A stretch of 64,000 nucleotides of DNA from Paracyclopina nana (taxonomy: Eukaryota > Arthropoda > Copepoda > Cyclopoida > Cyclopettidae), in NCBI GenBank assembly GCA_019096065.1, contig JAGUCH010000001.1, forward strand, positions 14,322,001 to 14,386,000. Direction: 5' to 3'. Made by a program: the position numbers and the translations under genes. The notes beneath the pieces are model-generated. The model saw only the letters and a program-made list of their open reading frames with translations, had not been told where the DNA came from and made no database searches. How positions within the stretch are numbered: position 1 is the first letter of the stretch; each line of letters begins with the position of its first letter. This document shows, piece after piece, positions 1-64,000 of this stretch.

Positions 1-72
1 GATAATGATCATTATATCTCAATTGATCTGTGCGCCATCTATTTCATATCCGTATAAAAGAAAAGGCAGCAG

Positions 73-142
73 AGGGTGGCAAGAATCGAACCTGGGTCAG
101 CCAATTAAGGCGCCGAAGCTCTACCACTGAGCTATCAGTTTA
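73..142 (-). tRNA. tRNA-like sequence (pseudogene or SINE head)
   Basis: On the minus strand there is a perfect box A-type segment (TAGCTCAGTGGTAGAGC), with the D-arm pairing GCTC/GAGC. About 30 nt later comes a near-perfect box B (GGTTCGATTCT). The acceptor stem does not pair and the anticodon stem is poor, so a working tRNA is unlikely. It is better read as a degenerate tRNA or the head of a tRNA-derived SINE. No isotype is assigned. Confidence 0.45.
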
Positions 143-439
143 ACCATAAAATTAATGCTGTGCTAGCTGTAATAAAGAGGCTAGACTGATGGGCCAACTA
201 GCGAGCGCAGCAAAAACATGGCCGTACGGGCCGGCGCGGCATGCTGGCAAGACGCAACGGCGCAACTGGCGCATGTTGATGGCTAGATCGCTGGGTCAGC
301 TTTGATGAGCTCACGTTTGCTATCTGCAATAGGGCGAATCGCAAAATTTAAGGCATATCTTGCAAAAATCATGCCTAAAAAACGTTCTTAAATTTAATAT
401 TAGCCAATGCTTGAAATGTTGGGGGGCAGCTAATAGTAA

Positions 440-589
440 TAGGATTATACACCTCTAGGCTGTCGGATAACACTCATTATTTTTTAGCGTCGCGTGCCAA
501 TCACTCGTTCGCTCCGCTCACTCGTGATCTGTCACTTGACGCTAAAAAATAATTCGTGTTATCCTCCAGCCTAGAGGTGTATAATCCTA
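440..589. mobile_element. Palindromic MITE with ~50-bp terminal inverted repeats
   Basis: The two ends are near-perfect reverse complements over about 50 bp, both beginning TAGGATTATACACCTCTAGG. The outermost TA on each side fits a TA target-site duplication. The short core is itself palindromic (CACTCGTTCGCTCCGCTCAC). There is no coding capacity. The 61-codon ORF overlapping its right end (501-686, minus) is an artefact. The core resembles that of the element at 42493-42642. Confidence 0.8.
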
Positions 590-1467
590 TATTATCTAAG
601 TTTGCTCTATAAGTTTTGGAATTGTTCTGGAATGGAAAAATTGATGAAATCGAGCCAGTGCCTCCACCAGAGCTGATATGGAGCATGACACATTTTCCTT
701 TTTTTCACACCAGAATTCCTCTTTCACATGAAAGTAGGGGAAATCGAATGTTTTGCCTGCTTGCTTTACTTGGTAACTAACTAACTATAAAAATGCTTCC
801 TTAAAATAATATGTCTCTATCGAGGGGAAAGTGAAGTAATATTAATCGTGACAAAACCTTGCAATTTCTTTATGAAATTCATTTTTTAAGCATTCTCTCT
901 CTAGCTTTGTAAGATAAAGCAATTTGCAAATACAGAGCATATTTGCGGAGCAAACTTATAAAAAATATGTGACATTTACAGCGGGGATTGATATGATTTT
1001 CATAATATTTTATGTGTGATGTTTTTAAAAGTTATGATTGCTTATGGTTGATGACACGCTTTTTTGTTTCACTTCATCTTCGAACGAAAGTATCAGAGTA
1101 ATTATGTAATCATCCCATCATTACTGAAGAAATGTGCTTTTATTGCGGGTATAGTATCATTCTCGCAAAAGTTGATATGATCAACTTTCAATTCAATTTC
1201 GCCATGGAAATAGTTATCTCGTACTATGTGATCATCTGCTGATCAATTGTCCCCTTTCAAAGTGACATCATCAGACTTTCCGATTTATAAATTAATTGGA
1301 AAAATCAAAGTATATGGGTACGCTAATTTGCGCTGTGTAGCTTGCGTCACCTCTTTTCAAAGCAACATAAAATAATTGCTCATTATTTTTAGCTTACATA
1401 ATATTAATTAATATTCTGTCTCTGTTAGATAGTTTTTAAAGAAAAATCTACAAATTGAATTTTAATT

Positions 1468-1645
1468 GGCCATCGTCTTTCGCTTCTTTTAGAAACTTTT
1501 ATTTTTAAAAATTCATTAATTCAATTTATTAATTTGCCTTCATTTGTAAAAAAATGAATTAATAGGCCATTTTATTCTGCTTCTTCTAGAAACTTTTATT
1601 TTTAAAAATTCATTAAGTCAATTTATTAATTTGCCTTCATTTGTG
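1468..1645. repeat. Two-copy AT-rich tandem duplication, period ~97 bp
   Basis: A block beginning GGCCAT and containing AGAAACTTTTATTTTTAAAA is repeated with few changes at 1468-1547 and 1565-1645. Nothing else is seen in the flanking non-coding DNA between 590 and 2263, except an intron acceptor just before the syntaxin start (ttcag, about 2253-2257). Confidence 0.75.
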
Positions 1646-2263
1646 AAAATATTGTAAGAAGTCAGAATCAAAACTGTGCTTTAAAAAGCAACTAAATGCT
1701 GGCTCGGGATATTTCCGATGCTGTTTACTCCCTTCTTTGTGCACTTTCTTCTTTAAATGGCCTTTGAATGTAGCAGGCAGCAAAATCTAAGGCTCCATTA
1801 AAACTAATGGAAGCAAATTGTACTAAGCGAAAAAGCGATTGTAGCATTATAAGCAAATCGATATAAGACATTATTTTATATAATTCTAGATTTCTCGCAA
1901 GCTCAGATTGAAAAGCAATATTTAAACCATCTCCCTATTTTAGTAGATATGTTCGACTTAATTTCGACCTACCAAAAACAGCTGTCAAATCGTGACGCAT
2001 ATGAAGAGCTTCTGGAGTTATAGCTTAAAACAGCTCCTGAAGATCAAATCAATTTTTTACGTCTTGAAGCCTTTGAAGGTCTTTAAATAGTGGAATTACG
2101 TAACAGGCTTAGACTTTCGAATCGCCTTCACTCCTTGTAAATACAGGTAACAACAAATCTCTTGAATTCCGCGAAAACACCCATCTGTTAGGCAAACTTC
2201 GCTGTGCTACCTGCCATTTGACGTAAACTTTAAAAACGTAAATACGGTTTCATTTCAGAGATC

Positions 2264-3355
2264 ATGGATAGCTACTCAGACTCGTATCAAAATGGCGGAT
2301 CTCGCCGCGAAATGGACTTTCAGCGGCTGGCTCAAAGCATTGGAACCAACATCCAGAAAATCCTGCAAAATGGTGCGAGTATTAAATTATTCAATTTCGA
2401 TGGGTTTTATTTCGTTCCTCTTTCAGTTTCCTCTATGCAAAGGATGATAGCACAGATTGGCACCCCTCAAGACAACCAACAGCTCCAGAATCAACTGTAA
2501 ATAGTATTTGCTTATGGTGTCTGTCAACGTTGATGATTAATGGCTTCTTTTCCAGACATCAAATTCAACACTACACTGGACAGCTGGCGAAAGACACTTC
2601 CACTCACTTGCATGAATTGTCCAATGGGGTGTCAGGCCTTAGCCAAACTGAGCAAAGGCAATGGAGGCTGCAGCGAGAGAGACTGCACAACGACTTTACC
2701 AAGGCCTTGAACAGCTTCCAAGCAGCTCAGAGGACCGCTGCTCAAAAGGAGAAGGAGGTCTTAAAGAAGGCCAAGGGAGCCGCTGGCTTCGGTGGCCTTG
2801 CTGGTCCTGGTGGCCAGAATCTGATTGATATCGAAGAAGGCCAAAGAAACCAGGACGACCAGCAGAGACAACGACAAATGATGATGCAGGAAGAGTATGA
2901 CATCGAGCAGTTGCAGGAGAGAGAACGATCCATCAGACAGCTTGAGGTGATCTATTAAAATGCATGAAAAAGATTGTGGGAGACCACTACTTTCGTTTTT
3001 GACATTTTCAGTCTGACATTTTGGATGTGAACACGATTTTCAAAGATTTGGCAACTTTGGTGCACGACCAAGGAGAGGTCATTGACTCCATCGAGGCTAA
3101 TGTGGAATCCACTCATGTTCGAGTTCAGGAGGGAACCGAACAGCTGAGACAAGCTGAAACTTACAAGGTAATATGCTTCTTCAAATGTGTCACGTGTCCC
3201 TCTCTCACTCGTTATTTACTGCACGAATCCATATCTTAATTTATGTTCTTTTTTGTGTTTAGAACAAGGCAAGAAAGAAAAAGTTAATTCTTGCCCTTAT
3301 TCTCATCATTGTCCTAGCCATTATCATTGGAATCATTGCATGGCAAGCTAATTAG
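2264..3355 (+). CDS. Syntaxin-7/12-like Qa-SNARE
   Basis: Endosomal-type Qa-SNARE for membrane fusion. The exons are 2264-2372, 2427-2496, 2556-2946, 3012-3167 and 3263-3355, which sum to 819 nt and give 272 residues. The N-terminal part reads FQRLAQSIGTNIQKILQN, then IGTPQDNQQLQNQL, as in the syntaxin-7/12/Pep12 group. It is followed by helical Habc-type sequence. The SNARE motif starts around IRQLESDILDVNTIFKDLA and carries the zero-layer glutamine in LVHDQGEVID. The C-terminus is a basic KARKKK patch followed by one membrane span of about 20 residues rich in Ile and Leu. The ATG at 2264 follows a 3' splice site, so the 5' UTR is split. A second, competing last exon lies downstream at 3466-3555. 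Introns are about 50-95 nt. The family call is firm. Whether it is the syntaxin-7 or syntaxin-12/13 orthologue is not decided. Confidence 0.93.
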
Positions 3356-3465
3356 AAAGACGTGAGTTTCCATTTATTTTAGCATGCGCTGACAATTTTT
3401 ATTGTTATGGGGTGCGTTCGGCTCCTTGAGGTAATTGGTTAAAGATTCCAACTTCCTCTTTGCAG

Positions 3466-3555
3466 ATGATGAAGAGAAAACGACTATGCTACATTGTGGC
3501 AACCCTGTTGGTCCTTCTTGTCATAGTGGTCTTTTTTATCTGGCTCTCATCGTAG
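3466..3555 (+). CDS. Alternative last exon of the syntaxin gene (second membrane anchor)
   Basis: After the acceptor cctctttgcag this 90-nt exon opens in phase 0, the same phase as the exon at 3263-3355. It encodes a KRKR basic patch, then a hydrophobic span (LCYIVATLLVLLVIVVFFIW), then a stop. Joined to the exon ending at 3167 it would give a 271-residue syntaxin with a different tail anchor. The first anchor exon is followed directly by a GTGAGT donor (3363). This exon could therefore also be 3' UTR of the main form. The coding potential is seen in the sequence; the alternative use is inferred. Confidence 0.7.
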   Translation: MMKRKRLCYIVATLLVLLVIVVFFIWLSS

Positions 3556-3747
3556 ATTACAAGCATTTGAAATAAGCTTATTGAAAATCCCCCATAAAAC
3601 TATGTTAAACTGAAACGTTTCATTTCCTGTGATTGTAACACCTCCTCCCTATGTTTATCTGGCTTCAGAAAACACTCTTAGAGCTACGATAGATATCGAA
3701 ATATATTACTATATCAGCTTCTACAATACCAGGGTTAGTCGTCAATT

Positions 3748-5431
3748 TCAGCCTGAGGCCAGGCAGGGCTGCTGATTGTACACGAGATTGAATCCTCTGT
3801 TTCCAGACGAAGCTGCTTCTTCTGTCCCGTCAGTGATGACCCCAACCACAAAGGGCTTTGTGAAAGTTGTCACTGCTCCAACTGCTGCGGTACAAGTTCC
3901 CACCGTGGCTGTGGATTTGCAATAGCCCAAGACAACTCCACAGAAACGATCTTTGGCATAGAGCATATCTGCATTGGTTCCTGTTTCTGACCCGCCAGCT
4001 ATAACTAAGTAGTCCGTCTTGCACAGGGAATCTCCGTACATAACATCAGTCGCTACGAAAGCTGTCTTATCGGTGATTGGAGCCCCAGCTCCACTTAATG
4101 TAAAGGAAAAGTTGTCAACTTGTGAGTATCTAATTCCACAAAATCCACTTTCGATGCGAATGCAAATGGCGTAGTTCAAATTGGCCAGATGATTTGGCAG
4201 AGTGCTCGTGACGTCTGTTTTGTAATTGAAGCTCTGCATTCGGCCAGAGCTTTCCATGTGATATTGCAAGCAACCGTTGGGAGCTGAAACCATTGATATT
4301 AGCGAGATTCTACCAATTTTTTTAAAATCTTACCCAATACTGGACTGGAGCATTCATACTGAAATATTCTGATTTGCCATTGCCTTGAAGCAGTTGATGT
4401 AACTCCAGTATCCATAATGACTGAAAGCTGACTTGGTCCACTGGAAGGTGTAATTGAGTAAATAACTGCAATTTCATAATTAGCTCTTATGTCCTAGATG
4501 AACAATTAGTAATATTGGTCTAACCATGTTGGCCAGTGTTCAAGCCACAAATTTGAGGAACTTGTGATCCTCCAGTTGCCAAAAAGTAATCGGTAGCGCA
4601 AAATCCCTTTGAATCAGGAGGAGCCAGATCGAACATATCAAAGTGTAATTTCACCTAAACAAATCTTTTTATATTAAGAAATGCATTCGCAAAATTAGGT
4701 AACTTTACCTGGCAAATATCATCATTGACGCGGTTTATAATGAGATTGCACACTCTTGTGGGTGTGACAGGATTGGAAAAGTAGGTACCGTTTTCTGCCG
4801 TCGAAGAGCCACACTGATATTCAACTGCAAATATGAATGCATGAATTGTACTATACTATACACGGTAGTCACTTTTTGGTTTCGAATGCTTACATTGACA
4901 ACACACACCAAATCCTCCAGCACAAACTCCATTGGCCAATCCACCCTTATCGGCACAGTCTAGCTTTGTGTAGCAAGTGCCATTTCCCCCAGAATCTGTC
5001 GCACAAATCTCATTTCTGAATCTCACTATTGTGAAAAGACTGAAAACTGAAACCAATCCTCAATGATTTAAAATGCTTGGTGATATAAATTTCGTGATTA
5101 GTTACATCTGCTATCTCTTTTTGCATCGATTTCCTGGCCCAAGTCGTTGGTAAAATTCAGCTGATGATTGAATACTGGCCTCCTTTTCAACGCCTTAACT
5201 CTTCTTTTCTTCACTTTGATAAATGGAGATGAAAGAACCTTGAAGTTGAAAAAAATTAATAAAGCAATTTATATAAAATATGGCAGGTATGCCTACTTTA
5301 CGCGGCCCGTCAGTTCTCCGGAGCACACTCGACCAAATGTTCCTTGTTAATTGCTGATTATGGCTAAAGCAATTATGCTGGTGAAAGAAAGTGAGAGCCA
5401 GTGCAAAATTGATGAATTGAAACACCTTCAT
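3748..5431 (-). CDS. Secreted cysteine-rich CUB-domain protein
   Basis: Seven exons on the minus strand: 5431-5302, 5174-5106, 5046-4894, 4824-4709, 4654-4525, 4465-4334 and 4283-3748. They sum to 1266 nt and 421 residues, with every junction in phase. The ATG at 5431 starts a signal peptide (MKVFQFINFALALTFFHQHN). Next comes a Cys-rich segment with the pattern EICATDSGGNGTCYT and GGFGVCC. A CUB-like region follows, starting YQCGSSTAENGTYFSNP, with CNLIINRVNDDICQ and FDMFDLAPP. The long last exon is a second CUB-like module (ICIRIESGFCGIRYSQ; ending FNLVYNQQPC). I associate this domain plan with an arthropod family that is expanded in crustaceans. It has no recognised catalytic residues, and its ligand is unknown. 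It lies tail-to-tail with the syntaxin gene. Confidence 0.88.
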
Positions 5432-5925
5432 TGTGACCGGTTCACCAAAGAACTGAGGACGAAGTACGATCTTGGACGTCTCTAACCATGATACTTCGAA
5501 TCAAGATAATTTTTGCGCTCTGGTGCTTCATCACCTTACGAAATTGATTCAATATCCAGATATCAACCGCTAGTTTCTTTTTTTTATTATTGTTGACAAG
5601 AATGTTTCATAACGCTATATATAAGCATATAAACCTTATGATAATTGTAATATAATTGTGTGCTAGTAAGAAATTTTGAGCAACAAACTTGGAAAAACAT
5701 ATCAAGCCAAAAAGTGTGAAGGGTGTTGTTTCATATAGTACAAATTGTTTTAGTTGGGCACATTAGGCCGTTTACTATATTGATTAATTATTGCTAATGT
5801 TCCCGGACTTGCGCGCGTTTGGAGGGCATCAGTGTTAATGCTCAGGACGGATTTTTGCTATCTAATCACAGTGATGCTGGTGATTTGCTCATTCCTTTGT
5901 ACACTTTATCAACTATGAGTTGCTT
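5432..5925. other. Intergenic: CUB gene promoter side and zinc-finger gene 3' end
   Basis: About 490 bp of AT-rich sequence lie between two minus-strand genes. It must contain the 3' UTR of the zinc-finger gene and the upstream region of the CUB gene. I see no coding sequence, clear TATA box or repeat. Confidence 0.6.
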
Positions 5926-8900
5926 CTAATTGGTTTCAGTCTCAGCATTAGTAGTGGTAGTTGTGTGATTGCTTGCGTTGTCTTCCTCCTCTTCATCGTC
6001 GTTTTCGTCATCACCATCGTCATCAAAGTCTTCATCATGACCGCTATTCTTCTCGTCGTGATTGGCCTTGTGATCCATGGTAACGATGTGGCCCGAATAT
6101 TGCTTTTTCTCGACAAATACCTCGCAAGGTTTGCACCACTTGTACGTAATCTTGTGCTTCAGTTTGCAATGTTTGACTATTCCCTCTAGCTTCATCTTGA
6201 TTTGGCAGACTGGACACTCTTTCATGGCTGCTGCTATAAGCTCAGGTTTGTCCGAGCTACCACTGTGGTTCATCTTCATGTGTCGTTCAAGAAACTCTTT
6301 CATGATGTGATCGCCACAAATATGGCATTCGGCATACTCTTGTCCATCCTCCAGGTCCTCATCGAGAAGGTCTTCATCTTCGTCCATTTGGTGGCCTAGA
6401 TACTTGACATTGCTTTCCATGTTCACCATGTCCTCCACTTCATCGGAATTGACGTTGGGATGTGCGTTTTTCAAGTGCCTCTTGTAGTTAGAGTAGGATA
6501 CCATGTAGCCGCAAATCCCGCACTTCCTTCTGGGATGCTTAAACTCCTTGCCCAGTAAGCTCTCAAGCTTGTTCTTGGACGTGTTCGACCTCGACCTCGA
6601 ATCCTCGTCGAGGCTGTCCTCGTTGTCATCGGTATTAATAACCAAGGCCGAGGCTCCGTCCATATCCATGTAGTCCGATGCGTCAACAGAATCGTGATTG
6701 TTTTCCGTTGCATCCATCATGCCAATGGAGGCCGCAGAGGCAACGCAAGTCAGTCTGTGGTCCTCGTAGGTGTCATTAGGCACGAATTTTCGGCACTTGT
6801 GGCAAAACTTGTACTTGATCTTGTGCCTCAACTTGATATGTCTGGCCAGGTTTTTGTAAGTGATTTGAATGCCGCATACGGGACAAGTTTCTTTAGGCAT
6901 CAGTGTGTCTTTGGATGGTGCCAGGGCAGACGTGGAGGGGGTCATCTTTGCGGGGGAGCCTCCAGCTGCGCTAGGATTGCCAGCACCTTTGCGCTTGCGT
7001 GAAATCAGCTGAGAAGTGCCATCGTCTATAGCTTTAACGACCATGCCACCAGATGATCCTCCCCAAGCAGCCAGGGATCCTATTGGAGTGAGGCTGGCAC
7101 GTTCCTTGCGGTCAATAATTATTGGGCTGCCGTTCTCGATCCTGATTTTCTGTCCCATGTAGGGAGGCTCAGCGTGAAATCTAAATAGCAACAATGCATG
7201 AAGCATTAAATGAGGTCATAACTCTATGAAGATATTTTTAGCTACCTGCGATGCTCCTCTTGCTCGTGGATTGGCAAGTACTCGCGACAACATCTGCAGA
7301 ACAGAGCGTTGTGCATCTCCGACATGTGCTTGAAAAACCACTTGATATTGGACCATTGGCCACAGAGCTCACACTGCTTGCGAACTTTCCCCGACTTGAC
7401 TCTTCCAGCGTTGTCCAATTCAACTCCCTTGGGATCAGCAATGACGACCCCAGAGGAAGATCGGCCAACTTGAGTGGGACTAGAAACAACCTCTTGAACA
7501 TTAGCGTCAGGGTAATGAAGTGGCCTCGAGTCAACTTCGGCATGAACTGAGGTCATGTGATCGGTGATTTCGCTGGGAGAGCCCGAGATGTGGAAACAAG
7601 TCAAACAGGCATAACCAAAGTTGTTGATAAGGCCAATGTACGGTCTTTGCTCCTCCTTAAAGCTGACCAAATGAGCGCGGAGGTGCTTGATGGGTGGAAC
7701 TGCGAACCACTTCGAACACACCTGACATTGATAGCTTTCGCGAGCGTTTACCCCCATATGCTTTCGAGTCAGTTTTGCAACGACATGTTCAAGCTTATTA
7801 TCCATATTCATTGAGGGTGTGGACATGGAAGGGGAACTGGTCGGGATAGAATTAGCCTTAGTCGGAGGAGGGCTCTCACCGTTGAGCAAAGACTGCAAAA
7901 ACGAAGTCGGAGGAATAGGTGGTGGATGATGAAGAAGGGGCGGGGTAGATGTGATTGGAGGCGTGGCAATCACACTCGGAGGCGGAGCTGAGGATTTCAG
8001 CATGCTCTGCATCAGCATGGCGCTCAACTGACTGGTTAAAAAGGTATTGTTGTTGTTGTTGTTCATGTGCTTCTTGTTGTTATTCGCAGTCAGGATCCAC
8101 AACAGAAGGGCGTGGCCTGTGGCAGGAGGCGAGACCGAGTGAACGATAGTCAAATGTGGGACGAGCTCTAGCAGAGGCAATGTCGTGGTACATAATGGAC
8201 AGGTGGTATTGTCAAGTGGGACAGTCAATCTATGCCATTCCTGTAATGTATATAATAGTTTAAAGTTAGCTTTTTCTGTGCACTTGACTACATGTGTAAC
8301 CACAAATCATGAACTGATGAAACTTTAAAGTCGCTAATTAAAATGACCTGCAGATGTTTCGCCTCGTCACTGGAGGGAATGACGATTTCGCATAATCCAC
8401 ATTGCACGAGGTTATGATTGACCACCTCCTTGAGACGATCCGGCGTGAGGAGTTGCTGAGGGTGCAGCTGCTTTTTTCGGCCTCGCTTAGAAGAGGCCAG
8501 GGTGAGCGAAGGTGGTGGAGGTGGACTGGGTCCTTTGGAATTATTGCTAGTATCCGGCCCTTCCATATCTTCATAGCATTGGATATCCGGAGTGGTGACT
8601 AATTTCGTGACTTCCTGCTCTCGGGGATCCATTGTTAAGTCGAGCGATTCGCTCTTTTCTGCCTTTCCGTTGGAGGCCGACCCGATTTTGCAATTCATGC
8701 GATGCGAGGCCATATCGAGGGTCGTTGGCAGCTTGCCCCAGCAAACAACGCAAATGTGTACTGATCTGCAACAAGCACAGGATACGTTGCATGGAGGCAT
8801 TTAACAATGGCGCAACTTAAATCACGAGAGCCGCTGATTAGGTACTTACTTTTTGAGCGGATTCTGCCCTGCGAGGTCAGCAGTGCTGTTGCTTTTCGAG

Positions 8901-9553
8901 GAGGAGGCAGCTACTCGCACAAAGTAGTTGGAGCAATCCTCGGCCTGATGTCCGTCAAAAAGGTGAGCCTGAAGTTCCTCCTCTTTGAGGAAAGCATCAC
9001 ACAGAGTGCAAAAGTAGTCGGTTTGATCACTTTCCCGGACAAAAAGGTACGGGTAGCTTTTCAGGTAATTGTTCATGTCTTCCTCCTCGGCGGCAGCCTC
9101 GAAGAAGAAATTTTGAGTAGCAATGTGTCTGCAGAAAAGAGAAGAGATATCACTATTTGCTCTCCAAAAGCCACACTGGGAAGCTAGGCATTCTAAGCGG
9201 CGGTCATCAGGGCGAGTTTGCAAGCTTCTGTTGGTTCCTCCGCCCCACAGTGCGCTGCAGGCAAACTTGAAACGCGATAAGTTCTTCAGTCAAAGTCTTG
9301 CCAAAGTCAAACTTCCTCCAGCATAGGAATTCCAACTGATTACTGCAAGCACTGCTATAAAAGCTGCAACAGTGTACGCGAGGCGCGCTCTAGGCTCCAA
9401 ATGATGATGATAAAAGGGACTTTGAAATTCTGCCACATGTGCAACGCAACACGACAAAGCTGCTCTGTCCGTGCAAGTTGGAATGGCTGCGGTTGTTTGA
9501 TATGCCACCACCATGGCTTTAAAAAGCAGCACATAATTTTTTACCTACCACAT
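5926..9553 (-). CDS. Multi-C2H2 zinc-finger protein with acidic tail
   Basis: Minus-strand exons are 9254-8850, 8765-8348, 8240-7246 and 7180-5926, all joined in phase. A five-base start exon (9553-9549, ATG TG before a GTAGGT donor) would complete the frame at 1025 residues, but that start is tentative. Fingers are spread out rather than in a tight tandem. Early ones include CTLCDAFLKEEELQAH, CGLCEIVI and CPLCTTTLP. The last exon holds CPVCGIQITYKNLARH (near residue 707), CGICGYMVSYSNYKRH, CHICGDHIMKEFLERH and CPVCQIKMKLEGIVKH. Two of these are followed by a linked C-x2-C knuckle (FCHKCRKF, WCKPCEVF). The middle part has Pro-, Ser- and Asn-rich low complexity. The C-terminus is a run of Asp and Glu, then Thr. 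A role as nucleic-acid-binding nuclear regulator is inferred from the fingers. I do not recognise an orthologue. Confidence 0.82.
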
Positions 9554-12500
9554 TTTTAGACAGGTTCTGCGAATGCTACATGCTCTGACACTTGGAGTAA
9601 CATGAACGCGCAGACCGTATGGAACATTGCTAACTTAAGATGGCCAATATGAAGCCATGCCTTCAATTGAAGGAGAGTGAGGTCAAAAGCCAACCGGCGT
9701 GACTCATCCGATCTGGGCTGTTTCAAATAATTCCAAGCTGTACATTATTACTAATAATGCTGATAAGAATTGTTTGGACTCTCAAACGTTAAATGAAGGG
9801 AAAAAAGTTATCACCGTCTATCCTGTAGTCGCAGGAGAGGATGCAGCCCATGATAAAACACTAATCTTCTCAGCAGGGGAGATGAGAATATAGGGAAATT
9901 GTAGTGGACTGGCTGATGATGGCGATGATGACATCAACTGCATGTGTGACCTGAACGTGCTGCCACACGGATTTTGTTCGCGATAACGACGACGATGACT
10001 GCTATGATGTCGTCGACGACTCTACCTATGTATGTCGAAGCATGATCCAGAATACGATTCAGGGCCACGTGTTTTGCTCCACTTTTGCTTGCATCCAAAA
10101 ATCAAGCTATACCTTTACTGACTTCAATTGGAAGCTACCTTCTAATGTCACGCGCAGCCTCTCAGTATTTTTCCCAGATTTGTCGAGACATATTATTATT
10201 GACGACAACGGCATTTTTTGGAAGCATCAACAAAAAGATGATGTGAAAGAGTAAAGGACAAGCGGAAGTGAAAATAGGCAGGAGCGTGCGTCAAGTCAAA
10301 TGCTTTCTAATATATGTAGTAAGGAGCAATAAAATAAAAAGGTTTTTAAAATTTGATTTGAGCAGCCAAAAGCTGGGATCAATGGTGGCCCCAATTATCC
10401 AGTCTTGAACGATTGCTAACAGAAAAAGGGAGAAAACTGATTTGGATCGATCGCTGTGAATATTGATAAGGATCTTGTGGCACCATAGCACATACTGTGC
10501 AAAGGTACCACCAACCAATAAAACAGATAGCGCTGCAGATTTAAACGCACGCGCGTGGATGCCAACAAATTGTTAGCGAGAGGAAATCCGGATGGCACAT
10601 GTGCTTACACGAGGTATCACATATGGTTGAAACTTTGTCTAGTGCATGGCGCTAGGTTGCATAGATACCATATCAAAAAAGTCTGGAAAATCTATGAATG
10701 CCAAGCCACCTGATGGGAGAGTGAAGCGAAAAATACAAAAACCACAGCTCATGATAGACTACGTAATGATAGCAAGGGGCTTTGGCTGGGTAACGTCCAG
10801 TGTGCGTTCCATGCATGTCCATGGTCGTCGTAGTGGCTTTTACCTTTCCAATCGATTCATCCTCTCTGTGGCACAGGAGAAGTCGATATGGGGCAGATCT
10901 TTCCAAAAGTGAAAGCCAACTAAAACAAAAGATACGATACCGCTCCAAGGTAGAAATAACTAGCAAGCTTTCAAAGAGAAGTAATATGAGATGATCCTGC
11001 CACATGTAGCACACAATCTGTAGAGTGATACTAAATCATCGCATTGGAGGTAGCTTTGATTGAAATCTAGAGATCTAGAGGAGGAAGTTCTACAGGTACA
11101 ATAGCCACAAGCAGAGAGCAATGTTGTGTGCAGTGCACTGTTGGTAATTATACTCAAGGGAGAGCGCAAAAGTTCGGTCAGCGGCAAATGCCTGCAACTC
11201 TTCTTTCTTGGACCCAACTGAATTCTGGCCTACTTCTATTTTTTTGCTGCGATAGAACAATCAAGATCGATCTCAGATCGAACCACAAGCACCAAGTAAA
11301 GAGAAAAGGCATTAGTGCTGCAAAAACGCACGTAGCTACCTAGCACACATGCATTTATGGAGGGAGTTATAGAAGGAGGAGAAAAGCTATTTCGCTAAAA
11401 ACAGTGCGTCTTACCTGGACGGAGTGATGCTTTTGGACTGCCTCCAAAGGTGCTCGTGACCAAGAAGAGAGGAGAAGATATGGACTGACGGACGATCCGG
11501 GGCACGTGGACCGAGAGAGCTCGGAAAAGCTCGGCTACTTCGACGGCGACGACTGTTGCACATACAATAAGTCCGGTTTCACAGCACAACAATCACGATG
11601 CGGAATGCTAGCCCCGCTCAATGAAGTAAACCTGGAAATATACGAAAAGGGAAGACTTTTCTGAATATTGTTTCTTCCAAATATCTAGCTGGAGCAATAA
11701 AGAAAAGAGTTAAGTATCCAAATGAATTTTGACCGATTAGGAGCTACTTTGCAAGAACCTAGATAAATGAGGGGATAATCGAGCGTAGTGACACATGCTT
11801 TTGATTTCGAATTGAAGAAAAAAGTTTTGGAGGCTGAAAAATAGCGTAAAAGTAATAGTGAGTTTTTGCTAGCTGACGCTGGACAGACTGTACTTTGTTA
11901 GGGGGCAAGAACAAAACTTCACGTCCAGCTCAAATGAGCGAGGCCAGGTCATTAGACTTCCAAAAATCGACTTTCTTATTGTGCTGTTCACTACAGAGCT
12001 TTCTTTTCAGAAGAAGTCTTCAGTTTTATAGTCTAATTATTTCATGCTAGTAGCGTCGGTTGGCAGGCAAGTCCAAATCGCAGCCAAGAAGAGGAGAATC
12101 TTCATGTTTCATGTATTATACGTATCTTGACATTCACCAGCCAAATCACAGTAGACAACAGTGACTGGTAAAATGTGAACCGCTATTTCGAGTGGCACGA
12201 GCATTTCGTCGGTAATTGTTTGATGGCCAACATTTTGGTATCATGTGCGACTGTGCACAGTGCACCAATATGGAAGAATCCTACAAAATGAAGACTGCTA
12301 CTGTCTCCATCATGACATAGAAAGTCGTACAAAATGCATGACACATCTCGTACACGCGATAACTGGATCCTCATTGCATGGAGCAACTTTTCCAAAAACT
12401 AGTACTCTTCTTCCAGCATCAGAGGAGGATGAAGAAGAAAGCCGAAAGTCATTCTCCTACTAAGCATCTGTCTTCTGTATGCAGCAAACGACTATTCGAG

Positions 12501-14149
12501 GACGTCTAGTATTTGAACAACACTGTGGGAGGAATCCAGGCGAAAAATGCCACCGTTTCTACGGCTGGCCTGGATACTTTGCCCCAGTGTGAGGTTGTGT
12601 GCTCACCTGAGAGTTACTGGCCACTCATGTTGGCTCCTGTTTCGCCAGCATCGACATCATGGGAGAAGAGCTTTCTACTATACAATAGCTAAGCTTCGCT
12701 GCTCGACAAGTTTTTCTGGCACGAAATCCGACTTGAAGAGAGCTGACTTCTTGGGTCAATCCTGGACAAAAATGTCTCCAGCAGCAAATGTAGTAGCTAT
12801 AAGAGAAAGTCTTCTTCTGTCAAGCGACGAATGCAACATCTTCGCCTTCTATTTTAAAACTCTTCCTCATCTTCTCGAAAGATCAGCTCCAAGTGTGTGA
12901 GGAGGGACTGAAAGCAAGAAAAAATGTTGAGAGATGCAGACTTACGCATGTTGTTGGAATAACATTTCCGAAAGAAGAAGAATTTAATTTTCACCATCAA
13001 TTCATTTGCCGCGCTTGGTTGTCAGTCCTGGAGAGCAGCAAATGATGCGAGCGTTGACAAGTTCCTCAAAATTCCACTCAAATCGTCGAATTCACGGCAT
13101 TTTTCAGCGGCATATTGAGCATTTCAGAGCATACGCATAGAAGCTTTAAACTAGTTGATCTGATTTGTTGCTGTTGAGCGTTGACGTTCAAAACGATGGG
13201 TCGAATTTATGACAATTATGCACAAGATATTATTGGGAGTTCGCGCGAGTTTTGGCTCATCATCATTTTGGGCCGACAAGATGAGGAGACACAGATGCGT
13301 GTGTGGATGCTAAGTGTTGTGTGACGAGCTTTTAACTTTCTGTAACTAGCAGACTTTCTTTTTCTTCATTTGAGAAGATATCCAAAGTCGCAAGATTTCG
13401 CTACTGCTACCCCAGCGGTAAAACTAGCTAGCTGCTACCGTAACAAATACATTTTCTTCTTTTCCTCCAAGGGGAAGAAGTGACAGCAGGTCTCTTCAGC
13501 TACGAGTGCTACGGACTGCCATTTTCGAAATACAGCGTTTGATAAACTCTGTACATGCACTTCTAGGTCGCACTTGTTTCAATAGCCTCCATTTATAGCT
13601 TGCAAAAAATTGCACATTTTCAAATCGCTAAATAGCTTTGACACGTGCACTACTCACTTTCACCATGATGTACTCTCGGTGGTGACCATAAATTAGATGC
13701 GAGTTACAAATCCATCATGAATATTTCTCGCGGCCAAACAAGATTAAGTTTAATACATTGCAACTCATGACATTCGGATAGGCTACTTCATCTACTTTGC
13801 ATGCCACAATTAATCTTGAAAATCAACCTAATGAGCATATTGAATTCGTAGAATTAACCTTATAAGCATCCATCGAAAAATATTAAAACATACTTGCGCA
13901 TAATTTGCCATCTTAATTGAACAATGAGCTCAATGACACTTGTGGCCCTAAACTGAAAGGCTCGCTCCTCGGTGCAATCGTGATTTGTAGCGTCAAACGC
14001 AATGCATGGCATTTTGGCATTTTATCAAAATATCTGGCCCCTTTGCCAAGCTTCACTGAATTCAGTTACGCAGCAGACAAACATGGATGATGGAAATTAA
14101 ACGAGAATCAATTTGACGTTGATAATGAAACTCCACTAGATTACCAAGC
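9554..14149. other. 4.6 kb intergenic region between divergent genes
   Basis: This lies between the zinc-finger gene (-) and MARCH6 (+) and must hold both promoters. Open frames here are short, without domain signals or convincing splice partners (for example 12547-12900 +). One candidate minus-strand 5' exon is listed separately at 11415-11600. I see no RNA gene or clear transposon. Confidence 0.6.
11415..11600 (-). other. Possible 5' (untranslated) exon of the zinc-finger gene
   Basis: On the minus strand a locally GC-richer stretch ends at a consensus donor, CCGTCCAG|GTAAGACG, at 11414/11415. There is no ATG in the open frame leading to that donor. The next gene downstream in this orientation is the C2H2 protein, so a 5' UTR exon is the simplest reading. 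The upstream limit is a guess. Confidence 0.35.
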
Positions 14150-17100
14150 ATGGAAACGAGTCCCACCCCAGCCATGGACATCGATGACGGATCCGGCCAA
14201 GGTATGGAGTTAAATAGAAGTGCCAAAGAGCTTTGGTTAAATTCCTGTCTTTTTCAGGCGACATTTGCCGAGTCTGTCGAAGTGAAGGCGCTCCAGATCG
14301 ACCTTTGTTCCATCCTTGCATTTGCACTGGCAGCATTAAATACATCCACCAGGATTGCTTGCTCCAATGGCTGAAATATTCCAAGAAAGAGTTCTGCGAG
14401 CTCTGCAATCACCGGTTTTCGTTCACCCCTAGTGAGTTCTCTTGTCAATTGCTGGCTTTTGTCCATTTTTACCAGACTTTAATCTCGAGTTTTCACCCCT
14501 TCTCATTTCGCAACTTTTCGTGGCTTTTATATTGTTTCGCGAATTATTAATCTTTGAGCCGTTGATGTTTGGTTGACTGTTACGTCATTCTCTCTTTTGA
14601 TGGTTGCATAACTTCTACTATTCTTTCAGTCTACTCTCCGGATATGCCCAAAAGGCTTCCTTTGAGCATAGTGTTCAGCGGATTCCTTGGCACCGTCGCT
14701 CATGCAGTTCGATTTTGGCTGCATTACACCCTCGTCGCTCTTGCCTGGCTTGGAATCGTGCCTCTCACGGCTTGCCGAATTTACAGGACTCTTTTCACCG
14801 GATCTGTTTCTTCAATTTTGTCACTACCCATAGACGCATTTTCAACGTAAGTTTGCGTGCAAGTCTTAGGACGAGCAGTGCTTCATTTGGGACATTTTTC
14901 AGGGAAAATGTGGCCTCTGATATTCTGCAAGGATGTGCTGTTGTTACCCTAACGCTTTTGGCCTTCATTGGCCTCATTTGGCTCCGCGAGCAAATCTTGC
15001 ACGGTGGAGGTCCGGAATGGCTTGACATGGATGTGAATGCTTTGCAAAACGAGCAACAACCACAGCTACCTGTTGGCCCACAACAGCCTGCCAATGCTCC
15101 CAATAATGTGGATGAGAATATCAATGACGAGAATGGTGGGGACAACCTTCCTGCCGAGCCTGCTGCTCCTGAGATCATCGACAATGGGAATAACAATGGT
15201 GGTGCTAACAACAACGAGCTTAACCTCGGGGATGACGCAATGTGGAATCCTATGGAGTGGGATCGGGCTGCGGAAGATCTCACCTGGGAGAGACTTCTTG
15301 GTCTGGACGGATCGCTGATATTCCTAGAACACGTGTTTTGGGTTGTCTCCCTGAATACTCTTTTCATCTTGGTGTTTGGTGGGAGTTTCTTTTTTTCTCT
15401 GAACGTTCTTAAATAAGTACTCCATTTGCAGCCTTCTGTCCTTACCACATCGGCCACTTCACTATTATGGGCTTCAAGCTTAAGTCATACATCAACGGAG
15501 CCCATTTTGAAGGCATGCTGACGACTTTGGTTGGCTATGGCATCATCGGAATATGCCTGGTGTTTTTGCATGCTCTCACCAAGTTCTTGCGCTTCAAAAA
15601 ATTCAGCCGAGTGTTTGGCCTATGCTATGTGGTGGTGAAAGTTGCACTTTTGTTGGTCATAGAAATTGTGGCCTTTCCCGTGATTTGTGGTTGGTGGCTG
15701 GATATTTGCTCCTTGGCTCTATTCGATGCTTCCCTGAAGGAGAGGCAAGCAAGCTTTCACCAATCACCAATGGCTTCGATATTTATGGTATGATTGATCA
15801 TAATTAACTATAATGCAGAAGCATTGAGAATAATTTCCTTGCAGCATTGGCTCGTTGGCATGGTGTACGTCTTTTATTTTGCCTCATTTGTCATTCTTCT
15901 TAGAGAGGTTTTGAGGCCTGGTGTGTTGTGGTTCCTACGCAACCTCAATGACCCTGGTACTAACATTTGCTGTTAGCATTTATCAGATTTCATGCTTAAT
16001 TTTTTTTTAGATTTCAATCCAATTCAAGAGATGATACACCTCTCTATTGCTAGGCATCTGAGGCGATTTTGTGCCTCTTTGGTAATGTTCGGCACATCCA
16101 TACTTGTCATGTTGTACCTGCCTTCGCGAATTATCAAGAAATCAATGCCAACTTTTCTACCCTATCAAACAGCCACAGCTGGGTAAAACTCTCCTTTTTT
16201 TTCGCTGTGAGCATTTGCTTTTCACATTTGTATTCTTTTAGCGAAACGCAAGTTGACGAACTAGCCATGGAACTGTTGCTACTGCTTGTGATTTTACCCG
16301 CTGTCCAAGACCAAAACCACACCCGCGAATGGCTCAAAAATGCCATCCGAGCTTGGTGTTCTGCGGCTGCCTGGCTCTTTGGACTCAGGTCGTACCTATT
16401 TGGTGACACCCCCGAGGACATCAAATTGGCAGCCGATGCCGCTGAGCTGCAGCCTCTAATTCCACCTCCCGCCGATGAAGTGGTAGACAATGAAAATGTG
16501 AACGAAGAAGGCCAAGATGTGCTTCAGCAGCCTCAAGAGGGCCTTGCTGCTGTTCATCAAGCCCTCCTTCAACGAGAGGGACCCTTGGGCTTCCAGCCTT
16601 ACATCAAGCCCCGAATGTTTCCGCTTTTGGTAAGATTTTCAATCTTCTTCATGGTCATTGTCAGTTGACTCATTGAAATTCTGATTGGGTTTCTAGATAT
16701 GCGGATTGATCGTGCTGATGCTGCTTTCGTGGCTTGTTGTGTCGCTTCTCTTCATGCTCGTCCCAGTGTGGATAGGCCGTCAAATTTTCTCTCTGTGGTT
16801 CGAAGACAGCCCCAAGATTTACGAGCTCTACACATCGGCCACAGGCCTCTATACCTGCCTATTGTTAATTCGTGGCGCGACTTTGGTTGCCGGATGGCTT
16901 CAACAAGGATGGGCTCAACTGTCACAAAAGCTTCGTGAATGGGTCGCAATTGTAAGATTTTCACGTGTGTTCCATAGTTGACGGAATTATTTCATGATTA
17001 TTTTCTGTAGGGCTTGAAGGCTACTGTTGCGCTGGGTCTACTCGTTGGCCTCGTGCCTCTCATGTTTGGCCTCCTTTTAGAGGTTGTCGCGCTCATGCCA

Positions 17101-17750
17101 GTGCGAGTACCTCTTAACCAGTCACCAGTCTTCTTCTTGTGGCAGGATTGGGCGCTAGGAGCAATGTACACTAAGATAACCATTGCCTTGACTTTCATGG
17201 GCCCTGACTGGTGGCTGAAAAGGGCAGTTGAGCGGCTTTACCAAGACGGCCTCCGTGGCCTCACTTTGGCCTATCTGATCCCCCATCTTGTTCTGCCAGC
17301 CATTACATCCCTGGGGTTGGCCTTGGCTGTTCCCTACATCGTGGCCCATGGAATTGCGCCCCTCATGATCAATGACTTTGATACCGTGGTTTTTATTCAA
17401 AGGAGGATCTATCCGTCGTTGCTCCTCACGATTGCCGTGTTTGGCCTCATTGTGCTCCAGCTCAAGCAATTCCGAAAACTTTACGAACATATCAAAAATG
17501 ATAGGTAAGACATGTGGCATTTCTAAGCAAAATTGCCAATTTGTTGAGCTGTCAGACCTTGAGTTTCAAATGTCATGTAAGACGAGTAAGGCTTTGTTGC
17601 AGTACACTTGAATCTTAAGCTTGCAAATGAAACATTTGGACATCTTTTTTCGTTTGCAGGTACTTGGTTGGCCGTCGTCTTGTGAATTACAATCACGCAT
17701 CGTCGTCGCCATCGACGGCTGCGGCTGCAACCTCAACCACCAACTCGTAG
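14150..17750 (+). CDS. MARCH6: MARCH6/TEB4/Doa10 ER-membrane RING-CH E3 ubiquitin ligase
   Basis: Eleven exons: 14150-14201, 14258-14431, 14630-14846, 14903-15378, 15432-15787, 15845-15956, 16011-16182, 16242-16629, 16697-16951, 17011-17504 and 17660-17750. They sum to 2787 nt and 928 residues, close to my recollection of about 910 for human MARCH6. An N-terminal RING-CH (C4HC3) finger begins [10 protein letters not shown] and ends FCELCNHRF. Next is the family signature [11 protein letters not shown], then many hydrophobic spans. The TEB4/Doa10 core is recognisable ([20 protein letters not shown], then FCPYHIGHF). An acidic Asn-rich linker lies in exon 4. The C-terminus has [10 protein letters not shown] followed by a Ser/Ala/Thr tail. 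This family ubiquitinates misfolded and regulated ER proteins, including sterol-pathway enzymes, for ERAD. The gene looks intact, with an AATAAA at 17966. Confidence 0.96.
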
Positions 17751-17965
17751 TAAGAGCAACCAACTTTTCGTGAGCACAACAGTGATTGGACTCTTTTATC
17801 ATCGACGGCGGATCTTGTTGCTGTGATATCAATATTTGCTACGTCTTGTATACATTCTGCTGCATGATGACATTTCAGCGAGGAGCCATCATCATCATTC
17901 CTTAAACAAAACCACAACCTCAAAATTCGTTGTCACATTCTACTACTACTGCTACCACAGAGTAA

Positions 17966-17971
17966 AATAAA
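17966..17971 (+). terminator. Poly(A) signal AATAAA, MARCH6
   Basis: AATAAA lies 216 bp after the MARCH6 stop. It is the clearest signal before the convergent cytochrome b5 gene. Confidence 0.6.
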
Positions 17972-17995
17972 TTAAATGACTACAAAAATTAAACA

Positions 17996-18001
17996 TTTAT
18001 T
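17996..18001 (-). terminator. Poly(A) signal AATAAA (minus), cytochrome b5
   Basis: TTTATT on the plus strand reads AATAAA on the minus strand, 22 nt after the cytochrome b5 stop. It sits within 30 bp of the MARCH6 signal. The two convergent transcripts probably end on top of each other. Confidence 0.5.
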
Positions 18002-18022
18002 TCGGGCCACCGCTGAAATTGT

Positions 18023-18807
18023 CTACTTGGTGAAGTAAACTCTGTAGAAAACTGAAGCTGCCAGAGCTAAAACGATCGGAAGAATCCAGGACTTCCAGCC
18101 TCCCTCTTCAGGAGCTGAGTTAGTCGCCCAAGATTTGGGTCCAGAGTCTTTTGAGCCAGTTCGGTCGGACTGCAAAATTAAATGAATTAATGTTGACAAT
18201 TAATGATGACACGACAGTAACGTTATCAGAGTGACACATATTCAGATAATGCAACTAGAATGGAGGCTTGCGGCAGCAACACATTTAATGTTTTGCCATC
18301 ACCTCAAATCGGTTCTGAAATATTCTAAATGCATTGGATCCAAAATCAAACAATTACAAAAAACCAATTTGCAAAAATTAGAATTGGCACGTCCGGGTCA
18401 AACTTGTCAAAACACCTGAGTCAATTTTCATGCCAAGTAAATAATATTTCAGATGTCATAGATAAGAGAAAACCAGAATTGAAACGTACTTCTTGCAGTT
18501 CGCCAATGTAATATTGTTTCATCATTTCTCGAGCATCAGTCGAATGGCCAACATCTTCAAAGCCTTCAGTTGCATCTACGCCAGAGTTCTCTATCAGGAT
18601 TTCCTCACCACCTGGATGCTAGAAACGAGTAGGCTCGGTCATGAACAACGTTTACTATGACCTTGATGATATTAATCTTACTTCGTCTAGGAATTTGCTA
18701 ACGTCGTACACTTTGTCATGGATCACCATCCAAATGCTTTTATCAGAGCCAGTTCCGATTTTATGCTTGGCGACCTCTTCCAGTGAGAACACTTTAGTGT
18801 CAGTCAT
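18023..18807 (-). CDS. Cyt-b5: Cytochrome b5, tail-anchored
   Basis: Small haem electron carrier that supplies electrons to ER desaturases, P450s and related enzymes. Exons 18807-18682, 18618-18490 and 18169-18023 sum to 402 nt and 133 residues. It starts [15 protein letters not shown]. The haem-binding HPGG lies at about residue 43, with the second axial His in FEDVGHS at about residue 67. The C-terminal span [19 protein letters not shown] is followed by a short basic end, typical of tail-anchored ER or outer-mitochondrial forms. The ATG at 18807 is chosen because cytochrome b5 proteins begin at this point; an upstream in-frame extension to 18885 lacks family similarity. The gene converges with MARCH6. 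Confidence 0.95.
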
Positions 18808-19401
18808 CTTGAATCCTTCAACGCTGTAACTTGTTTGACAAGAAATCCAAAGCGGACTGAAGTACGTTTTGTTGTTGAACTGCACTACTTCGAGTTTGAT
18901 AAACCTCTCAAAGGATCGAATTTAGCTCAACCTCTCAACAAAACCGAACACAAAGTGCCATTTCATGTGTAGAGGAATTTTTATTTAAAAAAATGAAAAA
19001 TGCTTTTGTAAGTGAATGAAAATACATTTTGGTACGCAATAAATACTACTTTCATGAGTGGAAATAGGTTTACATCTTGACTAAATAGCCTTAAAACTCT
19101 TTGTTGGCTTCTGAAAAAGTAGAACAGTCGTGAAACGATATGAGGAATAAGAGGCTTATGCTATAATTTAAATATTCAATAAAAAGCTTTCTAATGCATT
19201 TCGATAGGCCACATCATGAATCTGGAGCTTCATGTTCAGTTTTGCTACTATTTTTATACAGCAAATAATGCCAAGAGACAAGAGGTTTTTTTACATCATA
19301 CTATCTTTGGGATTGACTTTAAAGTTCGATTCTTTATGGTCTAGACAAGAATATCAGAATTCTGTAAACAAGTAAAACAACACTTCGCTGAAGGCTTCGA
19401 A
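18808..19401. promoter_or_regulatory. Divergent promoter region, cytochrome b5 / IntS5
   Basis: This 594 bp AT-rich stretch separates the start codons of two oppositely transcribed housekeeping-type genes. It must carry both 5' UTRs and promoters. I see no TATA box that I would trust. Confidence 0.5.
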
Positions 19402-22318
19402 ATGCCAACCTTTTCGACTCCGGCGAGTCCGACTCCTTTTGCGGACGACGGCGAAGAATTGATGCTTGTTTTGCGTGACTTTTTGTCAGCTTCCCTCAGT
19501 TTTCAAAAGAATCCAAACAGTTTAAGGCCAGACGATGCTTTAGCCATGCAAAGTTTGGAGAGAAACGCCGACTCGGCGTTGAGGCTCCTCAAGAATTTAC
19601 CAGTATCAAAAGAAGCTGTGTTTGAGTTTTTTGCGCTTGTCATCGATGTTTTGTCAACTCATGAGCGGAAAAAGCCAGCTGACATTCCGAGGCAATTGGT
19701 GTCGACCATCGACAAACTACACAAAACCCTATCCGAGCTGATAAAAAGCCCAAAGTTAGGCCCAAACTGGTCGCCTATAATTGTTCACTGGACTCTGGAC
19801 GTACTTGGAGAAATGTCCTCCAAGCAGGGCAAATCGAGTCGAAATCTCATTAATGAAGATCTCAGCGCATGGATGAGTTCGGTGTCTGGATCTAATATCG
19901 CTGATTTGGCTGCTGAATGCATGACACGTCTCAATGAAAACCAAACCGAAGACTGCATTTCCCATTTGCTTGATTTAAGCGTGCGACACGGTTCCAATTT
20001 TGACTGGGTAGTGGCTCACATTGGTGGTTGTTATCCTGAAATCGTCATCACTAGGGTCTTGTCTGTTGGCCTGAAGTCCCAAAAGGAAATGGCCAAAGTC
20101 AACTCAGCCGTGGGCATTTTGAGCCATGTTGGAGCAACTCACAAATCTGAAGTGAAAGCCTGTGTGCAAAAACTGCTATCAGACTCTGAAGATCCCTTGG
20201 TCATTCCCTACTTACTCAACTTGTCTTCCCTAAGCGCGTTGATGGCCTCGACTGTAATGTCTGTAGCCTCAGAGGTGATCAGTCTGGAGATGGCTGAGAA
20301 AATTTGCGCTTTGATGCCGATATGGGAAAAGGCCAGCTTGGTCGATACAAAGGAAGATGGCCTTGCCAAATTGTCTGTCAACCTCCTGATGAAGCACGGC
20401 AGTTTTGGCCTTGTTCGCAACTTATTGGATTTTTCCGGTGACAGCAATGACAAAGATGTCATGTACGGAAGTCGATACATTCTTGACCAACTTTTGGTGG
20501 AGCTCCATGGATTTGTGCACGTTGTCAATAAGAGGGAGGAAAACAGTTTGCTCAAGGAATGCAGCCTCCATTGGTCTTTTTTGATGGACCATTATCTGTT
20601 CGGGCAAGATTCCTACCGAAAGAAGACAGTGTCCATGCTGCTCAATTGCATTTTTCTTCACGAAGGCCGCACACTGACGGCCATGGCGATTCAAAAGGGC
20701 CTTTGTCGCAGGGCCGAGACTGACGACGAGTTGTCTGCGGTCCTTTTATTAATCAAGGATGTGGAAATGTGGATGCCCGAAGTCGTTAGCTTGGCAATCA
20801 AGCTCTGTTTCCGTGCCAAAGACAAAAAGGGCCAATTTCTGTGCAACCTCGGCAAGATCTTGCACTATCAAAACGAGGCCAATTCTGGGGACATGATCGA
20901 GACGGATGTATACCAATACGTCAAATTACACCACGAGGAGCTCGTTAGTATGACTGCAGACCCTTCACTCATCGCTGACGTGCTCAAAATCCTCAACTTT
21001 GTGCCGCTGCCAGACGACCAGCCCCTCTCCGTGTCCTTGATGCACAAGGCTGCAAATAATTTGGCAAAGGCTCTGTTCATTTGCCTCTCTCGCGGCAGAG
21101 ACGAGGAAAACTATCAGGACTTGGCACAAATCATCGAGCATCTCCAGGTATGCAGGGGATCATTTCTCTTCGCGGAATGCATAACCTAAAAATGCGTTTC
21201 AGGTTCTAGCTAACTCAACGGTGGGTCTACCAATGGTTTTGCGAAGCCTTTTGATCGGCGCAATGAATCCATCCGTTTCGGTTCCGCTGTTTGGAGGCCG
21301 TCAACAAGGCCAAGAAGTGCTTAAGCCCAATCAAACGTGCAGCCTCTTTGAGGAGAACCTGAAATTTGGCGCAATGCCTACTCATCCTCTTGGCACATCC
21401 ACCGTATTTCATGCTGGAATTATCGGAGAAGGCAAACGAAAAGTGGCCGCAGCAGCTCTGGAAAACGAGACAACAAAGGAGAATAGCCTCATTTTTGTCT
21501 CGATTCTATTCAAAGTGTGCGACGAGGTCACGGTAATGGCCAAGGAGGAAACCTATAAGCAGCTTGCGTTGCTCTTGGTGGACCTTGTTAGCCCTGATGT
21601 CATGTACAACGGATTACCATGGCCAGAGGAAGACTTTACCAGGTATTTTTTCTCAAATCTTGTCCTCTATTTTGTCGTTGTCACACCTAGTGAAAACGGG
21701 TAAATGTGCTTTGCCATGATGGCACTTCCTGAAAAGCCCAGTGAATTGATTTGGAGACTTCAATTTAATTTCAGGGTGACAATGGAACGCGACCTTCAAA
21801 TCGTAAAATGTCTTGAGGACAATCCAATAATCTGGAAAGTTTTATGGGGCTTGGCGGAGGCCAGGCCAGCTTTATGCTATTGCTCAGTGATTCTTCGCGG
21901 GGCCTTGTCAGTCCAAATGGCTCATTGGGCTGCGGCATTAAAGGCCACGCCAAAAGTGTTGACCACCACTCAAAAGATTTTATGGCTCATGTCAGTAGGG
22001 CAATTCCTACCTCACCCTTTGGACTCTGTGGCCGATGTGATCGAATTCTTTAATCCCTACCAAGTGCATTGCATTCTCGTGGATGTGTGGAACTATGTGA
22101 GGGACAACGTGCCAAGCCCAGTGGCTTTTGTGACCAATGGCAAGAATTGCGCGACGCGAAAGTTTGGCCCGTACATCAATCATAAGCAGTATTGTGAGCG
22201 TCTCCGATTGATCATGATGCAACATATCTCGAAGGTGGCTCATAAATACCAGCAATTCTTTGCCGTCAAAGTCAATCAAGATCATTCAGAGCCCATGCAA
22301 GTTGATGCTACGAGTTGA
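19402..22318 (+). CDS. IntS5: Integrator complex subunit 5
   Basis: Subunit of the nuclear Integrator complex, which processes snRNA 3' ends and attenuates RNA polymerase II. Exons 19402-21147, 21203-21642 and 21775-22318 sum to 2730 nt and 909 residues, all in phase. It is an all-helical protein. The family stretch RHGSNFDWVVAHIGGCYPE followed by ITRVLSVGLKS is the clearest match to IntS5. Later family-like blocks include SILFKVCDEV and the C-terminal CERLRLIMMQHIS. It is somewhat shorter than vertebrate IntS5, which I recall as about 1000 residues. No catalytic residues are expected. The start ATG is the first in frame and the protein ends MQVDATS. An AATAAA follows at 22464. Confidence 0.92.
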
Positions 22319-22463
22319 CATTCATCTGGCCAAGATGACATTTCCTTTTGTCAATTTGCGCCTTGCAACAAGACACTACTCATACTTTTCTTGTGAACGG
22401 CAATGCGTTTGCGAGCAAATAATATTTTCTCCTCCCTCCCCCAGCATCGTAATTGAAAAGCTA

Positions 22464-22469
22464 AATAAA
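22464..22469 (+). terminator. Poly(A) signal AATAAA, IntS5
   Basis: AATAAA lies 146 bp after the IntS5 stop, with another at about 22549. Both are in the 354 bp between the convergent IntS5 and nanos genes, which otherwise hold only 3' UTR-like sequence. Confidence 0.55.
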
Positions 22470-22672
22470 GAGGCATGTGCATTCGTTATTCCTTGATATA
22501 TTCTGGCACATCATACGTGGAGTAAATAATATACTTGTGGAAGTATACAATAAATGCGATGCAAGGCAGGATTCTTAAAATCACAACTGGGTATTCTCAA
22601 ACATGATTAAGTAGAATGGCACAAATTCTTAAAAAAACAATCGCCGATCAATTGTTGGGCTAGACTCTCAGC

Positions 22673-23878
22673 CTATTCGGTAATGGAGGATGCAAATACA
22701 TGCAGTTGAGTCCACTCATTTTGGTGGTACTCGCGATCCTGAACGAATTCACCTGAAAAACGAAAGGGAGAGAGTTAAGTGATGCATCATTTGCAGTGGC
22801 CTGATGCAGTTAAATTACCATACATTTGACTCAGGCATGGCTGATTAGTGGACCTGGTCCATGCAGCGTTGGGGCCTCGCAAATTTCTCATGCTAATGTC
22901 ACTTTGTGACTGCTGAACTTGGTTCGCAAGCGGTCGGCCTCCACCCACGTACTGCATTTGAGGCCGCTTAGAGGGCGGGACGGTGGCGGGCAGAATTGTC
23001 CCTGCAGCGGGACCGCCAATCACTCCGGGGTTGCTATTGGCACCTCGTCTACCGACTGAAGATCTCATCTGCTTCAGTAGCGTTATGGAGGCAAAATCCG
23101 CATGGTACTTGTCCTCTTTGTTCTCGGGGCAGTACCTAAAAATCAAACTATTAAAGAAGAGGTAATGGAAAAAAAATATTCAGCACATCACCTTATGGTG
23201 TGGGAAACGGCTCCAGTGGCATTGCAAATTGGGCACTTGTAGTTGAACAAGACGGGACAAGTGACCCTGCCAAAGTCGTCCTTGAGAGTGTGGCTCAAGT
23301 AGTACTGCTCATCCTCTCCGTTGTTCTTGCAGAACACGCAAAAGCTGTACTTGATCCTGGTCCTGTGACTCAATGGAGACCGTCGCACCAGGGAAGGTTG
23401 GACAACATCGAAGGGGCTCGATGAGGGCATTTTCATTCCTGAGTATTGAGGCGCAAGGCCATCAAGGTCAAGCCTGCTCGTGTCAAAGGGGAGTGGATTA
23501 TCGCAAAATCCAAAATCCTGGGGAGAATCGGGGGATTCCGTGGAAGAGCTCCAACCTCCACTATTCCGGCTTCGAGGCTCCGAGCAGTTTTCACTGGGGT
23601 TCAAGGACATGGCGCGACCGAACCCATTGACGAACTCGTCATCGTCCGTGAAAAACTTAAAATATAAATAAATTAAGGTAAAATGTTAAGTAAAATGAAG
23701 GAGAAAGAGAAATTACCGAGCTTGGTGGCGGATAAATGAAGGCCGAGCGCGAGTTTGAAAAATGGCCCTGATTTGACGCCATGGGTGAAAAGAGGCCAGC
23801 AGAGTTTGGACTTGAGTTGTATGAACAACTGATAAAGCCCTCGTTGCCAACGTAGTGATTAATTTTCAGATCAGACAT
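22673..23878 (-). CDS. nos: Nanos-family translational repressor
   Basis: Nanos works with Pumilio to repress mRNAs in germ cells and in posterior patterning. Exons 23878-23717, 23655-23192, 23135-22819 and 22752-22673 sum to 1023 nt and 340 residues. The diagnostic tandem CCHC zinc-finger domain lies at residues 160-211. Finger one is C160-x2-C163-x12-H176-x10-C187 (starting CVFCKNNGE). Finger two is C195-x2-C198-x7-H206-x4-C211 (CPICNATGAVSHTIRYC). All eight ligands are present, and an intron cuts just before YC. The N-terminal region is Ser/Pro/Asn-rich, with a small motif near the start (NEGFISCSYNSS). The C-terminal tail is disordered. The ATG at 23878 is the first in frame and exon 1 is exactly 54 codons. 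The gene converges with IntS5. Confidence 0.95.
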
Positions 23879-24624
23879 CGTTGCAACGTTTTTCAGACCT
23901 ATGCGAACCCCGAACGAGACCAGTTTCGAACAAGAATGAAAAATCGGCTCAGTTTCGTTTTCGCGTACAACTGAACGAGTTATTCTCAGTTCTGTTTGTT
24001 TTGCAAGTGATGCATCGAAAAATCGAGTCAGCTCTCTAAAAAAACCGATGAATCGGAAGAAGTCAATCAACATTTAATTGCACAGCGTTACTTAATCATT
24101 TCAAAGATATTTAAAAATTAATAATTTTGCTTTGATTTCATTAAGTTCACTATTAGCTTCATTTCTTTACCTTAGTTTTTCTAGCTGGGTTTCGCCTGTG
24201 GACGTAATTTTGTTTCTCAGCTTGAACATGAGGGATCTGTTTTTACACTAACTCCGCTCAAAAGGTCACGGCTGCGTAAGTAAATGCTCAAACGCTATCT
24301 TGAGTGCTTTTGAATTTGAAGCTATAAGTAATCATCAAAATATTTCGTTAGTAATGGGTCAATGGTATTTAATGCTCTTTTCTTTCGATTACCAGGTGCT
24401 TCATTTTTCAGAATTTGGCCCTAAAAAGTGTTCACCAATCATTTAAAACAAGCTAATTCATATTCCAGAAAAACTGATGTCTCAGGTTTCGCTTTCTGCA
24501 GTGATGTATCACATCTGGCATTTGTGGAGTCAAGGCACGGTAAGATGTTTTGAAGAATAATTCGTATATTTTACAATACTTATTTGAAATTCAGGTTACA
24601 CGAAATTGGTTCTATGCAAAGCCT
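23879..24624. other. nanos upstream region and 3' side of the small membrane-protein gene
   Basis: About 750 bp of non-coding sequence with no strong open frame. It should contain the nanos promoter and 5' UTR, and also the 3' UTR of the next minus-strand gene. No repeat or RNA gene is seen. Confidence 0.5.
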
Positions 24625-25711
24625 TTAAACAACTGTATCGCCGTCTTCTTCACCTTCTGGAGGTTCGTCAGGTTTGTCTTCATTGTTATCCTCGTCGTTT
24701 TTAGGCTCTTCAGTGTTCTCGTTGTTCGTTTCAGGTGGATCACCCTCGTTTTCCCCCTCTGGATTATCCAATTTATCTTCAAGCTCGCTGGCAACCACTT
24801 CTGCATTTTCCTCATCCTCAACTGGGACCGTGGTCATCACTGACTTGGAGCTCCTCACTGAAATCTGTGAGCCTGTCAACCTGCAAACGAAGAAAATGGA
24901 AAATGCCGTTAATGAAGAGTATCAAGCTTTCCTCAACGTTGCCTTACTCGTCCTCCTCTTCCTGTGGATACTTTTTGCATCCGAAGCGATATAAGCAAGG
25001 CTTTTCCACATCACAGCAAGCCTCGTCAGTTCGACACCACCAAATGAACAAGGACAAGAGAAAAATGACAGCCAGAAGGGGACACCAAAGAGCCAACTGG
25101 TCCATGCTGGAACAAGAAAGGAACACACTGACCGATTTCTTTCCAACAAAAAGAAAGGTAAAAAGGATGACAGCATTGTTAATACGGTGCTTTTCCTTTT
25201 TTTCCTCCGTTTACTGAGCTGGAAAAGCCTCAACTTTTGCGGAAACGAAATTTAAGCTAACTGTGCTAAGGATCTTTCTTCTCGGCGGGGATACAAAATG
25301 ATGCGCTCTTTTTTGTTGGCCTTTCTTAATAGGACACTTTTTGTCCCTTTTTTGTCATGGTGGCTACCAAGCGCAAAAAATGGTGTGGGAAGCTTGCTTC
25401 CTAATTATGCTTTATGATGGACCAAATCGTCTTACATTGCAACACTCATATCCTGCTGGGCGCAACATGCCGGCTTCAGTGAAACGGTGCAGCACTCTTC
25501 TGTGATCTTGCAGGTGAAAACGTTGTTGGGATCGTCTGTTCCCAATGCTGGATCCACGGGGCAATCCTGAATTGAGGCTGGATCCTGTGCCATTTCGCCA
25601 AGACTGACTTGAACCAACTGGCTGCTGCCACGGTAACTACTTTGAGTTGTTAGCAACATTATTTCCGTGACCATAGCTGACACAGTTGCAGCTAACGCGA
25701 GTGTGTCCTTT
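24625..25711 (-). CDS. Small single-pass membrane protein with Cys-rich ectodomain (5' exon not found)
   Basis: Three exons join in phase on the minus strand: 25711-25436, 25106-24948 and 24880-24625. The first visible exon begins with a hydrophobic stretch that looks like the end of a signal peptide (DTLALAATVSAMVTEIMLL). A short ectodomain follows with a Cys cluster (TCKITEECC, then LKPACC). The second exon carries one membrane span (LALWCPLLAVIFLLSLFIWW) followed by RTDEACCD and further cysteines. The tail is very acidic (EDKLDNPEGENEGDPPE and more) and ends at 24625. The plan resembles small WBP1/VOPP1/shisa-like adaptors, but I cannot assign a family. The start codon must lie in an upstream exon that ends two bases into a codon; I could not place it. 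Confidence 0.7.
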
Positions 25712-26036
25712 CTAAAAGATAGCTAGAGTACGAAACTATGCACAGTTACTGGCAATGCTTTTCGGATGTAGAACGATCCTTTTTACTTATAACCATTGTA
25801 CAATAATGATGACAACCACACTCGTATTGAACCAGAAATGAAAAATGTTTTGATTTATTTTGCAATATTTCTTGAGCCATTGGGTTTCCCGTACATGCTT
25901 CCCGCCCCCTGAAGTTCATGTTGGAGCAGTTGATTGCTTTCCCTTTTATGGTTCATTTTTACATTCAATAGGAGGATATCAGTCTTCCGCTTCATTGCTC
26001 CTATTTAATGATGACTGCTACCAGTAGCTAAACTCT

Positions 26037-26477
26037 TTACTCCCGCCATTTTCGGCCTAAAAGAAAGTTTGGAGGAAGCTCATTGTTATTTTTCTGATGC
26101 GCATGCACTGAAGGTAGCTTGTCCAAAAGTTGCGGTCTTTCTGTATGTTGAGGTGTATTGAGACATGCCATTGAATGGCATTCGCTATGGCAGGTCCGCT
26201 CCATCAAGGAGATAAGCATCAAGCAATTGCGGATGGCCGTATTTGAAAATGTGATCATTTCGTGTACATATACTGCAAGTATATGTGTACTCGCGCACAC
26301 GACAAGGGCCTCTAATAACATGAACTTTTCTTCATATCTTTCAACCGATTCCGTAACTGGCTTTACGACGAGCTTGTAAAGCTCGGAAATTGAGTTGCAT
26401 TCCCCATTCGGAGATTCTGCGACGAAACTCGGACATTGTACGATGATAAATGCGCTAAATCTAAAATAATGCAACAA
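26037..26477 (-). CDS. Unassigned 146-codon ORF, doubtful
   Basis: The reading frame starts at 26477 with a weakly hydrophobic N-terminus (FRFSAFIIVQCPSFVA), which could be a signal peptide, and runs to 26037. It contains several Cys and His residues (CHSECHSMACL) but no domain I recognise. The ORF is long for this AT-rich neighbourhood, yet no splice partners or conserved motif support it. It may be chance. Confidence 0.22.
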   Translation of the reverse strand: MLHYFRFSAFIIVQCPSFVAESPNGECNSISELYKLVVKPVTESVERYEEKFMLLEALVVCASTHILAVYVHEMITFSNTAIRNCLMLISLMERTCHSECHSMACLNTPQHTERPQLLDKLPSVHAHQKNNNELPPNFLLGRKWRE

Positions 26478-29400
26478 TTTTCTGCACTGAAATGCAAATG
26501 TTCTTCTTTAGGGTGCGCCATAAATTCTGAGCTCGTGAATTTTTATTTTCTGTCAATGTCGTCATTTTTTCAGCACGAGCTTGGTTAATTCACGGTGATT
26601 TAACATTGACAATTCTGAGATATGCTCAGAAATTACGAAACATCAGATGTAAACGTGCTAGTAAGTAGTCAGCAAATATGCTCGCTTTTGAAGCATTTAC
26701 TCGAGGAGTTCAAAGAGGGCTGAGCCAAAGCAGTGAAAATTGAATTGATGTACTTGGAAAATGTAAATTATTGATGTCCTTCCAAAATCCTCAAGATATT
26801 GCTTGCAGCCTCAAAGGTTCTCGTGATTTCAAAACTGTCCATGTTTTAATTGCAATTTCCCACAGCAAAGCTTTATATGGCAAACGCGATTGAGTCATGA
26901 GGAAAGTTGATTAAAAGGAGGGAAATATAAGTTGCATCATGCGGGATTGTCTGAATGACCAAAAGTTTTCTAGCAATAATGAGCAGTCATGCAATTAACC
27001 GGGAATTCTTCCTAATGAGACTCATCTGAGTGCGGATAAGAATCTTTTTTCTGGTCGCACAGTGGGACAACCCATAAATGATTTTGCTTGTAGAAGAAGG
27101 AAGTGGGGATCCAGACAATCTTTCCAATTGACCCAGTGTGGCAAAAGAAGCAACCAACGTCACCGCCAGATTTTTAATCAATTGGTGTCATCTTGAGTGA
27201 TGATTTGACTGTCAGAAAGCTAGCTTCTGAAAGATTAGCTTCCATTGCACTTTGAGCTCAAAGGCAAGTCATGCAAAAATTCCGATTGGCATTTTTCTCA
27301 GTTAAACAAAGGTGTATCGCATAGCAAATTGCTTAGCTAATGCTGCTATGGCCTCTTCACATTTTTTCTCCATCTTATCCCCAGTGTGCTGAGCTTTTAA
27401 GCTTTTTTGCCCCCAGATCAGACGACATCTTAGTCAGCCGTTCCATTTTTGGTCAGCCATTCGATCAGAAGGTTAAAAGGAGTGGAAAGAAATATACTTT
27501 GACAAAGTTAGTAGTTGAATGCTAGCTGCTGCACCTTTTGTCGATTAGGTTTTGTTGGCCACAATCAGTTCTTTGAATCACGCCGAGCTCAACAATACCA
27601 CGCTTGATTGGAATAGTTTATTATGACGACGAAGGAGAAGAAGGATTCTTCTGCGTTTTGACGATTCCAATTTGCCCTCTCCTATTCAATCATTTTCCCT
27701 TTCCCTGGCTGACCACTCTTGTTGATTACGCAAAACGATGGCCATTCTTTATGAATGGCGAACTTTTTCGTGAGAAATTGACTTTTTGAGCTTAGGGGGG
27801 CCAACTATTGTGAGCTGTAGGAATTTTGGGCGGAGGAACCATTTTGGCCATTTTTCTTCAAAACATGAAGCATAAATTATCTTATTATGTCACTAGCTTT
27901 TTAGCTGGTGTGCACAGCGACACCTTCTCTCTCTTTCTTTTTTTGCTTCTTATTCTTCAGTTCGTTAACTATCAAGGATGTTTTGTGCCAACACAATGGG
28001 CACGTTGTGTACTAGGACTCTACTAAATTCCTGATTGCTCATAGCGTTGTATCACAATTGGCCAGATGAAAAGCATACTTTTAGCCTAGTGTGCTCCACA
28101 TGCTTCCAAGTGAGTGCTACTTTTATTGCCAATATGCTGCAAGAGCTTTGAGAGCGTAGTAGGAAAGCTTTTTTAAATGAGCAATAAAATTCTTTACAAA
28201 ATCGGGCTTCTAACAATTTTTTCAACTAGGCACGGTAATAAACAAAAATTGCCTCCAATTTAGGCCATCGTTGCCATCATCACCAGCTTCATCATCACAG
28301 TGGGAAATTTGACCTCAATAATGATCACATATATCGTTATGATCACAATGGCTCATATGGGTGGCAGCCCAGTCCATAAATATTCGAATAGTTGAGGGCA
28401 TTTCGTTTGATTTCATTGTGTAACATACTAGTAATTGGGTCTTCCATTTTCTGCCCATTTTTAACGCAATTTGTCATCATCAGCAATTATGTCAATGGCA
28501 GCAGAAGAGAGATTTCCCCACATTTTTTGCCACGGCATTTTCTGCTATTGACGCACTCCTATTAATTGTTCACCAGCATTTGATGTGTGTGTCATCACAA
28601 GCATGATGGTCTCTCACGGCTTGCTCTCAGATTTCCTTCAGTGTACTATTTTTCCAGATATGAATATTTTGGCAATAAAAGAGGAGCGCCTTTGTTCTCC
28701 AATCTTGTTGAACATTTGTTCCATTTCGAGTGCCATTGTACATGAGACACTTGAGCACGTAGCAGGACAATTCGGATCTAATTTCTGCAAGAATTTGAGA
28801 AAAAATTGAAGGAAACGTGCACTATGATGCTAGCATCAACAATTGTTGCTTCATGGGAAAAGTAGTTTGTGTATTTTGATTGCTTGCTATTTTATTTTGA
28901 AAAATATTTCTGAAGCGAAGATCGAGTTTTCTTTGTCAATAAACAAAGTTTCACTGATCTGGCCATAACTGATCGCAATAAATCGTTGATAGCCTAATCT
29001 TTTTCGTTTATAGAAGAATACAAAGTGGGCCATGTCAAAGCGTGACATCAAATTCACATCTTTGTCCTTCACATTCATAATGCAAATAGTCTGTTTCAAA
29101 AAAGAGGGAGAAATATAATTTGATTGAAAGGGTTTTGCTAATGGGTTTTAAAATGGGCTCCAATTGGAGATAATAATAATTGCTAGAAGTCGCGTGGCAA
29201 CGTTCCAATTTGGTATTGCATGCGTAGGATCGAGTGTCAAAATTGGATATGGTAAAAACTTTGAATATTGTCTGATTTTGAGCCTTTTGGCACCGAAAGC
29301 CACACATTAAAATTCCGCCTTTGACGCTTTTTTTGTCAGCCAAATGGACTTCTAATGGCCACGAATCTGGGCTAATTTTAACTGCAGTCACTGCACACTG

Positions 29401-30270
29401 TGAAAAAGTAATTGTCATAAAAATTTCAAACAGATTTGGGCTTTTAAAAATAACCTGGCAACCGTGAAAACAACTTGCAAGTTAATCCTCATGTCATTTT
29501 TAAGTTGACAAGCAAACTATTTGAAAAATGTGCTTTTCCACCCATCTCTGACATTACAAAAGGATCTCTCAATCTGCTGCCCCTATGTACCAATAGCCAC
29601 TACTCCTATCTAACCCTGCTCAATCCACAGAGGGGAAATCTGAACTACAACGCCCAAGATGAGACCACGATAATTACACAATGTTAATCCTAATTGGCAT
29701 GCAGTCATAAAAAATCTCACTTAATTGGTCAATATTCACTTTCACAAATAATTGAGTGGCTTTTTGTTCGCCCTGATCTCCCACTGTGTCAACTTTTGCT
29801 CGGGATTGAGTTTCATCTCAGCGGTCTTAACTGCGGGTGGTCAGTTCATCGGGGTCCCACCTCATGACAGCCAGATCCAATTTTCGACTGATTCACAGTG
29901 AGGAAATGGATTGCAAAAAGCCTCACTTTGCTTCCAGTATGCCATAAAAATTCCAGCTTCGAAGACGAGTACCCCCAGTGTGCCTTGCAATTTTCGACGC
30001 TAATAGACCATACTTCGTCTTCTGTGACTCCTTTTCCTTTATTTCTGCAAAAAAAACCAGGGCACTGCTCGAAAAGCGTCCACTGAAACCGCAGCTCTCT
30101 GTTGGGGACTTTTACTGCTAATGACCTCGTAATTGCCATGGAAAGCTGTATTTATTCTCTGATTTGTCTGATCAGCTTCGCAAAGTTTATGCTGATCATT
30201 CAAATGAAATAAGCGCTTAAATTCCAATCGAGCTTTTATAGTCCATCAGTGGGGAAGAGCTAGATAGCTT

Positions 30271-30549
30271 TACCCAACCAGAAATTCTGAGCCCTCATAC
30301 GCCAAAAAAACTCTCAGTGAAACTTATACGTTTTATCAACATTGAGTTTAAGTCATTATGTAACATTAACTGCCTTGACACCTTGGTAAAATCAAAAACA
30401 CCTTTTTTTCCGTGTCACCTTCGATTTTTTACGTAGGTGGTACTGAAGTTAATGTTACATAACGACATAAACTCAACCTGGGTAAAACGAAGGAGTGCTA
30501 ACACGTTAAAATAACTTTAAGAAAACATGGGAAAATTTCTGGTTGGGTA
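30271..30549. mobile_element. TA-flanked MITE, ~280 bp
   Basis: The ends TACCCAACCAGAAATT and AATTTCTGGTTGGGTA are inverted repeats, bounded by TA on both sides. A second pair of inverted arms lies inside at 30329-30371 and 30447-30489 and contains ATGTAACATTAACT and its complement. No coding capacity. It is probably a non-autonomous DNA transposon. Confidence 0.78.
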
Positions 30550-33500
30550 GGCTGATATCTTGATTTTGCGGTTAGCGTTTGTGACCATAGATGGCGCCAT
30601 CGCTTAAAAGACCTCTTCATTTTGGCACACGCAATTAAGTATGCACCACACTGTGGGGCGGAGGGGCAAAAAAGTCTTTAGGCATTGCTGCTTTGCAGCC
30701 AATTCTTCCCTGTGTGCTTTTGTTATCTTAATTTTCGCCATACTTACTGGTAATGTAGCTGGTTTGAAAACCATTAGCAAGGCTGGAACTTTTGAGATGT
30801 CTGACAATGAAGGAAAAATTTCATTTTCATGCATTGCTGTCACAACGCTTCTTTTTCTCACTTTTGGTGACAAAGGGCTAAAAAATGAATGATGCGCTCT
30901 TTTTCCTCGCAAAATATCCAGCTTGCTGAACAAAGTGTGAGATGGAATGCAGTTGATGATGTTGATGGGATTTAACGACTGCTGTTGAACACCAAATTTT
31001 TCTCTGTACTTCTTCTGTACAGAAAGTCTGAGGCCATTTGAGCTGGCATCTCATCTTTCACAAGGCATTGTTGTTGTTGGGCAGCAGTAGTGTGCCACCA
31101 TTGAATTATTTACTGTTAGGAATCAACATGTCTGGATCGAAATTCAAGGAATTGTTCTCCTTTTAAAGAGATTAGCAACAATGGCCCTCCATCCATCCAG
31201 ACTTCAATGCACATTGGGACAAAAGGTGGGCAAAAAGTTGCTATAGAAATGCAGCGCTGAGAGGATCTGGTCTCCCTGATTTTTTTCATAAATGTGCTTC
31301 AAGGTGGAGAAAAAAATCTTTCATGTCTTTTGGGCTTTTCTGCTGCACAAAAAGCATGAGAGCTGGCTTTGCAATTTCAAAAGAAATGGGCTTCAGTCAA
31401 AGATCAAATGGACTTGAACAATTGAAAGTAAGGCAACAGCCCCTTTTTTCAATTGAAGTCATTCCAATTTAGACCCAAAGTATAAAGATTGGCTGTTTAG
31501 GGACCACATTGGGGCACATGCAGCAGTAGTTGGCGAAAAAATGTTTGCATTTAATTAAGTTAGTTAAAGGTGCGCTAAAATTGCCATTCACTAAAGCTTG
31601 CAAAAGAGCCAAGTGGGTGTTTTAATGGCCTATTTACCCTTTTTTAAGTTCCCTTTCATTTCTTGCTCGGGATCTGTCTTTTTTCACGTCGAGGAGGCTG
31701 AAATGCAATCCTTGCTTTATTGCTATAGGGAATAACTTGAGTGCTGCACTCACAGCTAATCATGTGGATTGACTGTGGGCTTTGACGAGGCTTTTTGTCC
31801 CTCTGGATGCAAATGCTCTTTTTTTCCCTAAAAGGCTGTTGTGATCTGGCTCAAGAAGGATCCAATTTATATTGCGGTCACAACACGGAAAGGGCTGAAC
31901 GGAATCCACGGAGAAAGTCCTGATTTTCGTATTTCTCCCCCATAGCTCCCTTGCTGCTATAGCTGGCAGTCAGCCTCTTTATCTAAAGAATGCACTTGAG
32001 ATTTTTCATTTGCTTCCTCTGCTATACAAGATCCAAAAAAAAGCTAGACAAACATTAGAGAGGAACACTAGTTTTAAAATTGACATGTTTTTCCCGAAAT
32101 CTGTTGTTTTCGTGTGGTTTTCCCTCCCAATTATAGATGCTCGAAATTGCTGAGAAGCTGCACGAGTAAACAAAATTAGTTGGCAGCAAAAACTTGGGCA
32201 TTGCAACACGGATAAAATGTCAACAACATCAGCTTCCAAACTTTTAAAGCAGAAGCAGCTAGGTTGCTTTCATGGTAAGAGTGGTGGAGTTGAAGCCAGT
32301 TTTTATATCAGCCCCAATACACACACATGAGACTCATCTGATTTTTTGTCTGAGTTATGATAGGCTGAAAGTGGAAAACTGGCCAGACTGACTCTCAAAG
32401 TGTTAACTTGTGAGCTTAGACACCTTTAAGGAGATCACGTTCTTTATCTATTTTTGGATGTGGTAACCTTTTCCCGGCACTGAAGGTTAGGCTTGTTACT
32501 TTACATCAGATCATAAAGAGTTTTGTCAGTCTGAAAAATGACCCCTGCTCATTTGAGAAGTTCTTGTAAGTAGCTTGGTTTGTGAATCACCTCCAGGCTC
32601 TTTTACCCTAGATGGCTATCTTGACATCAAAATCTCGCGCTCATGCAGCAACTTTGGGCAGTTCAGAAGCTCTATGGAATTTGTACTTGTTTTTCCCTAG
32701 CTTGCAATTCTTGCAGTTTCTCACATCTCCTCTTGAATTATATGCCCTTCTTAGGTACCATTATCATTTTAGAGACCTCTAATAAATGAACAGCAATTTA
32801 TGAAGCAATAATTAGAATGCAGTAATTGATGGGTTGCAAGACCAGCACTTTTCATCAGACCCTATTATCTATACCTTTTTTTATTCGAACTTGCTACTAT
32901 ACTACTATACATAGTGAATTTTGAATGGGCCATCAAGTTACTATATTTTTATGGGGCTCAAGAGTTGATGCCCTGACAGCAGCTGCTGCTGCTGCTGTGT
33001 CTTACACGAAGTGTTCAAGGTGTGCCATTCATGATGATCAGAAAATTATCGCGTGCGAGCCACAAAGTGGCAAAAAGAGTAAGATTGATGGCCTCAAAGC
33101 TGCTGCTGCTATCTGCTCAAATTACGGGGTATGTCTTTATAGAGCAAGATTTTTAAAATGTCTGCTCACAACTACTCATTGGGCTGCAGCGGCGCATAAA
33201 CATTGAGAAAGCTTTTTTCTGAGCTATTACACAGCTACTTTCAAAGTGAGAGAGAGAACGAAATATTCTCTGAAGGCAGGAAATTACTCTTCAAAAAAAT
33301 CAAGCATAGGTATTTGACATCAAAGGCCCTCAACAAATGTGAGAAGAAGTACAGCGCGCGAGTAGCATAACAGCATGTCTAGTTGATTTAGAAGCAATTG
33401 TGATTTACGAGCTAATCTCATCATTCATCTGGCAATAACTCATTCTCACCCACCATAAATGTACAATATCTCGGATTTTTGCCTCGATGATCCGCCAAGT

Positions 33501-33849
33501 CCGCATCATCCACGAGCTGCGAGCTGTGGCGCCGCGCGTTCGTTTGCGGGTAAAAGCGCCGTTCACGTCGTCCAGCAGCCACTCGAGTATTTGCGCTTAA
33601 TTCTGCGCTAGTAGTACTTTTCTGACATAGCGGAAGTCACAACAAGACAAACGTGAAAATAATTGAAGGATCCTACTACGAGTGCACAAAGTTATGTAGA
33701 TCAAAAGTTCCCCTTTGATGTTTGTGCGAAACAAAAGAAGAATTTCTCGTTGTTTTCGCGCATGGGTGGTCAGTCCGTCATCATCCATGCCAAGATCTTG
33801 CAGTGAGCAGCGTTCTATCATGTGAAAATTTCAATTCGACAACACAAAC

Positions 33850-36111
33850 ATGGTGGCCAAAGAGACTAACACAGAGGCCAGTGGGGTGAAGAAGGAGGAG
33901 GCCAAAAAGGACCGAATGAAATGGGCCGTGAGGCTGTTGTCGTGGCTGCCAATTCTCCTCTGCTTGGCCCTTTGCACCGGCCTCACTTTCAGACTAGTCA
34001 GCCTTGAGGACAAAGTGGAGAATTTGCAGTGGCAAATGTCTCAGATCAGAGTCAGTGAAAGAAGCAAACGTGAAGCCAAGTTTGAGCTCAGTCAGTGCAC
34101 GTGTACTGGGCTGCCTGGGCCCCCTGGGATGCCAGGCAAAGATGGATTCCCAGGGTTCCCTGGGCCAACGGGTCTGGAGGGGCCTAAGGGACAAAAGGGT
34201 GAGTCTGGAAGCGGCTTTGAAGATGGGAGTGAAGCCTCTGGCGGCAGGAGAGCCAGACGAAGATCGACGTACACGAAAAATGCAGGGGGGTATGGCTATC
34301 CCGAGGTCATTGCCATCAAGGGTGAACCCGGCAATCCTGGACCTCCTGGGCTGCCTGGGCCCCCTGGACCTCAGGTAATAAGCTCGCGTCGTCAGAATTG
34401 GACTACTTTTGCATGCAACATTAGCCTGTTTAAAGATCTAGCTTTGGCAAACAGTGTCCTATTTGGGCTGATAGATGATAGCTAAACATAGTGCGTGTTG
34501 TGCTGGTGCATGCACAAGTCCAAGTTGACCATTTTGGAAATGGAATTGGTCAGAGCGAAATTGGAGAGAGAAATTATGGCCAATTTTTTCTTGCTGTCAC
34601 ACACTATCAGATCTCATTTCTTGAAAATGCAGAAAGCATCGCCCATGCTGAATACTAATTTTCGTAGCTGTCAAAAGTTGATGGAGGCAAACCTTGAAAT
34701 GCATCTCATTCTCGAGATACAATATACATCTGTATGTAAAATTCTTATGTTTTTCAGGGTCCACTTGGGCTACCGGGCTTCGATGGGGCCACTGGACCAA
34801 TGGGACCTATCGGTCCCGCTGGACCACAAGGAGAAATGGGCCTACCTGGCCAACAAGGCCCACCTGGAGATCGAGGCCTCAAAGGGGAACCCGGAGACGG
34901 CTTCCACGACGCTATGCAGCGCGATGCGAGCGCCAGAAGCTTCATTTTTGAGGCCGCTCAAACACCAGGATTGCCTGGCCCACCAGGACCTCCTGGTTTG
35001 CCTGGCAGAGATGGCAAGGATGGTAAAGACGGAGAGAAAGGAGAACGAGGAGATATTTCACTATTTGATCCTCAAAACAATGCTCACTTGGTCATTGGCC
35101 CGCCGGGTCCATTAGGGCCTCCAGGCCCAGAGGGACCTCCTGGAAAAAGGGGACGAAGGGGCAAGAGAGGAAAGTCAGGCAAAGCTGCCATGATTGGCAG
35201 GCCAGGAAGACCTGGTATGAAGGGTGAGCCTGGCATGGTTGGACCACCTGCTGAAAAGGGCCAAAAGGGAGACCAAGGCCTAAATGGAGAGATGGGCAAA
35301 CAAGGTCTAAGAGGCCCTGTTGGACCACCTGGCCATGATGGCCGGCCTGGAGATCAAGGACCACCAGGGTTGCCAGGGTCTCCTGGATCTCCTGGACCCA
35401 AAGGAGAATACGGTAACATGGGTCCTCCTGGACTTATGGGACCGCCCGGATTGCCTGGTAATAATTGACCCTAAGTAGTTAGAACAATAAAAGGTGACCG
35501 TAACATTAAGGGCCCCCAGGTATGCGAGGAGATGAAGGACCAAAGGGTGACAAGGGCGACACGAAACTCTCTAAGAAGATGAGGCGTAGACATGGCATTT
35601 ATGGACCAATGGATGACATGGCGGCGGGCCAGCCAGGCCCCCCTGGTCCCCCTGGAAGGGATGGACCAGTTGGACCTCCAGGCCAAAAGGGAGACAGAGG
35701 CAATGACGGCTACAAGGGCGACAGGGGAGATCCTGGCAAGCCAGGGGACATGGGTCCCATGGGCTTGCCTGGCCCAATGGGTGAACCTGGCCCGCTGGGA
35801 CCCCACGGTCCACCCGGTCTTCCAGGTAGGCGATTATGAGTACATTTCTTTGGACATCAAGCTATGAAGAATGTTTCTTTTCAGGTCAAGTGGGACCGGT
35901 TGGCATACCAGGCCAAAAAGGTGAACGTGGTGATATGGGCCCCATGGGTTACTCAGGCCTCAAAGGCCAAAAGGGCGACCAAGGTGTGCATGGAAGACGG
36001 GGCCAACGAGGCCTTCCAGGCCTTGATGCACCCTGTCCAAACGGCCCTGACGGCCACCCTATGCCAGAATGCTATAAAAGGCCGAAGTTCGACTCTGAAG
36101 ACGATTTTTAA
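33850..36111 (+). CDS. Type II transmembrane collagen (collagen XIII/XXIII/XXV-like)
   Basis: Exons 33850-34374, 34758-35457, 35520-35825 and 35885-36111 sum to 1758 nt and 585 residues. Residues 1-25 are a short charged cytoplasmic end. Residues ~26-46 form one membrane span ([20 protein letters not shown]). A short coiled linker follows, with RSKR at 71-74, a furin-type site. From residue ~87 onward there are Gly-X-Y repeats, broken by several non-collagenous segments, including one with RRARRR (~133-138) and one around [16 protein letters not shown] and RGD-like triplets are frequent. The protein ends [19 protein letters not shown], a two-Cys C-terminal motif that I associate with arthropod membrane collagens. 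Such proteins act as adhesion and matrix molecules and can be shed by furin. The start ATG gives the cytosolic-first topology expected of the family. Confidence 0.92.
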
Positions 36112-36586
36112 GTGCGTTTTCCCAGCAGAAGAAGTACAAACTGAAGAAATGCCAATTCATAACAATAATGATGATGAAGAAGAAGTGAGTGAAGTCCAAG
36201 GATTATTTGTTAGGAGCAACTCAAATTAATTAATTACTGCCTACAAGCAAGAGAAGAAATAGTGGTTTTACTACATTCTACAATGATGACAGATGTATCA
36301 GATATTCAGATGTGTTTTTTCTCCTTATGTGAGGGTTTTTTAAATACACCGCCTCCTCTACTGATCTCTACAAAACAAGATTTGAAATTAATTAGTTGTC
36401 AGTCTCCTCAGGGAAAAAAACTTGTCAAAAGGCTAAAAACCTTCCTACCTAACTAACCTACAAATTAACTAACCTCAGAGTGTAATGTAGTTACTAAGCT
36501 TCCCCAACAGCAAAAAACACTTGAAATGTCTTCATCAAATATATTGGGTTTGAAAATGTGACAGTTTGAAGTTGGAACAAGGCCGC
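36112..36586. other. 3' flank of the collagen gene
   Basis: About 475 bp of AT-rich sequence between the collagen stop and the left end of the repeat structure. It is probably 3' UTR plus spacer. No gene or repeat is seen. Confidence 0.5.
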
Positions 36587-36600
36587 GTCTAAAAGCTGCG

Positions 36601-36710
36601 CCGACCCGCACCAACCCGCACCGACCCGCACCGACCCGCACCGACCCGCACCAACCCGCACCAACCCGCACCAACCCGCACCAAGCCGCACCAACCCGCA
36701 CCATACCACA
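36601..36710 (-). repeat. Left 10-bp repeat run (unit TGCGGGTCGG on minus)
   Basis: Eleven ten-base units of CCRACCCGCA type; the last, CCATACCACA, is degenerate. The G-rich strand is the minus strand. It is the inverse of the run at 43491-43670. Confidence 0.9.
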
Positions 36711-36879
36711 CAAACCAAAAAAAACACAATAAAAAGCAAACTAAACATAGTTAAAGCACTTTATTAGTAGCAAGCTAAAGCTTAAAGGCACAACTGGCCA
36801 TGAATAAAGCCATTTATCAAAAATATCTAGAAATGAATAAATTCAAGTGGAAATGTCAGGTGCTAGCTATCATGAACTT

Positions 36880-37870
36880 AAAACTTCAAATTTTAAAAGT
36901 GGTAACTGCAATGCCTGGCCAAGAAACAGCCATTTCTGCTCTCCTATGTAGCGAAGCAAAACTTCAAGTGCAATTTCAAACCCGCGCCAAGAAGTAACTT
37001 TTTTCAAAGTGGTTACTGCAAAAGTTAGCTGCTAGCATGACCTTTCTGGCACAACTGGCCTTTTTGTCCTTTGCAAGAAAAGTTACTGCAGTGGCTGGCC
37101 AAGAAACAGCCATTTCTGCTCTCCTATGTAGCGAAGCAAAACTTCAAGTGCAATTTCAAACCCGCACCAAGAAGTGACTTTTCAAAGTGGTTACTGCAAA
37201 AGTTAGCTGGTAGCATGACCTTTCTGGCACAAGTGGTCTTTTTGGCCTTTGCAAGAAAAGTTACTGCAGTGGCTGGCCAAGAAACAGCCATTTCTGCTCT
37301 CCTATGTGCTCAAAACTTCAAGTGCAATTTCAAACCCGCGCCAAGAAGTAACTTTTTCAAAGTGGTTACTGCAAAGTTAGCTGGTAGCATGACCTTTCTG
37401 GCACAACTGGCCTTTTTGGCCTTTGCAAGAAAAGTAACTGCAATGCCTGGCCAAGAAACAGCCATTTCTGCTCTCATATGTAGCAAAGCAAAACTTCAAG
37501 AGCGATTTCAAACCCGCGCCAAGAAGTAACATTTTTCAAAGTGGTTATTGCAAAAGTTAGCTGGTCGCATTACCTTTATTGCACTACTGGACTTTTTGGC
37601 CTTTGCAAGCCAAGTTACTGCAGTGGCTGGCCAAGAAACAGCCATTTCTGCTCTCCTATGTAGACAAAACTTCAAGAGCGATTTCAAACCCGCGCCAAGA
37701 AGTAACTTTTTCAAAGTGGTTACTGCAAAAGTTAGCTGGTAGCATGACCTTTCTGGCACAAGTGACCTTTTGGCCTTTGCAAGAAAAGTTACTGCAGTGG
37801 CTGGCCAAGAAATAGCCATTTCTGCTCTCCTATGTAGCGATGCAAAACTTCAAGTGTGATTTCAAACCTC
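36880..37870 (-). repeat. Left array of ~180-bp tandem repeat (minus orientation)
   Basis: About five to six copies of a unit containing AGAAACAGCCATTTCTGCTC and AGTTAGCTGGTAGCATGACC. This is the reverse complement of the unit in 38045-42490. Copies here are more diverged and vary in length. Confidence 0.85.
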
Positions 37871-38044
37871 AATCTGCTTTGCATTAAGCCTTATTATGGC
37901 ACAGCTAAAGTCAACATTGTAAGTCCAACTTTTTGAGGTAGGACTTATGAAGTCCAATCAGCAGTTGGGCCTAGAGATGCCTTAAAGTAATTTTTTGACT
38001 CTAATAGTTCCCAACTGCCTCAGCAAAAGTTAGGCCTCAAGAAA

Positions 38045-41000
38045 AATCCTGCTTCGCTACATAGGAGAGCAGAAATGGCTGTTTCTCGGCCAGCCACTCC
38101 AGTAACTTTTCTTGCAAAGGCCAAAAAGGCCAGTTGTGCCAGAAAGGTCATGCTACCAGCTAACTTTTGCAGTAACCACTTTGACAAAAGTTACTTCTTG
38201 GCGCGGGTTTGAAATCGCACTTGAAGTTTTGCTTCGCTACATAGGAGAGCAGAAATGGCTGTTTCTTGGCCAGCCACTGCAGTAACTTTTCTTGCAAAGG
38301 CCCAAAAGGCCACTTGTGGCAGAAAGGTCATGCTACCAGCTAACTTTTGCTGTAACCATTTTGAAAAAAGTTACTTCTTGGCGCGGGTTTGTAATCGCTC
38401 TTGAAGTTTTGCTTCGCTACATACTGATTGAGTCATCAAAACCGGGTAAGCGCTATGGCCAATTCGGCCGGTTTATTTAGTGCAGCAGTGCAGCCAGCGC
38501 ATTGCGTTTCTCATGACTCAATCGGTAGGAGAGCAGAAATGGCTGTTTCTTGGCCAGCCACTGCAGTAACTTTTCTTGCAAAGGCCAAAAAGACCACTTG
38601 TGCCAGAAAGGTCATGCTACCAGCTAACTTTTGCAGTAACTACCTTGAAAAAAGTTACTTCTTGGCGCGGGTTTGAAATTGCACTTGAAGTTTTGCCTCG
38701 CTACATAGGAGAGCAGAAATGGCTGTTTCTTGGCCAGCCACTGCAGTAACTTTTCTTGCAAAGGTCAAAAAGGCCAGTTGTGCCAGAAAGGTCATGCTAC
38801 CAGCTAACTTTTGCAGTAACCACTTTGAAAAAAGTTACTTCTTGGCGTGGGTTTGAAATTGCACTTGAAGTTTTGCTTGCTACATAGGAGAGCAGAAATG
38901 GCTGTTTCTTGGCCAGCCACTGCAGTAACTTTTCTTGCAAAGGCCAAAAAGGCCACTTGTGCCAGAAAGGTCATGCTACCAGCTAACTTTTGCAGTAACC
39001 ACTTTGAAAAAGTTACTTCTTGGCGCGGGTTTGAAATTGCACTTGAAGTTTTGCTTTGCTACATAGGAGAGCAGAAATGGCTATTTCTTGGCCAGCCACT
39101 GCAGTAACTTTTCTTGCAAAGGCCAAAAAGGCCACTTGTGCCAGAAAGGTCATGCTACCAGCTAACTTTTGCAGTAACCACTTTGAAAAAAGTTACTTCT
39201 TGGCGCGGGTTTGAAATTGCACTTGAAGTTTTGCTTTGCTACATAGGAGAGCAGAAATGGCTGTTTCTTGGCCAGCCACTGCAGTAACTTTTCTTGCAAA
39301 GGCCCAAAAGGCCACTTGTGGCAGAAAGGTCATGCTACCAGCTAACTTTTGCAGTAACCATTTTGAAAAAGTTACTTCTTGGCGCGGGTTTAAAATCGCT
39401 CTTGAAGTTTTGCTTCGCTACATAGGAGAGCAGAAATGGCTGTTTCTTGGTCAGCCACTGCAGTAACTTTTCTTGCAAAGGCCAAAAAGGCCACTTGTGC
39501 CAGAAAGGTCATGCTACCAGCTAACTTTTGCAGTAACTACTTTGAAAAAAGTTACTTCTTGGCGCGGAGTTTGAAATTGCACTTGAAGTTTTGCTTCGCT
39601 ACATAGGAGAGCAGAAATGGCTGTTTCTTGGCCAGCCACTGCAGTAACTTTTCTTGCAAAGGTCAAAAAGGCCAGTTGTGCCAGAAAGGTCATGCTACCA
39701 GCTAACTTTTGCAGTAACCACTTTGAAAAAAGTTACTTCTTGGCGTGGGTTTGAAATTGCACTTGAAGTTTTGCTTCGCTACATAGGAGAGCAGAAATGG
39801 CTGTTTCTTGGCCAGCCACTGCAGTAACTTTTCTTGCAAAGGCCAAAAAGGCCACTTGTGCCAGAAAGGTCATGCTACCAGCTAACTTTTGCAGTAACCA
39901 CTTTGAAAAAGTTACTTCTTGGCGCGGGTTTGAAATTGCACTTGAAGTTTTGCTTTGCTACATAGGAGAGCAGAAATGGCTATTTCTTGGCCAGCCACTG
40001 CAGTAACTTTTCTTGCAAAGGCCAAAAAGGCCACTAGTGCCAGAAAGGTCATGCTACCAGCTAACTTTTGCAGTAACCACTTTGAAAAAAGTTACTTCTT
40101 GGCGCGGGTTTGAAATTGCACTTGAAGTTTTGCTTTGCTACATAGGAGAGCAGAAATGGCTGTTTCTTGGCCAGCCACTGCAGTAACTTTTCTTGCAAAG
40201 GCCCAAAAGGCCACTTGTGGCAGAAAGGTCATGCTACCAGCTAACTTTTGCAGTAACCATTTTGAAAAAAGTTACTTCTTGGCGCGGGTTTAAAATCGCT
40301 CTTGAAGTTTTGCTTCGCTACATAGGAGAGCAGAAATGGCTGTTTCTTGGTCAGCCACTGCAGTAACTTTTCTTGCAAAGGCCAAAAAGGCCACTTGTGC
40401 CAGAAAGGTCATGCTACCAGCTAACTTTGCAGTAACTACTTTGAAAAAAGTTACTTCTTGGCGCGGGTTTGAAATTGCACTTGAAGTTTTGCTTCGCTAC
40501 ATAGGAGAGCAGAAATGGCTGTTTCTTGGCCAGCCACTGCAGTAACTTTTCTTGCAAAGGCCAAAAAGGCCACTTGTGGCAGAAAGGTCATGCTACCAGC
40601 TAACTTTTGCAGTAACCACTTTGAAAAAGTTACTTCTTGGCGCGGGTTTGAAATTGCACTTGAAGTTTTGCTTCGCTACATAGGAGAGCAGAAATGGCTG
40701 TTTCTTGGCCAGCCACTGCAGTAACTTTTCTTGCAAAGGCCAAAAAGGCCACTTGTGCCAGAAAGGTCATGCTACCAGCTAACTTTTGCAGTAACCACTT
40801 TGAAAAAAGTTACTTCTTGGCGCGGGTTTGAAATCGCACTTGAAGTTTTGCTTCGCTACATAGGAGAGCAGAAATGGCTGTTTCTTGGCCAGCCACTGCC
40901 GTAACTTTTCTTGCAAAGGCCAAAAAGGCCACTTGTGCCAGAAAGGTCATGCTACCAGCTAACTTTTGCAGTAACCACTTTGAAAAAGTTACTTCTTGGC

Positions 41001-42490
41001 GCGGGTTTGAAATCGCACTTGAAGTTTTGCTTCGCTACATAGGAGAGCAGAAATGGCTGTTTCTTGGCCAGCCACTGCAGTAACTTTTCTTGCAAAGGCC
41101 AAAAAGGCCACTTGTGCCAGAAAGGTCATGCTACCAGCTAACTTTTGCAGTAACCACTTTGAAAAAAGTTACTTCTTGGCGGGTTTGAAATTGCACTTGA
41201 AGTTTTGCTTTGCTACATAGGAGAGCAGAAATGGCTGTTTCTTGGCCAGCCACTGCAGTAACTTTTCTTGCAAAGGCCCAAAAGGCCACTTGTGGCAGAA
41301 AGGTCATGCTACCAGCTAACTTTTGCAGTAACCATTTTGAAAAAAGTTACTTCTTGGCGCGGAGTTTAAAATCGCTCTTGAAGTTTTGCTTCGCTACATA
41401 GGAGAGCAGAAATGGCTGTTTCTTGGTCAGCCACTGCAGTAACTTTTCTTGCAAAGGCCAAAAAGGCCACTTGTGCCAGAAAGGTCATGCTACCAGCTAA
41501 CTTTTGCAGTAACTACTTTGAAAAAAGTTACTTCTTGGCGCGGGTTTGAAATTGCACTTGAAGTTTTGCCTCGCTACATAGGAGAGCAGAAATGGCTGTT
41601 TCTTGGCCAGCCACTGCAGTAACTTTTCTTGCAAAGGCCAAAAGGCCACTTGTGCCAGAAAGGTCATGCTACCAGCTAACTTTTGCAGTAACCACTTTGA
41701 AAAAGTTACTTCTTGGCGCGGGTTTGAAATTGCACTTGAAGTTTTGCTTCGCTACATAGGAGAGCAGAAATGGCTGTTTCTTGGCCAGCCACTGCAGTAA
41801 CTTTTCTTGCAAAGGCCAAAAAGGCCACTTGTGCCAGAAAGGTCATGCTACCAGCTAACTTTTGCAGTAACCACTTTGAAAAAAGTTACTTCTTGGCGCG
41901 GGTTTGAAATCGCACTTGAAGTTTTGCTTCGCTACATAGGAGAGCAGAAATGGCTGTTTCTTGGCCAGCCACTGCAGTAACTTTTCTTGCAAAGGCCAAA
42001 AAGGCCACTTGTGCCAGAAAGGTCATGCTACCAGCTAACTTTTGCAGTAACCACTTTGAAAAAGTTACTTCTTGGCGCGGGTTTGAAATCGCACTTGAAG
42101 TTTTGCTTCGCTACATAGGAGAGCAGAAATGGCTGTTTCTTGGCCAGCCACTGCAGTAACTTTTCTTGCAAAGGCCCAAAGGCCACTTGTGGCAGAAAGG
42201 TCATGCTACCAGCTAACTTTTGCAGTAACCACTTTGAAAAAGTTACTTTTTGGCGCGGGTTTGAAATCGCACTTGAAGTTTTGCTTCGCTACAAAGGAGA
42301 GCAGAAATGGCTGTTTCTTGGCCAGCCACTGCAGTAACTTTTCTTGCAAAGGCCAAAAAGACCACTTGTGCCAGAAAGGTCATGCTACCAGCTAACTTTT
42401 GCAGTAACCACTTTGAAAAAAGTTACTTCTTGGCGCGGGTTTGAAATCGCACTTGAAGTTTTGCTTCGCTACAAAGGAGAGCAGAAATGT
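38045..42490 (+). repeat. Main array of ~179-bp tandem repeat (~24 copies)
   Basis: Units of 179-180 bp start near TTCGCTACATAGGAGAGCAG and contain ATGGCTGTTTCTTGGCCAGC and GGTCATGCTACCAGCTAACT. Copies are highly similar. Blocks of about five units (~900 bp) recur: the variant CTTGGTCAGCC appears near 39451, 40351 and 41427. This shows a higher-order repeat. The array is interrupted by a small MITE at 38424-38525 and ends where another MITE is inserted (42493). Confidence 0.93.
38424..38525. mobile_element. 102-bp MITE inserted in a satellite monomer
   Basis: The monomer sequence GCTACATAGGAGAGC is split after TA. The insert has inverted ends CTGATTGAGTCAT and ATGACTCAATCGG and is followed by a second TA, so TA is the target-site duplication. 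The empty site is visible in every neighbouring monomer. Confidence 0.88.
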
Positions 42491-42492
42491 AA

Positions 42493-42642
42493 CAATACTG
42501 TCCTGATGACGAGTCCATATAGGGTTTTTCGCTCATGAGTAGTCAAATGAAAGATCACCGAGTGGCGAAGCCACGAGTGATCTGGAATTTTACTACGAAT
42601 GAGCGAAAAACCCTATATGGACGAGTCATCAGGACAGTATTG
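42493..42642. mobile_element. Palindromic MITE, ~150 bp, at the end of the array
   Basis: Near-perfect inverted arms of about 44 bp begin CAATACTGTCCTGATGAC and run to GGGTTTTTCGCTCAT. The core (GATCACCGAGTGGCGAAGCC) is itself palindromic and resembles the core of the element at 440-589. The insertion breaks a monomer just after GCAGAAATG. Confidence 0.82.
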
Positions 42643-43009
42643 ACATTTTTGTCAGCTTCGTGAGGGTTAAAAGTCCCAGAAGTACTGTTAAATGCTAAAA
42701 ATTTATTAATTTACCAATTAAATTGGCCTTAAAAACGATAGCTCGTTTGCAGGTAGAACTTTGCGGTCAATCGCGCGCGCGCATCTCCAGTAAGAGCTCA
42801 GCACTTGCAGGGTAACCAGATATTAGGAGGGATTTTTACTATTTAGCCAGAATGTTTCCTAAAAGCAACCAATCAACAAGTTTGAATAAAAACTGATTGA
42901 GAATGTTTCAGATATTTAATGTTCTTCATTAGGATTGATTTGGAAGGTTATCTTTGAACGCAATGTAATCTTATTTAAATCTGCCATCATAATTTTTAAA
43001 CTCAATGAG

Positions 43010-43078
43010 TTCTGATAGTACATTGGAAGAGTGCCGACCTTCCACTCAGCCGACCTAGGTTCGAATCCCAGTAAAACC
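43010..43078 (+). tRNA. tRNA-like sequence followed by T-run (pseudogene or SINE head)
   Basis: A perfect box B (GGTTCGAATCC) is preceded at tRNA-like spacing by a weak box A (TAGTACATTGGA). Soon after comes a T-run that could end Pol III transcription. The acceptor stem pairs at only about half its positions and no sound anticodon stem forms, so a functional tRNA is unlikely. Confidence 0.4.
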
Positions 43079-43114
43079 TTTTTTTTTAATTGAAGAAGAA
43101 CTCTCAAGTTGCCA

Positions 43115-43176
43115 ACCGTACAATAATGGATATTATTTCTTCACATGTGATGAAAAAAAGGTCATTATTGTACGGT
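43115..43176. repeat. Short hairpin with 14-bp arms
   Basis: ACCGTACAATAATG and CATTATTGTACGGT are inverted copies about 34 bp apart. This could be a tiny MITE or a structural hairpin next to the tRNA-like sequence. Confidence 0.6.
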
Positions 43177-43263
43177 AGATGCGAGCGCACGCCAAATCTC
43201 AGCAAAATACAAGGATTTTCGCTTCACTGCCGTATGTAGTGAACCCACCGCCAAGTTGACAAA

Positions 43264-43420
43264 AATGGCTGTTTCTTGGCCAGCCACTGCAGTAACTTTT
43301 CTTGCAAAGGCCAAAAAGGCCACTTGTGCCAGAATGGTCATGCTAGCAGCAGTAACCACTTTGAAAAAAGTTACTTCTTGGTGCGGGTTTGAAATTTCTT
43401 TTGAAGTTTTGATTAAAAGC
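43264..43420 (+). repeat. Single diverged ~179-bp repeat copy near the right end
   Basis: It carries ATGGCTGTTTCTTGGCCAGC and AAGTTACTTCTTGGTGCGGG, with a deletion in the middle (GCTAGCAGCAGTAACC). It is isolated from the main array by ~600 bp of other sequence, which includes the tRNA-like piece. Confidence 0.85.
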
Positions 43421-43490
43421 TCATGCTGGCAGAAGCCTTTTTTAAGCTTTTTTTGTATTCTATTGGTTTGTGCGGTATGGTGCCGGTTTT

Positions 43491-43670
43491 TGTGGGTCAG
43501 TGCGTGTCGATGCGTGTCGGTGCGGCTTGGTGCGGGTCAGTGCGGGTCGGTGCGGGTCGGTGCGGGTCGGTGCGGGTCGGTGCGGGTCGGTGCGGGTCGG
43601 TGCGGGTCGGTGCGGGTCGGTGCGGGTCGGTGCGGGTCGGTGCGGGTTGGTGCGGGTCGGTGCGGGTTTT
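43491..43670 (+). repeat. Right 10-bp repeat run (TGCGGGTCGG)n, ~18 copies
   Basis: Ten-base units, nearly perfect from 43531 to 43660. Frames through it give Cys/Gly/Arg/Val- or Pro/Thr-rich peptides that should not be read as genes. It is the inverse of the run at 36601-36710. Confidence 0.93.
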
Positions 43671-43674
43671 AGAC

Positions 43675-46600
43675 AACCCGTCAATCACTTTTTCCTGTTT
43701 GTTCTCTTCAACTTTTTAGAAGTGCACACAAATGCCAAGTCTAGGTGTCAAAATCAAAACGTTTGTGGGCCCAAGAAAGTTTTTTATAGCAAAGTTTACC
43801 AGCCCACGACAATTCTCACATGCTTTTAACGCTAGGAAATCGTCTTCTTTATTGGGAACATTGCTTACATAGCACGAGAGCTCAGCCGTTTTACAAACAA
43901 GTTGGCAGATATCAAAAACGCGGCCAAACTATCTTGATGCTATCCATACTTGGCTCAAGGTGCGTTTTTTCTGCATATCTAATATTGGGTGCGAGAGTGA
44001 CTCGATAAAATAAGTTTTTGCCGGATTCCAAGCACACTGAGGCTAATTAGCCCTATAAGCCCAGAAAAATGCCTGCTTTTATCAAATGCTATAAATCCTG
44101 CGTACAGACTGGGTAAAATTTTATTCCAACTTCCCTTCTACTGAGAATGATAAACGATTTCATTTTTATGCTTTTAAAACCATAAAAATGCTAGTTAGTG
44201 CTCATGCTCAGAGTCTCCCTGGATTGAAATTCAAAATGCATTAAGCACTCTACAGCACATACTAATGGCCACATTTTTTAGCTGCATACCCACAGTGCAT
44301 TTCTTGGACTCATCTTTTTATGACATTTTTGCTCTCGCACAGCTGCCGTCTGCTGGCCAAGCACAAAAAGGGGTCAAATCCTTAGATTTCTTCACTTGGT
44401 AATGGAGAATGATGTGGCCACTTATTTTCTTGGCTTCTTCTCTTCAGTACGTACGTATAAATGGCTGTCATGCCTTTTGGCACCATTTCCCCCGAGTTGA
44501 CTGTGAAAAAAAGCCGATATCATCAGTAGCAGTGGCATCTTTATAATCAGAAGTTTTGTCCCCTTCTGGATGGTGTATAGCACCACCCGTCTTCATGTCC
44601 CCACCAGCATCAATAAAACACACAACTAGAAGGTTGGTGGTTTTTTTTTTGTTAAGACAGAGACAAAGTGGGTAGGAAACATGGAACAATCAGATAATAT
44701 TTGAAGTATGCATATTGCCATATGTTGAGAAGTCTCGAGAGGATTTATTAAAAGCAAGCAAAATATGTTTTGGGTCTCACAGTCGCACCAATCGAAGTTT
44801 CGGGCTCATTTTTCTTCATGTCACCTCAGAATTCTTTTGACTTTTCGTGTTGCATTATAGCATTTCCTTTGAGCAATGTTTGCCATTTGTTTCTCGGTCA
44901 AAAGGCCAAATTTTGGCCAATCACCTCGGTTCCACGAACAACTTTGCTTTTCCACAAGCCATTTTGCAAAATATTACATCGTTTTCACATTATAAAACAT
45001 TAAAAACGACTAAAAGTGCATTTCAGGTGGTAACAACCAAAAAAACAAAGGAGCTTTTGGCTTGCCCCTGAGGGTGTGAAATATCTTGAGAAAGTGTTGC
45101 ATAAATAACCTCATTTTAGCATGCTAAATATTTGCCTTGAAAATTGGCGTGAAATTAAGGGTCAACGAAAAATCAACAAAGTGTTGAAAGGCGCGGATGG
45201 CACAGTGGGCGCAAAGCCCTGACCTTTTTGCATTTTTGACGACCTTTGAGAATGCCTAGAATTCCCACTGTGCTCGAATACATGTACAGCAGCAGCTTCT
45301 AACGAAGTTAAAGTTGCAGAAAACAATCGTGACTTGGCAAGTAAGTTCATACATATTGTTTATTCTACGAATTGGAACTCAAGTCTAAAAGGTCTCTCCC
45401 ATGCTCACACATCCAAGCAAGTTAGAAACAATTATTCAATTCCGGGCGTGAAAGAAAACAGTTTTACAGCAACTTGCAGTCAACGGCAGCAACATTAAGC
45501 TCACGCCAGACAGGGCAATCCACAGAGCAACGAGTTGGAGATTTTCGACCTTGTAAAACTGAGTAATTATGCTTTTTGCTTGGTGCCTGGGGAATTAGAG
45601 CAAAGTTCTCCTGGTAACTCCACTCAGTCATAGCGTTTGGTAAATAAACAGCGCGCAAGCTGGAGCTGTTTTTCCGTTTCAAGATAGCGCACGTCTTTTA
45701 TTTTATTTGGAGTGATTCATGAACGATTTTCGTAATTTGCATTTCTGATCCTTACAGGTAAGAGAAACGCATTTTGATAGCTTTTAAAAAAGCGGTTCAG
45801 TGTGAAACGTTGGTGGTGTTTACCGAGCCAATTATGACCCAGGGTCTTTTGCAACGGTGTTATTGGAGAGAATCAGCTCTGTGTTTAGTGGTACGTAGTA
45901 GTAGAGCAAAAAGTTTTTTACTGTGCCATTCCTCGTTAAAAGCCATGTGTCAAATACAGCCGCTTGGCAGGAAAGTAATGGACCCTCTTACTGTTCGTAA
46001 ACAGTCACTGTTCATTATTTCTTTCTTCCCTCTTCTTCTTTTCAAAAAGTTTCTTCTTTACATTTTTGCCACAAATTGACTGGATGGGTTAGAGAGGGAG
46101 CCCCATTTGAAAAATGGCCAATTTTGACTTATGAGCCAATAAAGCGCAGCACCTTATCCAAGGTTACGAAGGACCAGAGCTTCCAAAAAATAGGCAACTT
46201 GAAATTTTTTGAACAGTACACTGCAGTACTTTTTATTTGGCTTCAAATATCTTTTAAAGGCATGTTGACATTCAAATTTCAAAACAACATATAGTTCCAC
46301 CTGTTTTGTCTGGATTAGCTGCTCTGAAATGTCCAAAACAGCAGCTGTGAAGTCAAGGCAGTTCGAGAGGAAACCCTTAGCTAGCTTAGAATGACCCAGT
46401 TCATGCCTTATTCTGACATATTGGAGATTAAACACTTCTCACATGTCTCTGCAACATTGTAATACTTCCCTAATACTCATATCTCCCTTCCACAAGAAGG
46501 AATTGGAGTAGCATTTAGTGACAAACTAGCTCCTTGTTTTCTTGGCAAATTGGCAAGGCACTTACTTATTAATTCTTCTGTAACACAAATCAAAGCAGAG

Positions 46601-49327
46601 AATTTGCAAGATTTCTCACATCTGGTCTCCCTTCTAGAAATTAGCCTCTATAGGACTCTCTCGTGGGAGAGCTAAAAAAGGCAGACCAAGGAGCTATCAT
46701 CATTCGTTTAATCTGACATTTCTTATCAATCGTTTGCTAGTCTCTTGGAGCCAAACTCATACATTTTGAGATCGATTTCTGCATCAAAGTAGGTTGAGCT
46801 AGAGCAAAGCTAATCGAGTATAGACCAAGTTCACAGCTTGTATTGATTGCGAGCTCTTAGAAGGCGCGACCTCCCTTGAAGTGTCTGTGCTCCTGTTTCA
46901 TTTCAAGTCTTAGGTGTTGATTGGGGTCTTTCAAAATACTAGATAAATTGGGTCTGGTGGTAAAATTTCAGACTTGGACTAAGGCGTTGCAACTACCTCA
47001 AAAAAGCCCGCCTCTAATGCGTAGGTTGCCATAAAAACAAGAAGTTGACCGTCCTTAAATTACTTTGCGTTTTTGCTGCCATAAGAAATATGAGGAGTTG
47101 GCAATCAGACAATTGAAATGTGTGAATTCATATCAATTTGAATTTGCCTGAAAAATGACGTTTATGGCTTATGGCTGAGTTGCTATTGGGAGCATGCTGA
47201 TCCATTTGAGCTTCGGTCATTGATAAATTGAGCAGGATTAGGAAATAACCAAGGTTAAGAATTTCCGTTTCATGTTTCCAGCTTTTGAATGTAAGTTCAA
47301 AGAAAAATCTATACAAGTCTGTCCAAAAGACTTGGGAATTACTACAGAGCTCCAGGGGATTGGGTGTTCATTTTTTCCTGAAATGGACTTGTTGGGGCCG
47401 AAACATTGACTTTTCACATTCGTTCGAGTGACGTTGGTCAGTTGGCCACATCCAACAAAAGGGCGTTGATAAATTGGCCTGAAATGATGGCTTCCATCAG
47501 CGGAAGTAATTTTGGGCAGCTCTCTAAACCTCTTTAAAGAAAGCTGGACTTGAAGGCAAATCACAGCCAAGTACGAATCCATTGATGGAATAGTAATGAA
47601 TGATAGGCGGAATTCTCGTTCCTCTTAATAGTTTTATTATTCATAATATTGATGCATGAAAAAGAAAGGAATTCAGATGATGTTCTCAAAAATGTAACAA
47701 TTCGTAGTTGTTAGTTAGTAGGTAGCAGCGGCGATGTATCAGTCTTTCAGTGGTAATTCATTAGTCAGCTTTGTTGCTCCTTAATGTAGTTGAAGTAGTG
47801 AAAATCGTACAGAACTATTGTTGTTGCTATTGTTGGGCCGAAAACACGTCGTTCATGGCGTGGTACACAGTTTTGAAAACATTCGTCATTCCTAGTCACA
47901 AAGAAGTACGTAGCTTTGGAGGTTCTGAGGGCTAAAATTTAGAGGGACTACTTGTTTACACACCGGGATCTATTTCTTTGAACGGCTCTCGTGGCTGCGG
48001 CGGCAGCCAACAGTCGTGCCGGGTCGGCACGCACATACTGACTGAGCTTTGAGCTCCAGAATGCGCGCCCAATAGATAATTTTTCTCTCATGTTTGATAG
48101 ATTACAAGAAATTTGCCTCCATTTAGAATGGTAGTTGGGCAAACTAAAACCGTAGCAGTTATTGTTTCACAAGCATGATTTCGTGTCCTGACATCATCGG
48201 TAGATTCATTGCAATTGAGGGAGTGTAGATAAGAGTGTGGGCGGGAAAGGTCAACCAATAAAAGTTTAATTTTCTTCGGTCTTTGACCAATATCTTTGTT
48301 TTGCTGCCTTCTTTGATGGACTTGTACCTCACCGATTGGATCGGTTCACGCGCGCGCGCTCTCTCATAAAGTATATAATATGTTGATAGCATGGTAAGAG
48401 AATTATTATGTACATTCCTTTGAAAAAAGGCTTAACTGGGGCAGTTTGTGGACTCGTCGAGGTGGGCAGCTCTGCTTAGCAAATGAAAATTGGCAGCTGT
48501 CTTTTTTCAGCAATGCCTTTGGCAAATGATATTGATACTTGTTATGTATGTACACATGAAAATAGCTCGCATTCGCACAAGCATACTACACATGTGGAGA
48601 TGAAGAAGAAGCCAAATAGCATACTATTGCATCATCGCAATTAAGGAATTCAGAAAAAGAAGAAGGGCCACAGACGTGTACACTATTGAGGTAGAGCAAC
48701 AAAAAGTCAAGCCTTCCAATCATGCTCAGAACAAACAGGCTTATCGTGGGCAAGATTCAAAGAAGTAGTTTTCGCCCCCCCAAAAAAAGGCCAAAAAAGG
48801 GGAGTGGAGGGAGGGGCACAACATAAAATGGAAGTAGAATTGAGCAGAAAGAAAAGATGGTGATAATAATATTAGTTTGGGATACAATAAAGTGTTGAAT
48901 AAAATTCAGTCGATGATTTACCCGATTTACAGAGTACGATGTTGTTTTTTGTTGTCGTCGTCATGGCTTTCTTTTGTAACCCGCCTGGTCTTAGGTTAGC
49001 AATTGTTAAGCAACTTCTATGCATTGCGCGCCTGTTTTGAACAGAATCTTCACTGAGGTAGTAGCAGAGTTTTTGTCCGGAACAAGCCAAAAAAGGGGAG
49101 AAAATTGAGAATCGGGTTTTAGCAGTAGTAATATAGTTGTAGTGGTAGCATGTATATGGGGCTCAATCTTCAATTTGGGGATCGTTTCAGTCTTGCAGTT
49201 TCCTTCAGAGGTATACACAGACTTCATTCTCAAGTTGTAGAGCAATGACCGCGCGTCATCAGTCGTAGTAGTATATATAGTAGTTGTTGGGGTAGAGGAG
49301 GTCATCATGATCTTATTAGGCCTCGTG
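43675..49327. other. 5.6 kb without a recognised gene
   Basis: Open frames here are under 115 codons and lack domains (for example 47238-47582 -, 45464-45682 -). The right part (about 47.6-49.3 kb) is probably 3' UTR or downstream DNA of the BTB gene. A short Ala/Arg-rich minus-strand frame ending at 47948 is discussed as a possible alternative exon. Confidence 0.5.
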
Positions 49328-52300
49328 TCACGGGGCCGAGGCTGCCGTCGACACCGAGGGCGGTGGGGAGGGGCCTCCGTTGTTGCCTCCATCCTCGGGA
49401 CCGCTGAGGTTGCTCCCTCTACTCGCCAGTCCGGATCTGGTGGTCTCGTGCGCCACAGCTGCGGCAGCTACGTGAGCTAGGGATCGGATGGGGTCTGGCA
49501 TGACCCTCGTGGACCCGAATTTCGTCGGGATCCGACCCCCGAGGTGTCTGTGCTCACGGGCCACGTGTCGGCGGACAGTGTTGTTTCGGGTGAAGGTCCG
49601 GGGACAGTATGGACAGGACACACGGATTCCTTGATGCCTTTGGCGGATATGAGCCCTAAGATTGGTCTCGTAGCCATAGGTGCGCTCGCAAAATGGGCAT
49701 CTAAGTTTAGTGCCTGAAAAATTGCAAATTGAAGGGGCCGCTTAGGTTTCGAATGGTGTAGTGGTCTTACCGGAGCCCGAGATCGCATCCCCGTTGTCGG
49801 GGTCCCTCACGGGCATAGCCAGCCTCATGTAGTCACTGGCGGAACCCGTAAGTCCCTGAGCCGCTATGGTCGCGGCGTTGATCCCTCCGTGTAGGACTCC
49901 GGCAGCTCCCGGTAAAAAACGTTCCCGTTCGGCATGAGCTTGAGCAATTCGGCGGAACGCCTCGAGGTTAGCCGCCTGGTTATTGGCCTCGTCATCATTA
50001 GTAAGTCTTGTATCTGAAAAAAATAGGATTCTAACTATGATATTCATATAAGAGGAAAGTTGCGGAATATACCTGCACCAGATCTTCCTCCAGAACTAGG
50101 ACTGCGAGGACGCTGCAACAGAAGGTCAGCGTCCCTTCGGTAGTCCTGAAATTTCCCCCTCTCAATTTGGCCTCCATGGTCGGGCTCGAGGCCCACCGCG
50201 GCCGTAGAGTCTGAAGACCGCCTCATGCGGTCCTTGAACGTGCTGCTCGAAGCCGCCCTCGCAAAGTCTGATGTGGAATCGGATGGAAACGAAGATGGAG
50301 TGGACTTTCCTATGCTCGAGGGCGTGGCCACTGGACTGGGCGGGCTGTTGCGGCTGCTCCGTTGGTCGTAGTCACGATCGCGGTCGGTGGCTCCATGATG
50401 CGAGCTGGCAGGCGTGTGGCGATCCGAGGCCTTGTCCGAGGCCGGCGTGCCTCGATCCTGGTGGCTGACACTCCCACTTCTCGACCCCGCCCCACGGTGA
50501 CCGTGATCCCCGTAAGGGTCATCACGCTCCTCCTTGGGCGTTTGCATTTGAGATGAGGTAGGACCGTAGCCCACCCTTCGGTCCGGAGGGGGAGACCTGT
50601 CCCTCGCCGAGGGACTGAAGCCACGCCCCACACCCCCGCCTCCTCCACCAGAGGAGAAGGTGGGCAAGCCTCTGAAGGCGTTGCCATACACCCCGAAGTT
50701 TTCTCCGCGAGACGTGGGGTATGCAAACGCCCCATGATCAGAAGGAGAGGTTGACCTGTGAGGGGCGTGGCCCGCCCCCCTGAGTAAGTGGTGAGGTGGT
50801 GGGGAGCCGTCAATTTCTCGGTGGAGATCCGTTGCTCTTGGAGCGGCCTCTCGAGGCTCCTTGCGGATAAAGGAAGACCTCATGTTGCCCATGATGCCCA
50901 CCGTGGACCTGTGGGGCGAGGCCTCGTGGGGTGGGGACCACATGCGCGCATTTGATGCTGCCACGCCCCCACTGGCTCCGCCAATGAGAGAGCTTGATGC
51001 GAGATTCTTTTCATTGATTTCGAGGTTTTTGGGGCCCTCTGAGAGTCCCTTGACCTGTAGTACTTCTGCAGTCCTGAGGACGCTGTTGATTCTGTCTTGG
51101 TGTAAGTAGGCCTCGCCTCTGTACATGAATTGCAGCAGGATTTGGAGGTCATCAGCCCGTGTGCCATCTAGGATGACGAAGAGCTGATTGTGCATGGGCG
51201 CGTTGACCGGCGCGTGGCTAAAGAGGCTCTCGAAGTGAGTGCTGCACGCGGCCAACACCAGACGATGAGCCTTGAAGGTTTGACCTGCAAATAGTATGAA
51301 TATGTTTTTATGTGGAATACACACTTGTTGTTTCAGATCCGGTGACAACGCCTACTGATTCAGAGCTAAGCAAGCAAATTTGTGAAAGCAGGGCATATTC
51401 TCTTTTTCAGGAGAATCTTCTTGCTTTCGAGGCCTTTTTAGGGAATGCATTGTTGAAAAAGGAGGCCTTAGTAGTGTGTACTGAAACTAGGTCAGCCATA
51501 ATTGCATGCTCGTAAGCAGCCTTATTTTAGAGAAGAAAGCCTCTAATACAAAATGTGTTTTCCAAAGAGGAGTAACGCGAGATCCTCTTGCAAGTGACCT
51601 AGAATTTTTACCAAAGTTTCAGACATGTCTAAAGAGCAAGTAGCATTCTTGTAATTGCCAGTCTGCCAGTTCGCATACGCGTGCATGATCCTAAATGTCT
51701 AAATTATTATGCTTAAGCAATGAAGATTATCCTGCTTTGCGACTTTAACCATGGGATGTCGGCTAAATATTGGCAGTACCTTCGCAAAAAAGTGTCACGT
51801 CTGACAGCGCCTCTGTCTCCAGCAAGCTGTGGAACGCAGACAAAATGTTGGACTCGTATTTGCTCCATTTCAGCCGGTATTTTTCGCTCCCCATATTGCT
51901 TCGATTGTATCGAGGATCCCTGGTGGTGCCTTCAACGATGGAAAACGACGCGTTGTTGTCCCTGCAAGTGGAAAAATGGTCAAAAATCATCACGGCTCTT
52001 TGTTCGCGCCTCCATTTTTTGCCATGCTGTATCCGTATACATAACATATTCCCAGCTTATACACATGGGGTTAACGAGTGCCGTGCGAGTGCTCGCCCCC
52101 CTTTAGCAGATGCGATTGCACTCCATGCAGCAGTAAATCGGCCAAATTGCAGGCGCACTCAGGCCGGCCCAAAAAGCCCGCAGCGCTGAGCACGGGCCGG
52201 TGTTGCCGTTGCCCCCTTGTTTTGATTGGCCCTAGAAGCTGAGAGTCTTGGGAGGTGCGCTGCTGAGCCGTGCGGCTGAGAAGACGCGCACACCCCTTAA

Positions 52301-55300
52301 GCGAACCCCGGGGTTCTCAGCAACCCCGCAAAGATACCCCTTTAGCGCGCGTGCGGCACACCACTCAGCACCGCGTGCCGGCCCGAGCTGCTGATGTTGC
52401 AGCAGCTCTTACGCACTTGCAAATGCAGCACTTGAGCCCCAATTTGCATACCCCCGCAATTTGCGGGGTTCAGCGGGGGCACCCGAGGGCCCTAGGGGTA
52501 CGCGTTAAATTCGTGGACTTACTTTGAGGACGTTCATGGCCTTTTTTTTGGTTTGAGCGCCACTACTCCGGCTTGGCCTGACTGTGGCCGTGGGACTGCG
52601 ACTGACTAAGGCTAAGCTGAAGACGAGGGAGAGCTCGTTGACGCCGCTAGCTTGCTGCTTTGAAGCTGCTGCTGCTGCTGCTGCTGCTTCCTCCCCCCTT
52701 GGTCTTGGCCCTGCATGTGCAGACCGGTTGAGCCGGTGCGAGCAGTTGTGCGGGTGCGCTCCCTCCGGCCGGGTTCACTTGCAGCATGCAGCGAACATGC
52801 AGCCCGGCCATGCAGTCGCGTTGCACGTTACACCAGTTCCTACGCCACTACCCTTGCTTCACTTGAGCCCAGAGCGGACGTTTGCAGCCCAGAAATAGGA
52901 GTCAAACTGGCTTTTTCGAGCCCTTAGCAACGGCGGATGAAGAGCTTTGATTTTAGAGTGAAGGTTTTTTATTTCGAATTTGCCTCATGCCCCCTGTGCT
53001 TTTCATTTTTCAAACTTTATGCGATTTGCAGCAGTCGCTTTCACGGAGATATGTCTGGTTTTTGCAAAATGCCAGTCATGTCTGGCTAATTTTTTGCAGA
53101 CTGTAATGAGCACTTTTTTGCAAAGGTCTCGCGTTGGCATTTTGCTCGATCGAAGCTTTGAGGACGGCAATTTTGGAAAGTGGAATAGATCGTGCGCAGG
53201 TGTTTTTTTAAATTGATCAAATGGACTAGCGAACGGGACAGTTAGCATAAAAAAGCTAAGCAGCATCGTTAAGTGTGTCAGCGGACTTGATGGATAGCCG
53301 CCATTTTTTGCAAAGTCATTTCTAGCATGCCTTGAGGTTGCTGGCTGCGCAAAAATAAATTAATCGAGCCAACTGGCGTGCAAATTGCAAAAAAATTGCC
53401 AGTGTTCTCATGATGTTAAAAGGGAAAATTATCTCCTTTTGCTCAGCTTTCCGGCGACATCAAATTGAAAATTGAATTTAAGCAAGATGATCTCTCGTTG
53501 GCCTTTTTGGGAAAGGCCATCTGGTCGCGCTTTTGGAAGCGCGCGTGCAGTTGAGCCATTTTGCGCGCGCGTGCGCGCGTTTTTCGTCGTTTTTTGTGGC
53601 TGGCTTGGCAAGTCCTATGTATGGGGGCAGTGCACTCTGAGCATATCCATCTTTTGCTTCTTCTTCTTTCTTTTCAGTTTTGTTCGAGTCATAAAAAACC
53701 CTCTCTGCTGCGCTCCGAGCTCGCGCGTTGCGCTCGCGCGCGCGCGCACATGCGCACCCTCAGCGCACCGCGCTTTTTTGTCCGTCCGCGAAGGGGAACA
53801 AAAAATGCAACTTTTCGTTTACGGCTTAACGAACGGCATTATTGGGCACTTTTCCACGTTTCCGTCAACGCCCTTGAGCTGCGCTCTTTTGCAGCTGCAT
53901 TTCACGATTCAGAGATATATCATTAAAGATTGTTGGCGCTTTTTCTAAAGGCTGGAAAATTATCGCCGTTGTGATGATTGACGTCGCCGGAGGCAACGTG
54001 AAATTGCATGAATTTGCAGCGAAGCTTTCCCTTTTGCTCTCTTTTTTGCAGCTTCTACTCCTGCAGAAATTGCGTCGTTGGTGAATCGAAGGAGCGCAGC
54101 AAGCTGGCAAAGCTAGCAAAGCTGCCTTTTCTAGCAACTTGAAGTATACTGCTGAATGCGCCATTTTCACGAGCAAGAGCTTTCTCGGCGTTTTAAACTT
54201 TTCTTCAAATGCAGCTTTGCCGCGAGTTGCACTTTTCACCTCATCGAAGGTCTCTACTAGATGGACCGTAAATATTTAGCTTACCGCGGATATTGCAAAT
54301 AATAATAGCGGCCGTTTCACGCTTCTCCGATGCATTTTACCCGCTCGGATTTTCCTCGTGCAATAACGATGGCAAAAGTCCTGCTAATTATGCAAACGAT
54401 TGGCCGAAATGGCTGAACGCGTTCCCCCGCACTAAAAAAGTTGGAAATTGCTTAGTCACGTTTTACGTTTCGCATACCTCGAAGGAATCGAGCAAAAAAA
54501 CAAGTTTGCCCGAAAAAATGGCCGCTTCGTTGCAACTTGGCACAATCCACTTTGGCGATGGCTCGATCGAGGTTGCGTGACTCGTTACGGCGCAGCCTTC
54601 CGAGAAAAGACATTTTGCACTCTCCGCTAGGCTTTATTAAGTGCAAGATGGCGCTTGATAGCGATCCTCGTGGAGAGTTGCGTGCTATTGCTTGCGTACA
54701 ATCTAAGAAAGCCCAGATAGTGATCTTTCTCCGAATTCAGCTTGAAAATCATTTAGGCGCTGCTTTTCGCACTTTTCCCAAAATGGAACGCATCATCGCC
54801 GATCCTATTTCGGTTAACAACTTCGCGATCGCACCTTTACGTGCATGCAGAGCTCTAGCTCGTGTACGTAAGTAGTGCAGCATGGAGGCCTTGCCTTGCG
54901 TTGCCTGCATTCATCTACATGCAGTTGTAATGCAAGGAGAAAAAACAAGGCGAAATTGCGATGCTTCTGAGGGTGGGGAGAACGGACGGAGAAATGCATT
55001 GGCCATTTGGGCCACCCAAGGACAACGACTGCAACAGCCTCATCATCAGCGTCACGTGACCAGTGTGTTTACAAAAAAAGGCACTACAACTCATCACAAA
55101 ACAGTTTCAGCATGGCGGAAAATCGCCCACCTTGCTCGAACTTTGTCAATCGCAATTATTGCCATTACCTCCTGATTATGAAAATATAGTATGGCAAAAC
55201 AAATATCGCGATATGATCGGCATTCGTAATTAGCGAGAAAAAGTCGTTACACCTTTCTACTTTTCGTATTGAGCACGGTGATCGTCAACTTGGCCAAGGC

Positions 55301-56066
55301 AAAGAGGAAAATCAATTTTGCCACGTTTGCAAGAAATGACTCAAGCAGACTTGCGACGGTGAATTAAAAATCGTGAGTGTCGCAGCCATTTTAGGTTTCA
55401 ATGCACTCTCGCACTTTTGTGTATCATGCTGCACTTCATAATGTGAGGCGCTCAAACTCGAAAAAGTAGCTGCCAAACAAGATTTGCCAGCATTTATGCT
55501 ACACGGAGACGTACGTATTTGTGTAGGAAAAGTGAATGGTGCCACATATTCATCACGCAACTGCATTCTGCATGTTTCCCCAAAATAATGCAACTTTTGC
55601 CTCTCCACTCCCATATTTTGGAAGAATCTCCAAAAATCATGGACGTTTAAACGCCTCAGAGTGCACCTGCCGATCGTGAGCAGATAACACACGTTTGTAC
55701 TCCTCTTTAATGCAATTTTATGTACTCTCTTGTTTTCTACGAGCATTAAGCCAGTTTTCGCCGCGTGCAATTATAATATAGTATGGATTTTACGGAAAAA
55801 TAGCAATAGCTTAGCAATGTTTTGGAACTAGCGCAATATTGGAGTCTCGAATTTTCGTACCTCACGTTGCTGGGGGATGCACCCCAATGATGTCTGGCAT
55901 GATGTGGAGGTGGACTCATCTCCCTCGGATCCATGGAGGCTGAAATGAAGCCTCCGGCGGAGGACCGGAGGCTGCTACTACTCGGCAAGTTGTTGTTATC
56001 CGGAGAAACCAAGTCGATGGCCTCCATGGGAATGAGGCTGAGGCCGTCGGCCAAAGGCCATGCCAT
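49328..56066 (-). CDS. BTB/POZ two-finger C2H2 transcription factor
   Basis: Minus-strand exons 56066-55861, 51919-51780, 51284-50073, 50013-49771 and 49713-49328 sum to 2187 nt and 728 residues, all in phase. A novel N-terminus starts MAWPLADGLSLIPMEA and is His/Pro/Ser-rich. The BTB domain (about residues 80-195) reads YRLKWSKYESNILSAFHSLL, then LSDVTLFCEGQTFKAHRLVL and NSVLRTAEVLQVKGLSEGP. A long disordered Ser/Pro/Arg/His-rich middle follows. Two C2H2 fingers lie at 606-627 (CPFCERTYGYETNLRAHIRQ) and 634-655 (CPYCPRTFTRNNTVRRHVAR), then an Ala/Ser/Pro tail. The BTB type is that of insect broad, fruitless and chinmo proteins; I cannot say which. Such factors bind DNA and dimerise through BTB. 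A Met at 51894 just before the BTB could be an alternative start. Confidence 0.9.
52523..52930 (-). promoter_or_regulatory. Candidate alternative first exon/promoter of the BTB gene
   Basis: Inside the 3.9 kb first intron, GC-rich DNA ends on the minus strand at a strong donor, CCTCAAA|GTAAGT (52523/52522). Spliced to the exon at 51919 it would give a 5' leader, and translation could begin at the Met at 51894 (MGSEKYRLKW). The stretch 52130-52900 is the most GC-rich of the region and holds a GCT run near 52665-52687. The upstream boundary is unknown. Confidence 0.4.
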
Positions 56067-59000
56067 AAATGAAGTCGGAATTGGGCTAGAGTCTGCGCGC
56101 AGTCGTGTTCGAACTTGGGCAGACTCTTTGAACAGATAGTGGTCTAGACACTGTCTGAAGTTGAATTTGCGAAAAAATTGGAGGTAAGCCCTAGTAGGTT
56201 GGCACCGTCGTGTGGTCGCTGATGCACTCCGGGTCCAACGGCAACGAGTCGCAAAAATACGCGCACGAATGCCAAGAGCACCACCGCTTTTTAGCAAGAA
56301 ACGCACAGTGGGGCGCGCGAGTCGCGAAAACCGTGCTTTTCGCAAACATCGGATGTCAAGCTCGTAGAGCAAAAATAAAATTCAGAATGATGGCAATGAG
56401 ACTATAGGAATTTTGCGACAATCTGCCCCACTGTGTGCAGTTGCGCCGTGCGCTCCTTCGCCGTGCATTCGAAGAGAGTTTCACTATGCTAGATTATGCT
56501 ACTCTACTGCACTATAGGCCCGTGGGCCTGAAAACTGTAGCCTAGTCTTTTTCCAGGTTATTTCATCGTCACGCGTTCTCATGAGGTTCAAGACAGAAGT
56601 CATTCCAGACTGGTCTGGAAATATGGACGCTGGCAGATTTTTAAGGCTAGCTTCTAAAACACTTGTATCTTTATATAGGGCAACACTCTAGGCAGCTGCT
56701 TTGTCTGAATTCAGATAAAATTCCATTCGGTGCTGTTGTTCATTTGCTTGTGCATGCATGCGTTTTTTTCGATTACTAGGACAAGCACTTGATAATACAT
56801 GAAGAGAGTTTAGCAGTGTGCAAGCGCAAGGCCCCGTTATGGGCCCACACTACCTGACTATGGCAGTATGCTTGTCTTTGCACTTTGCAGCTCTGTCGAT
56901 ATAATGCCCTGTTCATCTACTCTACTTTTTCGTAACTTTCTTGACTTACCCTACGAAAAAAGCTGTCGTAACTCCACGAATTTCTATTAGCTGTCGTAAC
57001 TTGTAAGAACTGTTGTTATTTTAGCGATCCCTCTAGGGTTGACTAAACTAATGCAACTTTGGAAAGAATCCCCACTTGTGATAGACCTAGCAGAATGTTT
57101 TAGTCGGCCCTAGCAGGCCAGCTTTACTTGCTGTAAGACTCATTCTTACGTTAGGACACACTAAACCATGGGAAGGTTTAAAGTAAGCGCCAAAACAAAG
57201 GCAAATAAAAACTGATTTAGTCAGCCCTAGCTTGCATGCGCTTAACTTGGTCAACGCGCTTACCAAATTCGTACGTTAACGACAGGTCTTATGCTGACTT
57301 AAGGCAGTTTTTGTCGTTATGGGAAAGGGGAACCAATGTTTTCGGACGTCAGTTCAGCTGTAGTGACGTCAAGACGCGCGAGCGTAGTTGACCCGTGCCT
57401 TTTTGGTGTTACAAGACATGTACTTTAATATCAGGCCAAAAATAGCCAAATTCATCAAACAATACTGCCACTTTTATTGAGCAAATCAATTCCGGAAGCA
57501 CTTTTAAAATGTGCTTTGGCTTACCCGAAAGCCAGCCTTAAAGCCAGCCTTAAATTTCACTAAAGATTGGAATTTCAGACAATGTAAGGCTCAAAATATG
57601 GTCAAATCATAATAAAGTGCAGCCATCTATTGCCTCAAAACAAGTGGAGCATGCTAAAATCCTACCTTGCCAAATATAATCATGAGAAAAATTAGCTTAA
57701 AACTGGCGTACGTCCCAACTTAGGCAGCAGAAAGACGTCCAAAAACTTACAAAATTAGTCGCTAGGCTAGATATGGGGTCTGTTTACTGTTTCCTATAGA
57801 ATAACGACAAATTTTAGTAAGACTCCTGGAGTTACGACAGAAACTGTCGTTGTAGATGAACAGGGCATAAGTGGTGAATGGAAATTGCACTGTGGGAAAT
57901 CGAGGACCCTTCTCGAGTTGAACAACATTTTAGCTGTCTCATTTGCCAGGCTGGAAGATATGCATTGATGAGCGGGGCTTTTCGCTGAATTCCCCCTTGT
58001 GATCATGAGAATTGCAAAGTTTGAGTTGCTAGGCTAGCCAAGTCTGCTGATAGTTTATCTTACTTTACAGCTTGGCAAAATTCCACTTTGCCAATTTTTT
58101 ACAGTTAACAAAGGTCAGTGCGAATTAATTTGCAGCTTTGAGAGATTTTGCAGTTGTCATCGACGTCATCAATTCGTAAAAAAGTCCAAGAGTGATGTGG
58201 CTCCAAAAATTTACTAACTGGAAGCTGAGTCACTTTTTTAAGATTCTCTTTAATTGCATTGCATCTTTTTGCAAATGAAAAGAATGACTTCGCGTCTGAT
58301 TTGAATGCGATAATTTTGGAAAAATTCAATGCCTTCCATGCATACGATGCAAAAGTTGGTTGGACTGGTCGCGAGTTGGTGCAGTTTTTGTGCAAAATAG
58401 TCACTGATCTAATTTGGAGGTGGTTCTCCTGCTATATTTGGAAGTCATGCCAAAGAATGGTTGCATACAAAGAATAAAAGCTGCGCCTCCTCTACATCAC
58501 GTTCACGATCAGGCGGAATGCAGAACCTCAAGCGTCTATTTGCAAAAATGAGGGCAAGCACAGAGGAAAAAGAGCCAGTTCAAAATCTTAGCTATTTTCT
58601 TAGTAACTAACTCGTCTTCAAATGCGTATCATTTTTAATTTCCCATTAAACATAATTATTTGATGATAAAAAGGCTCCTTTTCAGAAAGCAGTTTTGCTT
58701 CAAGGAAAGCAATTGATAAGCTTGACTATCTAAAAAATAAAGCCTTAAAAACATTTATGATGCTTTTGGGAGATTAGAATATCAAATTCAGCTAGGGAAT
58801 AGTCATGTTCTAAGAGTGGCTTTTGATGCTTGAAGAATCATTAATTGAAATATATATTGCATTATAGCTGGAACACAGAGTCCTTGTATTCGATATGGTG
58901 TAATTGTGAATGATGAAGAGAACACATGTAATACAGCTAGCATGTGCATTTGCCAGTACTCTGCACTGAGAGAAAATGCTCTCGAAAAAAGATTTCTGGA

Positions 59001-61134
59001 AAAAGCAATGTCCTGATTTGCTAGAATTACTAGCAATCGCTAAATGTTTCTTAAGAAACGACCCACAAAGTGCTCATTTATGTGCAGTACTCCATAATGC
59101 AATGTGCATCATGCAGCTCCATTGGCAGTGCCTTGGTAGTATTGCACTTGCTTTCTAGGTCTAGGATGAAGGTCACATTTGGCCTTGCAAGCAGTATCTC
59201 AGAATTAGTATGCATGTATTCACTCATGCAAATGCATGATATTGCTTGCGTGGCGATGGGTCAAAACACAACATTGCAGTATAATACACATTGTACGTAC
59301 TACGTAGTCTGTATCCTACACTACTAATATGTATGTTGGGTAGGTCTTAATTCAACCGCGTGATAGTTACAAGGTAACAGTATTTTAAAACAATTTGGTA
59401 GAGGAAGGCTTTGTCTTTAAATACCGATCCGATACGTATGGGTATTTTGATACCAATACCTTGTTACGATCAAAAGGTTGCTTGAAGAACAATCCATAAA
59501 TGAATAACGTGAAAACATTGGATAAAAAGGAATACAGTTGTAAAGGACTGCTAAGCTGGTTCACTGTTTTGCTACACGTACAGTTGGTTTCATCTTCTTC
59601 AAAAATAAAGCAAAAGTAATTTTTTTTGTTAGCAACTTTCTAAAATGGCATTTGCACCAAGATTTGCACCAGACATCAAGCATGCATGCTTAATCTACCT
59701 TTGTGAGTGACACTCAACTATCCAGAAGATTTAAAAGACTGTTAAACATTATTCAGCTGCCCCATCAAACCAGATGACATACGAGTGCACGTTGGAGCCA
59801 AAGTCAGCGAAAACCCTGCACAAGGTAGTCCATTTTTTGCATTTTTTCATCCTGAGTGCCTAATTTCTAAACTGTCTAATTATATTTTCTACCACAGACT
59901 GGGCCTAGACCAGACATTTTTTTGCAATGCATTTACTATTAGGTGGCGTGCAAAAAAAACCAAGCCTTCGTCAAGATGAAAATTCAGGTTGAATTTTAGC
60001 CAACACAGTGAGCATTCGGAGTGAAAAACGTACGCGCCCTCTTTCTTTTTAAAAAAGAATTGCTATCATTTTTCATATTTTCTTTATTATTGCGCAGTTT
60101 ACTTACTCTGTGTGTGTGGTATTTAAAAGTCACAATTACTCACAGTGCTTCTAGCTGGCTGTAAGAATCACTTGTATGCTCCCAAAACTAGCCAAGTCTG
60201 GAGAAGCGGAAAAAACGAGACCTATTATGATCTGTTGCGGTTTGCGAAAAGGTGTGCTAATTCCAAAAATATTGCAAACTTTGCAACAGCCGATTCCCAC
60301 ATTTTTCTGTCACAAAGAATAGATCGTTCGCAGATAATCAAAATAACTGTATTTCAAAATAGTTGTGATGAATCATGACGATTTTCGTAATTCCTGGCTC
60401 CACTTACGTTTTAATATTTCGGATGGTTGAAAGATTTAAAAATAAAAAAGTACTAAGCAACAAATCTCAGGTTCCTATGCATGGTAGCTGCTTAAGAGGG
60501 AATTTGCACATACGCGAGCATGCAGCAATAGCAGCCAGCATTCTCAACTAGATCAAATGTTCACTTCCCTTGTCGCATTTTGCAAAATATAGCTGAAGCT
60601 GCTTGGCTTTCTCTCCTTCAATGTTGTATTTCCCATGATTGCTTTCGAACTGTTGATTCATCAGTTTCACTTGTTACTTTATAACAGATTCCTGATTGGA
60701 AACATCATATTTATTTAGCACATACTATATAGCATGAAAACCAAGCATAGTTCGGGTAAACGCTTATTAACATTTATTCATGATTGTAAGGAATGTTGCT
60801 TTAAAAAAAGAGCATTTAACGAAGCGAAAACTAAATCGGAGTGCAAACAGACCAGACGTGTCTGAAATCTGACTTCAATTTTAGTAGACACCGAAGTCAT
60901 CAAGACTGGGCCAAGTTCATAAAACTGCTAATAAGAGGTACAATTCGAGATTGCCATGCAGTGCATTCAATTGAAAAAATCCAAGCTCTTCCGTTGATGC
61001 TATCGAATATCATGAACAGAGACACTATTAATAAGTCTTATGATGCATTTATAAAAAAATAAATATAATTGCTTTCTATCCCAGTTCCATCAATTCAGGC
61101 TATATTCTTTTACCCATAATTTTTTGTTCACTTT
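56067..61134. other. 5 kb upstream of the BTB gene, no recognised gene
   Basis: The first few hundred bases are likely 5' UTR and promoter of the BTB gene; the frame stays open to about 56372 but has no further Met. The rest holds the element at 56904-57868 and AT-rich DNA. Short frames at 58259-58477, 60145-60378 and 60841-61062 (+) have no domain support. Confidence 0.5.
56904..57868. mobile_element. Non-autonomous DNA transposon, ~965 bp
   Basis: The ends ATGCCCTGTTCATCTAC and GTAGATGAACAGGGCAT are perfect 17-bp inverted repeats. Just inside both ends is a subterminal motif, CTGTCGTAACTCCA (with GTCGTTAT-like repeats), in inverse orientation. No transposase frame is seen. The target-site duplication is uncertain. 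Confidence 0.75.
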
Positions 61135-61294
61135 AGGGCGTTCTCATATTGGACTTTAACTTACCAAAACCTGATTTTGGTTAACCAAAAACTGGTTTTA
61201 GTCAAGCGCTATGTAGTGCCTACCTACCGAAAACAGGTTTTTGGTTAACCAAAATCAGGTTTTGGTAAGCTAAAGTCCAATATGAGAACGCCCT
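61135..61294. mobile_element. Palindromic MITE, 160 bp
   Basis: Arms of about 70 bp begin AGGGCGTTCTCATATTGGAC on each strand and contain TTGGTTAACCAAAA, itself palindromic. Only a short unpaired centre (around CAAGCGCTATGTAGTGCC) remains. No coding capacity. Confidence 0.85.
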
Positions 61295-61950
61295 TTTGTT
61301 ACATTTCTATATGAGGTTTGCGAATCATGATAAAGTCGACTACCAGTTTGATTTAACTTAAAAGGTCTTTCACCTCTGTGCAAAGCGTTGCAAAGCATTG
61401 CAAGCGCGATGCACGCTCAAACCCCACTAAACAAAAGATCCGTAGTTTTTCCCTGCTAACTCCAGTTGGAAATTCAATTGTGTCCAAATCAATTTATTTT
61501 GACATACATCAATTCGTCTTTAACCATAGAGTACTCACATGTTATTTTTTTTGCTTTATCATAATTAGTCTTCAAGATATTTAATTTTAAAATATTCAAA
61601 TTGGCGACAAATTGACATACTCAAAGTCTTAAAAATTTTTTTCTTAATCTTTAATTTTTGAATTGATATGAATTTTTTAGCTAATAATTCTGTCATTCAT
61701 CGTTAATTTTTTTAAAAAAACCTAAAAATCATTATTACTATTTTTTGTAAGTTTAATTACAATTTTTTAGATTAAATTGACACAAAATTGGGATAATTTT
61801 TTGTCCCTATCGATATGTTTCATTTTTACTAAAAATTGTTTAAAAGGAATGTATATTAATGTCAATTAGTTTACATACTTAATTGTGAATTTTTTTAGGA
61901 TTTACCAATAAGTCTGACTAAAAAAATATTCCGGTTTATATCACCACTCT

Positions 61951-62770
61951 CCCGATTTCGTAGGTAGCTATTTTATCTGGACTCTGCCACTTTCGCCAAT
62001 AGCAAATCTGTCCCCTCTCAATCACAACGAAATACACTAAGCTCTAATGTCCCACAGTCAATTGGCCCAAGTTTGACCTAAACAAAAATGGTATACTTTT
62101 TCCCCACTAATTCCCCGTTCTCCCGATTTCGTAGGTAGCTATTTTATCTGGACTCTGCCACTTTCGCCAATAGCAAATCTGTCCCCTCTCAATCACAACA
62201 AAATACACTAAGCTCTAATGTCCCACAGTCAATTGGCCCGAGTTTGACCTAAACAAAAATTGTATACTTTTTTCCCACTAATTCCCCGTTCTCCTGATTT
62301 CGTAGGTAACTATTTTATCTGGACTCTGCCACTTTCGCCAATAGCAAATCTGTCCCCTCTCAATCACAACGAAATACACTAAGCTCTAACGCCCAATAGT
62401 CAATTGGCCCGACTTTCACCTAAACAAAAATGGTATACTTTTTCCCCACTAATTCCCCATACTCCCGATTTTGTAGGTAGCTATTTTATCTGGACTTTGC
62501 CACTTTTGCCAATAGCAAATCTGTCCCATCTCAATCGCCACAAATTAGCACCAATGTCCAACTGTCAATTGGCTCGACTGTCAAGTATAAAAAATTGCAT
62601 ACTTTTTCCTCACTAATTCCCCGTACTCCCGATTTCGTAGGCAGCTATTTTATCTGGACTTCGCCACTTTTGCCAATAGCAAATCTGTCCCATCTCAATT
62701 GCCACAAAATACAAGTAGCACTAATGTCCAACAGTCAATTGGCTCGAGTTTGAAGTAAACAAATTATCAC
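61951..62770. repeat. Five-copy tandem repeat, period ~171 bp
   Basis: Units start CCCGATTTCGTAGGTAGC at about 61951, 62122, 62293, 62464 and 62628. Spacings are 171, 171, 171 and 164. The first three copies are close to each other and the last two more diverged. Each contains GCCAATAGCAAATCTGTCCC and ends near CTTTTTCCCCACTAATTCCC. The overlapping ORF at 62404-62616 is not a gene. Confidence 0.93.
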
Positions 62771-64000
62771 AATGTGAAATATAGAATTTGCAAATATGAC
62801 TAAAGTACATTGAGCATTTGTTGTCTTAACTGTGGAATAGTATATGAATTTTATCTTGCATCATATCAAAATAATTTTAAAAATAAGAAAATGTCTCAAT
62901 TTTCTCTCAATTAAGTCTCAATTTTTGATATTTATTTTTGACTTAACTGTAGATATAAAATGTGTCAATTTTCTCTCAATTAAGTCTCAATTTTCGATAT
63001 TTATTTTTGACTTAATTGAGTTTGTTCTTAAGAATTTTTAAATCTAACTTTGTAAACTGTTCAGAGATGGCTCTGCTTGCAATTCAATAATTTGTGAAAT
63101 TATTCTTATCAACAACTTTTAGTGGTTTTGAGATTTCAAAAATCCTCATTAATAGATGTTGTTTAGAGCAACATGAAAGGTGAGTAAGTAAGTATAATGA
63201 ACCTCAGTTTTTATACAAAAACTGAGATTTTTAGAATATTTCAATATTTTTTTACATGTACCACAATCAATTTAGTCCACTCTATTTTTTCCAAATCAGA
63301 ACTTTCTATATCTAAAGACTTACATATGAAATGGGTCATAAGAGTGGAGAGAGCCTTCAAATTTCAGGCTCACATAAAAATTCAAAACATTATGTAACAT
63401 AGTTGTTTTTTAGGATTTGATAGCATTGTATCTTGTTAATTTGTTGTGAATTAAAATATACATAAAAATTGTAAATTATAATCCCAATAGATTAGGAGAA
63501 AGTACAATTAGAAGGGATAAAATGGTTGCTTGGAGTAGATGAAATTACAGTTTTATTACAAAAATTGACAGATAATTGGGAGAAAATTGACTTACTATTT
63601 GACAAGGAGAAATAAAAAAAATAAAAAATACTGTACTTTAAGGCGGAAACCCAGAAAAAATCTACTATTAATCTACTTTGCAAATAACTTAAGTCATTAA
63701 TAACTTTTCCAATAAGTGAAATTTTAAAAAAATATATTGTAGCGCATGCATATAACAGCCCATAGATAACAATTAAAACGATAAAAAAGTCATACTACAA
63801 AATTGAAAAAGTCGGTGTCCTCCGATCGATTTATTTAATCAAAGCGTCACGGTAATCTCGGACTTTTCCCTAATAGAATAGTGAATTTTCTTTGGTAGTA
63901 AATCCCAATTTTATCTGGACCGATTTTCATTTTGTTTAGTGGGGAAGTGACACAAAGGAACCTGCGCTCTATCCAATTCAATCCACTGCGAATTTAAAAC
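62771..64000. other. AT-rich terminal region with a short tandem duplication
   Basis: Very AT-rich sequence with no gene. At about 62894-63020 a ~70-bp block (containing TCAATTTTCTCTCAATTAAG) occurs twice in tandem. No further repeat copy or RNA gene is recognised. Confidence 0.55.

Follow-up and report, generated by a model that had tools for sequence, protein, structure and literature searches.

A foldback transposon family with two tiers of mirrored tandem repeats in the copepod Paracyclopina nana

Within a 64 000-nucleotide stretch of the Paracyclopina nana genome (the window), Tandem Repeats Finder lists separate arrays of 10-mers and of units of about 180 bp that lie close together. Are these unrelated satellites that happen to be neighbours, or parts of one element? 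A sequence-only reading of the window had proposed a mobile foldback element at 36587..43674, with arms expanded by repeat amplification, on the grounds that the order of the repeats is the same going inwards from either end. Our analysis indicates that a transposon underlies these arrays, and that it belongs to a family with copies throughout the assembly.

Structure of the window copy

The mirrored structure is real: it can be followed in the Tandem Repeats Finder arrays, in the opposite orientation of the units in the two arms (minus on the left and plus on the right, around a short core) and in the inverted pairs GTCTAAAA/TTTTAGAC and TTGGTTTGTG (Table 1). GTCTAAAA (left end) and TTTTAGAC (right end) are reverse complements of each other, and TTGGTTTGTG itself is found on the right side. 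The units of the left arm start at element position 322. The element proposed by the sequence-only reading was thus confirmed, but its limits fell 6 bp short on each side. These outermost 6 bp are unlike (GGCCGC on the left and AACCCG on the right), and both are conserved between copies. Since, in addition, the target duplications of other copies abut them, we reset the ends to 36581 and 43680. Two stretches within 36587..43674 look like later insertions. In the window, an Rfam scan gave no matches at the gathering score and ARAGORN reported no tRNA.

Table 1. Features of the foldback element in the window (positions are those of the window).
Feature	Position	Strand	Remarks
Whole foldback element, window copy	36581..43680	+	7100 bp with nested insertions counted; paired conserved tips
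Left tip, GGCCGC-GTCTAAAA	36581..36594	+	Outer 6 bp absent from right tip; 29 exact genome matches
C-rich 10-mer array	36604..36703	- (G-strand on minus)	Tandem Repeats Finder, 10.0 copies
Left A/T-rich spacer	36704..36901	.	Carries reverse complement of TTGGTTTGTG
Left arm, ~180-bp units	36902..37868	-	Tandem Repeats Finder 36905-37868: 5.4 copies, ~174-180 bp
Core, about 182 bp	37869..38049	.	98-99% alike in L009, L012, L023
Right arm, ~180-bp units	38050..42489	+	24 full units counted; Tandem Repeats Finder 38050-38423 (2.1 copies) and 38526-42489 (22.1 copies)
Nested short inverted-repeat element inside a unit	about 38427..38527	.	TA on both sides (by eye)
Nested dispersed repeat	42490..43264, borders approximate	.	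775-bp query matched full length at 20 other places
Last partial unit of right arm, past nested repeat	about 43260..43414	+	
G-rich 10-mer array	43494..43667	+	Tandem Repeats Finder, 17.4 copies
Right tip, TTTTAGAC-AACCCG	43667..43680	+	25 exact genome matches

Copies in the genome

A genome-wide search for further copies, as the sequence-only reading had suggested, made here with the tips, recovered 30 copies with paired tips (509-15488 bp long) in the 92 Mb, 10-contig genome, and the same mirrored order was present in 26 of them. With at most one mismatch allowed, the left tip gave 41 matches, from which eight partnerless one-mismatch matches were dropped as chance, and the right tip gave 39, four being dropped on the same grounds before counting. 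Reversed-pattern controls at the same threshold gave 20 (left tip) and 45 (right tip) matches, so that one-mismatch tips are meaningful only if they are paired or have 10-mers next to them. L040, L041, L043, C2:7373297 and C6:2847000 were left out of the analysis.

Perfect target duplications of 9-10 bp surround 22 of the 30 pairs: 18 of 23 pairs with a perfect 9 bp, L021+L022 with a perfect 10 bp (by eye) and three of six further pairs, L044 being scored as not perfect. Three pairs are partial or doubtful, and five, including the window copy, have no matching duplication. Moreover, two paralogous empty sites were found, in which the joined flanks of L009 align over 140/140 positions and those of L014+L015 over 124/133, both without gaps. 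A third candidate, L032 compared with L019 (62/79 with three gaps), was left uncounted. The proposal of a mobile foldback element is thus supported, movement itself being probable.

The sequence-only reading had found separate satellites hard to reconcile with the shared order, and had asked whether the 10-mers and the units also occur independently elsewhere. With the first 601 bp as a query, none of the 150 matches listed (of 456) falls outside the copies or the 10-kb neighbourhoods of lone tips, which argues against two satellites meeting by chance. Likewise, 30 copies with paired tips, 22 of them with perfect duplications, make chance or artefact unlikely.

The window copy poses a question apart from that of the family. 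Its flanks, TTGGAACAA and TCAATCACT, match at only one of nine positions, and chimeric copies without matching duplications are described for Galileo (PMC3573991). It could thus be a recombinant of two elements, or have lost one duplication locally, and so mark a rearrangement and not a simple insertion. The opposing observations, to which we give about equal weight, are that both of its ends are closest to a single subgroup (L023, L012 and L009), that no reciprocal flank pair occurs among the distinct 9-mers compared (33 from left flanks and 40 from right ones), and that the right flank nearest to TTGGAACAA, at two mismatches, comes from L031, which itself has a perfect duplication.

Arms, units and cores

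The length variation implied by arm expansion is clear, since the arms hold from one to 60 full units across copies, and the two arms of one copy can differ widely (L021+L022 has 12 in one and 60 in the other). Units of the same arm share 95.5% identity, only slightly more than the 94.0% found for units of different copies. Among 22 copies compared, 10-mers lie inside both tips in all 22 and mirrored units in 20, in keeping with the foldback structural class, which is defined by long inverted arms of tandem repeats on either side of a short middle. The share of the element with an inverted partner is 74-99% in 19 of these copies, compared with 66% in L029, 16% in L039 and 15% in L037. Units are one-sided in L037 (first copy) and L039, and have a single orientation in L057. 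Some cores are at least 99% alike between copies, which suggests recent spread. In nine translated stretches (eight cores and one insertion in L019), and minisatellite frames aside, the open frames of at least 70 amino acids are either repeats or at most 100 amino acids long.

Comparison with known foldback elements

The family looks like a new one of an already known kind, as foldback elements are known from flies and worms. In the Drosophila FB/NOF system, FB arms are likewise made of tandem repeats, 10-bp repeats among them.

In design, the closest systems appear to be Tm1, Tetris and the Aedes MULEs, as far as the available parts of the cited reports describe them. Tm1, a Mutator/Foldback family of root-knot nematodes, has arms of composite build that include short tandem repeats; its two 7-bp tips differ from each other and lie beyond the inverted repeat, and its duplications of 8-10 bp (mostly 9) are absent in some copies. 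Most copies lack a transposase, although one type carries a MULE transposase, whereas none was found in the present family (PMC3169594). The Tm1 repeat is about 14 bp long, and the available part of the same report mentions no 180-bp tier (PMC3169594). Tetris of Drosophila virilis is a foldback element with expanding tandem units of about 220 bp in its arms, 8-10 bp duplications and no known transposase copy (PMC4079207). Its units, however, are also found as satellite arrays away from the element, in contrast to the present units in the 150 matches listed, and the available part of that report says nothing of a 10-mer tier. The Muta elements of Aedes aegypti resemble the family in their long terminal inverted repeats (TIRs), their 8-9 bp duplications, their non-autonomous derivatives and the subterminal tandem repeats of 9-15 bp in 10 of 12 long-TIR families, but a transposase is present, and arrays of 180-bp units go unmentioned in the part of the report available (PMC5225508). 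Rehavkus is described as having duplications of 9 bp, and a minisatellite precedes its 3' TIR (PMC6446971); our literature search returned no paper treating Rehavkus and NOF together.

These features point towards Mutator. Its target duplications are reported as 8-11 bp (PMC6446971), mostly 9, in line with the perfect ones found here. Many insect MULEs have short subterminal tandem repeats within their long TIRs, to which the 10-mers correspond, and the unlike tips of Tm1-like (Phantom) MULEs have their counterpart in GGCCGC and AACCCG. We therefore consider it probable that the family is a non-autonomous foldback transposon, most likely working like a Mutator-like element (MULE).

It is unlikely, though worth weighing, that a transposase of another superfamily moves the element, such as the P class in Galileo. 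Foldback design spans superfamilies: Galileo combines a P-class transposase with long, internally repeated arms whose tandem units, of about 210 bp in one subfamily, expand in number (PMC3573991, PMC3688188). No helper bearing the present tips was found in the genome, which leaves room for such a transposase. Yet Galileo makes 7-bp duplications (PMC3573991), whereas the perfect ones here are of 9 bp (10 bp in one case), and it is the Aedes MULEs that show subterminal repeats and duplications of comparable length (PMC5225508).

Search for a transposase

The MULE domain PF10551 has six matches in the genome, none of them inside or close to a copy. Five are over the Pfam cut-off, and these five MULE loci lie at least about 199 kb from the nearest listed tip-like match. 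Tm1-like (Phantom) transposases combine FLYWCH with MULE; in one MULE frame, unlinked to tips, PF10551 is matched at 1.3e-12, and FLYWCH was not reported at E<=0.1 in the part read. No MULE transposase was found inside the copies, which were read except for about 7.9 kb of C2:9986482 and 2 kb of C6:1337426. Since the genome does contain MULE genes, though none was found between these tips, the helper is only a deduced one; membership of the MULE superfamily, the most likely one, is unproven, and we do not claim it.

The core of copy L025 contains one MULE-like stretch of 49-51 residues. It is flanked by inverted repeats of its own, and four further loci that are not part of any copy have short stretches resembling it, the distance to a copy being about 8 kb in one case. 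The idea that it is a relic of the family's own transposase was therefore set aside, and it is presumably a nested element.

We regard as very improbable that the sister copy L044, which shares the tips, has units in either arm and contains an open frame of 378 amino acids, is the autonomous element and its frame the transposase. The frame sits within a stretch that ends in CACATTG and is bordered by TCAT on each side; four dispersed short relatives with CACATTG ends likewise have 4-bp duplications, and the four frames tried gave no Pfam match at E<=1. Finally, tandem arrays are error-prone in assembly and the window copy has no matching duplication, but two unrelated satellites in mirrored order by accident, or an assembly artefact, are already refuted for the family as a whole by the mirrored copies, the perfect duplications, the two gap-free empty sites and the confinement of the matches listed, and hardly deserve further credence.

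A possible mechanism

Tips that are conserved and unlike each other, long inverted arms with two repeat tiers, 9-10 bp duplications and paralogous empty sites are the established parts of the MULE-like explanation. A MULE-type transposase, encoded elsewhere in the genome, would recognise a GGTGCGGG-type motif; the terminal 10-mers contain this candidate recognition motif many times over, and most 180-bp units have it about once. Thus GGTGCGGGTTT occurs with at most one mismatch in 429 of the 563 full units, always oriented like the outer 10-mers, and in none of the 563 on the opposite strand; the remaining 134 units have two to four mismatches. When one unit was shuffled, at most one mismatch to GGTGCGGGTTT was reached on either strand in 20 of 5000 cases, a count that is not a pre-planned test since GGTGCGGGTTT was chosen after inspection of the sequence. 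In Galileo, a binding assay placed transposase sites in the TIR tandem repeats (PMC3688188). The transposase would then pair both ends, and the whole element would be cut and pasted. Arm length would change as units undergo unequal exchange or slippage, independently on each side, so that copies would come to differ mainly in unit number.

A more speculative extension, which we hold to be rather unlikely, is that the 180-bp unit stems from a copy of the terminal recognition site that was captured and then amplified, and that the arms grow because they provide binding sites and cooperative pairing, their growth being selected for mobility and not the outcome of neutral satellite drift. This reading was suggested by the fact that most units hold a tip-like motif oriented as in the outer array. 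With arms of 1-60 full units, two empty sites and many intact duplications, the series of copies allows arm expansion to be addressed by comparing copies, as well as whether the internal repeats are transposase sites. It should also be noted that the 10-mers contain canonical G-quadruplex patterns, 11 overlapping ones in the right array and five on the G-strand of the left array.

Copies, target duplications and empty sites

We searched the 92 Mb genome (10 contigs, the window included) for the conserved tips of the foldback element and found 29 exact left and 25 exact right matches. With up to one mismatch allowed, the real patterns gave 41 and 39 matches versus 20 and 45 for reversed-pattern controls, and for this reason mismatched tips were counted only when paired. 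Exact tips, together with tips carrying one or two mismatches, formed 30 pairs (509-15488 bp), with nine lone tips (3 left, 6 right). When the first 601 bp of the interval from the sequence-only reading were used as query, the best 150 of 456 matches lay in paired copies (136) or no more than 10 kb from a lone tip (14), with none elsewhere; independent occurrence of the repeats was not seen among them. The ends proposed by that reading correspond to real tips, its limits being six bases short on each side: the next six bases agree among copies, and the left six differ from the right six.

That reading had also proposed a mobile foldback element, which the flanking duplications support. Perfect 9-bp duplications flank 18 of the 23 pairs of the first set; in the same set, the copy spanning loci L021 and L022 has a perfect 10-bp duplication (read by eye), the L009 duplication agrees at 7/9 positions, and the window copy, the 509-bp copy in L037 and the L039 copy have none. 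Among six further pairs, those at C6:1337426, C2:9986482 and L060 each have a perfect 9-bp duplication, L057 matches at 7/9 positions, and L058 and L059 lack one; that of L044 is doubtful (by eye). Overall, 22 of the 30 pairs have perfect duplications, three partial or doubtful ones and five none. The 22 duplications are 71% A+T, compared with 57% for the window.

For 20 copies, we joined the flanks with one target copy and searched for empty sites. The joined L009 flanks equal the neighbouring tandem unit (140/140, no gaps), which shows that the 7-of-9 pair is a decayed duplication. Those of the copy over L014 and L015 match a repeat in the L024 core (124/133, no gaps); the L014 flank belongs to a dispersed repeat (40 matches including itself). 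Both empty sites are paralogous, not allelic. The L002/L009 left flank is a tandem array (period ~185-191 bp) into which the foldback copy is inserted.

Putative helper transposase

The PF10551 profile matched at six places in the genome, five of them above the cut-off and all of them away from the tips. With one MULE frame as query there were 21 matches, one of which (49-51 residues) lies inside the L025 copy, but between inverted repeats of its own. The 378-aa frame of L044 sits in a nested stretch that has CACATTG ends and is flanked by 4-bp duplications. No autonomous copy emerged from these searches, so the MULE reading is built on how long the duplications are, how the tips are designed and the presence of subterminal repeats. 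On these indirect signs the family is probably a non-autonomous foldback element moved by a Mutator-like (MULE) transposase, and a foldback element with a helper from another superfamily is unlikely. 'Chapaev-like' would be a possible label for the L044 nested stretch, short relatives of which are dispersed in the genome.

The family appears to add one more to a kind already described, its repeats being arranged in two tiers and its copies forming a clear series; comparison was made with the accounts of Tetris (PMC4079207), Tm1 (PMC3169594), Galileo (PMC3573991, PMC3688188) and Muta1 (PMC5225508), and of those on MULE evolution (PMC6446971) and arthropod MULEs (PMC13359780).

Architecture of the copies

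The mirrored order claimed from the window recurs in 26 of the 30 paired copies, of which all but the 509-bp one were examined. Left units are on the minus and right units on the plus strand in 20 of the 22 copies cut out, the first L037 copy and L039 having units on one side only; L044, L058, L059, L060 and two partly read copies are mirrored too, and L057 is not. The number of full units per arm ranges from 1 to 60, and the two arms of a copy often differ greatly. Most cores belong to one of three size classes (about 182, 555 and 770 bp) or are missing, with some odd ones; several copies share cores that are 99% alike. Part of the L019 and L029 cores corresponds, in reverse orientation, to the 182-bp core found in the window group. 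In the copy over L025 and L026 the core consists of foreign DNA, made up of a 15-bp minisatellite (53.9 copies) and a stretch with inverted repeats that contains a C-terminal MULE fragment.

The 563 full units from 21 copies have a mean identity of 95.5% when compared within one arm, 95.0% when the two arms of a copy are compared and 94.0% across copies; given such small differences, homogenisation within a copy is weak. The terminal motif GGTGCGGGTTT, picked after looking at the sequence, occurs at up to one mismatch in 429/563 units, oriented like the outer array, and in 0/563 on the opposite strand; when one unit was shuffled 5000 times, 20 of the shuffles reached this on either strand.

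The window copy

From both ends inward, the window copy runs from a TTTTAGAC-type end through 10-mers and an A/T-rich spacer with TTGGTTTGTG to the ~180-bp units, the two sides in opposite orientation. Its flanks agree at 1/9 positions. Since both ends have L023, L012 and L009 as nearest relatives, no subgroup mixing is visible, and a reciprocal flank partner was sought and not found among 33 left and 40 right distinct flanking 9-mers; the flanks could reflect either recombination between members of the subgroup or the loss of one duplication. Unit identity in the right arm peaks at lag five (0.982; at lag one it is 0.972), as expected if blocks of units were duplicated. Two insertions are nested in the copy. 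ARAGORN found no tRNA in the window, despite a tRNA B-box-like stretch seen by eye in the larger insertion. This insertion bears a ~160-bp palindrome at one end and has TGT...ACA-like ends (by eye).

Features of the window copy and of related loci
Feature	Location	Strand	Details
Window copy (L011)	window 36581-43680		
Window copy, left side			10.0 10-mers; 5.4 units
Window copy, right side			17.4 10-mers; units 2.1 + 22.1, plus a partial one
Inverted-repeat element in one unit	window 38427-38527		~100 bp; TA-flanked, MITE-like (by eye)
Dispersed repeat nested in right arm	window 42490-43264		full 775-bp query matched at 20 other places
Separate tandem array	window 61948-62763		171 bp, 4.8 copies
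Nested 6.1-kb stretch	L044 1964-8092	reverse	~258-bp inverted repeats; CACATTG ends; TCAT on both sides
Two copies at L037	C4:8181500-8183599		opposite orientation, only 360 bp between
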